A stretch of DNA of 64,000 nt, from assembly GCA_022606135.1 (NCBI GenBank), contig JABYQN010000004.1:3186299-3250298 (forward strand). The letters run 5' to 3'. Below, one piece after another: positions 1-64,000 of the stretch. Every line of letters starts with the position of its first letter. Position 1 is the first letter of the stretch. The position numbers and the translations under genes were made by a program. The stretch is from Fomes fomentarius. Taxonomy: Eukaryota; Basidiomycota; Agaricomycetes; Polyporales; Polyporaceae. The notes beneath the pieces are model-generated. The model was not told the DNA's origin, searched no databases, and worked only from the letters and a program-made list of their open reading frames with translations.

Positions 1-3000
1 GCCAGCTCACACAGCATGGACTGAGTCGACACAAATACATGACCTCTGGGTCCACCGCTGCCCACCGACTTGACCCCTACCCGGTGGGTTGTTCTTGCGG
101 CCTGCGTCCGGTGCGAGGTCACCGCGGCGCCAGACGGTCGTCTCAGCATACAACAACGCGATCAGCGGACACTAGGTGGAGTGCGAACCAAGGTGAGCGG
201 GTATGTGCTGTGCGGCACGGGTAGATGTTGCAATATATCTCAGTTTCAAGAGGAGCACAGCACATTGCGATACGTACTGGCCTATTTCGGTCTGGGTGTG
301 GCTGGCTGGATCCGGGTCAAATAGCAACGGCGTAGATGACCCAACCCGCCCGACTAGGACGCTTTATGACGCGTCTCCCTAGCCAAACACGGACGTGCTC
401 ACGCGAATCACATCGGCCGCACGACGGGCGGTGTCGCCCTGCACGGCGCGCCTTCACGTCGACTTTGCCGCCGCTCACAATGACAGCTAAGGCGATTGCA
501 GAGCAGGTATGCGCGGCGACTGCAGCGGCAGCGGCAGCGGGTCAGGTCCGGCGTACGGACGCCAGAGGCTTGACGGAGGGAGGGAGGGCAGGAAGAGAAG
601 TTGAAAATCGTCCTACGTCATAGCGTGTCTGGCTAGGTTGCGTTTCTCAAATCACAAGGTGCGATATGTTACGACGGGAACGTCTTCCGACCGGCGACGG
701 GCGAAGAGTGCATACATCTCTGCAGATCAGATGCGGTAAGAGTGGGAGTGAGGCTGATCGATGACTCCGATGCGTCGAGACATGGCCGAACGTGGGGTAA
801 TTTGCTCATGGCGGGGACAAGGAGAGTGGAGATAGAAATGTTACAAGACGAGTGAAATCGCCCTTGTTCGGATCATCGCAGCAGGCCTGAGGCTCTAGAG
901 TCAATCGTGATATCATCGGAAAACGAGAGCGGGGGATTTCTACCTGAATATGATGCAAATGTGCGTGCTCATTGTATCCAAACCCACTCGCAAGCCCGAA
1001 GACTTCCCATGAACATACCCCGAGAATGAAGGTGTATGAGCGGCCTAAGAGGTCCGCAAGCCGAAGGCGATGGAGGCATTCCTGTTGTAATCACGAATCG
1101 AATGAGTGTGAGTGGGCAGCGTGAGGCTGGCACGTAGGATGAGCGGAGACGTGAGATGGTACGTACTTAGTTCCAGCAAAGGCCTTGGTCTACTTCGTTT
1201 CATACTTTCCCGCGGCCTAGCGGGGAGGAGAGGGAGGATGAGGAGGAGAGAGGAAGAATGTCCGGGTCTCAGAAGTGTTGCGCACCTGACTTCAACTCCG
1301 CGCTGTGACCCACTCTGTCCTTGTCGCACCACGGTGCTCCTCGTCCTTGGGTCGCGTCTCGTATTGCACTTGCATCATTGCGCTGTCGGATCGGTGATCC
1401 GAGTGAATAGTTGAAAGGAGATGAGAATAAGAATGAGATACTGCACGGCGACTGGGTCTACTGTGCGGTACGTACCTGTGACATGACTGCTTGTTCTTCT
1501 CTCCACTCGTCGCCCTCTCCCTGCGGCACTTTGCAAAAGCTGGTTTCGCTCACTCTAGTCCTTCCTAGACGTTGTTTGCTGTATGAGGAGCGAGGACGGT
1601 AGCGCGTCGGCTCGCGGAGCACAATTCTGATCGCAGATTTGATGGTATCCTCTGGTGCAAGCGGCGGCGGAAAAAGGCGTGGTGCGGAGCATGTAGTAAT
1701 TCGAATGTGTACTTGGATGCGTTAATACTGGTCGAGGAGTCGCAGTCGAGGAGTCGAGGAGGTGTATACCACACCAGCAGGGCTGGAGCAAACTGAGAAC
1801 GAAGGACGGGAATCTATGTCTGGCATCTGATGATAGAATTTACGAGAGGTAAGTGATCACGAACAAGGGCAATCAAGAAGAAGCGTGGAGGAAGTACAAG
1901 AGACCAGTGGGAGAGGTTGACGTACTTACGGGCACTCCAGGAGTCGTCAGCGCACGTCCACGATCCCGCTCGTGCGTGCGCAGCAGGCCAGTCTTTCTTG
2001 GTAGTAGTCGAAAAACGTGCCTCTGGACCGACGCGAGGGGCAACAGCCTTGGGCCTTGGACTTCAAATATCAACTTAGGGAGGACAACAGCCCGGCCGCG
2101 CGCCAGTGTCGTGGGGGAGAGTGCGCCGCGCAGAAAGCCTATTGCGAAGCTATCTGAGCCTGAAAAGACGGCCGTCGGGTATATCTGAACAGCATTGCAC
2201 AGACGGGCTAGCAAGCTGAGGGCGGTAGAAGGTGGTAGCCTGTATTAGCATAAGGGAGCAAATCATCTTGACAGCCGCCCGGGAAACTCTCGGCCCGTCG
2301 ACCCGGGAAGCAGCAGTGAGCGCTTGAATCTTGAGTTGTGAACGCCAGCTCAGTTATTCGTCAATGCTCGACGACCACTTGCTTGCTCTCCAGACTCTGC
2401 CATCGTTCATCTCTCGCTCAAGCAGGACACTTAAGAGGTCGCATGTGCGATGACTTGGTTTGCGGGACATCACACGCGGGGCGAAGTGGACATCAAGTGT
2501 CAACCAGGTAAGATGTCAACTCGCTACGTTGAATAACCTAGGGACTCCGAGCAGAGGAGACAAATACAGAACGACTCTCAGGTGCATACACTCGTGCGTA
2601 GTCCCTCAGTCGTATTCTCACTGTATCCGTCATTTCACAAAGTGTGCGCACGAATCATCTCCCTCGCCTTCGTGGTCCAGAGGAGGATTGGCATCACCGA
2701 CCGATCGTGTGAGTGGCATGCGGCGTTTCCTCTTCCATTCGGCTCCAATGTCGAGCCAGAAAGACGTGAATTGGCTGGCAGGCAGAGAACAGTGTCGTCC
2801 TTGGATCATTCATGTTAGTCCCCATCGTTGTGAGTTCCCTCTCAATTTACCGTGTGACGTATGCTGCGCAGCTCGCATATCTTGAGGGAAAATAGACGAC
2901 TAAATAGTGTCGGTGTCGATTTGAGGACGCTGAGAGAGCTTCCAATTGCTCGCGACGCGCCGCTCTCGAGAACAGTTAACGAGATCTCATCTAGACGAGT

Positions 3001-3300
3001 ACGATATACTCTTACCTCTCGCATACACTTGAACATCACCATTCCCTATTTCTTTCAGCTGCACGCATTCTCTAGTATCTCAGACAGACAGTCGGGTCGC
3101 ATTTGTAATAATACTGCCGCTGCCTTACACAGATATGTCTAGGAACACCCCCCTGGGCTCTCAATGAGTCTGCATCGCGGCTACATGAGTCCTACCCATA
3201 CTATCAAGGTAGCCTCGCACGAGCAGACTGCAGGATGTCTGTTCCCGACTGAAGTAGGGTGAAACTTACTACCTTGCCCCTTGGCACACACGTACTCACA
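1..3300. other. Unit A left part, no assignable gene
   Basis: No long open frame or recognisable protein domain. The stretch is repeated with many small changes in unit B (9,209-12,300) and, shortened, in C and D. GTACGTAC donor-like motifs recur at equivalent places (for example 468-475 within the second kilobase, that is 1,468-1,475). On the minus strand an exon-like piece ending ...GEGDEWREEQAVMSQ before GTACGT, and a second piece (about 1,288-1,382) flanked by AG and GT, keep their splice-like borders in units A-D. This may be a decayed, intron-rich minus-strand gene, but I do not recognise the protein. From about 2,300 the plus strand leads into the MFS remnant. Confidence 0.4.
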
Positions 3301-3309
3301 CTCGCACTC

Positions 3310-4910
3310 ACCTTTACTAGTGTGCCTCTTTCACTTCTGCGGCAGGATCACGGACCTCTACGGGCGCAAGCTAACCTTCATCATCAGTTGCGTGCTCATG
3401 GTCACCTTCGCCCTCGGCTGCGGCTTCGCGCAACGTGCGCGCGCACTCCATGTCCCAGGTCGCTTGCTCACTGTGTTCGCGAACATCCCATACGAGATCA
3501 CCCTCGATATCCTCCGCGCCTGCAGATCAGGTCCGCCGTGGCAATCCCAACTGCAGTGTGTATCTCTCATGCTGCTCGCCCCTCTACAAGAGAGAAGACC
3601 GTACCTGTGCTCACCCTCATTGCCTCCTCAACTAGACATCCTCGCGCAGACGTTCACTTAGGGTCAGGGTTTGTGACATTCGCAGCGGGCGCGCCCGTTG
3701 GTACGGCGATTGGCAACGTGATCAGGGGCATCCTCACCCAGCTTCACCGCGTGGATCGCCCTCCTATCCTAGCGCGCTCCCTACACTCACATACTCGTTG
3801 CACCTAGCGAGACGAGGGTGAGATTCCTGTTCCTGGCTGGGCTGAGCTCGCTGTGTACGATTGGCAGCTTCTTCTTCACCCACCCTACGCTTTGGCTGAC
3901 AAGTAAGTACCGGGTGAGAGCGCAGAGAGAGATGACGTGCTGACATGGGCATGGTTCGGTGGACAGGTGGGTGGACTGGCTGGGCGTGCTGCTTGTTATC
4001 GCTGGGCTGCTAACGTATGTTGTTTTCGTGCTCAGCAACGGCAGTCGTCGCCCAATGGGTGGAAGACCGGCTGTAAGTGCGACTTGCGAGTGCCTTCATA
4101 TAAGGCTGTGACATTCATCATTGGTTTGGATGGCTGACCCTCACGCGCTCCGCAGACATCATCGCGCTACTCATGATCGGCGTCTTTCTTGTCGTGCTCT
4201 TCATCCTATGGGAACGCTTCCTCGAGAACATCTACTCGAGTGCGGATCCAGACAATCTGTCTCGCCAGCGGTGAACACCCCTTCCGCTCATGCCTGTGTC
4301 GATCTGGATGTGGGCAAAGGGTCAGTGCTTGTGCAGTGTCGCCTACTCGGCGTGCTGGGCAATGTGGTCATCGCGCTTGTAAGTGGGCACGTCGACGTCG
4401 TGACTTTCATCGATGCGTCTGCGTCTGTGTCCATGTGTCTTCCCGAACTCGAACTAACACCTTCACCCACACCTCGTCCGAAGCCCTTGGCTATGCTACC
4501 ACTCACGCCTCTTCGGCAGTGATTGAAACGCTCTTCACGATTGTTGCTCAGTGAGAGTTGCTATGTGCTCTTCGCTGTCATCATCCCCTCGGCCTCCTTC
4601 TGGGCATTTGGGCTGCCGTCATCTCCGTCTTCGGCGCCGACTTTGTGTTCGCCTCCGGCATCTTCATCGCCAATTTCCGCCTCCCGCATGAGTGGTCGGT
4701 CGGTGGCGCCCTCTTCCAGACTCTAAACGAGCTCGGTACCACGTTCGGGGCTCGCGATCTCCACCATTGTGTACGATGGATGCGACGCTGGCCGTGGATG
4801 GGGGCTCACTGCGGGATGCCCAGTCTAGGGCCACAAAGGACGGGGTTCACATTATGGCTGATTTCTGTGATTGCAACACCGAGCAAGCTTGTCCATCGCT
4901 CCTGATGCAC
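3310..4910 (+). pseudogene. Broken MFS drug/H+ antiporter-type transporter, unit A
   Basis: Translated fragments in shifting frames read like a 12-14 TM major facilitator. They include the loop motif LYGRKLTFI, then VTFALGCGFAQ, an AQTF piece, AAGAPVGTAIGNV, a DWLGVLLVIAGL-like helix, a cytoplasmic ERFLEN stretch and late helices near 4,570-4,720. The frame changes several times (for example after AQTFT at 3,661) and stops interrupt it, so no full-length protein can be made. Intron-like GT..AG pieces survive between fragments (for example GTAAGTAC near 3,902), showing it arose by DNA duplication rather than from mRNA. The N-terminal helices are not recognisable. The family call rests on the LYGRK loop and fragment order; the substrate is unknown. 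Homologous broken copies sit in every unit. Confidence 0.75.
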
Positions 4911-6338
4911 AGTATGAGTCCTTCCGCTCGCTCTCGGTAGATGTACACTGCCCTCCCTGATGGTTCCCGATGGAGTTATTAGTATTAGTGGAAGAATGGA
5001 AGAGCGGAACCCGCGTGTCCTCTGTGTCCTCTTGTCCTGCAGCTGAACTGAAGACGCGTCTTTGACGCGAACTCTGGCGGTCGTGCTCTCTTCCCGATAC
5101 CTCACAGACCATACTACTTCATTTTGCACAGCGATCATGTGCATCCATCTATTGGGGCACGCTTTCGATCCTCATTGCGAGTCTGGCACGACCTGTGCTT
5201 TTTTTCTTCCTGCCTCTCTGTGTCTTACCGCACCCTCAAGCTCCATTCCGAAGTGCAAGTACAAGCACGCGCTCTGAATGATACAACTGCTTCTCCATCT
5301 CCTCTTGTCGACTTTTCATACTTGCAATCTCTGTCCGGGGGCATGTGTATGGATACACGTGGGCGAGGAACGATGTACTGCTACCCGAGAACAGGATGCG
5401 ACGTGCCTTCCACGATACCTAGAGTCAATTCACTACGCTCTTCGAGCTTCTACGGTATACTCTTCCATCCTACCGTCCATCTAGTGTTATTCGTTGCATA
5501 TGGAATGATCATACATGCACTTTAGGCTACTGTTGTGATCATTTGCCTCACATTCGAAGGCAAACCCAACCAATTCACTGTGTTTGATTTGTTACCGAGA
5601 GGGAACTTGAAGATTCGCTTTCAGATATACGGAATCCCATCTTAGCGGGCATGTCACTATGTCTCTCAAGTATGCGAAACCTAACGCAGACTCCGCAGAG
5701 TGAGTCTCGCCTCGGACGCCTCCGTCCTGACCGTCGTCCGGCCTTTGTCATCTATCATCCGATGTTCTAGTCCTCCATGGCAGGCTCAGCACACCACTCT
5801 CGCGGTCCTATGCAGCATGGGTCGAGCACGATGCCGTGATTCTTGAACCCCGTAGATGGGCGCGTATCTACCACGAAGCTGTGAGTAATATTAATAGGGT
5901 AGGAACTTGAACCACATGTACGGCTTCTACATAGCCTGGGCTCGAACAACATGTCCGCAATCTGGTGCTCCTGGGTGCATCGTGCGACAGCGAAGCCTTG
6001 TTCATGTGGCACTCATCTACATACAATCTTCAGTCAAAATATGGGCGGGATACAAATAAAATTGATATGTACCGGACACCAAACACTGGACAGTGCGAGA
6101 TAGACATCGGTAGGCCTTGAAGCCTGATAATCAGTGTAATGTCCGAGTCAGCACATGGGCGACAACAGTCTGCGGTCGGCTTTGGGAATATTCTTGCTTG
6201 CTCTCTGTTCGCCGTCGTGCGACTGGCACGTGTGATAGGCCAGGCGTCCGTCTACAAGGGGCCTGTGCACCGAAGGCATTTGGGTTTGAGGTGAGACGCC
6301 AAGGGCGGTGCGTGCGATACTCGTGTGGACTGGAGACT
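4911..6338. other. Spacer between MFS remnant and F-box gene, unit A
   Basis: No supported gene. From 5,453 onward the sequence is the left end of the long tract almost identical to unit C. The last part is the upstream region of the F-box gene and is conserved in all five units, so it probably contains promoter and leader. Confidence 0.5.
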
Positions 6339-6346
6339 TATAATAT
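6339..6346 (+). promoter_or_regulatory. TATA-like box upstream of F-box gene A
   Basis: TATAATAT lies 67 bases before the first ATG of the F-box gene. The same box is at the same spacing in unit B (14,818-14,825) and unit C (21,883-21,890). Units D (27,487-27,491) and E (35,044-35,052) carry related TATAT/TATATTATA sequences. Conservation of box and spacing across diverged units is the evidence; no expression data are available. Confidence 0.5.
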
Positions 6347-6412
6347 CCTGCCTGTTCTTCGTCAGGAGCCCGCCTTCGCACAGTTTGCCCGCTCACTGCT
6401 TCCACTCGCTCT

Positions 6413-8001
6413 ATGCTCTACCAATCTACATGCGTCCGCCATGGGATGGACACCAGCCGTCTTCCAATCGAGATATGTGAGCATGTGATCGATGGATGCT
6501 ACGAGGACCCGGACAAGGAATGGCTACATGGAACGTCCTATCAAACTTGGTGCCAGACAGCCGTCGTCTGCTACGATTGGCTCCCTCGCTCTCGGCTCAA
6601 CCTCTTCCGTGACATCGACATCCGTTCGGCGTCCCAGCTCGACCTCCTGTTACGCACACTGTCCGACACACCACAGCTGGCCGACCTCGTTTTTGGAGTG
6701 AGAATTACTCCGGTCAAACACGAGTATATGGCGCTTCCTAGGTTGCTCAGTGCCCAACTGCTCAGGAATTGTATCCGTGTCGACCTCTTTGGCATTCCGT
6801 GGCAGGTGTTCCCCTCCCGATATGCCGATCGCATCCTATACCCATGGTGCAATCAGAGCCTCACCCACTTTGCAATAGAGCTCGAGCAGGGCTGTTGTTC
6901 TTCTGTTCTTCGCTTCCTGTACACTCTTCCACGGCTGCAGAAGCTTACGCTGATGGCCTGGAGAGAAAGTGTTCATATCCCAGAAAATGTTCTCGCTATA
7001 TTGCATGACGAGCCATGCCCTTTCCCCAATCTGAGAACACTTGAACTGTGGGTGTGTTGCATCAATTCCAATCGCAATACCACGCAAAGGAGCTGATATA
7101 TGCGCTAGGGTTGGACTGCCAAGATGACGTTTCCGCCGCTCCTATTTCCAGACTCTATCACACACCTGACAATGCATGTGGATGACGGTATCTCAGGTAA
7201 ACTATAGACGAATCTCATCTCGGTTGTCACCATCTGAGACTGCAGATAGGGACTACTATGGGCCTTCTTCAGTCACTCGGGCAGCTGCAGCACTTGCAAG
7301 TCACATGCGACGTGTCATATGGGGATCCACCTGAGGCTGCGACCGAGTCCGAGGCCTGGCGGATCCAGCCGCTTCTCACTTTCCTCGGCTCTCTTCCCGC
7401 ACCGCTCAGCGCACGTCTCCCAGAACTCACTATCAGATTCGAACCCTGGGTGCTTCCGGATGACAGAGGTGATGCATATGACGTCACCAGGGACTGCTTC
7501 TTGGACAACGTCCTTGGTGGCAGAGAGTCGACAGACACCCTCCGCCCATTTTCGGCCCTTCGTCTTCTTTCTGTCACAATCTACGAGAACGACCGGTCAC
7601 AGCACGGTGAGAAGTGGTGGAGAGCAGAGATAGCAAGCCGCTTGCACGTCCACCTGCGCGCTGTGATTGATGTCATACTATGGGATGGACAACTTGAAAG
7701 TATGTATTTCTCTTCCGTCCTTCGCTGACCTTCACTCTAACATTCCATCGCAGAGTCGGACCTTCTCTGGCTCACACACGCCGAACTGTTCAAGGCTCTC
7801 GGTTGGGACGATGGGGAGGACGAAGCTTCATCAACTGAGAACGACTCGGAGGTTCTATCCGATAATGACGGAGATGCAAGCAAGGACAACGGAGACCAAA
7901 CGAGCTCGGGGGCAGAGAACATCCCGCTTCCTCCATCGCGTTCCCAGTCTCCTAGCCCCGCTGCACCCTCGCTCTCATCTACTCTGAGTATTCCATCGTA
8001 A
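6413..8001 (+). CDS. F-box / leucine-rich-repeat-like protein, unit A
   Basis: Four-exon model: 6413-7051, 7109-7196, 7250-7699, 7754-8001, giving 474 residues with consistent phases. All introns start GT and end AG. Residues about 12-60 form an F-box: MDTSRLPIEICEHVID at the start, then a conserved TAVVCYDWLPRSRLNLF helix pair. F-box proteins of this kind bind SKP1 and recruit substrates to an SCF ubiquitin ligase. The remainder has leucine-spaced segments (LLRNCIRVDL, LTHFAIELEQG, LPRLQKLTL, LGQLQHLQVTC, FSALRLLSVTIYEN) like a degenerate LRR array. The tail is acidic, then Ser/Pro-rich (SRSQSPSP). Start: the first ATG (6413) is preferred, but ATG 6446 opens directly on the F-box. The substrate is unknown. 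The coding sequence is almost identical to unit C. Confidence 0.8.
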
Positions 8002-9208
8002 TCTAGTTCGCCGCTAGGTCCTCCGGTCAAAATGGTATGTGCGTCGTTGTCGCAGCTGACTAGTTCTCACCCCGGTTGTCTAGGTTCAGAGCCAGCATTG
8101 CCCGCCCAAGCACAACCACCCGTTGCATAGTTTACAGTCAACCCAATTTCAGATTGATGTTTCACTCCATCCCACAGTCTCCCATTCCGTTGATGGGGCT
8201 CCGAGGTTCTGCAGTCACCTTCCTTCCACATATCTTCAGGTTCTTCGATGGCCTCCAGACTTCTCTCAGTAACACCTCACGTCTCTTTGTGCCATCCATG
8301 TACGATGTACGTGTTTGCTCGACGTACGGTATCCGTCTTGATATCCCATCGTCCCTTCCCTTGCTATGATGTCTGTCGATCGGCATGTTAGTTATGTTAC
8401 ATATCCTTTTCTTCCTTCGCTTCTTTGTGTCCATACTACCCCGAACTCGTACCCATGTTTGCATTGCTCGTATCCCTCCTGTATATATTACATCGCACCA
8501 TTCGTTCTATGTCTGATACAATTGATAGATTAACCACTGCGAGAATGAACCATCTTGCGATCCGACAATTCTACCTCGTCTGAATGGCGTTTCGTTTGTC
8601 TGAAGCCTCTGACTACTACGAACACTAACATCATCAAGATCCCGACCAGATACGCACTATGGAGAAGATGAAGATGTAGTGAGAGGGGTGTGCAATTGCG
8701 AGGGCTTTGGAGCTGCGAGTGAAGACGGGACTGTTGCGTGCACGTCCGTATCGTCGGCGATACTACTCAGTCTCAGAGTCCAAATCCACGAGACGAAGGA
8801 GGAGATGAGCGACGCCGACAACACTCCGATATTGGCTGTCCGACGCGGTAGGAGATAGAGTCGCCGTCGCTGTGTATCAGGAACGCAGGAGTGGTAAAGA
8901 CGAGCGGGGGCACCGCGACCAAGGGGACAGAGCAAGAGAAGAACCCAGCCAGTCTGCGAGGCGAGCCCGAGCCTTTGGGAGGTAACAGCCTGACAGTGAG
9001 TAGGAGTGGGAAACCCGGCCAGTTCGGAGGCTTGAGGCGAACCTTCGGCTCGCTGCGCTTGAAGCTTTCGACATGGCTACGACAATCTCCCTCAGGTATC
9101 CCCGAGTCGTACGCTATCTGTACACGTAGCACACAGCATTCGAGAGGGCCCAAGCAACATGTCTTGTAGTAGCGTCTAGACTCGGGGAGGGACTCGGTGT
9201 CGGCGCGT
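8002..9208. other. Unit A tail, no supported gene
   Basis: Directly after the F-box stop there are GT..AG-like segments that may be spliced 3' leader. Related tails follow every F-box gene. From about 8,650 a module beginning GTGAGAGGGGTGTGCA recurs at 24,226 and 29,794. No reading frame in it is conserved well enough to call. Confidence 0.4.
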
Positions 9209-12200
9209 AGCCAGCTCGGTCGATTGAGTCGACACAAACACACGACCTCCAGGTCCACAACTACCCTCCAGCTTGACCCCTACCCGGTACGTCGGTCTTG
9301 TGGCCTGCGTCCGGCGCGAGGTCCCCGGGGCGCCAGACGGTCGTCTCAGCATACAACAGCACGATCAGCGGACACTAAGTGGAGTGCGGAACAAAGTGAG
9401 CGGGTATGTGCTGTGCGGCATGGGTAGATGTTGAAATATATGTCAGTTTAAAGAGGAGCACAGCACATTGCGATATGTACTGGCCTAATTCGGTCTGGGT
9501 GTGGCTGGCTGGATCCGGGTCAAATAGCAACGGCGTAGATGACCCAACCCGCCCGACTAGGACGCTTTACGACGCGTCTCCCTAGCCAAACACGGACGTG
9601 CTCACACGAATCACATCGGCCGCACGACGGGCGGTGTTCCCCTGCACGGCGCGCCTTCACATCTACTTTGCCGCCGCTCACAATGACAGCTAAGGCGATT
9701 GCAGAGCAGGTATGCGTGGCGACCGCAGCGGCAGCGGGACAGGTCCAGCGTACGGATACCAGAGGACGGAGGGAGGGGTAGCAGGAAGAGAAGTCGAAAA
9801 TCATCCTACGTCATAGCGTGTCTGGCTAGGTTGCGTTTCTCAAATCACAAGGTGCGATATGTTACGACGGGAACGTCTTCCGACTGGCGACGGGCGGAGA
9901 GTGCATGCATCTCTGCAAATCAGATGCGGTAAGAGTGGGAGTGAGGTTGATCGATGACTGCGATGCGTCGAGACATGGCCGAACGTGTGGTAATTTGCTC
10001 ATGGCGGGGACAAGGAGAGTGGAGATAGAAATGTTACAAGACGGGTGAAATCGCCCTTGTTCGGATCATCGCAGCAGGCCTGAGGCTCTAGAGTCAATCG
10101 TGATATCATCGGAAAACGAGAGCATGGGGGAGTTCTACCTGAATATGATGCAAATGTGCGTGCTCATTGTATCCAAACCCACTCGCGAGCCCGAAGACTT
10201 CCCATGAACATACCCCGAGAATGAAGGTGTACGAGCGGCTGAAGAGGTCCACAAGCCGAAGGAGGCATTCCTGTTGTAATCACGGATCGAATGAGTGTGA
10301 GTAGGCGGCGTGAGGCCGGCACGTAGGATGAGCGGAGTCGCGAGATGGTACGTACTTTGTTCCAGCAGCGGCCGTGTTCTACTTCGTTTCATACTTTCCC
10401 GCGGCCTGATGGGGAGGAGGGGCGGATGAGGAAAGATGTCCGGGTCTCAGAAGTGTTGCGCACCTGACTTTAACTCCGCGCTGTGACCCACTCTGTCCTT
10501 GTCGCACCTCGGTGCTCCTCGTCCTTGGGTCGCGTCTCGTATTGCACTTGCATCATTGCGCTGTCAGATCGGTGATCCGAGTGAATAGTTGAAAGGAGAT
10601 GAGAACAAGGATGAGATACTGTACGGCGGATGGGTCTGCTGTGCGGTACGTACCTGTGACATGACTGCTTGTTCTTCTCTCCACTCGTCGCCCTCTCCCT
10701 GCAGCACTTTACAAAAGCTGGGTTCGCTCACTCTAGTCCTTCCTAGACGGTGTTCGCTGTATGAGGAGGGAGGATGGTAGCGCATCGGCTCGCGGAGCAC
10801 AATTCTGGTCGCAGATTTGATGGTATCCTCTGGTGCAAGCCGCGGCGGAGAAAGGCGTGGTGTGGAGCATGTAGCAATGCAAATGCATGCTTGGATGTGT
10901 CAATACTGCGTGTCTGCAGTCGAGGAGTCTTGAGAAGTGTATACCACACCAGTAGGGCTGGAGGAAATGGAGATTGAAGGACGGGACGAGCAGCGCAGCC
11001 ATCAAACGGTATCCATGTCTGGCAACCTGATAGAATTTACGAGAGGTAAGTGATGACGACGGATGGCAATCAAGGCGAACGTACGGGCATCCCGGGAGTC
11101 ATTTGCGCATGTCCACGATACCACTCATGTGTGTGAAGCGGGCGAGTCGTTCTTGGTTCTTGAGGGTAGTCGCTAAATGTGCCTCTGGACCGACACGAGG
11201 GGCAACGGCCTTCAAGGACTGGAATTCGAATAGAGGACAACAGCGCGGCCGCGCGCCAGTGTCGTGGCGGAGAGTGCGTCGCGCAGAAAGGCTGTTGCGA
11301 AGCTATCTGAACCTGAAGAGACAGCCGTCAGGTAGATCTCAACAGCATGGCATGGACAGCCTAGCAAGCTGAGGAGAGATCTTGCATCACAGTGCACAAC
11401 AGCCGCCTGGAAGTCTGTCGGCCCGTTGACCCGGCAAGGAGTCTAAGTGAGCGCTTGAAGCTTGAGCACCGAGAACGCCACTACCACTGCAAGTTTTCCA
11501 TCTTCCATCTAGCTCTGAGCTCAGTAACTCGGCACTGCTTGACGACCCACTTGCTTGCTGTCCGACCTCTGTCATCCTTCATCTCTCACTCAAGGAGGGT
11601 ACTGAGAGGTCGCACATGCGATGCCAACTCTGCTCGCAGGACATCTCACGCAGGGCGGATAGGAGAGTGGACATCAAGTATCAACAGGTAAGATGTCAAT
11701 TGCTGCGACTCTACTAGGGACTTGGAGCAGAGGAGAGAGATACAGAAGGAATTAGGTCCAGGCAATTGTACGTAGTCCCTCATATATAGTCTGCCCCTAT
11801 CCTTCACTTCACAAAGTGTGCGCACGAACCAGCCTTTGTGGTCCAGAGGTGATTGTCATCGCTGACCCATTGTGTAAGTAGCATGCGGCGTTACCTATTC
11901 CATTCGGCTCCAATGGCAAGCCAGAAAGACGTGAATTGGCTGGTAGGTATGGAACAGTATCGTCAGCGGACCATTCATGTTAGTCCCCATCGTTGTGAGT
12001 CCCCCTCTCAATTTGCCATGTGACGTATGCTGCGCAGCTAGCATACAATCACACAATGCTTGAGGGACAACTAACTTATAAATAGTGTCGGCGTCGAGTT
12101 GAGGACGCTGAGAGAGCTTCCAATTGTGCGCGACGCGCCGCTCTCGAGAACAGTTCATCATTGTAACCATACCGCTCCCGTCTTACACAGAAATCTTTAC

Positions 12201-12369
12201 GAATGCCCATGCCCCGGCCTTTCAACATCGATGAGTTGCATCGCAGCTACGTGGGCCCTACCCATACCATCAAGGTAGTCTCTCGCGATCAGGCTGCAGG
12301 ATATCTCTTCCAAGCTAAAGTATGGTCAAACTTCCTGCCGTGCATCCATCCTCACTCACACTCACACGC
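9209..12369. other. Unit B left part, no assignable gene
   Basis: Diverged copy of 1-3,300 with small indels. The same minus-strand exon-like pieces with GTACGT donors are present (donor near 10,648). A possible plus-strand start at 12,203 (MPMPRPFNIDEL...) leads toward the MFS remnant but does not resemble a transporter N-terminus. Nothing else is supported. Confidence 0.4.
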
Positions 12370-13890
12370 TTGCTCAGGCTGCCTCTTTCTCGTCTGCAGC
12401 AGGCTCGCGGATCTCTACGGGCGCAAGCTGACCTTCATCAACGATTCCGTGCTCATGGTTGCCTTCGCCCTCGGCTGCGTTTTCGCGCAAGGTGGGCGCG
12501 CACACCATGTCCCAGATCGCTTGCTCACTGTGTTTGCGATCGTCCGAGACAAGATCACCCTCGACGTCCTCCGCGCCTGCAGATCAGGTACCCCGCGGCA
12601 ATCCCAGCTGAAGAGGTACGCCCATACTGCTCTTACCTCTTCGAGAGAGAGGACTATCCCTATGCTCCACCTCATCGCCAGCCTTGTTCTCTCCTCAGCT
12701 AGGCATCCTCGCGCAGATGTATCCGCCATAGCCCATGCGCTCTATCGCGTTCGCGATGTTCGCAGGGGGCGCGCCCGTTGGTCGGCAACGTGATCGGGGG
12801 GCGTCCTGACCCAGCTCACTGTGTGCATCTCCCTGCTGTCCTAGCATGCTCCCTGCACTGACATACTGGTCGCGAGAGCATGGTAGTCGACTTCCTGGCC
12901 GGGCTGAGCACGCTGTGCGCCATCAGCGGCGTATTCTCCATCAATTAGGACATCCCCTACGCTGACAGGCAAGTCCCTGGTGAGAGTGCATACAGAGATA
13001 ACATGCTGACGTGCGCATCGCGCGGTGGACAGGCGGGTAGACTGGCTGGACACGCTGCTGCTCCTCACTGCAGGGCTGACGTTTGTTGTGTTCGTGCTGA
13101 GCGACGGCAGACTCGCGAGCACCTGCAAAGTCCGTGACATTCATCGTTGGTGCTGACACTCGCGCTCCGCAGACATCATTACGCTACTCATCGTCTGAGT
13201 CGTTTTAGCCGTCCTCTTCGTCCTTTTGGAATGCATCCTCACTCACTAACGTCCACTCGAGTTTGGATCCGGACGATGCGTCTCGCCAGTGGTGGTGGAC
13301 GCCCCAGGCTGCGCTCATGCTGGTGTCAATCTGGATGCGGGCAAGGGGCAAGCTCGCAGCGATGCTCAATATCGTGTTCTTCGAGTGGTGCTCGCTCAAT
13401 CCGCTCACATTTTGGATTCAGGTATGTGTCATTGGCATGTCGAGTGCTTATGCGGTGTTGCCCACTCGCCGTGCTCTAGCTATACTACCAAACCTACCAA
13501 GGGCTTGCGCCCGATCCTGACGATGGTGCAGCTCCTGCCCATGTTCGTCGTCGGCATTGTGGTCATCACGCGCCTAATCGGGCACGTCAATGTCATGACA
13601 TCATCGGCCCGAACTCTACCTGATACCCTCCACCCACATCCCAGCCGAAACCCTAGCCACGCTACACCTGCACCTCTGCAACAGCGATCGGAACGCTGGA
13701 GTTCAACGGCAGCTCCAAACTTGTATTTTGCAGTCATCGTACCCTCAGCCTCCTACTGGGCCCTCAACCGCCGTTGTCATCTCCGTCTTCGGCACCGACT
13801 TTGTCTTCGCCACCATGCTCTTGGTCGCCAAAGTCTGCCTCCTGTATGAGCGGTCCGTTGGCGGCATGCTCTTCAAGACCCTCACCCAGC
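12370..13890 (+). pseudogene. Broken MFS drug/H+ antiporter-type transporter, unit B
   Basis: The best-preserved start of the remnant family: SRLADLYGRKLTFINDS, MVAFALGCVFAQ and a KITLDVLRA stretch read continuously. The frame is then lost near 12,615. Later fragments include a membrane helix at about 13,070 (LTFVVFVLSDG), an amphipathic RARGKLAAMLNIVFFEW piece near 13,340, and PMFVVGIVVITRLIGHVNV near 13,540. Frame changes and stops prevent a full product. Compared with units A and C this copy keeps a middle segment (about 13,260-13,560) that is partly missing there. Unit E keeps it too (near 32,580). Confidence 0.75.
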
Positions 13891-14891
13891 GGCACTGTGT
13901 TCCTCCACCATCGCGCAGGACGCACGTCTTCTCTCGTTCTCGGCACAAGACCCTCGATCTGAACGCTGGCGGCCATGTCCTCTTCCTTACGCCTCACAGT
14001 CTATGCTACTTCGATCTACACAGTGATGACGTGGATCCATTCATTGGAGCACGCTTTCAGATCGTCTCGTTTTGCTCTCTACTTCCTCTCTGAGTCCCAG
14101 ACTCCCAGACTCCCATATTCGAAGGTTACACAATTCGCTTTGTTCGATTTTGGGCCGAGAGTGAACACGAAAGTTTGCTTTCAGATATCCGGACTCCCTT
14201 CGTGGCGAGCATGTCATCCTCACGTAGACTCCCTCAACAGCGCAGAGTGCCTCCACCCTGACTGTCATCCATCTCTCATCCAATGTCCTAGTCCTACACG
14301 TGTCGAGTAGGATGGCCTAATTCTTGAGCCTACTAGATGAGCGTGTATCTACCACGAAGCTGTGAGTAATATCAAAAGGGTAGGAACCGTAAGCACATGT
14401 GCAGCTTCTGCATAGCCTGGGCTCAAACAACGTGTCCGCGATCTGATGCTGTTGGGTGCATCGTGCGACAGCAACACTTGTTCATGTGGCGCCGATCCAC
14501 ATACAATTCTACCTATTCAGTTAAAAGATGGGCGGGATAAGAAGAGAATTTATACGTACCGGACGCCAAACACTAGACGGGGCAAGACAGACATCAGCAG
14601 GCCGTGGAGCCTGGTGGATCAGTGTAATGTCCGAGTCAGCACATTGGCGACAACAGTCAGCAGGCGGCTTTGGAAACCTTCGAGCTTGCTCTCTATTCGC
14701 CGTCGTGCGACTGACACGTGTGATAGGCCAGGTGTTCGTGCACGAGGTGTCTGTGCACCGAAGGCATTTGGGGAGATGCTAGGGTGGTGTGTGCGATACT
14801 CGTGTGGACCTCAGGCTTATAATATCCTGCCTGTTCTTCCTGAGGAGCCCGCCTTCGCACAGTTTGCCCGCTCACTGCTTCCACTCGCTCT
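13891..14891. other. Spacer and upstream region of F-box gene B
   Basis: No supported gene. It is homologous to the region just upstream of the other F-box genes. TATAATAT at 14,818-14,825 lies 67 bases before the F-box start. Confidence 0.45.
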
Positions 14892-16492
14892 ATGCTCTAC
14901 CAATTCACACACGTCCGCCATGGGATGGACACCAGCCGTCTTCCAATTGAGATATGTGAGCATGTGATTGATGCATGCTACCACGACCCGGACAATGGTT
15001 GGCTACATGGAACGTCCTATCAAACTTGGTGCCAGACAGCCGTCGTCTGCTACGATTGGCTCCCTCGCTCTCGGCTCAACCTCTTCCATGACATCGACAT
15101 CTGTTCGGCGTCCCAGCTCGACCTCCTGTTACGGACACTGTCGGACACACCACACCTGGCCGACCTTGTTTTTGGAGTGAAAATGGCTCCAGTCAAAAGC
15201 GACTATATTCCGTTTCCTCGGTTGCTGAAACCCCAACTGCTCAGGAATTGTATCCGTGTCGACCTCTATGGGATTATGTGGCAGGCGTTCCCCTCTCGAT
15301 ATGCCGATTGCATCCTATACCCATGGCGCCATCGGGGCATCACCCACTTTGCAATAGAGCTCGAGCAGGGCTGCTGTGCTTCCATTCTTCGCTTCTTGTA
15401 CACTCTCCCACTGCTGCAGAAGCTTACGCTCGACGCTACTAGGAAAACTATTCATATCCCAGAGAATGTTCTCGCTATCTTGCATGACCAACCATGCCCT
15501 TTCCCCAATCTGAGAACACTTGAACTATGGGTGTGTTGCATCATTTCCAATCGCATTATCACTCAAAGGAGTTGATATATGCGCTAGGGTTGGACCGCAA
15601 ACATGACGTTTCCGCCGCTCCTATTTCCAGACTCTATCACACACCTGACAATGCATGTGGATGACGGTATCTCAGGTAAACTATAGACGAATCTCATCTC
15701 GGTTGTCACCATCTGAGACTGCAGATAGGGACTACTATGGGCCTTCTTCAGTCACTCGGGCAGCTGCAGCACTTGCAAGTCACATGCTACGCGTCAGCTG
15801 TGGATCCGCCTGAGGTTGCGACGGAATCCGAGGCCTGGCGCATCCGGCCGCTTCTTACCTTCCTCAGCTCTCTTCCCGCACCGCTCAGCGCACATCTCCC
15901 AGAACTCACTATTAGATTTAGTCCCTGGGTGCTGCTTCCGGATGAGAGAGGTTATGCATATGACGTCACCAGGGAGTGCTTCTTGGAGAGCGTCGTTGGT
16001 TGCAGAGAGTTGACAGACACTCTCCGCACGCTCTCAGCACTCCGTCTTCTCTTCCTCACACTCTATGAGAATGGCCTCTCTCAGTATAATGATAAGTGGT
16101 GGAGGGCGCAGATAGCGACCCGCTTGCACTTCCATCTACGCGCTGCGATCGACGTCATACTACTTGATAAACAAGGTGTGCATTTCTCTGCCGTCCTTTG
16201 CTGACCTTCACACTATTCTTTCGGCGCAGATTGCGACCTTCTGTGGTGTACACGCGCTCAACTTTCCAAGGCTCTCGGCTCGGACGATGGGCAGGACGAG
16301 CCTTCATCAACTGATAACGGCCACTTTGACACCCGCAATGACGACAATACACTAAGCAGCCATCCAACCACAGAGTTCGAGACAATCATGCCTCCCCCTC
16401 ACGCTCTCAATCTGCTCCACCTTCTATCCCCTCACTCCTCCCATCGATTCCGAATTCTTGATTGTGATTTGGGTCGCCACAACGCCCTCTAG
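14892..16492 (+). CDS. F-box / leucine-rich-repeat-like protein, unit B
   Basis: Four-exon model: 14892-15530, 15588-15675, 15729-16175, 16230-16492, giving 478 residues. Exon 1 has exactly the same length (639 bases) as in the other four units, and exon 2 the same 88 bases, so the intron positions are conserved. The F-box (MDTSRLPIEICEHVIDACY, TAVVCYDWLPRSRLNLF) and leucine-rich segments are intact. Most changes from unit A are substitutions that keep the frame, including differing residues in the middle region (GIMWQAF, HRGITHF). The C-terminal exon has diverged in frame and lacks the acidic and Ser/Pro tail of A and C, ending ...GRHNAL. Predicted role: SCF adaptor, substrate unknown. Confidence 0.78.
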
Positions 16493-17390
16493 TCGAAACA
16501 GTATGTGCTTCTTGGCCACCGACTACTTCTTACTCTACCACGACGTATGTAGATCCTATCTGCCCGAGCGCAACCCCACCCAATCTTTTACTTCTCGACT
16601 CCTCATTCAAGTTCTGCACCGTGCGCTCTTGTCCGGTACTACTGCTCATACTGCTCTGGTATTCGGACAATTTTGTTTTACTCATGGCTCGTGTCACTAT
16701 GCCAGCCTGCATGTCCGATATCCTTATTTGCTTGACGTACAGCGCTGTGATGATACATAACCTTGTTTCGTATGGCTTATGTTTCATTCCTGAGTTGACG
16801 TGCTATGTAGTCGTATTCCATTATGTATGATTCCTTTCTTTGTCTTGTTCCTCGGCACATTCTGTTTGATGTCATCTCCTAGCATACTTTCCATCCTCGA
16901 CCTCATCGGACTGCTCGTATCAGCAACAGCTCCGAGTAGTGTCTGTTTGTATCAGTCCGCATGTACGACATAGTTGTGGCTTTGCTTCGCTACGTTTCCT
17001 TCCTAAGTGACCAGGTCTATCATCGTGCTATACGGTCGTGTCGTACTATTCTTTTTATTGTCACATCTCGGTTCGCGTCTATACCCGTAATCCTCCAGGA
17101 CTCATACCACTGTCTGTCCACCTTGCTCGACCCCTGTGTATGATTTGCGTCTCCCAGTACGTTTGTCGCCTGGTACTAGAATCGATGGAGTCAGTGGGAG
17201 CGAGGACTGTGCCAGGCAGAAGATCGCATGCCCACACGATCAGACGTCACTGTATCCATATCCCATCCAAGCCGGATTTACTAGACGTTTCTCGGGCTGT
17301 GCGAAGCCTCCGAGTACAACGAACACTGAGACATGGAATGCTAGTCTCCGTGTGGTCCTTGCTTGGGCACAACACTTGACTCCTGGTCTA
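16493..17390. other. Unit B tail, no supported gene
   Basis: Low-similarity tail of the unit with no conserved frame. Its last 100 bases match the end of unit E near 37,250-37,340 (the phrase TGCGAAGCCTCCGA and a following TGGTCCTTGCTTGGGCACA-like stretch). This marks a shared unit border. Confidence 0.4.
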
Positions 17391-18919
17391 TGAGATGCGG
17401 GTGCCAGACGGTAGTAGTCTCACCTTCAACAACATGATCCGTTATGCAGGACCCGACGACACTGAGGGGAGGGCAGAACGAAGTGAGTGGGTATGTGGAT
17501 AGATGTTGAGGATGTCGTCAATAATAATAGCGGCACGACGGGTTGTGGTACGTACTGACCTGACGCGGTCTGCGCTCGTGTTGCATCGGATGAGACGACT
17601 GCTGCGTTAGGGACGTCCGCTGCGGCGTGGCAGCGGCCGGTCATGGGCTACGTCCCGATGTTATCCTTCTGCTTTCTCGCGCCTTTCTACACCGATTATG
17701 TGTAGTATAAGAGTCGACGTTGCAGCAACCAATGGAGCAGGCGGTGAAGTACGAAGACAAGATCAAGCGCTGGGGCACTGGACGGTCCCAGGTGAGCGTT
17801 GGGTGCGAGTCAGACTCGGAGGGTCCCGCACATGGGACGGTACGTACTTATTTCTGGCACCGGCCTTGTTCTAGTTCATTTCATACTTACCCGCGGCGTA
17901 GTGGGGGGTAGAGAGGATAAATGGTCGTGTCTCGGAAGCACTGCACACCTGACTTAACCTCCGTGCTGCGACCCACGTCCTTGTCACACCTCGGTGCTCC
18001 TCGTCCTTGGTTTGTGTCTCTTATTGCACTCACATCATTGTGCTGCCCAATCGGTGATCCGAGTGAATAGGCCTAAGGAGACGAGAATTAAGAATGAGAT
18101 ACGGATACGGCGAATGGGTCTGTTGTGCGGTACGTACCTGTGACATGACTTCTTGCTCTCTTCTCCACTCGTCGCCCTCTCCCGGCGTCACTTTGCCAAT
18201 AGCGGGGTTCGCTCACACTAATCCTTCCTGTATGGTGTTCGCTGTATGAGGAGGGAGGATGGTATCGCGTCGGCTCGCAGTTCTGGCTGCAGATTTGGCA
18301 GTATCCTCTTGTGCAAGCCACGGCGGGAAAAGACGTGATGTGGAGCACGTAAGAGCGCCTATGCGTGCTCAGGAATCAGCTGTGTCAATACTGCGTGTCT
18401 GCAGTCGAGGTGTCTTGAGAGGTGTATACCACACCGGGCCGACACGGGGATCGAAGGACGGGACGAGCAGCGTAGCCATCACACAGTATCTGTGTGTCTG
18501 GCATCTGACAGAATTTACGAGAGGTTAGTGATGATGGCGCCGAGGGGCAAACAAGACAACGCGGGGAGGAAGTACAAGAGATGAGAGAGATTGATGTACG
18601 GGCATTCCGGGAGTCGTCAGCGCACGTCCACGATCCTGCTCATGTGTGTGCAGCGGGGATAGTCGATGAATGTGCACCTGGACCAACGCGAGGGGCAAGA
18701 GCCTTGACTGGAACTCGAATATCAACTCGTGGACGGTATACGTAGAAGGGTAGCCTGTACTTAGCACAAATAGGAGAGCCGACGCCTGGAAAACATGTCG
18801 GCCCGTTGACCCGGCAAGCGCTTGAAGCTTGAGCACCGAGAGCACCACTACCTGAGTTCATCCATACTTCCTGCCTTGTATCCATCTCACTCACGCTCAC
18901 ACTGCGATACACTTGCTAA
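17391..18919. other. Unit C left part, no assignable gene
   Basis: Shortened and diverged copy of 1-3,300. Minus-strand exon-like pieces with GTACGT donors remain (near 17,840 and 18,131). The region from about 18,540 runs quickly into the MFS remnant, so about 1.5 kb present in A is missing. No gene is supported. Confidence 0.4.
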
Positions 18920-20450
18920 CGCTGCCTCTTCCTCGTCTGTGGCACGCTCGCGGACCTCTACGGGGGCAAGCTGACCTTCGTCAATGATTCTGTGCTCATG
19001 GTCACCTTCGCCCTCGGCTGCGGCTTCGCGCAACGTGCGCGCGCACTCCATGTCCCAGGTCGCTTGCTCACTGTGTTCGCGAACATCCCATACGAGATCA
19101 CCCTCGATATCCTCCGCGCCTGCAGATCAGGTCCGCCGTGGCAATCCCAACTGCAGTGTGTATCTCTCATGCTGCTCGCCCCTCTACAAGAGAGAAGACC
19201 GTACCTGTGCTCACCCTCATTGCCTCCTCAACTAGACATCCTCGCGCAGACGTTCACTTAGGGTCAGGGTTTGTGACATTCGCAGCGGGCGCGCCCGTTG
19301 GTACGGCGATTGGCAACGTGATCAGGGGCATCCTCACCCAGCTTCACCGCGTGGATCGCCCTCCTATCCTAGCGCGCTCCCTACACTCACATACTCGTTG
19401 CACCTAGCGAGACGAGGGTGAGATTCCTGTTCCTGGCTGGGCTGAGCTCGCTGTGTGCGATTGGCAGCTTCTTCTCCACCGACCCGGACATTCCCTACGC
19501 TTTGGCTGACAAGTAAGTACCGGGTGAGAGCGCAGAGAGAGATGATGTGCTGACATGGGAATGGTTCGGTGGACAGGTGGGTGGACTGGCTGGGCGTGCT
19601 GCTTGTTATCGCTGGGCTGCTAACGTATGTTGTTTTCGTGCTCAGCAACGGCAGTCGTCGCCCAATGGGTGGAAGACCGGCTGTAAGTGCGAGCACCTTC
19701 ATACAAGGTTGTGACATTCATCGAAGTTGGTGCGGATGGCTGATCCTCACGTGCTCCGCAGACATCATCGCGCGACTCATGATCAGTGTCTTTCTTGTCG
19801 TGCTCTTCCTCCTCTGGGAACACTTCCTCGAGAACGTCCACTCGAGTCCGGATCCGGACACTGTGTCTCGCCAGCAGTGAACACCCCTTCCGCTCATGCC
19901 TGTGTCGATCTGGATGTGGGCAAAGGGTCAGTGCTTGTGCAGTGTCGCCTACTCGGCGTGCTGGGCAATGTGGTCATCGCGCTTGTAATTGTGCACGTCA
20001 ACGTCGTGACTTTCATCGATGCGTCTGCATCTGTGTCCATGTGTCTTCCCGAACTCGAACTAACACCTCCGCCCACACCGAAGCCCTTGGCTATGCTACC
20101 ACTCACGCCTCTTTGGCAGTGATTGAAACACTCTTCACGGTAGTTGCTATGTGCTCTTCGCTGTCATCGTCCCCTCAGCCTCCTTTTGGGCATTTGGGCT
20201 GCCGTCATCTCCGTCTTCGGCGCCGACTTTGTGTTCACCTCCAGCATCTTCATCGCCAAATTCTGCCTCCCGCATGAGTGGTCCGTCGGTGGCGCCCTCT
20301 TCCAGACTCTAAACGAGCTCGGTACCACGTTTGGGGCTCGCGATCTCCACCATCGTGTACGATGGATGCGACGCTGGCCGCGGATGGGGGCTCACCGCGG
20401 GATGCCCAGTCTGGGGCCAACACTGAGCAAGCTTGTCCATCGCTCCTGAT
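18920..20450 (+). pseudogene. Broken MFS drug/H+ antiporter-type transporter, unit C
   Basis: Same fragment order as unit A: a GGKLTFVNDS version of the loop motif, VTFALGCGFAQ, frame break at the AQTFT stop (19,261), AAGAPVGTAIGNV, DWLGVLLVIAGL, EHFLENVHSSPDPD, and late helices. Positions 18,992-19,456 are identical to 3,392-3,856 of unit A, including the same disabling changes. The flanks differ by substitutions and indels. The shared stop codons mean the gene was already dead when this tract was copied or homogenised. Confidence 0.75.
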
Positions 20451-21956
20451 GCACAGTATGAGTCCTTCCGCTCGCTCTCGGTAGATGTACACTGCCCTCC
20501 CTGCTGGTTCCCGATGGAGCTCATAGTATTAGTGGAAGAACGGAAGAGCGGAACCCGCGTGTCCTCTGTGTCCTCTTGTCCTGCAGCTGAACTGAAGACA
20601 CGTCCTTGATGCGAACTCTGGCATTCGTGCTCTCTTCCCGATACCTCACAGACCATACTATTTAATTCTGCACAGCGATCATATCCATCCATCTATCGAG
20701 GCACGCTTTTGATCCTCATTGCGAGTCTGGCACGACCCGTGCTTTTTTTCTTCCCGCCTCTCTGTGTCTTACCGCACCCTCAAGCTCCATTCCGAAGTGC
20801 AAGTACAAGCACGCGCTCTGAATGATACAACTGCTTCTCCATCTCCTCTTGTCGACTTTTCATACTTGCAATATCTGTCCGGGGGCATGTATACGAATAC
20901 ACGTGGGCGGGGAACGATGTACTGCTACCCGAGAGCAGGATGCGAGGTGCCTTCCACGATACCTAGAGTGAATTCGCTACGCTCTTCGAGCTTCTTCGGT
21001 ATACTCTTCCATCCTACCGTCCATCTAGTGTTATTCGTTGCATATGGAATGATCATACATGCACTTTAGGCTACTGTTGTGATCATTTGCCTCACATTCG
21101 AAGGCAAACCCAACCAATTCACTGTGTTTGATTTGTTACCGAGAGGGAACTTGAAGATTCGCTTTCAGATATACGGAATCCCATCTTAGCGGGCATGTCA
21201 CTATGTCTCTCAAGTATGCGAAACCTAACGCAGACTCCGCAGAGTGAGTCTCGCCTCGGACGCCTCCGTCCTGACCGTCGTCCGGCCTTTGTCATCTATC
21301 ATCCGATGTTCTAGTCCTCCATGGCAGGCTCAGCACACCACTCTCGCGGTCCTATGCAGCATGGGTCGAGCACGATGCCGTGATTCTTGAACCCCGTAGA
21401 TGGGCGCGTATCTACCACGAAGCTGTGAGTAATATTAATAGGGTAGGAACTTGAACCACATGTACGGCTTCTACATAGCCTGGGCTCGAACAACATGTCC
21501 GCAATCTGGTGCTCCTGGGTGCATCGTGCGACAGCGAAGCCTTGTTCATGTGGCACTCATCTACATACAATCTTCAGTCAAAATATGGGCGGGATACAAA
21601 TAAAATTGATATGTACCGGACACCAAACACTGGACAGTGCGAGATAGACATCGGTAGGCCTTGAAGCCTGATAATCAGTGTAATGTCCGAGTCAGCACAT
21701 GGGCGACAACAGTCTGCGGTCGGCTTTGGGAATATTCTTGCTTGCTCTCTGTTCGCCGTCGTGCGACTGGCACGTGTGATAGGCCAGGCGTCCGTCTACA
21801 AGGGGCCTGTGCACCGAAGGCATTTGGGTTTGAGGTGAGACGCCAAGGGCGGTGCGTGCGATACTCGTGTGGACTGGAGACTTATAATATCCTGCCTGTT
21901 CTTCGTCAGGAGCCCGCCTTCGCACAGTTTGCCCGCTCACTGCTTCCACTCGCTCT
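20451..21956. other. Spacer and upstream region of F-box gene C
   Basis: No supported gene. From 20,997 it is almost identical to unit A (5,453 onward). A TATA-like box lies at 21,883-21,890. Confidence 0.45.
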
Positions 21957-23545
21957 ATGCTCTACCAATCTACATGCGTCCGCCATGGGATGGACACCAG
22001 CCGTCTTCCAATCGAGATATGTGAGCATGTGATCGATGGATGCTACGAGGACCCGGACAAGGAATGGCTACATGGAACGTCCTATCAAACTTGGTGCCAG
22101 ACAGCCGTCGTCTGCTACGATTGGCTCCCTCGCTCTCGGCTCAACCTCTTCCGTGACATCGACATCCGTTCGGCGTCCCAGCTCGACCTCCTGTTACGCA
22201 CACTGTCCGACACACCACAGCTGGCCGACCTCGTTTTTGGAGTGAGAATTACTCCGGTCAAACACGAGTATATGGCGCTTCCTAGGTTGCTCAGTGCCCA
22301 ACTGCTCAGGAATTGTATCCGTGTCGACCTCTTTGGCATTCTGTGGCAGGTGTTCCCCTCCCGATATGCCGATCGCATCCTATACCCATGGTGCAATCAG
22401 AGCCTCACCCACTTTGCAATAGAGCTCGAGCAGGGCTGTTGTTCTTCTGTTCTTCGCTTCCTGTACACTCTTCCACGGCTGCAGAAGCTTACGCTGATGG
22501 CCTGGAGAGAAAGTGTTCATATCCCAGAAAATGTTCTCGCTATATTGCATGACGAGCCATGCCCTTTCCCCAATCTGAGAACACTTGAACTGTGGGTGTG
22601 TTGCATCAATTCCAATCGCAATACCACGCAAAGGAGCTGATATATGCGCTAGGGTTGGACTGCCAAGATGACGTTTCCGCCGCTCCTATTTCCAGACTCT
22701 ATCACACACCTGACAATGCATGTGGATGACGGTATCTCAGGTAAACTATAGACGAATCTCATCTCGGTTGTCACCATCTGAGACTGCAGATAGGGACTAC
22801 TATGGGCCTTCTTCAGTCACTCGGGCAGCTGCAGCACTTGCAAGTCACATGCGACGTGTCATATGGGGATCCACCTGAGGCTGCGACCGAGTCCGAGGCC
22901 TGGCGGATCCAGCCGCTTCTCACTTTCCTCGGCTCTCTTCCCGCACCGCTCAGCGCACGTCTCCCAGAACTCACTATCAGATTCGAACCCTGGGTGCTTC
23001 CGGATGACAGAGGTGATGCATATGACGTCACCAGGGACTGCTTCTTGGACAACGTCCTTGGTGGCAGAGAGTCGACAGACACCCTCCGCCCATTTTCGGC
23101 CCTTCGTCTTCTTTCTGTCACAATCTACGAGAACGACCGGTCACAGCACGGTGAGAAGTGGTGGAGAGCAGAGATAGCAAGCCGCTTGCACGTCCACCTG
23201 CGCGCTGTGATTGATGTCATACTATGGGATGGACAACTTGAAAGTATGTATTTCTCTTCCGTCCTTCGCTGACCTTCACTCTAACATTCCATCGCAGAGT
23301 CGGACCTTCTCTGGCTCACACACGCCGAACTGTTCAAGGCTCTCGGTTGGGACGATGGGGAGGACGAAGCTTCATCAACTGAGAACGACTCGGAGGTTCT
23401 ATCCGATAATGACGGAGATGCAAGCAAGGACAACGGAGACCAAACGAGCTCGGGGGCAGAGAACATCCCGCTTCCTCCATCGCGTTCCCAGTCTCCTAGC
23501 CCCGCTGCACCCTCGCTCTCATCTACTCTGAGTATTCCATCGTAA
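21957..23545 (+). CDS. F-box / leucine-rich-repeat-like protein, unit C
   Basis: Four exons: 21957-22595, 22653-22740, 22794-23243, 23298-23545, giving 474 residues. The protein differs from unit A by a single residue (Leu for Pro in the GI-P/L-WQVF segment), caused by C at 6,798 versus T at 22,342. Introns are identical in position and sequence. F-box, leucine-rich segments, acidic stretch and Ser/Pro tail are as in unit A. Near-identity inside diverged flanks indicates recent copying or gene conversion. Predicted role: substrate-recognition subunit of an SCF ubiquitin ligase, target unknown. Confidence 0.8.
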
Positions 23546-24700
23546 TCTAGTTCGCCGCTAGGTCCTCCGGTCAAAATGGTATGTGCGTCGTTGTCGCAGC
23601 TGACTAGTTCTCACCCCGGTTGTCTAGGTTCAGAGCCAGCATTGCCCGCCCAAGCACAACCACCCGTTGCATAGTTTACAGTCAACCCAATTTCAGATTG
23701 ATGTTTCACTCCATCCCACAGTCTCCCATTCCGTTGATGGGGCTCCGAGGTTCTGCAGTCACCTTCCTTCCACATATCTTCAGGTTCTTCGATGGCCTCC
23801 AGACTTCTCTCAGTAACACCTCACGTCTCTTTGTGCCATCCATGTACGATGTACGTGTTTCCTCGACATATGGTGTCCGCCTTGAAATCCTATCTTGTAT
23901 GTCCCTTACCTTGCTATGATGTCTATCGATAGCCATGTTATGTTACATGTCCTCTTCTTGCTTTGCTTCTCTCTGTCCATACTCCCCAGGACTCGTACCG
24001 ATGTTTACATTGCTCGTATCTCTCCCGTATATATTGCTTAGCACTCATGCCATGTCTGATACAATTGATAGAATCACTCCTGTGAGAACCATCTGGCAAT
24101 CCGATGCTCCTACCTCGTCTGAATGGCATTTCATCTGTGTGCAGCCTCCGATTACTACGGACACTACTACTGACATAAATATCACGACCGCCCTCTACAT
24201 ACGCACTATGGAGAAGATGTAGTGAGAGGGGTGTGCAAGTGAGAGGTGCATATGAACACACACCTGGCTCGCCATATGCGAAGTTGAAAGTGAGCTATCA
24301 AGGCGAGGGACCAGCTGGACACGTCTGCAGTGCATGGTGTCGAAATACGGGACAGGATATAACACATTGGAAGGTGAAGGCTGAGCTGCAAGGACAGAGC
24401 ATGAAGACAGGACTGTTGCGTGCACATCCATCTGGATGTATCGTCGGCGATACTGCCCAGGTTCAGGGTCCAGATCCACGAGACGAAGGAGATGAGCGAC
24501 GTCGACATCACTCCGATACTGCCCGTCTGATGAGGTAGGAGAATGGAGTCGCCGTCACTGTATATTGGGAACGAAAAAGTAAGCGAGGGCAAGGCGACAG
24601 AGGGGTCGGCTTGAAAACCTGGTTGAACGCGGCCAGTCCGCAGGCTTGAGGCGAGCCTTCACTGAGAGCTGTCAGTGCGGCTACGGCTACGTCCCTAACA
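23546..24700. other. Unit C tail, no supported gene
   Basis: Near-identical to unit A only up to 23,860, then diverged. It contains the recurrent GTGAGAGGGGTGTGCA module at 24,226. No conserved frame. Confidence 0.4.
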
Positions 24701-26439
24701 GACCTCCGGGTGGTACGCTGCCTCCACACGTACACGGGTACATGTTGAGGTTGGGGAAGGCGGGGTGCATTGCGGTGAGCTCCTTGTCTGCCCCAGTCCA
24801 TGCTCGTGCCGCAGCTGCTGTCTAGCGTGCTGCACCAAATATGCCATCGACTGATAGTGTGGAAGCAGCAGCGTGTGCTTCCACTTCACCGGGGGGAATG
24901 GGTGGACGGATGGACAGTGGAGCAGGCGGTAGAGTATCAAGACAAGATCGAACCCTCGAGCGGTGGACGGTTTTAGGCTGGAGGGGGGCGTTGAGTGCGA
25001 ATCAGACTCGGAGGGGCGGGATGCGAGCACTTAGTTCCAGTAGTGGCCTTGTTCTAGTTAGTTTCATACTTGCCCGCGGCCTAGTGGGGGAGGATGAGGG
25101 AGGAGAGGAGGAGGGAGGAAAGATGACCGTGTTTCAGAAGTGTTGCGCACCTGACTCAAACTCAGCGCTACGACCCACTCTGTCCTTGTCACACGCAGTG
25201 CTCCTCGTCCTTGGGTCGCGCTTGGCATTGCACTCACATGATTGCGCTGCTAGATCGGTGATCCAAGTGAATAGTTGAAAGGAGATGAGACTTGGAATGA
25301 GATACGGATACGGCGAATGGGTCTGCTGTGTGGTACGTACCTGAGATACGACTTCTTGCTCTTCTCTCCACTCATCGCCCTCTCCTCACTTGCAGAAGCG
25401 AAGTTCGCTCAATCTAGTCTTTCCTGGATGGTGTTCGCTGTATGAGGAGGGAGGATGGTAGCGCGTCGGCTCGCGGAGGACAGATCTGGCCGCAGATCTG
25501 GCAGTATCCTCTGGTGCAAGCCGCGGCGGGAAAAGGTGTGGTGTAGAGCATGTAACAACTCATGCCTGCCCGGTTGTGTCAAAACTGCATGTCTGCAGTC
25601 GAGGAGTCTTGAGAGGTGTATACCACATCAGCAGGGCTGGAGGAAACAGAGATCGAATGACGGGACGAGGAGCGCAGCCGTCAACAGGTATCTGTGTCTG
25701 GCACCTGATAGGAGTTACGAGAGATTAGTGATGACGACAAAAGGCAATCAAGGCAAAGTGCGGAGGAAGTACAAGAGATGTAGAGAGTAGACGTACAGGC
25801 ATTCCAGGAGCCGTTAGCGCACGTCCACAATACCGCTCATGTGTGTGCAGTAGGCCAATCGTTCGTGAGTGTAGTCAATAAATGTGCATCTAGATCGACG
25901 CGAGGGGCAAGAGCCTTGAGTGGGATTCGAATACCAACTGGGAGGACGACAACCCGGCCGTGCCAGTGTCGTGGGGAGAGTGCGGCACAGAGAGGCTAGC
26001 GAGCTGAGAGCCGTGGACTCACTGAGGCTAGGAGCATAATAAGTCAGTAGCTTGACAGCCGCCCAGGAAACTGTCAGGCTGTTGACCCGGCAACTTCGCA
26101 GTGAGCGCTTGAAGCTTCACCGAGAGCGCGACTGCGAGTCAGGGCCTGCATCTACCATATAGCTCAGTAACTCGGCAGTGCTCGACGACCCACTTGCTTG
26201 CTTTCCGACCTCTGCCATTCTTCATCTCCCGCACAAGCAGGACATTTAAGAGGCCTTACGTGCGATGACGCTGTTCGTGGGACATCGCACGCGGGGCTAA
26301 TAGGAGAATCAAGTATCAACCGGGGAAGATGTACAGTCAATTGCTACGAGCATTCAACGGACTCGAAGCAGAGGAGACAGACAGATCAGGAGTCTCAGTT
26401 GCATACAGCTGTGCATACCCCAGTCGTAGTCTCACCAAG
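24701..26439. other. Unit D left part, no assignable gene
   Basis: Diverged, shortened copy of the unit A left part. The minus-strand exon-like pieces and their GT/AG borders are still visible (donor near 25,333, acceptor-like AG near 25,250), although one frame carries a stop. Nothing callable. Confidence 0.4.
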
Positions 26440-26660
26440 CTAGCACACTCGCACTCTCACTCACACCAGCAAGCTAGCCTTCATCGTCGGTTCCATGCTC
26501 ATGGTCGCCTTCGCCCTCCGCTACGGCTTCGCGCAAGGTGCGCGCGCACACCATATCTCAGATCGCTTGATCACTGTGTTTCGCCAATGTCCCAGACCAG
26601 ATCACCCTCGACATCCTCTGCGCCCGGATCAGGTCGGCCGCGGCAATCCTAGCTGTAGTT
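26440..26660 (+). pseudogene. Short remnant of MFS transporter, unit D
   Basis: Only about 200 bases of transporter homology survive: a KLAFIVGSMLMVAFALRYGFAQ segment and a following QITLDIL-like piece. The sequence then jumps, near 26,660, to sequence equivalent to about 5,490 in unit A. Roughly 1.9 kb of the unit, including the rest of the transporter, is missing. The deletion is simple and leaves the downstream F-box gene with its usual upstream region. Confidence 0.65.
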
Positions 26661-27567
26661 TGTATCGCTCGTTGCATATGGAACGACCATACATACACTT
26701 TAGGCTACTGTTGCTATCATTCGCCTCATATTTGAAGGGGGCCAATTTGCTGTATTCGATTTGGGGCCGAGAGTGAACTTGAAGATTCGCTCTCAGATAT
26801 ACGGAATCCCATCTTAGCGTGCATGTCACCCTCACGATGTAAACGTGACAGCGCAGACTCGGACACCTCCGGTCTGACCGTCATCCGGCCTTTGACATCT
26901 ATCATCCGATATTCTAGTCCTCCATGGCAGGCTCAGCACACCACTCTCGTGGTTCTACGCAGCGGGTCGAGCAGGATGTCTTGATTCTTAAACCCTGTAG
27001 ATGGGCGTGTATCTACCACGAAGCTGTGAGTAATATTAATAGGGTAGGAACCGAAACCACATGTACGGCTTCTACATAGCCTGGGCTCGAACAACGTGTC
27101 CGCAATCGGGTGCTCTTGGGTGCATCGTGCGACAGCGAAGCCTTGGTCATGTGGCACTCATCTACATACAATCTTCGGTCGAAAGATGGGGGGATACAAA
27201 TAAAATTGATATGTACCGGACACCAAACACTGGACAGTGCGAGATAGACATCGGTAGGCCTTGAAGCCTGATAATCAGTGTAATGTCTGAGTCAGCACAT
27301 GGGCGACAACAGTCGGCGGTCGGCTTTGGAAATGTTCTTGCTTGCTCTCTGTGTGCCGTTGTATGAATGCTGGCACGTGTGATAGGGCAGGCGTTCATAC
27401 ACGAGGTGCCTGTGCACCAAAGGCATTCGAGTTTCAGATGAGACGCCAGGGCGGTGGGTGCAACACTCGCGTCTGGATGTCAGACTTATATCCCGCCTGT
27501 TCTTCCTCAGGAGCCCGCCTTCGCACAGTTTCGCACAGTTTGCCCGCTCACTGCTTCCACTCACTCT

Positions 27568-29172
27568 ATGCTCTACCAATCCACCCACGTCCGCCATGGG
27601 ATGGACACCAGTCGTCTTCCAATCGAGATATGTGAGCATGTGATCGATGCATGCTACTACGACCCGGACAAGTATTGGCTACATGGAATGTCCTATCGAA
27701 CGTGGTGCCAGACAGCCGTCGTCTGCTACGGTTGGCTCCCGCGCACTCAGCTCAACCTCTTCCGCGACATCCAGATCTTTTCGGCGTTTCAGCTTGACCT
27801 CCTTTTAAGCACACTCTTCGACGCACCACACCTGGCCGACCTCGTTTCTGGAGTGAAAATTACTCCGAAAAAACGCGAGTATATGATGCTTGCTCCGTTG
27901 CTGAAACCCCAACTACTCAGGAATTGTATCCGTGTCGACCTCTTGGACATTGCGTGGGAGGTGTTCCCCTCCCGATATGCCGATCGCATCCTATACCCAT
28001 GGCGCAATCGGGGCCTCACCCACTTCGGAATAGAGCTCGAGCAGGGCAATTGTGCTTCCATTCTTCGCTTCCTATACACTCTTTCACTGCTGCAGAAGCT
28101 TATGCTGGACGCTGCGAGTGAAATTGTTCATATCCCAGAGAATGTTCTCGCTATCCTACGTGATCAACCCTGTCCTTTCCCCAATCTGAGAAAACTTGAA
28201 TTATGGGTGTGTCGCATCGTTTCAAGTCGCGATACTATGCAAACATACTGATATATGCGCTAGGGTTGGACCGCAAACATGACGTTTCCGCCGCTCCTAT
28301 TTCCAGACTCTATCACACACCTGACATTGCATGTGGAACGCGGTATCTCAGGTAAACTATAGACGAATCTCGGTTGTCACCATCTGAGACTGCAAATAGG
28401 GACTACTATGGGCCTTCTTCAGTCACTCGGGCAGCTGCAGCACTTGCATGTCACATGCGACGTATCAGCTGCGGATCCGCCTGAGGTTGGGACCGAGAGC
28501 GAGGCCTGGCGCATCCAGCCGCTGCTCACTTTCCTCGGCTCTCTTCCCGCACGGATCTGCGCAGGTCTTACAGAACTCACCATTCGATTTGATCCTGTGC
28601 AGCTTCCAGAGGACCGGGGCCATACATATGACGTCAACAGGGACTGCTTCCTGGAGAGCGTCGTTGGTGGCAGAGAATTGCCAGACACTCTCCGCGCGCT
28701 TTCCGCACTCCGTCTTCTTTCTGTCGAAATGTACGAGAATGACTCATCTCAGTACGGTGAGAAGTGGTGGACGCTGGAGATAGCGACCCGCTTGCACGTC
28801 CACCTGCACGCTGCATTCGATGTCGTAGTACGGATTAGACAGGGTGTGCATCTCTATTCCGTCCTGCGCTCAATCAGTGGTTGTTCACACTATCCTTTCT
28901 TTACAGAGCGGGACCTTCTCTGGTGTACAAACGCTGAAATCTGCAAGGCTCTCGGTTGGGACGGTGGGAATGATGAGGCTGCACCAACTGATTATGCATT
29001 GTCTTCATTGTCGGATAGAACCACAGGCAAGGACAATGGAGACCATTCGAGCTCGGGGCAGAGACCATTGCGCTTCCTCCCTCGCGTTCTCAATCTCCTA
29101 GCCCCGCTGTATCCGAGTCATCGCTTTCTCCCACTCCGAGTACTACTCCGTCGTATTCTACATCGCCGCTAG
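27568..29172 (+). CDS. F-box / leucine-rich-repeat-like protein, unit D
   Basis: Four exons: 27568-28206, 28264-28351, 28400-28843, 28907-29172, giving 478 residues. The open frame continues upstream of 27,568, but homology with the other units supports the ATG at 27,568 (MLYQSTHVRHGMDTS...). The last intron (28,844-28,906, 63 bases) has no in-frame stop, so a form retaining it would also be open and 21 residues longer. The F-box and leucine-rich segments are intact, with unit-specific substitutions such as GWLPRTQLNLFRDIQIFSA. The C-terminus is basic (FLPLRVLLRRILHRR) instead of acidic or Ser/Pro-rich, owing to a frame difference from A and C. Substrate unknown. Confidence 0.77.
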
Positions 29173-30295
29173 GTCCTCCGGTCAACATGGTATGTGCATC
29201 CCCTTCGCATTTCACTAGTTCTCACCCCGGTTGTCTAGGTTCGGAGCCAGCATTGCTCGCCCGAGTACAGTCCACCCGTTGCATATTATACATTCAACCC
29301 CACTTCAGATCGACGTTTCCATTCTTTCATTCCATTGATGGGGCTCTGAGGTTCTCCAGTCACCTTCCACATATCTTCACGCTCTCCAGTAGCCTCCCGA
29401 CTTCTTCTAGTTACACCCTACGTCTCTTTGTGTCAGCTATCATGCAGTACGATCTACGTGTTTGCTTGAAATACGATGTCCGTCTTGATATCTTGTCAAG
29501 TTGTATGGCCCTTACCTTCCCATGATGTCTGTCGATCGTCGTGTTGTGTTACATATCCTCTTCTTTCTTCGCTTCTCTATGTACATGTCTGCATTGCTCG
29601 TATCTCTCCCGTATATAATACTTTGCACCGTTCGCTCAATGTCTGATACAATTGATAGAATACCTCCTGATAGATCCATCTTATGAGCAGACGATACTAC
29701 CTTGTTTCAATTGTGTGAAGCCTCCGATCACTACAAACACTAATATCATAAAGATACCGACCAGACTCCACATACGCACTATGGAGAAGATGTAGTGAGA
29801 GGGGTGTGCAGTTACAAGCGAGAGGCGCGGATGAAAACACACTTGGCTCGTCATATGCGAAGCTGAAAGTGAGCTATGAAGGTTGGCGATACTACCCAGG
29901 TCCAGAGTCCAGATGCACGAGACGAAGGGGGGATGAGCAACATCGGCAGTACTCCGATACTGCCATGCTGACGAAGTAGGATAACGGAGTTGCCGTCGCT
30001 GTGTATCGGGAACAGAAGCGAGGGAACGACGAGCGGCGGCAATGTGCCAAATGCGATGGCTTGACGGTGAGAGAGGAGCCCGTACATGCTTCAGTCCATG
30101 CGGTGAGTCTCTGAGGGAACAGCCTGACAGTGAGAGGAAAACTGGAATGCAGCCAGTCCGCAGGCTTGGAGCGAGCCTTCGCGCTTGAAACTTTCGACAC
30201 GGCTAAGTACGGCAACGTCCCAACGAACCTCCGGATCGTACGCTGCCTGCACGCGTAGCACACAGCACTCGAGAACGTCCAACACGGTCGATTCG
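29173..30295. other. Unit D tail, no supported gene
   Basis: Tail homologous to those of A and C, with the GTGAGAGGGGTGTGCA module at 29,794. It borders directly on the broken sugar-transporter copy. No conserved frame is seen. Confidence 0.4.
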
Positions 30296-31325
30296 CTGTA
30301 CACTGATACGGCTGCCGTCGACGGTGCCACATTCGCCGAAGCCGCGCTGCAGACCGCCGACGATGTAGAGCCAGAAGCCCATGAGCAGGGTACCGGCGAG
30401 GAGCATGGGACGACGACCCCAACGGTCGATGTGGATAATGGTGGGAATGGTGAGCGCAACATTGAGGAAGAATTGGACGGATGATACGATGAGGTTACCG
30501 CAGCGACCAGAGAGACCAGCACCCTGGAAGACGTAGACAATGTAGAACCTGTGCGCGCGATGTGAGATGCGAGCAGGCGGCAGATGAATTATGGCCAGAA
30601 GACGTACACCATACCATGATGAACGCTGCGACCACATCTGGAGCGAAGCACCGAGAGTGGCACGACGGTAGATACCAGGGCGGCGGAAGGGGTCGAGGTA
30701 GGACTTGGCACCCTCAGTATACTCGAAGCGGACGTGCTCCTTGATCTAGTGCTGAACATGCTTGTGGTCCGGGTCACCTCCACCATGAAGTTCCACGAGG
30801 ATTTCGAGTGCCTCCACCTCACGGCCGTTGTCGACGAGCCAATGGGGAAATTCGGGGAAGAGGAGCATACCGACAGAGAGGACGATGGCGGGGATCATCT
30901 GCGACGCCGTCGATGTAGGAGCAGCCGAACTGAATGAAGTACTGGATGAGGATACCCCAAGTGATGGAGCACTGCTGGAGGGAGACGAGATGGTCACGGA
31001 TGCAGGGTTCGGTGATCGGACTGGTAGAGGGGGATGATGGTGGAGGTGATACTGACGGAGATACCAGAGATGATGCGGCCGACGACGAGCATGCCGTGGT
31101 TCTGTGCAGCGGCCTGGAGGATGGAGCCGACGACCCAGATTCATCCAGCGATGATGGTTGTCCATTTACGACCAATGAGATCTGCGAGCTTCGAGACAGC
31201 GAGAGCACCAACGAAGGAGCCGGCGAGCATGGGGCCACAATGGCAGCTTGGGCGTTGGAGAACGTTGGCGTCGGCATGGTGGAAGTAGTTCTTGTAGCAC
31301 TCATCGGAGAGGACACCAGGCATAT
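30296..31325 (-). pseudogene. Truncated, broken copy of the MFS sugar transporter
   Basis: Minus-strand sequence matches the middle of the intact sugar transporter at 42,458-44,260. It begins at a degraded MSGVLS-type segment (MPGVLSDECYKNYF) and runs through LAVSKLADLIGRKW, the intron before YIVYVFQGAGL, and DRWGRRPMLLAGTLLMGFWLY, ending near FGECGTVDG. The first helix, last four helices and C-terminus are absent. Several indels change frame between the pieces. Because the intron (about 30,545-30,600) is retained, the copy came from genomic DNA, not mRNA. It lies between units D and E in the same orientation as the intact gene 12 kb away. A functional product is very unlikely. Confidence 0.85.
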
Positions 31326-32069
31326 ACTAATAGACTCGTTTCAGATCAATGCTGCTTGTGCCTTGTGACAGAAGAAACAGCAACGTGTGGCTAGCAAGCT
31401 GACGGTGGAATGTGGTGCTTAGCCTGGTGGTAAGTACTAAGCACTTATTCAGAGTGCGTGAAGGGGGCCAGCCCGTTGACCCGGGCAACTTCAAGCGCCG
31501 ACGGACACTTCAAGCGCTGCAGCTTCAGCGCTCAGCCTCTGCAATCATAATAGCTGAGTGAATCGCCGACACTGGTCGACAACACCCTCGCTTAGTGTCC
31601 GACTTCTGGCATCGTTGATCCCTGCGCTCAAGGAGGATACTGAAGAGGTTGCGTCTGGGAGGGACGTCGCACGCGGGGCGGACAAGAGAGTGGACATCAA
31701 GTGTCTTTCTTCCAACCAGGTAAGCCGTCAATCGGTATGAATATCCTAGGGATTCCGAGCAGAGAAAAAATCAGGTGGATACAGTCGTGCATGTGCCCTT
31801 AGTCGTAGTTTTACCCTATCCTTCACTTGACAAAGACGAACCATCTCCCTCGCCTTCAGAATGATTGTGGTCACCAACTCATTGTGCCAGTGGCAGCTGT
31901 CCTACCTCTTACCTTTGGCTCGAATACCGAGCTAGAAAAGACGCGGACCGGCATAGAACAGCGACTAGCAAAAGCACACGGCGAGTGTCGTCAGCGGACT
32001 ATTCATGTCAGTCCCCACCGTTGTGTGAGTCCCCTCTCAATATGCCAGGTAGTTATACAACGTATCACA
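31326..32069. other. Unit E left part, no supported gene
   Basis: Starts with sequence equivalent to about 2,200 of unit A (GGCTAGCAAGCTGA-type phrase at 31,391), so the first 2.2 kb of the unit are missing here. No gene is recognised. Confidence 0.4.
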
Positions 32070-33010
32070 CAGGCTGCTCGTGCCTCTTCGACAGAGAGAA
32101 GACCCTGCCTGTGCTCGCCCTCACCGCCTCCTCAGCTAGTCAGCCTCGCGCAGACATTCCCACCATCGCCCATGCGCTCCATCGCGTTCGCGACCTTCGC
32201 AGCGCGCCCATCAGTGCGGCGATCGGCAACGTGATGCGGAGGGTCCTGACAGGCCTCACCAGTGACCCAGCTCACCGCATGCGTCCCTCTCCTGTCCTAG
32301 TGCGTTCCCTACCTGACACACTTGTCGCACCCAGCGGGAGCTGTCGGTCAACATTCTGCTTCCTGCCCGCCCTGTACGTGATCGGCAACGTGTTCTCCAT
32401 CGACCCGGACATCCCCTGTGCTCTTGCCTAACGGTAAGTCCTGAGTGAGAGCGCAGACAGAGATGACCTGCTGACATGGGCATGGCGCGGTGGACAGGCG
32501 GGTAGATTGGCTCGGTGCGTTGCTGGTTACTCCAGGGCTGACCGTTCATTGTGTCTGTGCTTAGCGATGGCAGCACCGCGCGAGTCCAAGCTTGCAGCGA
32601 TGCTCATCATCGTGTTCTTCGAGTGGTGCTCGTTTGACCCTTTCACGTTCTAGTTCCAGGTATGTGCCTTGATCTCGCGTGCTTGTGCAGTGTTGCCCAC
32701 TCGCTGCGCTCTAGCTATACTACTGAGACTACCAAGGCTTGGGCCCGATACTGACAATGGTGCGGGTACACGATCATTACGGCCGCCTTTGGGCATGTAA
32801 CTACCGGATTTCGCGGGCCGCCGCCCACAACTGTCAAATCCTCGGTCGTCGCCACTGCCCCTCCGTCCTTCTTCTCGGACTGGAACATAGTGCATCCTCC
32901 TACTTGACGTTTTCCTTCGCGCTCAGTGACCAGTCCAAGCGCACGACGCGCCAAGTGACGCGTATAGAGTATCGCTCTGTCGTGCGAAGGTACGCCTCTA
33001 TCCTTCGCTT
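32070..33010 (+). pseudogene. Broken MFS drug/H+ antiporter-type transporter, unit E
   Basis: Fragments of the same transporter: SLAQTFPPSPMRSIAFATFAA in one frame, ISAAIGNVMRRVLTGLT in another, a DPDIPCALA piece near 32,410, and ESKLAAMLIIVFFEWCSFDPFTF near 32,580. It keeps the PPSPMRSIAFATFAA segment that is damaged in A and C, helping to confirm the family. Frame breaks are frequent and the LYGRK loop has been lost. No product is expected. Confidence 0.7.
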
Positions 33011-35117
33011 TCTACTCCTGGCTCCATGAGAATGCGTCCGCATCACCGTCAAGCCAACATCTCGATCATTCTACGCTCTGCGACACCTTACTCGCCCAGA
33101 TCTTCAAGAATGGGCCGCTGATGTCCAGCGACTGGTCTCTCCTTGACCGTTTCTGCAACCGTGGTTCGGTTTCGAATCGTTGGTTTCTATAACCACTCAG
33201 TATCGAATGTTCTTGTATGCGCTAGCGCGACTGCTGTTGCTGCTTGCCCTGTCACACGAGCACTCTGTTGGATGAACTCTACCCACCATCCACGGTTGCG
33301 CAGATGCATGGCAAGTGAAGAGTGCGGGGCATCGGTATCTGTCTGGATAGTGAGTTCCTAGTACTGTGTCATTTCCCACTGGGCCTTCCTACATAGGAAA
33401 TCTTGTCCCATCTGCCGTTCTTTCTGTCGTCCTTGTCCCCTGCTGCTTCTCATCTGTATTCTGTAGTTATCATTCACGAATGCTCCGGGTGCTCAGCTGA
33501 TCAGCTTTCAAAATATTACCTTGGATACAGCTCGAGACACAATGGAGTGTATTCAAAAGCCTTCAATTCGAATCGGAAGCACATGGTAGCCGTGCCCATT
33601 TCTCCGATTGGTGTACACCGAGTAAGCATGTCTATCACTCCTGATCCAGAATTTTACCCATTCGCTCTCGGTGGATGTACTCTGCCCTTCCGGATGGTTC
33701 CCTGTCATCCCAGAACCGAGATGCGCCTCCGACGCAAGCTTTGACTCATGGTGGAGTTCATAGTATTAGCAATGGAAGAACGAAGAGCGGAACCTGTACG
33801 TACTGTGTTCTCTGGTCCTGCAGGTGAACTCAAGACGCTCTCTTGACGCGACCTCTGGCGTTCCTGTACTCATCCTAACACCTCACAGTCCAAATTGCAC
33901 AGCGATTATGTGCATTCATCTGTCGGGGCGCGCTTTTGACCCTCTCGCTGTGCCCTATACTTCCAGTCTGGCACGACCCGCGCTCCTCTCCTTCTCGCCT
34001 CTCCGCACTCCTCAGGCCTCCCGTCTGACATACAAGTGCAAGCACGCATTCCCAACGATATCCTGCCTGTCCGTCTTCTCATGTCGACTGTGCACACCTG
34101 CAATCTCTGTCTGGGGGCATGTATATATGGATACATGTGGGTAAGGAACAATGGACTGCTACCCAAGAACAGGATGCGACGTGCCTTCCACGGTACCTAG
34201 AGTCAGTTCGCTATGTTCTTCGAGCTTCTTCAGTATACTCGTTCGTCCTACCGTCCATTCAGCGTTATTCGTTACATATGCAATGATCACACATGCACTT
34301 CAGGCTACTGTCGCGATCATTTGCCTCGTATTCGAAGGTGAACCACCTTGCTGTGTTCGATTTGGTTCCGAGAGTGAACTCGAAGAGTCGCTTTCAAATA
34401 TCCGGAATCCCATCTTAGCGCGCATGTCATCCCGCCTCCAGCCTGACCGTCATCCGCCCTTTGTCATCTCTCATCCAACGTTCCAGCCCTCCACCTCGTG
34501 GCTCTACGCACTACGTGTCGTGTAGGATGTCCTGATTCTTGAATTCACTAGATTGGGCGCGTATCTACCACAAAGCTGTGAGTCATAGGGTGATAGGAAG
34601 TTAGGAACCACACGTGCGGCTTCTACATAGCCTTGGCTCAAACAACGTGTGCGCGACCTGATGGTCTTGGGTGCATCGTGCGACAGCGACGCCTTGTTCG
34701 TGCGGCGCCCATCTACATACAATTCTGCCTATTTGGTAGAAAGACGGGCCGGGTAAAAAGAGAATCCTACCGGACACTAAAGAGTGGACAGGGCGAGACG
34801 GACAATTGACAATGGAGACATCGGCAGGTCGTGGAACGTTGGTGATGTCCGAGTCAGCACATGGGCGACAACCTGGAAGGCACTCAGCTTTGGACCCCTT
34901 CTTGCTTGCTCTCTGTTCGCCGTCGTGCGAAGGCTGGCACGTGTGATGGTCCAAAACAAGGGGCCTTGTGCACCAAAGGCATTTGAATTTGAGATGAGAC
35001 GCCAGGGCGGTGCGTGCGATAGTACTCGTCCCGACTGCAGACTTATATTATACCACCTGTTGTTCCTCACTCGCCCGCCTTCGCACAGTTTGCCCGCTCA
35101 CTGCCTCCACTCACTCT
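33011..35117. other. Spacer and upstream region of F-box gene E
   Basis: No supported gene. It contains late-helix debris of the transporter (weak, about 33,040-33,200) and the conserved upstream region of the F-box gene from about 34,240. A TATA-like TATATTATA is at 35,044-35,052. Confidence 0.45.
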
Positions 35118-36698
35118 ATGCTCTACCAATCCACACGCGTCCACCATGGGATGGACACCAGTCGTCTTCCAATCGAGATATGTGAGCATGTGATCGATGC
35201 ATGCTACGAGGACCCGGACAAGTATTGGCTACATGGAATGTCCTATCAAACTTGGTGCCAGACAGCCGTCGTCTGCCACGATTGGTTCCCTCGCTCTCAG
35301 CTCAACCTTTTCCGCGACATCGACATCCGTTCGACGTCCCAGCTCAACCTCCTTTTACGGACACTCTCCGACACACCACAGCTGGCCGACCTCGTTTCTG
35401 GAGTTAGAGTTACTCAGCTCAAACGCGAATATACTCCATATTTTCGGTTGCTCAATCCCCAGCTGTTCAGGAATTGTATCCGTGTGGACCTCTATCACAC
35501 TCCATGGCAGACGATCCCCTCCCGATATGCCGATCGCATGCTATACCCGTGGCGCAATCGGGGCCTCACCCACTTTGCGATAGAGCTTGAGCAGGGCTGC
35601 TGTGCTTCTGTTCTTCGCTTCCTGTACACTCTTCCACGGCTGCAGGAGCTTACGCTGACCGCCCTGAGAGAAACTGTTCATATCCCAGAAAATGTTCTCG
35701 CAATCCTGCATGATCAACCATGTCCTTTCACCAATCTGAAAATACTTGTATTATGGGTATGTCGCATTATTGCAGAGTCCGATAATATGCAATGGAGTTG
35801 ATATGTGTGCTAGAATTGGGCTCCAACCATGACGTTTCCGCCGCTCCTATTTCCAGATTCTATCACAGACCTTGGATTGTATGTGGAACGCGGTATCTCA
35901 GGTAAGATATAGAAGAAACTAGGTTGTCACCAACTGAGACCACGCATAGGGACTACCATGGGCCTTCTTCAGTCACTTCGGCAGCTGCAGCACCTGCAAG
36001 CCATGTGCCACGTGTCAAATGCAATTTCGCCTGAGGTTGCGACGGAGTCCGAGGCCTGGCGCATCCAGCCACTTCTCACTTTCCTCAGCTCCCTTCCGCC
36101 ACGGCTCAGCGCAGGTCTTACAAAACTCACCATTAGAATCCATCCTTTGCAGCTTTCGGATGACAGAGGTCGTACATATGACGTCAACAGGGACTGCTTC
36201 CTGGACAGCCTCATTGGTGGCAGAGAGTTGACAGACACTCTCCACGCGCTTTCCGCCCTCCGTCTTCTTTGTGTCGAAATCTGCGAGAATGACCTGTCAC
36301 AATATGATGAGAAATGGTGGAGGGCAGAGATAGCGACCCGCTTGCAGGTCCACCTGCGCCCTGCGATCGACGTCGTACTACATATTGAGCAAGGTGTGCA
36401 TTTCTGTTCCGTCCTGCGCTGAATTAGTGGTTGTTCACACTATCCTTTCTTCGCAGAGTGGGACCTTCTCTGGTGTACACACGCTGTACTGCTCAAGGCT
36501 CTCGGTTTGGACGATGGGCAGTACGAGGCTTTATCAACTGATAACGAGGTTCTATCCGACAATGACGAAGATGCAAGCAAGGACATCGGAGACCAAACAA
36601 GCTCGGGGGCAGAGAACATCCCGCTTCCTCCATCGCGTTCCCAGTCTCCTAGCCCCGCTCCACCCTCGCTCCCATCTACTCCGAGTACTCTGTCGTAA
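35118..36698 (+). CDS. F-box / leucine-rich-repeat-like protein, unit E
   Basis: Four exons: 35118-35756, 35814-35901, 35950-36393, 36457-36698, giving 470 residues. Here the first intron begins GTATGT, a stronger donor than the GTGTGT of the other units, which supports the shared splice position. The F-box is intact (MDTSRLPIEICEHVIDACY, TAVVCHDWFPRSQLNLF). Leucine-rich segments follow (LPRLQELTLTALRE, LRQLQHLQAMCH, LSALRLLCVEICEN). The tail keeps the acidic region and SRSQSPSP motif of A and C. An open frame continues upstream to 35,010, but homology favours 35,118. Predicted SCF substrate adaptor; target unknown. Confidence 0.78.
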
Positions 36699-38458
36699 TC
36701 TAGTTCGCCGCTGGGTCCTCCGGTCAAAATGGTACGTGCGTCGTTGTCGCAGCTGACTAGTTCTCACCCCGGTTGTCTAGGTTCAGAGCCAGCATTGCCC
36801 GCCCGAGGAAAATCCACCCGTTCCATATTCTACACTCAACCCGACTTCAAATTGACGTTTCACTCCATCCCACATTCTCTCGTCTCATTGATAGCGCTCC
36901 GAGGTTCTGCGGTCACCTTCCGTGTATGCTCAGGCTTTTCGATTCCTGACTTCTCCTCTCAGTTAGAGCTCACGTTCCTTTGTGCCAGCCATTCACGATA
37001 TACGTCTCTGCTCGACGTACAGTGTCTGTCTTGATATCGTGTCCTGTATGTCCCTTACCATTGTATGATATCTATCCATCGTCGTGTTGTGTCAGATATC
37101 CTCTTCTTTCTTCCCTTCTCTGTGTACATACTCCCCAGTACTGGTACCGGTGTTTGCATTGCTCGTATCTCTCCTGTATATATATCTTCACATCGTTCGC
37201 TCAGAATAACTCCTGCAAGGCAAGAGCGATCCTCGTCTAAATGGCGTCATTTGTGCGAAGCCTCCGATTCCGACAAACACTATGGAATAGAAAACGCTAG
37301 TCACTGTGCGGTCCTTGCTTAGGCACAGCACTCATCTCCTGATCTGCTCCCCCTGCTCTCCTTCCTCCGAGTCCATAGGCTCCCGGCTCTCGATTCGCAT
37401 GGATGCTGGACGTGTAACCTCTCTGTGGTGTCGAGGCGATGATGCAAGAAGACGACTCAGGGACGAGAGGAGATGTGAGACTAGGCGAGGATGATCGCGT
37501 CGAGACTGAGAGTCGGGAATTTACGATAGATAGCAGCGAACGTGCAAAGTACCGCCATCACCGCGGACTCACTCGTCGGAGTCGCGACTCTAGAGGCGGC
37601 CCTGAACGTGAGCAGGGCAGCCCCAACTTTAGATGGCGAGTGAATGTGGTGTAAGTATAGTCACTATTGCATACACTCGCCAATTTGTCTGAGTAGGGCG
37701 TAGTACAGGGCAATAGTGTGCTTAGCACTCAGGCGGATCTTGTGCAACGTTGCTGATGAGAATAAGATCGCTCTGCGAGGAGTGTGGTGGATGGTGGATG
37801 GTCAATGTAACACGAGACCTGCATGGTGATGTACCGTGGCTGCAGAGGTACACAGATTCAGCTCGGCCTTTTGGCGCAAGCCGCGGGAAACTCGCCCCTA
37901 GTATCTAATACCAGTGCGGTCTCCGAGTCGGATATAGTATTGTTCCCCAGAGTCCAGGAGTGAGTCCAGCACTTCCTGAGGAAAAAGAGATCGGAGCAAG
38001 GGATGGAATCTAATGAGGGGTTTCACAAGAGGTAAGATATGTCGGCCAACGGTGGCAATCAAGGCGAGGAGGGCTTGAGTTACAGTATGGCAGATAGACG
38101 TTTCGGACATACTAGCAAAGTTCCAAAGCCGAGAGCACACGACGAATACCTCTACTGATTCGAGCCGTGGCCACTCTGCCGGGGCAGGCGTCGGCGACAC
38201 CCTCAAGTAAGTAGTCTATCATGTACGCCGCTCGTAGCGAGACAGAATGTTTTCACACAGGCCAATGACGACCAGCCGCTGCGAAAGGCGCCTGGATCGG
38301 GTCGAATGGATGGGCGGAAGGATGGGCGGAAGGAGCATATGTGCCAGTGATAGTCAAATGTCACAGCATAGGATTCCGGATGTAGGAGGAGGAGGAGGGA
38401 ATTAAGCGTACTGAATGAAGATGGTGAATGGAAAGTATACATGGTCGTGGTAGGCAGC
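36699..38458. other. End of array and intergenic DNA, no gene seen
   Basis: 36,699-37,350 is the tail of unit E and ends the array. From there to the tRNA gene I see only short unrelated frames, a GGAGGAGGAGG run near 38,388 and no protein similarity. Nothing is called. Confidence 0.5.
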
Positions 38459-38464
38459 AAAAAA
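38459..38464 (-). terminator. RNA polymerase III terminator of the tRNA-Glu gene
   Basis: Six A on the plus strand, that is T6 on the transcribed strand, 21 bases beyond the mature tRNA 3' end. This is the usual form of a pol III stop. Confidence 0.8.
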
Positions 38465-38485
38465 GGCAGGCTGAAGAAATTTGCA

Positions 38486-38557
38486 TTCCGACACGGGGAA
38501 TCGAACCCCAGGCTATCGCGTGAGAGGCGATAATGTTAACCACTACACCATATCGGA
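38486..38557 (-). tRNA. tRNA-Glu (CUC)
   Basis: The reverse complement folds as a complete 72-nt tRNA. The acceptor stem TCCGATA pairs with TGTCGGA, with one T.G pair, followed by discriminator A. The D arm contains GTGTAGTGGTTAAC (A box), the anticodon stem ATCGC/GCGAT closes a seven-base loop CTCTCAC with anticodon CUC, and the T arm holds GGTTCGATTCC (B box). There is no intron. CUC reads GAG, so it inserts glutamate. It stands alone with its own T6 stop and marks ordinary chromosomal sequence to the right of the array. Confidence 0.97.
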
Positions 38558-39837
38558 GATATAGCTGTTTGAGGGTATGCAGTCATGGATGCAAGCTCGC
38601 TCACGTTCAATAAGTTGCATTCAATAACACCCAACGCAGTGATCTTTCATTTATGTCGGGCCATCGGATCACGAGTCTAAGGTAGAAGGAGAAGTGGGTG
38701 TCGTCCGCCCGCGTCGAGTGTCGGACTCGGAAACTGAGTGAGTAGCTCACTGCCGTCCAACCTCCTCCTCTCTTCGCTTTCCGTCAATTTGGCTTGGAAC
38801 TGGGTCGCGCACACACAGACCAGCTCTGCCCTGCGCCAGCTGTCGGCCTCACCCGCACCTCCACTACACCTACCACCGCGCGCGCTCCCGCACAAAGGAT
38901 CTACGGGATGTTGGGCATCCGCCCGGACCCTTGTAAGATGCTCTATCGAAGCGCACTGTTCATCGTGAATGCCGTCATCTTCGCGCTGGATAGGATGCTC
39001 GGTGGTCGACCGGATGGATCATCGTTGACGCCTGCATCTTCGCCATGGCGTCCATAACGTCGACGTCGACGCACCCCAAGCCTCGGAGTCGGGGGCAGAC
39101 TGGGTGGTTCACATGCAGCCGTCGATTCTCATGTTACTCACCGCTTTCTCATCCTCACCGACACCGTGATGATAGCCACGGCGGTTCCGGGACTCTGACA
39201 CCGCCTCTGAGTCATGGACACCGAAGAGTACGTTCAGCACAGAACGAGCTGGTGATCTACTAGCTCCCCGGCAGCACCGTAGTCATTGGCGGAGTATCTT
39301 GCATACACTATGAATCGTCCCGTCTGTCATGTTAGACATATCACTCATCCATGTACTATCGTTTGAAAACTCTCTCACCGTGTCTATGAATGCGTTCACA
39401 GCCAGAGTGGCAGAACAATGAACCAATTACCACACAAAGATCATTCTGGATCGGCAGAAATTGAGCATGCAGATGGAGAGCTTGTGCGATACGTCCAGTG
39501 GCACGGGCGGGAGCTCAATGCCCCGTCGATGATTTTGGACCACCTGTGGACAAGTCCGGTAAGTCAGTGTTAGATCGTCATTGGAAGGACTATTGGGGTT
39601 TGAGAGACGTACGGCGCTCATGACGGGCGTTCGGCACAAAGAGTGCCTTCGACGCATCAGCTCGTCTATATATACTTCTTTCAGTAGTCAGCTTGCCACA
39701 GTGAGAACACAGTGATGATCCTTTTGGTGTGCTATATATGTATATACCCAACGTGCACGATTGTGGTACCTTCGACACTTGCTTTCGCTGCCCTAGCATC
39801 GACAACTGGCACCCTAGTATTAACCCTGAGTTTGTCC
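38558..39837. other. Intergenic, no reliable gene
   Basis: Short overlapping frames occur at about 38,794-39,263. One of them contains RIYGMLGIRPDPCKMLYRSALFIVNAV-like sequence, reading more like protein than its surroundings, but it has no clear start, splice pattern or known family. I leave it uncalled. Confidence 0.35.
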
Positions 39838-41061
39838 ATGTCCGACAAGCCGTCCATCCCTCAACACTGGGAGAAACCCCTGGACGAGTCCTTCTATGCA
39901 CCAGACGATGAAGAGAAGACGTTCATGAAGGTCACGACAGGGATAGAGGACGACGAGGAGCTGAAACAGCACATCATACGTGTGCAGACCAAAGCGTATG
40001 CGGTGCGTCCTCGATGTGTGAACTCAAGCTTACCGGGATGTTAGCCTCACGGTGGTCTCGTAACAACGCAGGTGCAACAGTACCCGTGTATCCGCATCTT
40101 TGAGTTTCTGCGGTGAGTGAGCATCATTAGCATGCACAGGGACCACAGATAGCGTACCTATCTTCCCACTGCGAAACACAGGCTGAAAATTGCCCGGCTT
40201 CCGGCCTACCCGACTTTGCTGAATCTGGGGAAGGAGCGACCGAATGCGATCCTCTTGGATCTCGGATGTTGCTGTGAGTCTGCATCGCACTGTACTACCT
40301 AACTTGAGATCCGAGTTTTGAGGGACATCGATACTGCATTTGACTCGCAATATTGCATTCATGCAGTCGGGAACGACGTGCGTAAAGCTGTCCTGGACGG
40401 AGTCCCGGTGGAGAATATTGTTGCGTCCGACATCGACCCAGGTACGTATAGGCGTCACGCCCTCTTTAATTCTGTGCGCTGAGCCCGTGAACGCTGAGCA
40501 GGGTTCTGGGAGCTCGGACACGAACTTTTCCGCACCACGCCCACGTCGTTCCCCGTCCGCTTTCTCCCAGGCAGCATCTTTGATACGACCTTCCTCACAC
40601 TCTTCCCTCCCCTCTCTACATCCTTGATCCCTCCCTCTTCTCTCCTCGAGTCGTTGTCTGCGAGTAGCGTGACGACGCTGAATGACTTACGGGGACGGAC
40701 CTCAGCGATCTTCACCGGCGCGCTCTTCCACCTCTTCACTTACTAGCAGCAGCAGCAGCTCGCGCGGCTGCTCGCGGGTCTCCTCTCGCCCTTGCCCGGC
40801 TCGATGCTCTTTGGCGTCCAGGGCGGGCGTCCAGTCAAGGGCCCATGGGGGCCGGGCGTGGATCTCAAGATGCACTCGCACTCACCGGAGAGCTGGCGCG
40901 AGATGTGGGAGGAGATCTTCGCGGAGGTCGGGTGCAAGGTCGAGGTGGAAGGTACACTTCGGAGGGAGGTCGGAGGAGAGACGTTCTTTGGGATGTGGCC
41001 GGAGAATGAGGAGGGTTATTATGTTCTGGAATGGTCCGTGACTCGCGTCTCAAGGGGCTGA
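39838..41061 (+). pseudogene. Class I SAM-dependent methyltransferase (fungal AusD-like group) with an in-frame stop
   Basis: Five exons: 39838-40002, 40072-40112, 40182-40273, 40367-40441, 40502-41061, with consistent phases and 310 residues overall. The N-terminus is MSDKPSIPQHWEKPLDESFY, then YPCIRIFEFLR. The SAM-binding motif I is LLDLGCCFGNDVRK (residues about 93-106), ending the first Rossmann strand pair with IVASDIDP. The family's FHLF segment and LLSPLPGSMLFG follow. Codon 206 (40,744-40,746) is TAG, immediately before four CAG codons, and the frame is perfect on both sides. It is therefore a one-base nonsense allele, a sequencing error, or a read-through case. Members of this group methylate small molecules, often in secondary metabolism. 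The AusD-like label is by remembered resemblance, so it is tentative. Confidence 0.75.
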
Positions 41062-42457
41062 ATACCTGGACGGTGAGGATTTCAACCAGTATGCATTATC
41101 TAGAAAAACAATACATCCCTGGATTCATCAAGCTGGGAGTACTACTTGTACGATAGTGCACATACGCGCAGCTTGGGAATTTTGGGTCCAGACCATAGTG
41201 AGGAGTGAGTGGTTGACGAGATAAAGTCGGAAATGGTCTTGGTCAAAGACTCGACATCCGCTGACGTCATCCACTGTACCGTGTAGGCACCCATATCATC
41301 TCTCCAAGTTCTAACTACTGTCCAGATTTTTGCGGCTCAGAATACTCAAATGGGCCGGAGCTGATCACAGCGATGTTGAGCACAGGCTGACAGAGTCACG
41401 AGTAGTGTGCTTAGCGGGTTTGATACCGCCGTCTGACACATCCAAACTAGAGGCTTGCCAGAGTACTGGCCGGTGGAGTAAGCTTGAGCGCTGCTTGAGC
41501 GGATGTCCAGGCCAAGACAGCAAGTACATACGGACATGCCTGGAATCGCGGTTTTGAGTTCAGCACAAGTTCGTGGGTATGTCTCGCCACTCGCCTGTGA
41601 CGCCATGTACGTGAGAGCGCACCGGCGATTCAGACCACATCGGGGTGAGCAAGTACGCATTTTGGAATGGAGACATGGGAACCACAGCACCGGAATACGT
41701 ACCCAACCACCACCGTCAGCCTCCAGGAACCGGGCGAGACGCACAGAACTCTAATATGTAAGTAGATCCAGCCGTCGTTTGCCCGACAGGCAGTTCGTTC
41801 TCTGCGTTCGTACATCTACATTCCTATCATCAAATAGAGAGGCACAAGTGACGTCGATGAGCGGTCATCTATCCTCGCCCCCGTGTGGCCACCGCCGCCC
41901 TCCTCCTTAGGCTTCAGATCGCGACGGCCACGGTCTCTCGCACGGCGTACGAACGTACATATTCGCATTGTCTCCGATAGCACGACGGAACAACGGCGGG
42001 GGTCTTGGAAGTTGGGAAGGAAGATGCTTGCGATGATCATAAGGTGTGTAGGCCAGCAAGGGTGCGCAGTACGTACGATACTTACATAAAATAGCGATGG
42101 CAACCGACGTTCAATCCGAACAGATCGGACCGACCAATGTCAGCGGCAGGCGGAGAAGACTCGGATGCATATGAGGGTGCAAGAGAGACGGACATTGTTA
42201 GAGTATATAATACATGCCCCAGGGTGGTCATTAACTATCATCGTCGATATGGGGGGATAAGGCATCCGACGGGCTCGTGAGTGGCGAGGAAACAGATCCA
42301 AATACAAGGCGATGCGCTAGGGAAGACATCGAACGGAGCAACACGACAGGTGTAGCGTACGCTAGCCTATTACAACACGGACACGAGTGCTGAGAAAGGA
42401 GAATGGCAGTAGATGGACGAAAGAGAGTCAGGGAGATGCGAACGAGTGAGAGCGGGC
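41062..42457. other. Intergenic, no gene seen
   Basis: Short frames on both strands without domain signals or splice patterns. Part of the right end probably forms the 3' leader of the sugar transporter, whose stop is at 42,458. Confidence 0.5.
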
Positions 42458-44260
42458 TTACGCCGCGCTCTTCTCGTCGTGGCTCTCGACCTCGTGGACG
42501 TCATGCTGTAAACCGAAAGACATGTCAGCGCGCGGTGTCAAAGATGAGCGCGAAGAAGCAGAACGAGAACGCACCTTGGCCTCGGCCTTGACGTCCTCAA
42601 GCGTCTTCTTGCCGACATCGCGCTTGATGTTCCAGGCGGAGAACATGTGGCCTTGGGCGAAGACCTCCTCGATCTCCTCCAGTGTGCGGCCGGCAGTCTC
42701 GGGGAACATGAAGAAGATGTGGATGAAGGCGGCAAAGTTGAAGGTTCCGAAGATGAAGTACGTCTTCCACGCGATGGTCGCGAGACCGGGGGGCACGGCC
42801 CAGGCGAGCGCGAAGTTGAACACCCAGTTAGCGGAGGTCGAGGTCGAGACTGCCTTGGCGCGCACACGCATGGGGAAGATCTCGGCGGGGTACGTCCAGG
42901 AGACGGGACCCATGGTGATGGCGAAGGAGCAGACGAAGAAGTACGAGAAGACAATGACTGCCTTGGTGATACCGTCGTGGCCGGTGATGAGCCAGACACG
43001 GTCGCCGTCTACGATGCCCCACTCGCCGAAGCCGCCTTGGAGACCACCGACGAGGTAGAGCCAGAAGCCCATGAGCAGGGTACCGGCGAGGAGCATGGGA
43101 CGACGACCCCAGCGGTCGATGTAGATGATGGCGGGAATGGTGAGCGCGACGTTGAGGATGTACTGGACGGACGACGCGATGAGGTTGCCGCGGCGACCGG
43201 AAAGACCAGCACCCTGGAAGACGTAGACAATGTAGTACCTGTGCGCGCGATGTGAGATGCGAGCAGACGGCAGACGAATTATGGCTAGAAGACGTACATC
43301 ATGATGTTCATACCCGAAAGCTGCGACCACATCTGGAGCGAAGCACCGAGAGTAACACGACGGAAGATACCGGGGCGGAAAAGGTCCATGTAGGACTTGG
43401 CGCCCTCAGTACGCTCGAAGCGGACCTGCTCCTTGATCTCGTGGAACTCGAGCTGAACGAGCTCGTGGTTCGGGTCACCTCCACCGTGAAGGTCAGAGAG
43501 GATCTCGAGAGCCTCCGATTCACGGTCGTTGTCGATGAGCCAACGGGGAGATTCGGGGAAGAGGAGCATACCGACGGAGAGGATGATGGCGGGGATCATC
43601 TGGAGAGCCCAGGGGATACGGAAGGAGGCGACGCCATCAATGTAAGAGCAGCCGAACTGGATGAAGTACTGGATGAGGATACCCCAAGTGATAGACCACT
43701 GCTGGAGGGAGACGAGACGGCCGCGGATGCGGGGCTCGGTAATCTCGGACTGGTAGAGGGGGACGATGGCGGAGGCGATACCGACGGAAATACCAGAGAT
43801 GATGCGGCCGACGACGAGCATGCCACGGTTCTGTGCAGCGGCCTGGAGGATGGAGCCGACGACCCAGATCCATCCAGCGATGATGATTGTCCACTTACGA
43901 CCGATGAGATCGGCGAGCTTGGAGACGGCGAGAGCACCAACGAAGGAGCCGGCGGGCATGGAGGCAACGATGGCACCCTGGGCGTTGGAGTTGGGATGGT
44001 TGAAGTAGTTCTTGTAGGACTCATTGGAGAGGACACCGGACATGGACGAGATGTCCAGACCGAAGAGTCCACCGCCGATACATGCGAACGACCCGACGAT
44101 GTACTGTAGACGGGTGAGGTTGAATGGATGAAGATTGAGGAAGACAAGAGAAGAGACGTACGGGGTTAGAAGCGATGGCAGCGCTGTACTAGAAACGAGT
44201 AAAGACGGGTGAACGGACGGGTGGACGAAGATGAGAAGAAGAACATACGCCTTTGCCCAT
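42458..44260 (-). CDS. MFS sugar (hexose-type) transporter
   Basis: Five-exon model on the minus strand: 44260-44249, 44188-44162, 44103-43298, 43238-42575, 42505-42458, giving 518 residues. Sugar-porter signatures are present in order: GGGLFGLDISSMSGVL, ADLIGRKW in the 2-3 loop, PLYQSEITEPRIRGRLVSLQQ, LFPESPRWL, DRWGRRPMLL, PAEIFPMRVRAKA and the PETAGRTLEEIEEVF end motif. Twelve membrane helices fit. It should import a monosaccharide by proton symport at the plasma membrane; the exact sugar is not shown. The ATG at 44,260 sits in a good context (CAAAATGG). The tiny first exons are the least certain part: a single longer exon reading NLTRLQYIVGS is an alternative. The last intron (42,506-42,574) is 69 bases without a stop, so retention stays in frame. 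A broken paralogue is at 30,296-31,325. Confidence 0.9.
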
Positions 44261-47200
44261 TTTTGCGGAGTGTTCCCGGGAGCGGAGAAAAGCTTTCCGA
44301 GAGCTGGATCGCTGGTGGATGGGAAGCACGAAGCGGAGGACGACAACCAGAGAAGCAACAAGTCTGGGCGGGCACTTTATAGGACATGGACGCGGAGAGA
44401 GCACATGCATCTTCTCGCGGACCGGGGTCGTCTGACCCAGGCACGCCCCAGATTTGTGGGGATGCGCAGACTAGAGCTTGATGGAGGCCACAACCAGCCG
44501 ATGTTCATCATCACACGCTCACTAGGCGAACACTGCGCAGGCGCCAGCCGCGAGAAAATGGAGAATTTCCCCGCTCGCTAATTCTGCAGAACAGAGCGCG
44601 CGGGCCGCGATGCGTGTAGCGTGGCCCGCAACGCTTGGGCTGTCGTGCGCGGCAGGATTGGAGGAGGGGCAGGAGGAGGAGGGACGTGGGGCAACGCGCG
44701 CCGAGGATATACGACGGCACCAAGGCTCAAGCGGCGGGCGGAGTGCATCGTTTGGGCCGCGTCGGGCAAGAAAGTTATGGCGGGGTGTAAGTATGGAAAG
44801 TGCGCGATCGATCGATGCTGCCCATCGCACGCGTATCTTTACTCCCATCGCGTCGGTGGATGGACCACTCGTCCGGGCGCACGCTTAAGTACTCCTCAAA
44901 AGTTCCCAGCTGCTGCCTGTCTTCAAATTCAGCGAAATGCTTTCGGTTCCGGCGAGCAGTATGTAAGTATGTCAGGAACCAGGGCTGAGAGCATGTGCAC
45001 ATTCTGATCTACATAGGCGATGACTTGTAAGTACTCTTTTGCGCGTTTTGTCAGTCCCAGGTCACCTGTCGCATGTTAAGTGATTCGTTTTGTGCGCCTT
45101 GCCCGAGATTCACACCAAGTCAACTACAGTCAGCTGTCATGCCTCATTGAACTTGATCACGGTTGCGGCCCGTGGCTAGCTCTGTATCTACCAGCTGGGG
45201 AAGCGGATGACGTCCTGGGACCGACCCCTATCATCTCATGTCCGCTTCGCCCATGCATGCAGAAACCTACTCTGTACGTGAACCCGACGACGGTCAAAGG
45301 GTGGAACTCCGTGGTGGGAAGGTGGGAGGACCCAGTGACTAGAAGTCCCTGAAATTCGGTATGTCGTACGCATTGAACGTTATCTTGTTCCCCACCCTGA
45401 AGCTCATGACGACCTGGACGAGCTTATATCCTGGGCGGTGCACTTCCCCTGCACGACCTCTTCGTCTTCCCTGAGCGGCTGTGGTTACTACTTGGACCTT
45501 CTCTTCTCTTCTCCTACCACCTGACCCGCCTTCTCGCTCAAAGCAGACACCCAATAGATTCCTCCCAGACCCGGATCCTGTGCGCAAGACCCACGCTCTA
45601 TCGTCCTTCATTGCATCCGCCTCGAGCCCTCTATAAGCTCATTCTTCCCGTGTGCGTGGAAATGTGTCCACGGACTTGTCCCCGTTGCTCCAAACAGGGC
45701 CTAACAAGACGATTTGGCGTTGAGTCTCCTGCGGGTGTAGATAGGCGCCTATGGTGACGTCAGGACTTGTGCCCCGTGCGCAAGCACTCGTGCTTGTACT
45801 ACGACCTGGGGACCTTTGCACAGCGATCAGTGATATGGAGTCTACGGCACGGTAACCGGCGGTGCTTTGTGACCAGTCGCAACGGCTTCTGCGCGCAGCC
45901 AAACAAGGACGAGGCTTTGAGCTTTGCGACTAGTATTGAAACCATATTCAGCAGAGTACAACTGAGAACGCTCAAGTATGCGGTCAACCCATCCCCCCAG
46001 TCAACCCAGCCCCTGGTGAGATCACTCACCGTCCCTTTCACTGACGACATCGCCCGGACATGGCACTGCTCATAGCTAAAATCGACAATAACACATAGCC
46101 ACGGCAACTCCACGAGGTAAGTAAACCGAGTCCCGACGCGCATGGTAGCGTGTTGATTGCGATGTCTCGCTCGTGACGTCGGTGGAACGGTGAATCACGG
46201 CCTCTAGGGCTATGCGTGAGTTAGTCGGTAGCAGACACGATCGTGGATACTTATCTCTAGTAAGTGTGCGGAACCGTGATCAAGCCGTCCTGTATCCGTT
46301 AAGAGACCCAACTACTCGTTGGCAAATACGCTTCCACAACCCGTCTGCGCGAGATGGCTCCGGTGACACCGAGATGACAGATACATACGCGAACGCAATG
46401 CACCAACTACTTCGTGCCGCCGACGTACGTGTGACGACTTCCGAACGGCAACGGAGAAGAGTGCAGCCTGTTTTGCTCCGTGGATGTGTGGATGCCGCGA
46501 GGTCGATAACTAACGGCATATAATCTGATACTCCTGTTGGTGTCAGAACCGCTCTGACCGGATGTATAAGTTTAATATAGCCCCAAGCTGACATGAAGAT
46601 ATAAACCAAGATGAAGCGGCCGACAAACATAGCCTACCTGACTGGGCGTCTGAGCTATCCTTTGTGGACCATGACGTCACTGCGTTAAGGTCCTATAGCG
46701 CCGTAATGCTGTTAGCAGAATCCCTGAGCAATATATAGGAGGCGAGATGCCCAATACACTCGTTCCTCTTGTTGCGTAGCCATTGGTACACAGCGGTGTA
46801 CGCGTACTGTGCACGGATGCGACGATAGCAGCCACTGCCACCGTCTCGACAGCACATACAGATAGCAGGCGGAGATCCTCAAACTTTCTAGGCAACTCGC
46901 GGACGAGTTCACTCTATCAAGGATACCACGTGATGGAGAAGAGTACTCATCCGTCAAAACCACCATCTCCGATCGCTGCAATGCGCTCAAGAAATGTTTT
47001 GCAGATTGACTGTCAGCAGTAACATCTGCTAATGTCGAACCCATCGGATACGCTGTTCGACAAGTTTCTCGACGACCACCGCCCCTTCGAGGAGACGTTC
47101 GACCTGAGTGAGTGCGGAGTGGACCATGGGTCACCGCAAGTCAATACTCGCAGACCATGAACATTGAGAGGCAGCTGTCCAACCACAGTCGGATCCAAGA

Positions 47201-48215
47201 TTCGTGTGTCATAGTTCAAGTCGAATGGCCGACCTGCTAGATGCGGTGGAAGAGACGTCATGCGGAAATTGGTCGCTCAACTATCTGTGAGAGTGGTTTG
47301 AATCGACACGTGACAGCACACCGCGGCGGCACGGACCACACAGGGTGAGCCACTGCGTACCACCGATCTCTGTGAGTACTGCAGGGGTTATCAGTTATTC
47401 TCGTACAAGATGGCCGTACCTGGTGGAAAGAGGCGAACTGCTTACGGTGAAGCATACACATATCAATACGTCTACACTCGCACGTATACACATACTGACC
47501 GTATCCGTCGTATTCTGTAGATTGACAGATACCACCCTGTCAACTGTGAGAGAAGGCGATGGCTGACTTGGATGGATGATACCTCCGGTGGGCGGAAAGG
47601 ATATGCGACCCGATGCCGAACCCAACAGATAGCCACATGAAAGGTATAGCGAGTCAGAGTAGCAGCGCAGTTTGCGATGTGTGGTTTAGAGAGGCGGAGC
47701 TTACCGCAAACGATTCATTATCAAGATTTCGAGACACACGATACCAATGAAGAGCCAAAGACGGAAAAAGACCAGAGCATTCGGAGACCTTGGACGAGAC
47801 CGAACACGTAATTACGAGCGCAGGCAGAAATCTAGCCTCAGGCGTCAGGAGCGCCGACTGTGGCTGACGGTTGCGATTTCTGCAACATAAGCCGAGTAGC
47901 CCATCGTTTCCAGAGAAGCCATCAAAGGTGGGATATAGAGAACGGCGAGGAGGAGGATTGCAATGGATGAAGATGGTTGAAAGGCAAAGACAGGGAGGGG
48001 ACAAGGCGCATGGCAGCCACCTGAGCCAAACAGAAGCACACAAAGGATCAGTCAGATCAGGTAGCGCGCAGATGACCTTCAACATCGACCGCTCCGACAA
48101 CGACGACAACGACTACGGCGACGACCACGACCTCTTTTACGTTCTCACCGTCTTCGTGTACATCGCTTACCGCGCGACCGTTGCTCCCCCGCCCGCCACC
48201 CGCCCAGCCACAACG
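44261..48215. other. Long intergenic stretch, no supported gene
   Basis: About 4 kb with only short overlapping frames. The best small candidate is 47,032 onward (MSNPSDTLFDKFLDDHRPFEETFDL, followed by a GTGAGT donor), which could be the first exon of a small gene, but I could not follow it. The left end holds the promoter of the minus-strand sugar transporter. The right end (about 48,060-48,215) holds the leader of the MUB1-like gene. No tRNA or repeat is seen. Confidence 0.45.
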
Positions 48216-51200
48216 ATGCGGGAGTCCAACTTTGCGTTCCCAGCCCAGAACCGGGCGTGCGTATGCATATCTTCCCAACTCTATGACAGACGAGGTCCGT
48301 ATCATCTCCAAAACCATCTCAGGCCCTCGTATATTGAACTTTGATCACACAGCGCTCGACACCAACTCGTCCTTACCCCTCTTCAACTCGCTTACCCATC
48401 TCGTCTATCTTACCTCCACCTCCCCCCGCATACGTGAGATCATGACCATGGACGGCGGCCTCGAGCGACTCGTGCGCATCCTCCACGACTTCTGTCTCTC
48501 TCCGCCACCCCCAGAGAACCCCGCCATCTTCTACGGCCTCTGTGCGCTTGGCTCCCATCCTTCCAAGCCTCTTCCCACCCTCCTTCCCAAGTCGTACGAC
48601 AAGCACGCCGCCTACCGCTTTTCTCTCGCTTTCCAGTGCATCGTGAACATCGGCGTCCGTGGCAGCGAACCGATCCGGAGTCGCGTCGTCCAGGCCGGTA
48701 CCCTCGATGTTGTCGGCTGTATTCTTGAGGCGTGGCTCGCTAGCAAGGGCTTCGCAGTGGGCCCGACCGTGGCGGCGAATGGCATGCCGAGGGAGACTAG
48801 GGAGCAGCGCATGGCCAGAAGGCAGGCACAGTCGGAAATGAGGCAACGGGAACAGGCAGCGGCGATTGCTCGGGCGTTGGAACGCCAGATCGCCTCTGAA
48901 CGGCTTACCATCCGTCCCATGGATCCCTCCATCCAGCCGGCTGACCAGTCGCAAGAGGTGCGTCATCCTTCCGTATTCCAGGTATCGTGCTACTGACTGA
49001 CGTTGAACAGGAACCGATGCAGACGGAACAGGCAACTCCGAGCGCTATACGAGCACAGGACACCGACACTTCCGCAGAGACATCTATTAATGCGACGCCA
49101 AACGGATCCAATACTCCCACTGGCGCTGTCGTCGTCCCCGGGCGAGATCGCAGTGGAACTATCATCGCTCGTCCGGTCTGGGATCAGCCTGCGAATAACA
49201 CGCGACGACCGCATCGATCACGTCTGAACGTGCCCAATGCCTCGGCAGGCCCATCGACCTCAACTTCCGCTACCAACTCACGACCGGAGACGGAAACAGA
49301 GGACGATGGTGATGTGGACATGGATACCAGCCGAGACGGTGACGCACCCTCACCCTCACCGGAGCGACAAGAGCGTCAGCCCACAGAAACAACCGGTACA
49401 GGCACAATCCGGGCAGCACATTCGCGACGAGCAGTGGGCATAGTCACCGATACCGCCGCACCCGCGGCTCCAGGTGGGGGTGGGATCGACATGCCGTCGG
49501 ACGCACACATCATCATCAACGACGAGGGGGGTGTACCCGGAGTCGGAGTTGAGGACGGGATTGTCTCGCTCGAGACGAACGATGACTTCGCGATGGGCGC
49601 GCCCCCTGGAGCTCCTGGTGCGCTCGATGGACCTCCCGGACGTGCGGTTGCTGATGGACTTGCAGGAGGTGTAGGAATGGGAGCGGCGGGTGAACGCACG
49701 CCTAGGGCGGGCACTACTAACCTTCCGATGCCTATGACAGCCACACGTCAAGCTACCGGCCAGTTTCTCACCCCAACAGCGGCGGCAGTGGACGGTGTTG
49801 CTGGTGCGGGGCGAGCAGCGGATGTTGGGACACCTGCGACAAGGCAGAATACCATCCGAGCAGGTACAACCGGAACTGGTGCGACGACGACTACGATCGG
49901 TACCCCGACGCATCATCATCATCACCATACTCGCGAAATCGAGTCGGGGCCGTATAGGGACGAAGACGTGCTCCTCAGCCTGCAGTTGCTCGCGTACCTG
50001 AGCAAGTACCCACATTGCAGGCAGGCGTTCTACAAGCCGCGGGCGAGCTTTCACCCTGCGACGGCGCAACTCTCGAATGAGGGCCGGTATGGCACCTCTC
50101 CGTCCTCTAATGCTGCGGCTTCGCCCTCGGTCGCGTCTTCCAGTAGGGTTGCGGGTGGGTCTGGCTCAATCGCACCGAGTTCGTCGACGGCGGCGGGTGG
50201 TAGCGGGATTCGGGACGTGCACCCGCTCGTTAAGGCTTTCAACAATGCCACGGGACGCGGGAAGGAGAAGGAACGCGCATCGTCCTCATCCGGCGCTGCT
50301 TCGGGTTCGGGTTCAACACCAGCAGTGGCGGCCGGTTCATCGAGCTCGAACTCCGGTGCTCCCTCAGGCTCGACGACGCGAATGACGAACGTGTTCGCGT
50401 TGGTTGAAAGGTTCACGTACCGGCACAGTTCGTCTGAGCTCGAGTCTCCGAACCCCCCGCCTAGCTTGCCGTCGGAGATCCAATATTGGGCAGGGGTTAT
50501 CATGCGGAATGCGTGCAGGAAAGACGATAGTCGGGGTGGGATCAGGCAGTGCGCGAATAGTGAGTGTTGATTATACGCTCTCGGGCCCTCTCTTTGATTG
50601 CGTGCTCTCGACATGCGGCGGTGCTGACGGGGCGGGACGTGTGACAGTGCTGTGCGGGAAATGGGAACGCTTTCCACGTGAGTTCGCAAAATGCAGACGG
50701 TGTCGAAAAGCCAAGTATTGCGGGAAGGAATGCCAGAGCACGGCGTGGAGCGAAGGACACCGGTTCTGGTGCAGCGCGAAGGATCCCGAGGAGGATGGCG
50801 AGCGCGACCACCACCACCACCATCAAGGAGCCAGTGTGACTGGTGCGGGCGGGTCGGGCTCGACAGCTGTGGCGGGCGGTGCATCGAGGGCGGAGAGGAG
50901 GGAGGCGCGGGAGCGGGATCGGCAGGCGCGGGCGGTCGCTGCGGAGGCTCGGGCTGCACAAGATGCTCAGGTTCAGGCGGCGAGAGGTCAGACGCAAACT
51001 CAAACGCCGACGACGCAAGCCCAAGGGCAGAATACGATTCGGGTGAACTCTGGTAGCTCGACGGCGACGGTCGTGCCCGCAACACAAGGTACTGTTACGC
51101 GGCGAGCGATCTCGACGACGGCGGGAACTCCGCTGGTCGTCCCCGGGGCTCCTATACCCTCGGCGGCAGCGTCGATAGCGGCGGCGGTTGCGCGGACCCC

Positions 51201-51546
51201 GAACCCGCACCCAAGCTCGGTGCTCGCGGCCGCGCTCGCAGACGGAACATGGACATACCGCCCGGGAAACCCTGCACCGCCTGCGTGGCCTGAAGTGCAA
51301 GACATGAATAATCTTAACATGTCGCAGACGGCGCGGCAGGCGCTGGTGGAGGCGGACTTGTCGAGGAGGGCGTTAGCGCGGCAATTGACGATCATGCCGG
51401 TTCCGGGGCCGGAGATGTCGAGGGTGGAGAGGATGGAGCGGGAGGAAAGGGAGGAAAGAGAGAGAATGGAGAGGGAGGCGGGGCCGTCCAGGCAAGGGCA
51501 AGGGCAAGGGCAGGGGCAGGAGGATGTGGATATGATGATTGACTGA
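48216..51546 (+). CDS. MUB1/SamB-like MYND-type zinc-finger protein
   Basis: Four exons: 48216-48294, 48353-48957, 49011-50559, 50648-51546, giving 1,043 residues with matching phases. The N-terminus MRESNFAFPAQNRACVCISS, then SLPLFNSLTHLVYLTSTSPRIREIMTMDGGLERLVRILHDF, is the conserved armadillo-like head of the yeast Mub1 / Aspergillus SamB family. A coiled REQRMARRQAQSEMRQRE segment follows, then a long low-complexity middle rich in Gly, Ala, Ser, Thr and Pro with two His runs. The MYND finger (C-x4-C spanning intron 3, then CRRCRKAKYCGKEC and GHRFWC) begins near residue 740. In yeast, Mub1 works with the ubiquitin ligase Ubr2 in turnover of Rpn4; SamB affects conidiophore morphogenesis. 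The function here is inferred from the family. Confidence 0.92.
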
Positions 51547-52125
51547 GGCGACTCACCGCGATGTTTGTGAGTTGGCTTGACACGACGATCCGTCGAGGTC
51601 TCTTTTATTCTCTCTTCATCTTGCGCTCCGCGTCGAAGGCGCGATGGGCATATCTTGTCGTTCGGTGGTGTTCGACCCTGACATACGTCGACATCAGCAC
51701 TCGCATTCTTACCCGCACTATCCTTTCGCAGTAGACTTCTGGCAAGCGTTTCATTCCTTGTACATATTTTTTCTGCTCGTACGTACTACGCACTCGCATT
51801 ATCCACACATCCGTTAGGCACTTCCATACCTGTCTCCGTGCTCGTCACCGCAATGTAGTTTATACACATCTCTATACCACACATCCATAATACTTGACAA
51901 CCAACTCTGACAAACTACCCAATGTCGCACGGAGCCTCGAGGTATCGGAAGGTTGAAGTCAGTTTCTGGACTCTTCTCCGCCGTTGTTTGTGTGGGCGTC
52001 TAGGCCAAACAAACGCGTACAAAAATCGGAAGCCTGTCATCGGGCGCTTCTTGCACTCTGACACGCTCGCATTCGTTCTCGCACTCTTCCTTCCCTTCCT
52101 CTTCCTCCTACACTACCTTCTCCCA
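51547..52125. other. Intergenic, shared leader region
   Basis: No gene. It holds the 3' end of the MUB1-like transcript and the upstream region of HSP10. An open frame runs through it into the HSP10 first codon but has no family resemblance and crosses intron 1. Confidence 0.6.
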
Positions 52126-52640
52126 ATGGTACGCAGCACCCTCGCCCAAAACTTGGTTGTATATACTGACAATTATGTGCGGCACAGGCTGCCCAGGCGA
52201 CGTTCAAGTCAATCAAGTCCGTTCTCCCGCTCTTCGACCGTGTCCTTGTCCAGCGGTTCAAGCCTGACGTAGTACGTCTATTCCCCATGTCTTATTCACT
52301 CCCGGACGCAGTGCTTACCAGCCCATGTTCCTAGAAAACCGCGAGCGGTATCTTCCTCCCCTCGTCGGCGACGAGCCACCCCATCCCGGAGGCGACCGTC
52401 ATCGCGACCGGCCCTGGTGCTCCTGACCGGGACGGTAATGTCAAGCCCGTCAGCGTGAAGGCGGGTGACCGTGTGCTCGTACCCGGTTTCGGTGGCAGCC
52501 CAATCAAGGTCGGCGACGAGGTGAGTGTTTGCTGGAATGGTGCTGGCGTGGGTTGCTGACGCTACGTGTCGGGTGTTTTGCGTGTGTAGGAGTATTTCCT
52601 CTTCCACGACCGCGACATCCTCGCGAAGATCCAGGAGTGA
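52126..52640 (+). CDS. hsp10: Mitochondrial 10-kDa heat-shock protein (GroES-type co-chaperonin)
   Basis: Four exons: 52126-52128, 52188-52271, 52335-52520, 52590-52640, giving 107 residues, the normal length of the family. The first exon is only the ATG codon. The protein shows the full GroES pattern: SVLPLFDRVLVQRF, the mobile loop KTASGIFLPSSA, EATVIATGPG, VKAGDRVLVPGFGG (roof and core) and EYFLFHDRDILAKIQE at the end. It caps the mitochondrial Hsp60 chamber and acts in folding of imported proteins. Splice phases are all zero. It is a single-copy housekeeping gene, so this part of the window is core chromosome only 11 kb from the telomere. Confidence 0.97.
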
Positions 52641-53155
52641 GTCCGCCTCCGTTTCCCGACCGTCTTTCGTTGCGGCGCGTCGGGATGCTCTGTATGAATA
52701 TGGGTATGGGATATGCATAGAGAGGGCAGGTCGCGGTGCTGGGGCAGGTGAGGGTGTGACGCGTGGAGGTGGAGGTGGAGGTTGGGCGAGGACGGGGACC
52801 GCTGCAAAAGTTCGCTATCTGTTTGCATCGTATCATTACGCTAATCATCGCATTTTTGTGCTATCGTCCACTGCAATTCCGTAATCATCTCCCTGCTCAA
52901 CCTCTGGTTCATCGCGCGTCCATGTGCATGAAGACCACGGCGTCTCTCTCGTTACTTTGAAGCTGCGCGGTTGTATCCGGTCGCGACTGCCATTTGGTGA
53001 ATGAATATCAGTCTGAAGGTGAGGTCGATGTCACGATTGGTAGATTTGGACGTCGCCCTTCAGCGCTTCACTTGCCACTTCCGGTGCACCCGGCAGCCAC
53101 TGAAGTCAACTTTCTCCAGTACCTTTAAGATGCCTCGTACCCATCGCCTCTAAAC
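52641..53155. other. Intergenic, no gene seen
   Basis: Contains a GGAGGTGGAGGTGGAGGTTGG run near 52,766, read as 3' leader or spacer. No supported coding sequence. Confidence 0.5.
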
Positions 53156-53798
53156 TTGGATCTTCCGGACTCGATACCACCCACGTTCGATGGTTCTTTC
53201 CTCTTCCACCGAACACGACTGAAACAGGATGCAGAGGTATGTCGAGACATCGCCCTCCTCTCCGCTCTATTGAAGGAATATCTCCCTGGAAAAGTAACGG
53301 TCTTGGACGCCAAGCAGGCTGGTCGCTCTGGTTCGGACTCTGACCTATGGTCTCACGTATCGTCTACTCTCGTTTCCGGAAGTTCTTCAGACGTTCAGGG
53401 AGGGCAATGAAGTCGTCGCGGTCGTTGGCCGGGTCGAACCGGGATCCATCGCCGCAACAGTCGTCGCCGGTTACAGCGACAACAAACGCTGGAGGTGGAC
53501 GGGGTCGCATTCGCAGCAGTTCGATGACGTTACCGTGAGTTGCACCGGTTCCCTACGGCGCTGACGCGATATTCAGTTGGTCGACGGTCACCTTCGCGAC
53601 GTCATGTCCATCCTCTCGTGTCTGTTGGATCTTCCTGGTAGGAGCACGGACTACCCTCTACTGCCCGCTATCACCACCTATATTTTATCTTCGATTCGTC
53701 GTCATGCGGTGCTATCGCAAGCTCTATGCCCGGCTGCCTTGTGGACAGAACATCCTCTTCAGGCTCTGCGGGACTGTACGAGACGTCGTCGATGGTAG
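53156..53798 (+). CDS. Unrecognised protein, probably spliced, possibly broken
   Basis: Two stretches look coding. The first (53,156 on; LPDSIPPTFDGSFLFHRTRLK, DIALLSALLKEYLPGK) is followed in another frame by FREGNEVVAVVGRVEPGSIAATVVAGYSDNK and FDDVT. A GTGAGT donor at 53,536 and acceptor at 53,576 then join in frame to LVDGHLRDVMSILSCLLDLPG. An intron from GTAACG (53,298) to TTCAG (53,391) would join the first two pieces in phase, but this is only one option. I do not recognise the family. Frames continue to about 54,000 with further GT..AG possibilities, so the gene may be longer or may be decaying. Start and end are provisional. Confidence 0.35.
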
Positions 53799-54640
53799 TT
53801 GCTCGGGCGTCGTCTTCGTCTGCTAGTACCCAGGAGTCCGTTGCTCCAGAGCTTCCCCCAACGGCGGCTGACCAAGCATCGCCGAGAGGCATTGCCCAGG
53901 AGTTGCCACGGATCGTTGGTTAGGACTATCATCACTAGCGCGGCGCTCCACCCGGAGCACGGACTAGTGTCGTGGCTTACGGTCAGCCCTGGCCCTGTCA
54001 GTAGACGATGCCGACTTTGGCGCGTAAGACTTTTGGGGCGTATTTTTTGGCAGAGTCCGTGATCTTACCCTCTGTCACTCTTCCACGTCCCGTCCTCTGC
54101 TCACCGTTTCTCCCCTTTCCGACAGCGCGTGACAACACGCGGGTTCGTATAATCCACGCCTCTCGGACTCTCAGTACGCCGTGGAGGGTATTTTGCCGAG
54201 GTTCTGATGGGAGCCTGGGACAGCTTCCGGCTTTCTTCGCGAAGTTGCTCCTCAGAGCTGTGCCCTTGGTACAAGGGTGCATGTGTGCCTATCTGGGGTG
54301 TCGTGCGGGACGTGGAAGGCAGCGTAGTGCGAACTTCCGTTGCCGAACCGGCGCAGAAGCATGCATGGACCATCGAGTCCCAGTCATGGCAGCTGAGTGT
54401 TTGAACCTGAAGACACCATTCTTCAGGAGATTGGCAACAGACTCGGCGGTTATGAGGCTCTCCAGGATCGCCAGGATTCAAGTTCCCAACCCTAGGCTGG
54501 GGTTCCAGAAGCGCCCAATGCCTATATATGGCCATGAACCCTTGCCGTCGCATTGCCACACACACACAGCACGACATGCAACCCCTCCTCATGCCCCGGT
54601 CCGGGATATTCAAGGGAGAGATTGAGTGGCGGTTTATAGT
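53799..54640. other. Possible continuation of the unrecognised gene, otherwise empty
   Basis: Short frames such as VRTIITSAALHPEHGLVSWLTV occur, but no model can be defended. A change in character is visible near 54,640, where the sequence becomes more AT-rich and repetitive. Confidence 0.35.
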
Positions 54641-55645
54641 TTCCTAGAGATTTCACTGGGATGCCAAGGCCCATTATATGCAAAAGATATATACGTGTGC
54701 ATCCCTGGCTTGAGAATTGCATCTGGGATTGTTTTGAGCCTTTGACCAGGAGTTAACCCAGGAATGCCTTTGATATCTATCATTTTATCCATGGGAGTCT
54801 GAGATTTCCGAGTGATATCCTTGTCATGCCCATGTGGTTGAATGCGATGGGCCAGGAAATGAATCATAACAAGAGGAATTCCAGTAAATTACCAGCCAAA
54901 GGCCAGGGAAAGATTCCTTGATTGGGCAGATACAAACGGCAATTGTTTCCATTCACACAACAGGGCACGACTTCGAAATGGTATGGAAACTATACACCAC
55001 TAGTCGACTGGCAGTGGGCAGTGATAGACTTGACAGTGGGGCTGGGATGGCTAGCAGAAAGCAGGGTGCAGCGGGGCGTGCGCACCCTACGCATGGTGGC
55101 AGTGGCAGGGCAATGGTGGAGTGGTTGAAGATGGTGCCCGCAGCACAGCAGCCAATAAGACAAGCGAGCCACCGCCCACATATACCTGTGTGAGGGCAGT
55201 GGTTGAAGATGGTTGAAATGTGAAGTCAGCAGCAGGCGTGCGTACCCTACGCACGGTCATGATGGTGGAGTGGCATTGCTCCCAGACAGGTGCGTACCCT
55301 ACGCACATTGACAGAGGGGTTGCGCGTGCACAGGCAGTGGGTGGACGGATGAGGGGACAGGTGGCAGTGGTGAGTAAGCCAGCGAGGCATGCGCAGGGTG
55401 CGCACAGGCAGTGGGTGAGGTCAGTGTGGATGCTGCTACGGAGTGGGTGGCCAGCGATGGGGTGATGGGTGGGTGTTTTGAAGGCTATGATGAAGCTGTG
55501 AGCTAAGACAGCTTGCAAGCAAGCATGTTAGAGGGTGTGCGTCAATGTTGGAAGAGAGCAGCCGGTTGGTGTCATCCCGGACAGTGGCAGGTGCGCAATG
55601 TGAGAGAGAGAGAGCGCAATCAGATTTGCACTAACACTATGAAGC
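54641..55645. other. Proximal subtelomeric non-coding DNA with repeated segments
   Basis: No gene. AT-richer at first (to about 54,960), then G-rich with repeated phrases such as CAGTGG, GGTTGAAGATGG and ATGGTGGAGTGG. Two perfect palindromes, GTGCGTA and TACGCAC around CCC, lie at 55,238-55,254 and 55,290-55,306, and an imperfect third at about 55,078-55,094. They are part of a duplicated segment (about 55,078-55,140 and 55,238-55,275). Confidence 0.55.
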
Positions 55646-55668
55646 CGGCATTATGCCCCATAATGCCG
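55646..55668. promoter_or_regulatory. Perfect palindrome upstream of the helicase minisatellite
   Basis: Ten-base arms CGGCATTATG and CATAATGCCG flank the spacer CCC. The same CCC-spacer layout occurs in the two upstream palindromes. It abuts the minisatellite and lies about 375 bases before the helicase start. It could bind a dimeric factor or form a hairpin; neither is shown. Confidence 0.5.
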
Positions 55669-55669
55669 T

Positions 55670-55900
55670 TAGCGCCTGGTCAGTTTGGCGCCTGGTCAGT
55701 TTGGCGCCCACCCCACTTAGGTGCCGCACCTGGTCACTTAGACGCTGCCTGGTCACTTTAGCGCTGCCCTGGTCAGTTTGGCGCTGCCTGGTCACTTAGG
55801 CGCCTCCTGGTTCTCTTAGCGCCTCCTGGTCACTTTGGCGCCGCCTGGTCAGTTTGGCGCCGCCCTGGTCACTTTGGCGCTGCCTGGTCCTCTTAGCGCC
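55670..55900. repeat. Minisatellite of about 20-base units, core CCTGGTCA..GGCGCC
   Basis: Eleven recognisable copies of CCTGGTC(A/C), the next bases alternating CACTTT, CAGTTT, CACTTA or CTCTTA and then a self-complementary GGCGCC or its variants AGCGCT, AGCGCC, GGCGCT. Spacing is mostly 18-21 bases (CCTGGT starts near 55,676, 55,691, 55,730, 55,748, 55,768, 55,787, 55,805, 55,824, 55,844, 55,864, 55,883). It ends 28 bases before the TATA-like box of the helicase gene, so it occupies the upstream activating position. Confidence 0.8.
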
Positions 55901-55927
55901 ATCTGATGTAGATGCCATGTAAACAAT

Positions 55928-55935
55928 TATAAATA
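55928..55935 (+). promoter_or_regulatory. TATA box of the telomere-linked helicase gene
   Basis: TATAAATA, 108 bases before the ATG at 56,043 and just downstream of the minisatellite. A pyrimidine-rich leader (about 56,015-56,040) precedes the start codon. Confidence 0.6.
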
Positions 55936-56042
55936 GTCCATCAGTATATATAGCTTCTGAACTCGGAAAATCACTTCTTGATCTTCGACCACTATCATCG
56001 TATCACTGATTTCTCAACTGCTCCTCTCTCTCCTTTTTCATC

Positions 56043-59000
56043 ATGGCTCTCTGCTCCTACTGCAAGGCTACCTATGACAAATCACCATCTCATCATCAGA
56101 GAGAGTGCCCTATGTTCACCTTCCCCATTCATCAATATCCACTAACGAAACAAGGTCCCACTACTGACGTGGAAAGGGATAAGGAAAATAGAATCATTTG
56201 TAGATGTGTAGATTCAGAGGGGACTGTGTGTGCTGGTACATTCAAAAACCAGAGAGTTCTTTGGGATCATCTTAAGAATTTTCCGACCCATACCTGGCTG
56301 GTGTGTCAGAATATTTTGATTGAATATCTGTTATCTAATCGGACCATTAGATCCCTCCATCAGCTACTGGGCCTAACCCTTCAGAAGAGGAAGGGAATAT
56401 TCCCGCTCAAGTAAGTGTCATATACATTTAATTCATTTATTTCTCCGCTGATATTCTGTGGCCTTTAGGAAGTACCCGGCTCTCCTATGCAGCAAGACCT
56501 CCACGTCTCCCGCTCCATGTTAAATGAGGCTGTCTCTCCCAGCCTTTCTGCTCAACTGGGCTCATCTCCCCGGTCTCAGTCGTCCCATATGTCTGTAGAT
56601 CCTGCTCCTTTCCAACTAAATGAGCAGGTAGCACCGGTCCCAGAGGTATGTGATATTCTACTATATATTACATAGACTCTGTTCTAATGATTATTCTAGC
56701 TGTATGACTTGGACGGAGAACCTCTTGCAGCGTGGGGTTTTCTGATCAATCGTCGTCTCAAGGCCTTGATTTGCCTTGCTTGTCAAGCTGTCATTCTGCC
56801 CTCCCACATCCAAGGTCATCTCAGCCAGCAACACAAAGGGTTCAAAGCTCGTATCGACATGCAAGTGATCGACCAGGCTGTGGCTACAGAGGGCATTTGT
56901 GAAGACTGGCCAGCCATCCCTGCTGCTACGCCTCTTCAATTCCAAGGTCTCTCCCTTCTTACTGGCTACGAGTGTCCGGTGTGCACTGTGATACACCCTG
57001 GCTTCAAGTCTCTCCAAAACCATGCTCGACAGTCTCATTCAGTCACCTTGCCATCCAACGGGCGCTACCAGATTTGTGATTGCCAGCAGCTCAGCAAGCA
57101 CCCTGCAGCACGCTCATGGTTTCCCGTCCACCGTTATGCCCCTCCGCCAGTCACTTCCTTCTCCCCCTATCTCTCAACACTGAGGGAACAGCTCGACATC
57201 CCTGCTGTTATTCCTTTCAGTGAGGTCGATCACCGGCAAGTCAATCCTTGGCAGGCCACCACTCGCTGGGGAGAATGGGTGGCGACTCAAGATCCTGCTC
57301 TCCTTATCCAGCTGGTCAAATATCCTAAGCCCAACAGCGACTTGGCTAATCTCGGTCCCATTGTCCAACGCTTCCTCAACCGAGTCTACAACTTCATCCC
57401 TGTCGCTGGCGAACTCTGCTGCCAGATTCTCAACACGGAGACGCCCACAAGGTACATATGTATAGACCATGTGCTTTATCGTGTGCTTACCATGTCACTA
57501 GCGATTACAACCACACACCGTTCAACCAGCATCAAGTGCACGACTCATTCAAGGCTTACAGCCGTGTCGCTGTTCAACTTATCGCTTTCGTCATTCGTGC
57601 CTCCTCCCATCCAACCTACCGGTGTGGGTGGCATGAGGGCATCAGTGACCTGATGCAGGCTTTTGCAAATGACATTCGGGACGAGGACGTCAATGCTGCA
57701 GAGCCTGTTGACTTTGATGAGTATGTCAAGAACATTCTCCTTTCCTTGTGGACGGAGACATGGCCACTATCCCACGACAACCCTTTCCCCGACCCCACCA
57801 TCCGTTTCATCATCCACACCCAAATCAACCAAGACGGCACGATCAAGGAACCCCGTGAAGTCACCGGTGTTCTAGCCAAGCTGACGTATCTGATGGTGTG
57901 TTGTGATTGATTCTATTGATACTGTTGACTTACTTGGCTTCTAGCGCCTTACGTTCCTTGGAGTAGCGATGCTAGATTTGGCACACGATGGGACACCTAC
58001 TGCTAACACCGTTCTCAACCTTCGCCAACACTTCACTGTGGGCACTGACTCCACCTTCCATTCCATCCGTTCCCTTCAGCATCGGGCTTCTAGCCTCGTC
58101 ATGTCCACCCAAAGCGAACCGAACATGAAGTGGAAGCAAAACTCCAAGAAAACCACTCTTATTTTCAAGGGTGGTGAGGTTAGCTTGGAAAAGCTACAGC
58201 AATCTCAAGGCGCTCTGGAGGATAAGACAGTCGCTACTCTCACCCACCTTCTGTTCAATCACCCCTTCCATATCGATCTTATGGCGCTAAAGGACGACAT
58301 GGGCAACACTACTCCTGGCTACTCCCTCTTTACCGACCGCGCTAATGCTCATATTCTTGGACATGTAGACACTCTGGCTCAGCACATTCTTGACACTCCT
58401 TCTCTCCGTGACCGTTTTGTTATTTTAACAAATGGTCGGCTCATCTGGAACCCTATCGCCTTAGCCGACTGGCTTCGCAACTATGCATACTTGGATCTTC
58501 TCTGCCTTGTTCAGGTGGAGATGAACTGTGGTGCACCCGGTCGGACTACGGAGCTAACTGGGATGCCTCGTGTCAACACTGGTGGTGGAATGGTGCGCGC
58601 TCTGCGCATTATTGATGATCATGTTGCTTTGATGCGCACGTACCACAAGATGCGTGCCGCTCATGGCCATGACCGTCTTATCCCCCATTCTCTCAATGCT
58701 TCTCTTGGTGCTGTCATGATCTACAAGGAGGCGATCTGTCGTCCCTTTGCTCAGCTTTGTGCCAGCATTCTTTACCCTGGAAACCAAGCGGTGAAGAACC
58801 TGTTCCAGACCTTTTTGTTTGTCAACTACGACAGACCATTCACCGGTGACGATCTGTCGTATGAAATGAAGAGTTGGACAGGCAAGCACATTGGTGTTCC
58901 GCTAGGTGTTCGTGACTGGCGTCAAGTGTCTACTCCATTGCGCCGGGAGCATGCAGGCCTCGAGGAGATGTGGCTAGAAGAGGAGCTCGATACGGTTGAT

Positions 59001-61855
59001 TCTGCGCAGGCTGGACACTCTCACAGAGTGGATACTCTGCGGTATGGTGTTACGGACCGGGCGTCTACTGGTCTGGCAGAGGACTATATCGGTCCTTTCT
59101 TCACTACCTCTGTTAAATGGCACCATGTGCTACGTCTAGTGCCTGGTAAGCTTGACTTCTGTCACTGCTATCACTTATACTTATGCTGATATAAAATAGG
59201 CGGACAGCGTCTTCAGTTGGCTGACACTACAAGGGATAAGTACACAGCACCGCCTCCCCGTTCCCTCCTCTCTCAAGTAAAACAAGAAGAGGTGGACCTC
59301 GTAGCCTCTGCTGTGTGGGAGAAGATCGAGCCTCGACTGACTGCAATGGAGAAGAAGCTTGAAGAAGTCGCCACAACTCGAGGATTGCAAGACATGTTTG
59401 CACAGCTGCAGCAGATGTGGGCTACGGGACAGCCTAAGACTTCTCCTCCACGCTCCGCTAACAATGGTATGTATTTATCAGACTGCATACGTGTTTTACT
59501 CTAATAATATGCACAGACCACAACATCGATGACCTATATGCGGATCCTAACGTTCATACTCCACCTCCTATCCCACAGCCCGCCTCATCCTCTTCTACTT
59601 CTGCTATACACCATCAACTACAACCACAATCACCACCTCGCCCTGCTTTGCGTGTCACCCTGCCACCTATAATTGTGTCGAATCCCTCTCCTCCTGTGCC
59701 TTCTCCTATTGTGCCGCCACCAGCAAGAGGTGAGTGTCTATTATATCATTGAGAGCTCTGCTGACTATATCTGTATAATAGTGCCTTCAGAGGATGAAGC
59801 ATTGCAAGGACTCCGCACAGTTCTGGCTAATCCTCATGCACAATGGCGGAACGAAGGACAGAAGCTAGCTGTAATGGCCGGGCTCCAGTGGCAAAGCGAC
59901 GTTGTTGTTATTCTGCCCACTGGGTCTGGGAAGAGTGCAATTGTCGCAACCATTGCGCAAGTGGAAGTTAACAGAATCACAGCTGTGCTTTGTCCCCTTC
60001 GTTCACTGCTTCAAGACTGGCACCGGCGACTCGAGGCGCTCCGCATTCCCCATACTCTCTTTGACTCTGCGCACCCTGAGATTAATGACCAACACTCGCT
60101 GGTTCTTGTCTCCCTTGACTTGTCTACCACTGATATGTGGAGGCAAGCAGTTGCAAAACTGCGAGCCGACATCCCTCTCTGCCGAATTGTCATCGACGAG
60201 GCGCACTTGGTGTTGACTGAAGGGGAGTACAGGCAGGTTATGAGTCGGGTCAAGGAGTTGCGTCTTCTCAATGTCCAAATCATGCTCTTGTCTGCCACGA
60301 TTGCTCCTATCTCCATTCCCTCCCTTTCCACGACCTTCAACTTGTCATCCAAGGTGGAGATTATCCGTGCTACCTCCAACCGGCCCGAGCTCCACTTTAT
60401 GCCACTGGTAAAGAAGCCATGTGTCGATGCAAAGGTGTGTATTGCATGTTTGGATTGTGCATATAACTCTAACAAATATATGAACAGACCGCTAAAACAA
60501 TTGCAGCTGAAGTGCTACTGCCTTTGCAGTTGAAGCGCTGTGATTCCAAGAGTCGTGCATTGGTCTTTGTGCAGCGCATCGCAGATGGCAAAACTCTGGC
60601 AAAGGCGCTAAACTGTGGCTTCTATCGTGGCTCAAGTGACCGTGATTTCACCCCCAAGCAAAGGGATGCTACTGCCCTGCGCTGGTGGAATGGAGTCGAG
60701 ATTGAAGATAAAGTCATGGTGGCTACAGATGCTTTTGGCCCTGGGAACGACTATCCCCATGTGCGCTGGGTGTACTTTGTGGGAGTACCCCGTGGAGTGG
60801 TGGACTTTCTGCAAATGGCAGGGCGTGGAGGTCGCGATGGTGACAAGGCAACAATCCAGATCTACATCCTCACTCAAGCTGGATTGCCATCAATCACGGG
60901 AACTGGTGAGACCGCTCGACACCTTGGCACTTCGTCCTTTCAGCCAGTGTTGAAAGACTCTGAGCGGATGTGCTGGCGACGTCTATTCACCAAGTTCCTA
61001 GATGGAGTGGAGCTTAGCTGTTTGGACAGCGAGGTGGATTGGAGGTGCCCGTGTTGCGCTAAACTGTCCAATGGTTCGATTCCTTCACAATGGTTCCAAC
61101 TCACGAACGGTAGACCTACCTCTGTGGTCCCTACTCTACCTCCTGCACGTCTCCTCCCCTCTACTACTGCACTGTCTCCTCAAGTCGGTGCAGTGCGAGC
61201 ACGTGCCCCTTCCACCTCCTTTGCCTTGGATTTTGATACCGTTCGGGCGTCTACTTCAGCTGGTGCATCGCTGCGTGGTTCTGCATTCTTGGAACCTGTA
61301 CAGGCAGCCAAGCGGGCAAAGTTGGATAGAGAATCTGCTCTAGATCCTTTGGTCAAGCGGTATCAGGCAGCCGCAGACAAGTTCTCTGGTCATTGTGCTA
61401 TATGCATGATGGCTGGTGGAACTTGGCAAGCTACAGGCAGCCACAACCTACTGCAATGTCCTAGCATGCAGGCACTGCTGACGGAGACCAAGTTCAACCC
61501 TCTGCGGACTGCTGGCCAATACTTGGATTGGAGAAGGGCGTTGCGGTATCCAGGGTCAGTTGGTGCTTGCTTCAAGTGTCATATGCCATTCCTACAAGAT
61601 CGGTTGCATCCTGCGAAGGTTGGAAAGGAGTCAAACTGTCCAGCTGGATGGTTGGATATGGTTGGACCTATGGTGTATTGGGGATACTTTGATGATGGGG
61701 TGCGAGAAGCAGGAGAGCAGCATTTTAGAGTGAGGTGGGGGAATGATGTGGCATTTGGGGCATGGTTGATGCGAAAGGAGAAGAATGAGCAGTATGCTAA
61801 TATGGCACGGTTCTGGTTATGGCTAGTAGAGTTTTGGGTTAGTACGCATACTTAG
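56043..61855 (+). CDS. Telomere-linked OrsD-RecQ helicase
   Basis: Ten exons (56043-56300, 56351-56410, 56469-56645, 56700-57451, 57502-57895, 57945-59145, 59200-59466, 59517-59729, 59782-60434, 60488-61855) give an unbroken 1,780-residue frame. All nine introns are about 50-58 bases. Residues about 170-300 look like an OrsD (formerly DUF3505) domain with two fingers: C190, C193, H205, H210 and C257, C260, H273, H278. A long helical middle (about 415-950) is unassigned. A Pro/Ser linker leads to a RecQ-type helicase: LPTGSGKS (1152-1159), DEAH (1246-1249), SAT (1278-1280), a motif V ATDAFGPGNDYP, and QMAGRGGRDG (1434-1443). A cysteine-rich end follows (CWRR..., CPCC, CAIC, CFKC). RecQ genes next to telomeres are known in several fungi. 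It is read toward the telomere, which begins 2 kb downstream. Its role at the telomere is inferred. Confidence 0.9.
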
Positions 61856-61909
61856 GAACAGTATAAAACATGTGGCTGTGGTACCATAGGCACTCCAGTG
61901 ATGGACATG

Positions 61910-62450
61910 GTAGCCACAGTTTGTGTGATCGTAACGGTGGTAATTACATGCTATACTGATTGTTTGTTAAGGAGTTATAAGCAATACAAGGTGGTGCTCA
62001 AGCGCGGGAAAAGATGCTAAAAGGGGCAGCTGGCCGGAGTTGGCGCCAAAATCACGAAAAAAGCGCCCAAAAGGTCGGGTCACGCGAATTTTGACATTTG
62101 TGCATTTTGTAGCCACAGTCAATGCGATCCTAATGGTGCTAGTAAGAAGGCATACTGATGATTAGTTATGGAGTTACAGCCAATACAAACATGCCCAAAT
62201 GCGGAAGGAAGCGCGCTAAAAAGGGCAATTGGCCGGATCTGGCGCCAAAATCACGAAAAAAGCGCCCAAAAGGTCGGGTCACGCGAATTTTGACATTTGT
62301 GGTTTTTGTAGCCACAGTCAATGCGGTTCTAATGGTGCTAGTAAGAAGGCATACTGATGATCAGTTAAGGAGTTATAAGCGATACAAGATGGCGCTTAAG
62401 CGCGGGAAAAGGCGCCAAACAAGGCAGGTTGCCGCCACATGGGTGGCTGT
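61910..62450. repeat. Three tandem 199-bp subtelomeric repeats
   Basis: Copies begin with GTAGCCACAG at 61,910, 62,109 and 62,308; the third is partial. Shared phrases include GGAGTTA(T/C)A(A/G), GCGCGGGAAAA, TTGGCGCCAAAATCACGAAAA and CGGGTCACGCGAATTTTGACATT. They start 55 bases after the helicase stop and separate it from the terminal repeats. Confidence 0.8.
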
Positions 62451-62579
62451 GCTTTGGGCGTCTATTTTCAAACTCCGACTGAACTCGTATATATAGGGCT
62501 ACTGGGCCCCGGGATTTCCCACCCTCTCTTGACCTCGAACCACCACCTTCCTTTTTGGGTGCTCCCACACATTTTAGCC
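62451..62579. other. Junction between the two repeat families
   Basis: Contains TATATA (62,490) and an unrepeated stretch ending TTTTTGGGTGCTCCCACACATT. It may contain a promoter for the terminal repeat transcript, since TATATA lies about 90 bases before the first 79-bp unit. This is speculative. Confidence 0.35.
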
Positions 62580-62963
62580 GAGTGCACTGTTAAGTGCATG
62601 TGAGGTGTCTGCAGAGAGCGTACTCTCTGTGGCGGCTTACACTTGGCTTCTGCTGAGTGCACTGTTAAGTGCATGTGAGGTGTCCATGGAGGGCGTACCC
62701 TCCATGGCGGCTTGCACTCAGCTGTGGGTCGCTGAGTGCACTGTTAAGTGCATGCAAGGTGTCCGTGAAGGGCGTACCCTTCATGGCGGCTTGCACTTGG
62801 CTGTGGGTTGCTGAGTGCACTGTTAAGTGCATGTGAGGTGTCCATGGAGGGCGTACCCTCCATGGCGGCTTGCACTCAGCTGTGGGTCGCTGAGTGCACT
62901 GTTAAGTGCATGCAAGGTGTCTGTGAAGGGCGTACCCTTCATGGCGGCTTACACTCAGCTGTG
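62580..62963 (+). repeat. Five 79-bp subtelomeric repeats, each with two hairpins
   Basis: Units begin GAGTGCACTG at 62,580, 62,655, 62,734, 62,813 and 62,892 (spacing 75, 79, 79, 79). Each has a first hairpin TGCACT/AGTGCA around GTTA, then a second with ten-base arms around CGTA. Second-hairpin arms: 62,609-62,618 with 62,623-62,632; 62,684-62,693 with 62,698-62,707; 62,763-62,772 with 62,777-62,786; 62,842-62,851 with 62,856-62,865; 62,921-62,930 with 62,935-62,944. The arms differ between units but stay paired. Two forms (ATGGAGGG and GTGAAGGG) alternate in units 2-5. Confidence 0.9.
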
Positions 62964-63240
62964 GGTGGGCTTTGACAGGGGTGAGGGCCACGCCGTCCCT
63001 CTGGGACGGATAGCGTCTTGCCATACCTATCTCGGTCTCAGGACCGTTGGTTTGTGCAAGGCTTGCCCGCACCTCTGTTGCCCTATGAGAGGGCCGTTGA
63101 CCTCTGTTGATGCGTAAGAGGCCACTGCTGCGATGCCATCCCCCGTTGACCCGTTGCGTACTTCGGAGACCACCCGTTGTGTGGACTAGGGATGGTTGCA
63201 GTGGTGGTCCGCACCAGAGGTCCCTTTTGGCGTTGTTTTA
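62964..63240 (+). repeat. Structured subtelomeric module, copy 1
   Basis: About 275 bases, repeated 460 bases downstream (63,424). Helices seen: CCGTCCC (62,993-62,999) with GGGACGG (63,003-63,009); CGGTC (63,033-63,037) with GACCG (63,042-63,046); CCACTGC (63,122-63,128) with GCAGTGG (63,198-63,204); CCATCCC (63,136-63,142) with GGGATGG (63,189-63,195), the last two nested. No protein-coding signal. Confidence 0.7.
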
Positions 63241-63273
63241 TGCACTGTGGTGCAGATTTGGGGGGTTTGTAGT

Positions 63274-63423
63274 CAAGTGCACTGTAGTGCATGCAGGGTG
63301 TCCATGGAGGGCGTACCCTTCATGGCGGCTTGCACTTGGCTGTGGGTTGCTGATTGCACTGTTAAGTGTATGCGAGGTGTCCATGGAGGGTGTACCCTCT
63401 ATGGTGGCTAGCACTCAGCCGTA
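63274..63423 (+). repeat. Two further 79-bp repeats (units 6 and 7)
   Basis: Between the two structured modules. Unit 6 begins near 63,274 and has second-hairpin arms at 63,302-63,311 and 63,316-63,325. Unit 7 begins near 63,353 with arms at 63,381-63,390 and 63,395-63,404, and loop TGTA. Unit 6 has a shortened first loop (GT); unit 7 has a G.T pair in the first stem. Both second stems keep all ten pairs if G.U is allowed on the plus strand. Confidence 0.85.
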
Positions 63424-63695
63424 GGTGGGCTGTGACAGGGGTGAGGGCCACGCCGTCCTGCTGGGACGGATAGTGTTTTGCCATTCCTATCTTGGTCTCA
63501 GGACCATTGGTTTGTGCAAAACTTGCCCGCATCCCTGTTGCCCTTTGCCAGGGGGTGTTGACCTCTGTTGATGCGTAAGAGGCCACTGCTGCAATACCAT
63601 CCCCCGTTGACCCGTTGCGTACTTCGGAGACCACCCGTTGTGTGGACTTGGGATGGCAGCAGTGGTGGTCGGCACCAGGGGTCTCTGTTTGTGCT
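63424..63695 (+). repeat. Structured subtelomeric module, copy 2
   Basis: Diverged copy of 62,964-63,240. Equivalent helices: CCGTCCT (63,453-63,459) with GGGACGG (63,463-63,469), closing with T.G; TGGTC (63,493-63,497) with GACCA (63,502-63,506), where both partners changed relative to copy 1; CCACTGCTG (63,583-63,591) with CAGCAGTGG (63,657-63,665); CCATCCC (63,597-63,603) with GGGATGG (63,650-63,656). Confidence 0.7.
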
Positions 63696-63874
63696 GTTGA
63701 TGGTGAGATGCACTGTCTATGGGAGGTGATGGTGAGTGGGTGTGTGTTGGGAGTGTTGGGCATGTTGTGGAGTGGGGTGTCAAGGGTGTAGAAGGTGTTC
63801 ATGGAGAGGATATGTAGATTGAGTAATGGGGTTAAGGGAGGGGGGTTTAGTGGAGGGAGGGAGGTAAGCTATGG
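63696..63874. other. G-rich junction to the telomere
   Basis: GT-rich on the plus strand (phrases GGTGATGG, GTGGGTGTG, GGGAGTGTTGGG, GGGAGGGAGG). No gene. Such strand-biased DNA is usual just inside telomeres. Confidence 0.6.
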
Positions 63875-64000
63875 GTTAGGGTTAGGGTTAGGGTTAGGGT
63901 TAGGGTTAGGGTTAGGGTTAGGGTTAGGGTTAGGGTTAGGGTTAGGGTTAGGGTTAGGGTTAGGGTTAGGGTTAGGGTTAGGTTAGGGTTAGGTTAGGGT
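63875..64000 (+). repeat. Telomere, (TTAGGG)n
   Basis: About 21 copies of TTAGGG to the end of the window, G-rich strand running outward as expected for a right chromosome end. The last 30 bases contain two TTAGG units (one G short), which may be real telomerase variation or read error. Confidence 0.99.

Follow-up and report, generated by a model that had tools for sequence, protein, structure and literature searches.

The window, by which we mean the whole 64,000-nucleotide stretch of Fomes fomentarius DNA analyzed here, lies at the right end of contig C4 and ends where that contig (3250298 bases) ends; its plus strand reads toward the telomere. A spliced plus-strand gene ends at position 61855, upstream of a tandem array of structured repeat units. 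Matches to the OrsD, DEAD (with ResIII) and Helicase_C domains were found in three of the five exon frames tested for this gene, the other two giving no match. Joining seven exons yields an open protein of 1615 residues. Of its ten database matches, three have 22 to 25% identity; the remaining seven, with 41 to 51%, are hypothetical proteins from Trametes, Cubamyces, Lenzites and Dichomitus. We infer that the gene is a telomere-linked helicase gene. Fission yeast tlh and Magnaporthe TLH are telomere-linked helicases, and helicase genes recur in fungal subtelomeres, where their role is, to our knowledge, unsettled.

Several further sequences accompany the helicase gene. Upstream of it lie a palindromic motif marking the start of the helicase element (TAACACTATGAAGCCGGCATTATG..., 55631-55668) and GC-rich tandem repeats of 19, 39 and 77 bp (55672-55900). 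The motif has 16 matches when up to two mismatches are allowed, 15 of them in one orientation, on contigs C1, C4, C8, C10, C11, C15, C17, C19 and C21. Tandem repeats of 199 bp occupy 62016-62413, between the helicase gene and the promoter candidate of the putative RNA, and have relatives at the ends of C17 and C21. At some contig ends the telomere repeats start inside the helicase element, within the gene on C15 and C19 and within the 199-bp repeats on C21, as if these ends had healed at different places. Across the genome, a four-unit TTAGGG pattern gave 172 overlapping forward matches and no reverse match, and at least 10 contigs carry terminal telomere repeats, every one at the right end. 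Such one-sidedness is odd for complete chromosomes, and assembly orientation or construction may lie behind it.

The features between the 199-bp repeats and the contig end are collected in Table 1.

Table 1. Promoter candidate, leader, repeat units, folded domains and telomere tract in the window
Feature	Position	Strand	Basis
Core promoter candidate	62466..62495	+	TTTCAAACTCCGA (62466-62478) and TATATATA (62488-62495), read in sequence
Conserved 17-nt leader CTCTTGACCTCGAACCA	62526..62542	+	Five matches in genome, one before each locus
Unit 1, predicted three-way-junction RNA module, 71 nt	62577..62647	+	Model R1, 93.0 bits
Unit 2	62652..62722	+	Model R1, 98.6 bits
Unit 3	62731..62801	+	Model R1, 94.8 bits
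Unit 4	62810..62880	+	Model R1, 98.6 bits
Unit 5	62889..62959	+	Model R1, 93.7 bits
Folded domain d1, with two predicted large stem-loops and YGTTG present seven times	62965..63225	+	Similarity, fold z, motif count
Unit 6, 2-nt deletion in small hairpin loop	63272..63340	+	Model R1, 85.7 bits; alignment
Unit 7	63349..63419	+	Model R1, 83.8 bits
Folded domain d2, second copy, 89% to d1	63425..63686	+	Similarity
Decayed unit in G/T-rich tail before telomere, pairing lost	63767..63837	+	5/10 hairpin pairs standard
Telomere repeats TTAGGG	63873..64000 (about 128 bases)	+	Contig end

Array loci, unit fold and flanking elements

A first-pass annotation of this DNA had recognized seven alignable units, and these are borne out, with coordinates from 62577 to 63419. 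The hairpins it described also stand, but the whole proved larger than described, since an outer stem, a domain of about 265 nt and a leader had been missed. DNA searches of the genome (40.9 Mb in 24 contigs), whose counts are lower bounds, confined the repeat to contigs C4, C10, C11 and C8. There are five array loci, all at most 55 kb from the right ends of these four contigs, with seven units on C4, eight on C10, three on C11, and 18 and four in two arrays on C8. The 40 units extracted genome-wide represent 17 distinct 71-nt sequences in two groups, C4-type and C8 copies, which are about 80 to 84% alike; several unit sequences are common to C4, C10 and C11. Successive units are mostly spaced by 79 or 82 nt, a few by 75 or 81, and 2 to 11 modules stand in tandem per run.

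On C4, C10 and C11 the array directly follows the same helicase gene end. The flanks of the C8 arrays differ from these helicase-gene flanks, and two reading frames tested there had no Pfam match. The two C8 arrays (C8:2453536-2458774 and C8:2501130-2505218) are about 48 kb apart, with identical upstream flanks of 1417 bases and downstream flanks that differ at three sites in about 1.5 kb. Because arrays of 18 and four units sit between such near-identical flanks, unit copy number changes fast. Telomere repeats adjoin two of the five loci, C4 and C10. The C11 array is 2.7 kb from the telomere, and the beginning of another helicase element, read by eye, falls in between; on C8, about 5 and 52 kb separate the ends of the two loci from the telomere. 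Six other telomeric ends (C1, C15, C17, C18, C19 and C21) carry no array in their last 1.6 to 3.1 kb.

Each unit is predicted to fold into a three-way junction made of a ten-pair hairpin with an additional helix beneath it, a small hairpin and an outer closing stem. In the six distinct units tested out of 17, the fold was more stable than that of dinucleotide shuffles (200 each), with z scores of -3.2 to -6.7. Within two predicted transcripts comprising nine units, mean pairing probability was at least 0.97 for the small hairpin and at least 0.87 for the ten-pair hairpin. The outer stem reached only 0 to 0.55 in the same nine units because of competing pairing, including pairing between neighboring units. 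Outer-stem pairs are standard in 274 of 280 cases within units and in 211 of 217 between neighbors; the sequences thus fit both modes of closure alike.

Every run of units is followed by the domain of about 265 nt. Copy d1 is 96-97% identical to the C10 and C11 copies and 94% identical to the full-length C8 copies; between C8 and C4, the domain (94%) is better conserved than the modules (about 80%). Predicted folding energies of the C4 copy are -127.6 kcal/mol for the plus strand (z -4.73) and -109.5 for the minus strand (z -2.79). Four of its 85 predicted pairs show double changes, against 1.4 ± 0.9 in shuffles (5 of 500 reach the observed value). Paired cells (128/500), further pair types (499/500) and the covariation score (281/500) showed no excess over shuffles, and because most comparative measures are not above shuffles, the predicted domain structure rests mainly on folding. 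The C4 domain is also rich in YGTTG, a motif picked after the sequence had been inspected, with seven occurrences where 1.2 are expected, and in CCGTTG, with five where 0.18 are expected; none of 2000 shuffles reached either count. On C4 the last domain ends 187 bases short of the telomere tract, and at the C8b locus BLAST similarity to C4 stops at the 3' end of the domain.

The leader CTCTTGACCTCGAACCA has exactly five matches in the 40.9 Mb, one ahead of each locus; neither the other strand nor a reversed-pattern control gave any match in the whole genome. Upstream of it, the sequence TTTCAA[AG]CTCCGA is present at C4, C10, C11 and both C8 loci. The element TATATATA is absent upstream of both C8 leaders, where the TATA-like AATATCAA is found instead. 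The leader is likely to lie near a transcription start, and we read leader, units and domain as a putative plus-strand transcription unit. Measured from the leader through the last domain, locus length ranges from about 0.5 kb at C11 to 2.3 kb at the first C8 locus.

Searches for known relatives were largely negative. At Rfam gathering scores, the whole window contained only a tRNA (gene at 38486-38557, minus strand), so that the array matches no family. A search restricted to 61800-64000 returned only two microRNA matches with E values of 1.2 and 1.8, far below gathering scores, and four further sequences (L041, L037, L030 and L034) returned none up to E 1. A ribozyme was considered and dropped, there being no Rfam ribozyme match, as was a protein-coding repeat, since most unit spacings (79 and 82) are not multiples of 3. 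Neither of two reading frames across the array had a protein match up to E 10 (7 and 81 candidates). Among viral contigs, an exact 21-mer of the domain had no match, and an exact 17-mer of the unit had three, which we take as chance. The accessible parts of the literature yielded no fungal structured RNA of a comparable kind, which does not prove its absence from print.

Strand asymmetry and probable selection on the fold

The first-pass annotation had counted seven imperfect pairs in the ten-pair hairpin of the window, all G.T on the plus strand (two in unit 1, one in unit 3, two in unit 5, one each in units 6 and 7), and had listed columns 4, 5, 6 and 9 as changing at both partners; both observations were reproduced. 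Its statement that A.C pairs are lacking holds for this hairpin, in the window and in all 40 genomic units, where all 400 pairs are standard, G.T or T.G accounting for 75 and A.C for none. It fails outside that hairpin, where two C.A pairs occur among all helices. Over all helices together, the hairpin included and with pair 23/65 taken at the junction, 1156 of 1160 pairs are standard, 192 of them G.T, the exceptions being the two C.A, one G.A and one T.C. Both C.A pairs fall at columns 25/63, in C4_05 and C10_08; an alternative junction pair, 7/65, would be C.A in three distinct C8 sequences. With the copies from the other loci included, the excess remains (192 G.T against 2 A.C), and the original observation gains strength beyond the window.

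The asymmetry extends to evolutionary events and to folding energy. On the tree of the 17 distinct units, events listed for that tree and counted by hand comprise 20 single changes from Watson-Crick to G.T and one to A.C (sign test, 1.05e-5). The plus strand is predicted to fold better than the minus strand in all 17 distinct units, by 5.0 to 18.6 kcal/mol, and in all 11 domain copies or part-copies. Complete units score 84 to 99 bits with the covariance model on the plus strand and at most 29 on the minus strand, figures of which only the contrast between strands is informative because the model was built from these units.

Variation in the units is concentrated in paired positions: bases vary in 25 of 58 paired columns and in only two of 13 unpaired columns, apart from one 2-nt loop deletion. 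The 29 structural pairs in the 17 distinct units define 493 cells, of which 98.6% are paired, against 95.6 ± 0.5 in shuffles (none of 500 reach the observed value). Six pairs show double changes, both partners differing while pairing is preserved, compared with 3.5 ± 1.1 in shuffles (10/500) and with 0 to 1 in six controls whose partners were slid by one to three columns. Similarly, the covariation score of 0.289 exceeds the 0.218 ± 0.011 of shuffles (0/500); the number of further pair types shows no excess (272/500).

Shared ancestry was taken into account with simulations of neutral change, set to match the variability seen in the 17 units, along their maximum-likelihood tree, with 3000 runs at each of four settings. 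The probability of so few broken pairs was at most 0.0003, and that of six or more double-change pairs was 0.003 to 0.006. Under a second null, which keeps the substitutions of each branch and randomizes their sites, the mean number of paired cells was 459.5 and the maximum 481 in 400 runs, compared with 489 of 493 observed. We also simulated a strand-biased transition at strengths of 1, 3, 10, 30 and 1000. None of the 2000 runs at any strength combined few broken pairs with six double changes; a strong transition bias alone can yield few broken pairs, and then hardly any double changes. All the variation compared is among copies within one genome, where gene conversion, left out of the simulations, blurs the tree. 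These tree simulations reject neutral change and strand-biased mutation as explanations of the entire structure. At the level of individual pairs, the R-scape covariation test that the first-pass annotation had proposed, run as a simplified R-scape-like G-test with APC and a tree-based null, found no single pair significant (the lowest E values were 0.051 for the 29 structural pairs and 4.4 when all pairs were considered).

Decayed copies in the G/T-rich C4 tail, in the G/T-rich C10 tail and at C8:2475684 retain five, five and seven of the ten hairpin pairs, the first two counting as one because the tails are 99% identical. We consider it very probable, judging from the compared sequences, that selection keeps the plus-strand RNA fold. 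Selection on a plus-strand RNA, as initially suggested, agrees with pairing and double changes that exceed what the tree and the tested strand biases produce, and the plus-strand reading also fits the TATA box and conserved leader, which lie upstream in the same orientation.

Possible roles of the putative RNA

The reading we favor is that the array is a multicopy structured noncoding RNA gene whose product would act as a multivalent scaffold; blending all of its steps into a single judgment, we hold it to be moderately probable. Transcription would start near the CTCTTGACCTCGAACCA leader and run toward the telomere, passing through 2 to 11 tandem three-way-junction modules and then the folded domain of about 265 nt. 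The modules would serve as repeated binding sites for an RNA-binding protein, the YGUUG-rich domain would offer a second binding site, and the RNA would be retained at its chromosome end of origin or close by. A scaffold is suggested because the modules are repeated, separately folding and variable in number, with near-invariant loops, and the variable number of modules between loci fits independent, additive modules. More tentatively, and with some doubt, we propose protein binding by both modules and YGUUG-rich domain in a scaffold held near the chromosome end.

Repeat-built structured long noncoding RNAs are familiar from Xist A-repeat, roX and NEAT1. The array resembles these in that tandem structured modules could bind one protein many times; it differs in having no Rfam relation to a known family. 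Hammerhead satellites likewise consist of tandem units that fold to a three-way junction, but the array has no Rfam ribozyme match, and its junction presumably lacks the hammerhead motifs.

A different use of the same fold would be as a Dicer substrate, small RNAs derived from the units silencing the subtelomeric helicase genes or repeats. In fission yeast, RNAi acts at tlh-linked repeats; a 71-nt unit with a long near-perfect stem is about the size of a microRNA precursor, and both sub-threshold Rfam matches in 61800-64000 are microRNA hairpins, if insignificant ones (E 1.2 and 1.8). We nonetheless think it unlikely, since Dicer has no need of a three-way junction or of loops as constant as these (variable columns number 2 of 13 among unpaired and 25 of 58 among paired positions), and the conserved domain would be left unexplained.

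The array could also be a satellite, selfish or dying, whose RNA is a passenger spread by telomere-linked helicase elements and keeps its structure only for its own amplification. Its position directly behind the same helicase gene end on C4, C10 and C11 would be expected of such a passenger, and the decayed copies on C8 (C8:2475684) and in the two telomeric tails (C4 and C10) could be its relics. The C8 arrays, flanked by other sequences with two reading frames that lack a Pfam match, speak against it, and we regard this weakly tested alternative as improbable.

According to the first-pass annotation, the RNA would be TERRA-like, read in the same sense as the telomere repeats. Fungal TERRA is reviewed in PMC12566771, whose accessible parts mention no structured RNA array. 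As a rival reading, the region would be a TERRA promoter, its RNA entering TTAGGG with the structured part as its 5' portion. Like TERRA and ARRET, the putative RNA is subtelomeric and predicted to be read toward the telomere; the TATA box and leader are oriented that way, telomere repeats lie just downstream at C4 and C10, and 187 bases separate the last C4 domain from the tract. By location, the reading fits only at these two loci. It does not fit at C11, where a helicase-element start intervenes, or on C8, where the telomere is about 5 and 52 kb away. TERRA is defined by its UUAGGG tract, whereas here the structured array and domain are conserved and three of the five loci have no adjoining telomere tract. 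Sequence similarity of C8 to C4 extends no further than the domain end, six other telomeric ends have no array in their last 1.6 to 3.1 kb, and we judge a TERRA promoter quite improbable.

An effect on DNA alone, with cruciform extrusion or quasi-palindrome template switching plus homogenization keeping the arms complementary and no function for an RNA, is very improbable: the copies are indeed homogenized, with unit sequences common to C4, C10 and C11 and near-identically flanked C8 arrays of 18 and four units, but these processes should treat both strands alike and G.T should then equal A.C, so that strand-symmetric effects do not explain 192 G.T against 2 A.C (20 against 1 as tree events), and leader and domain remain unaccounted for.

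Returning to the structured RNA gene that we favor, on C4, C10 and C11 the putative gene follows closely behind a telomere-linked helicase gene, of which the copy in the window carries OrsD, DEAD and Helicase_C domains; the C8 arrays adjoin other sequences. RecQ helicases of subtelomeres are known from Agaricus bisporus var. burnettii (PMC7473861), Ganoderma leucocontextum (PMC10817607) and Ustilago maydis (PMC10532341); the accessible parts of these Agaricus, Ganoderma and Ustilago (UTASa) accounts mention no structured RNA alongside. The full proposition, an undescribed fungal RNA family that travels with telomere-linked helicase elements and serves as a protein scaffold at chromosome ends, is possible, though we place it on the unlikely side. 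If it is true, one subtelomeric element would carry both a helicase and a structured RNA, and a selected structured RNA beside subtelomeric helicase genes would be a concrete partner for them. A subtelomeric "repeat" could then be an RNA gene, one whose fold is kept more than its sequence.
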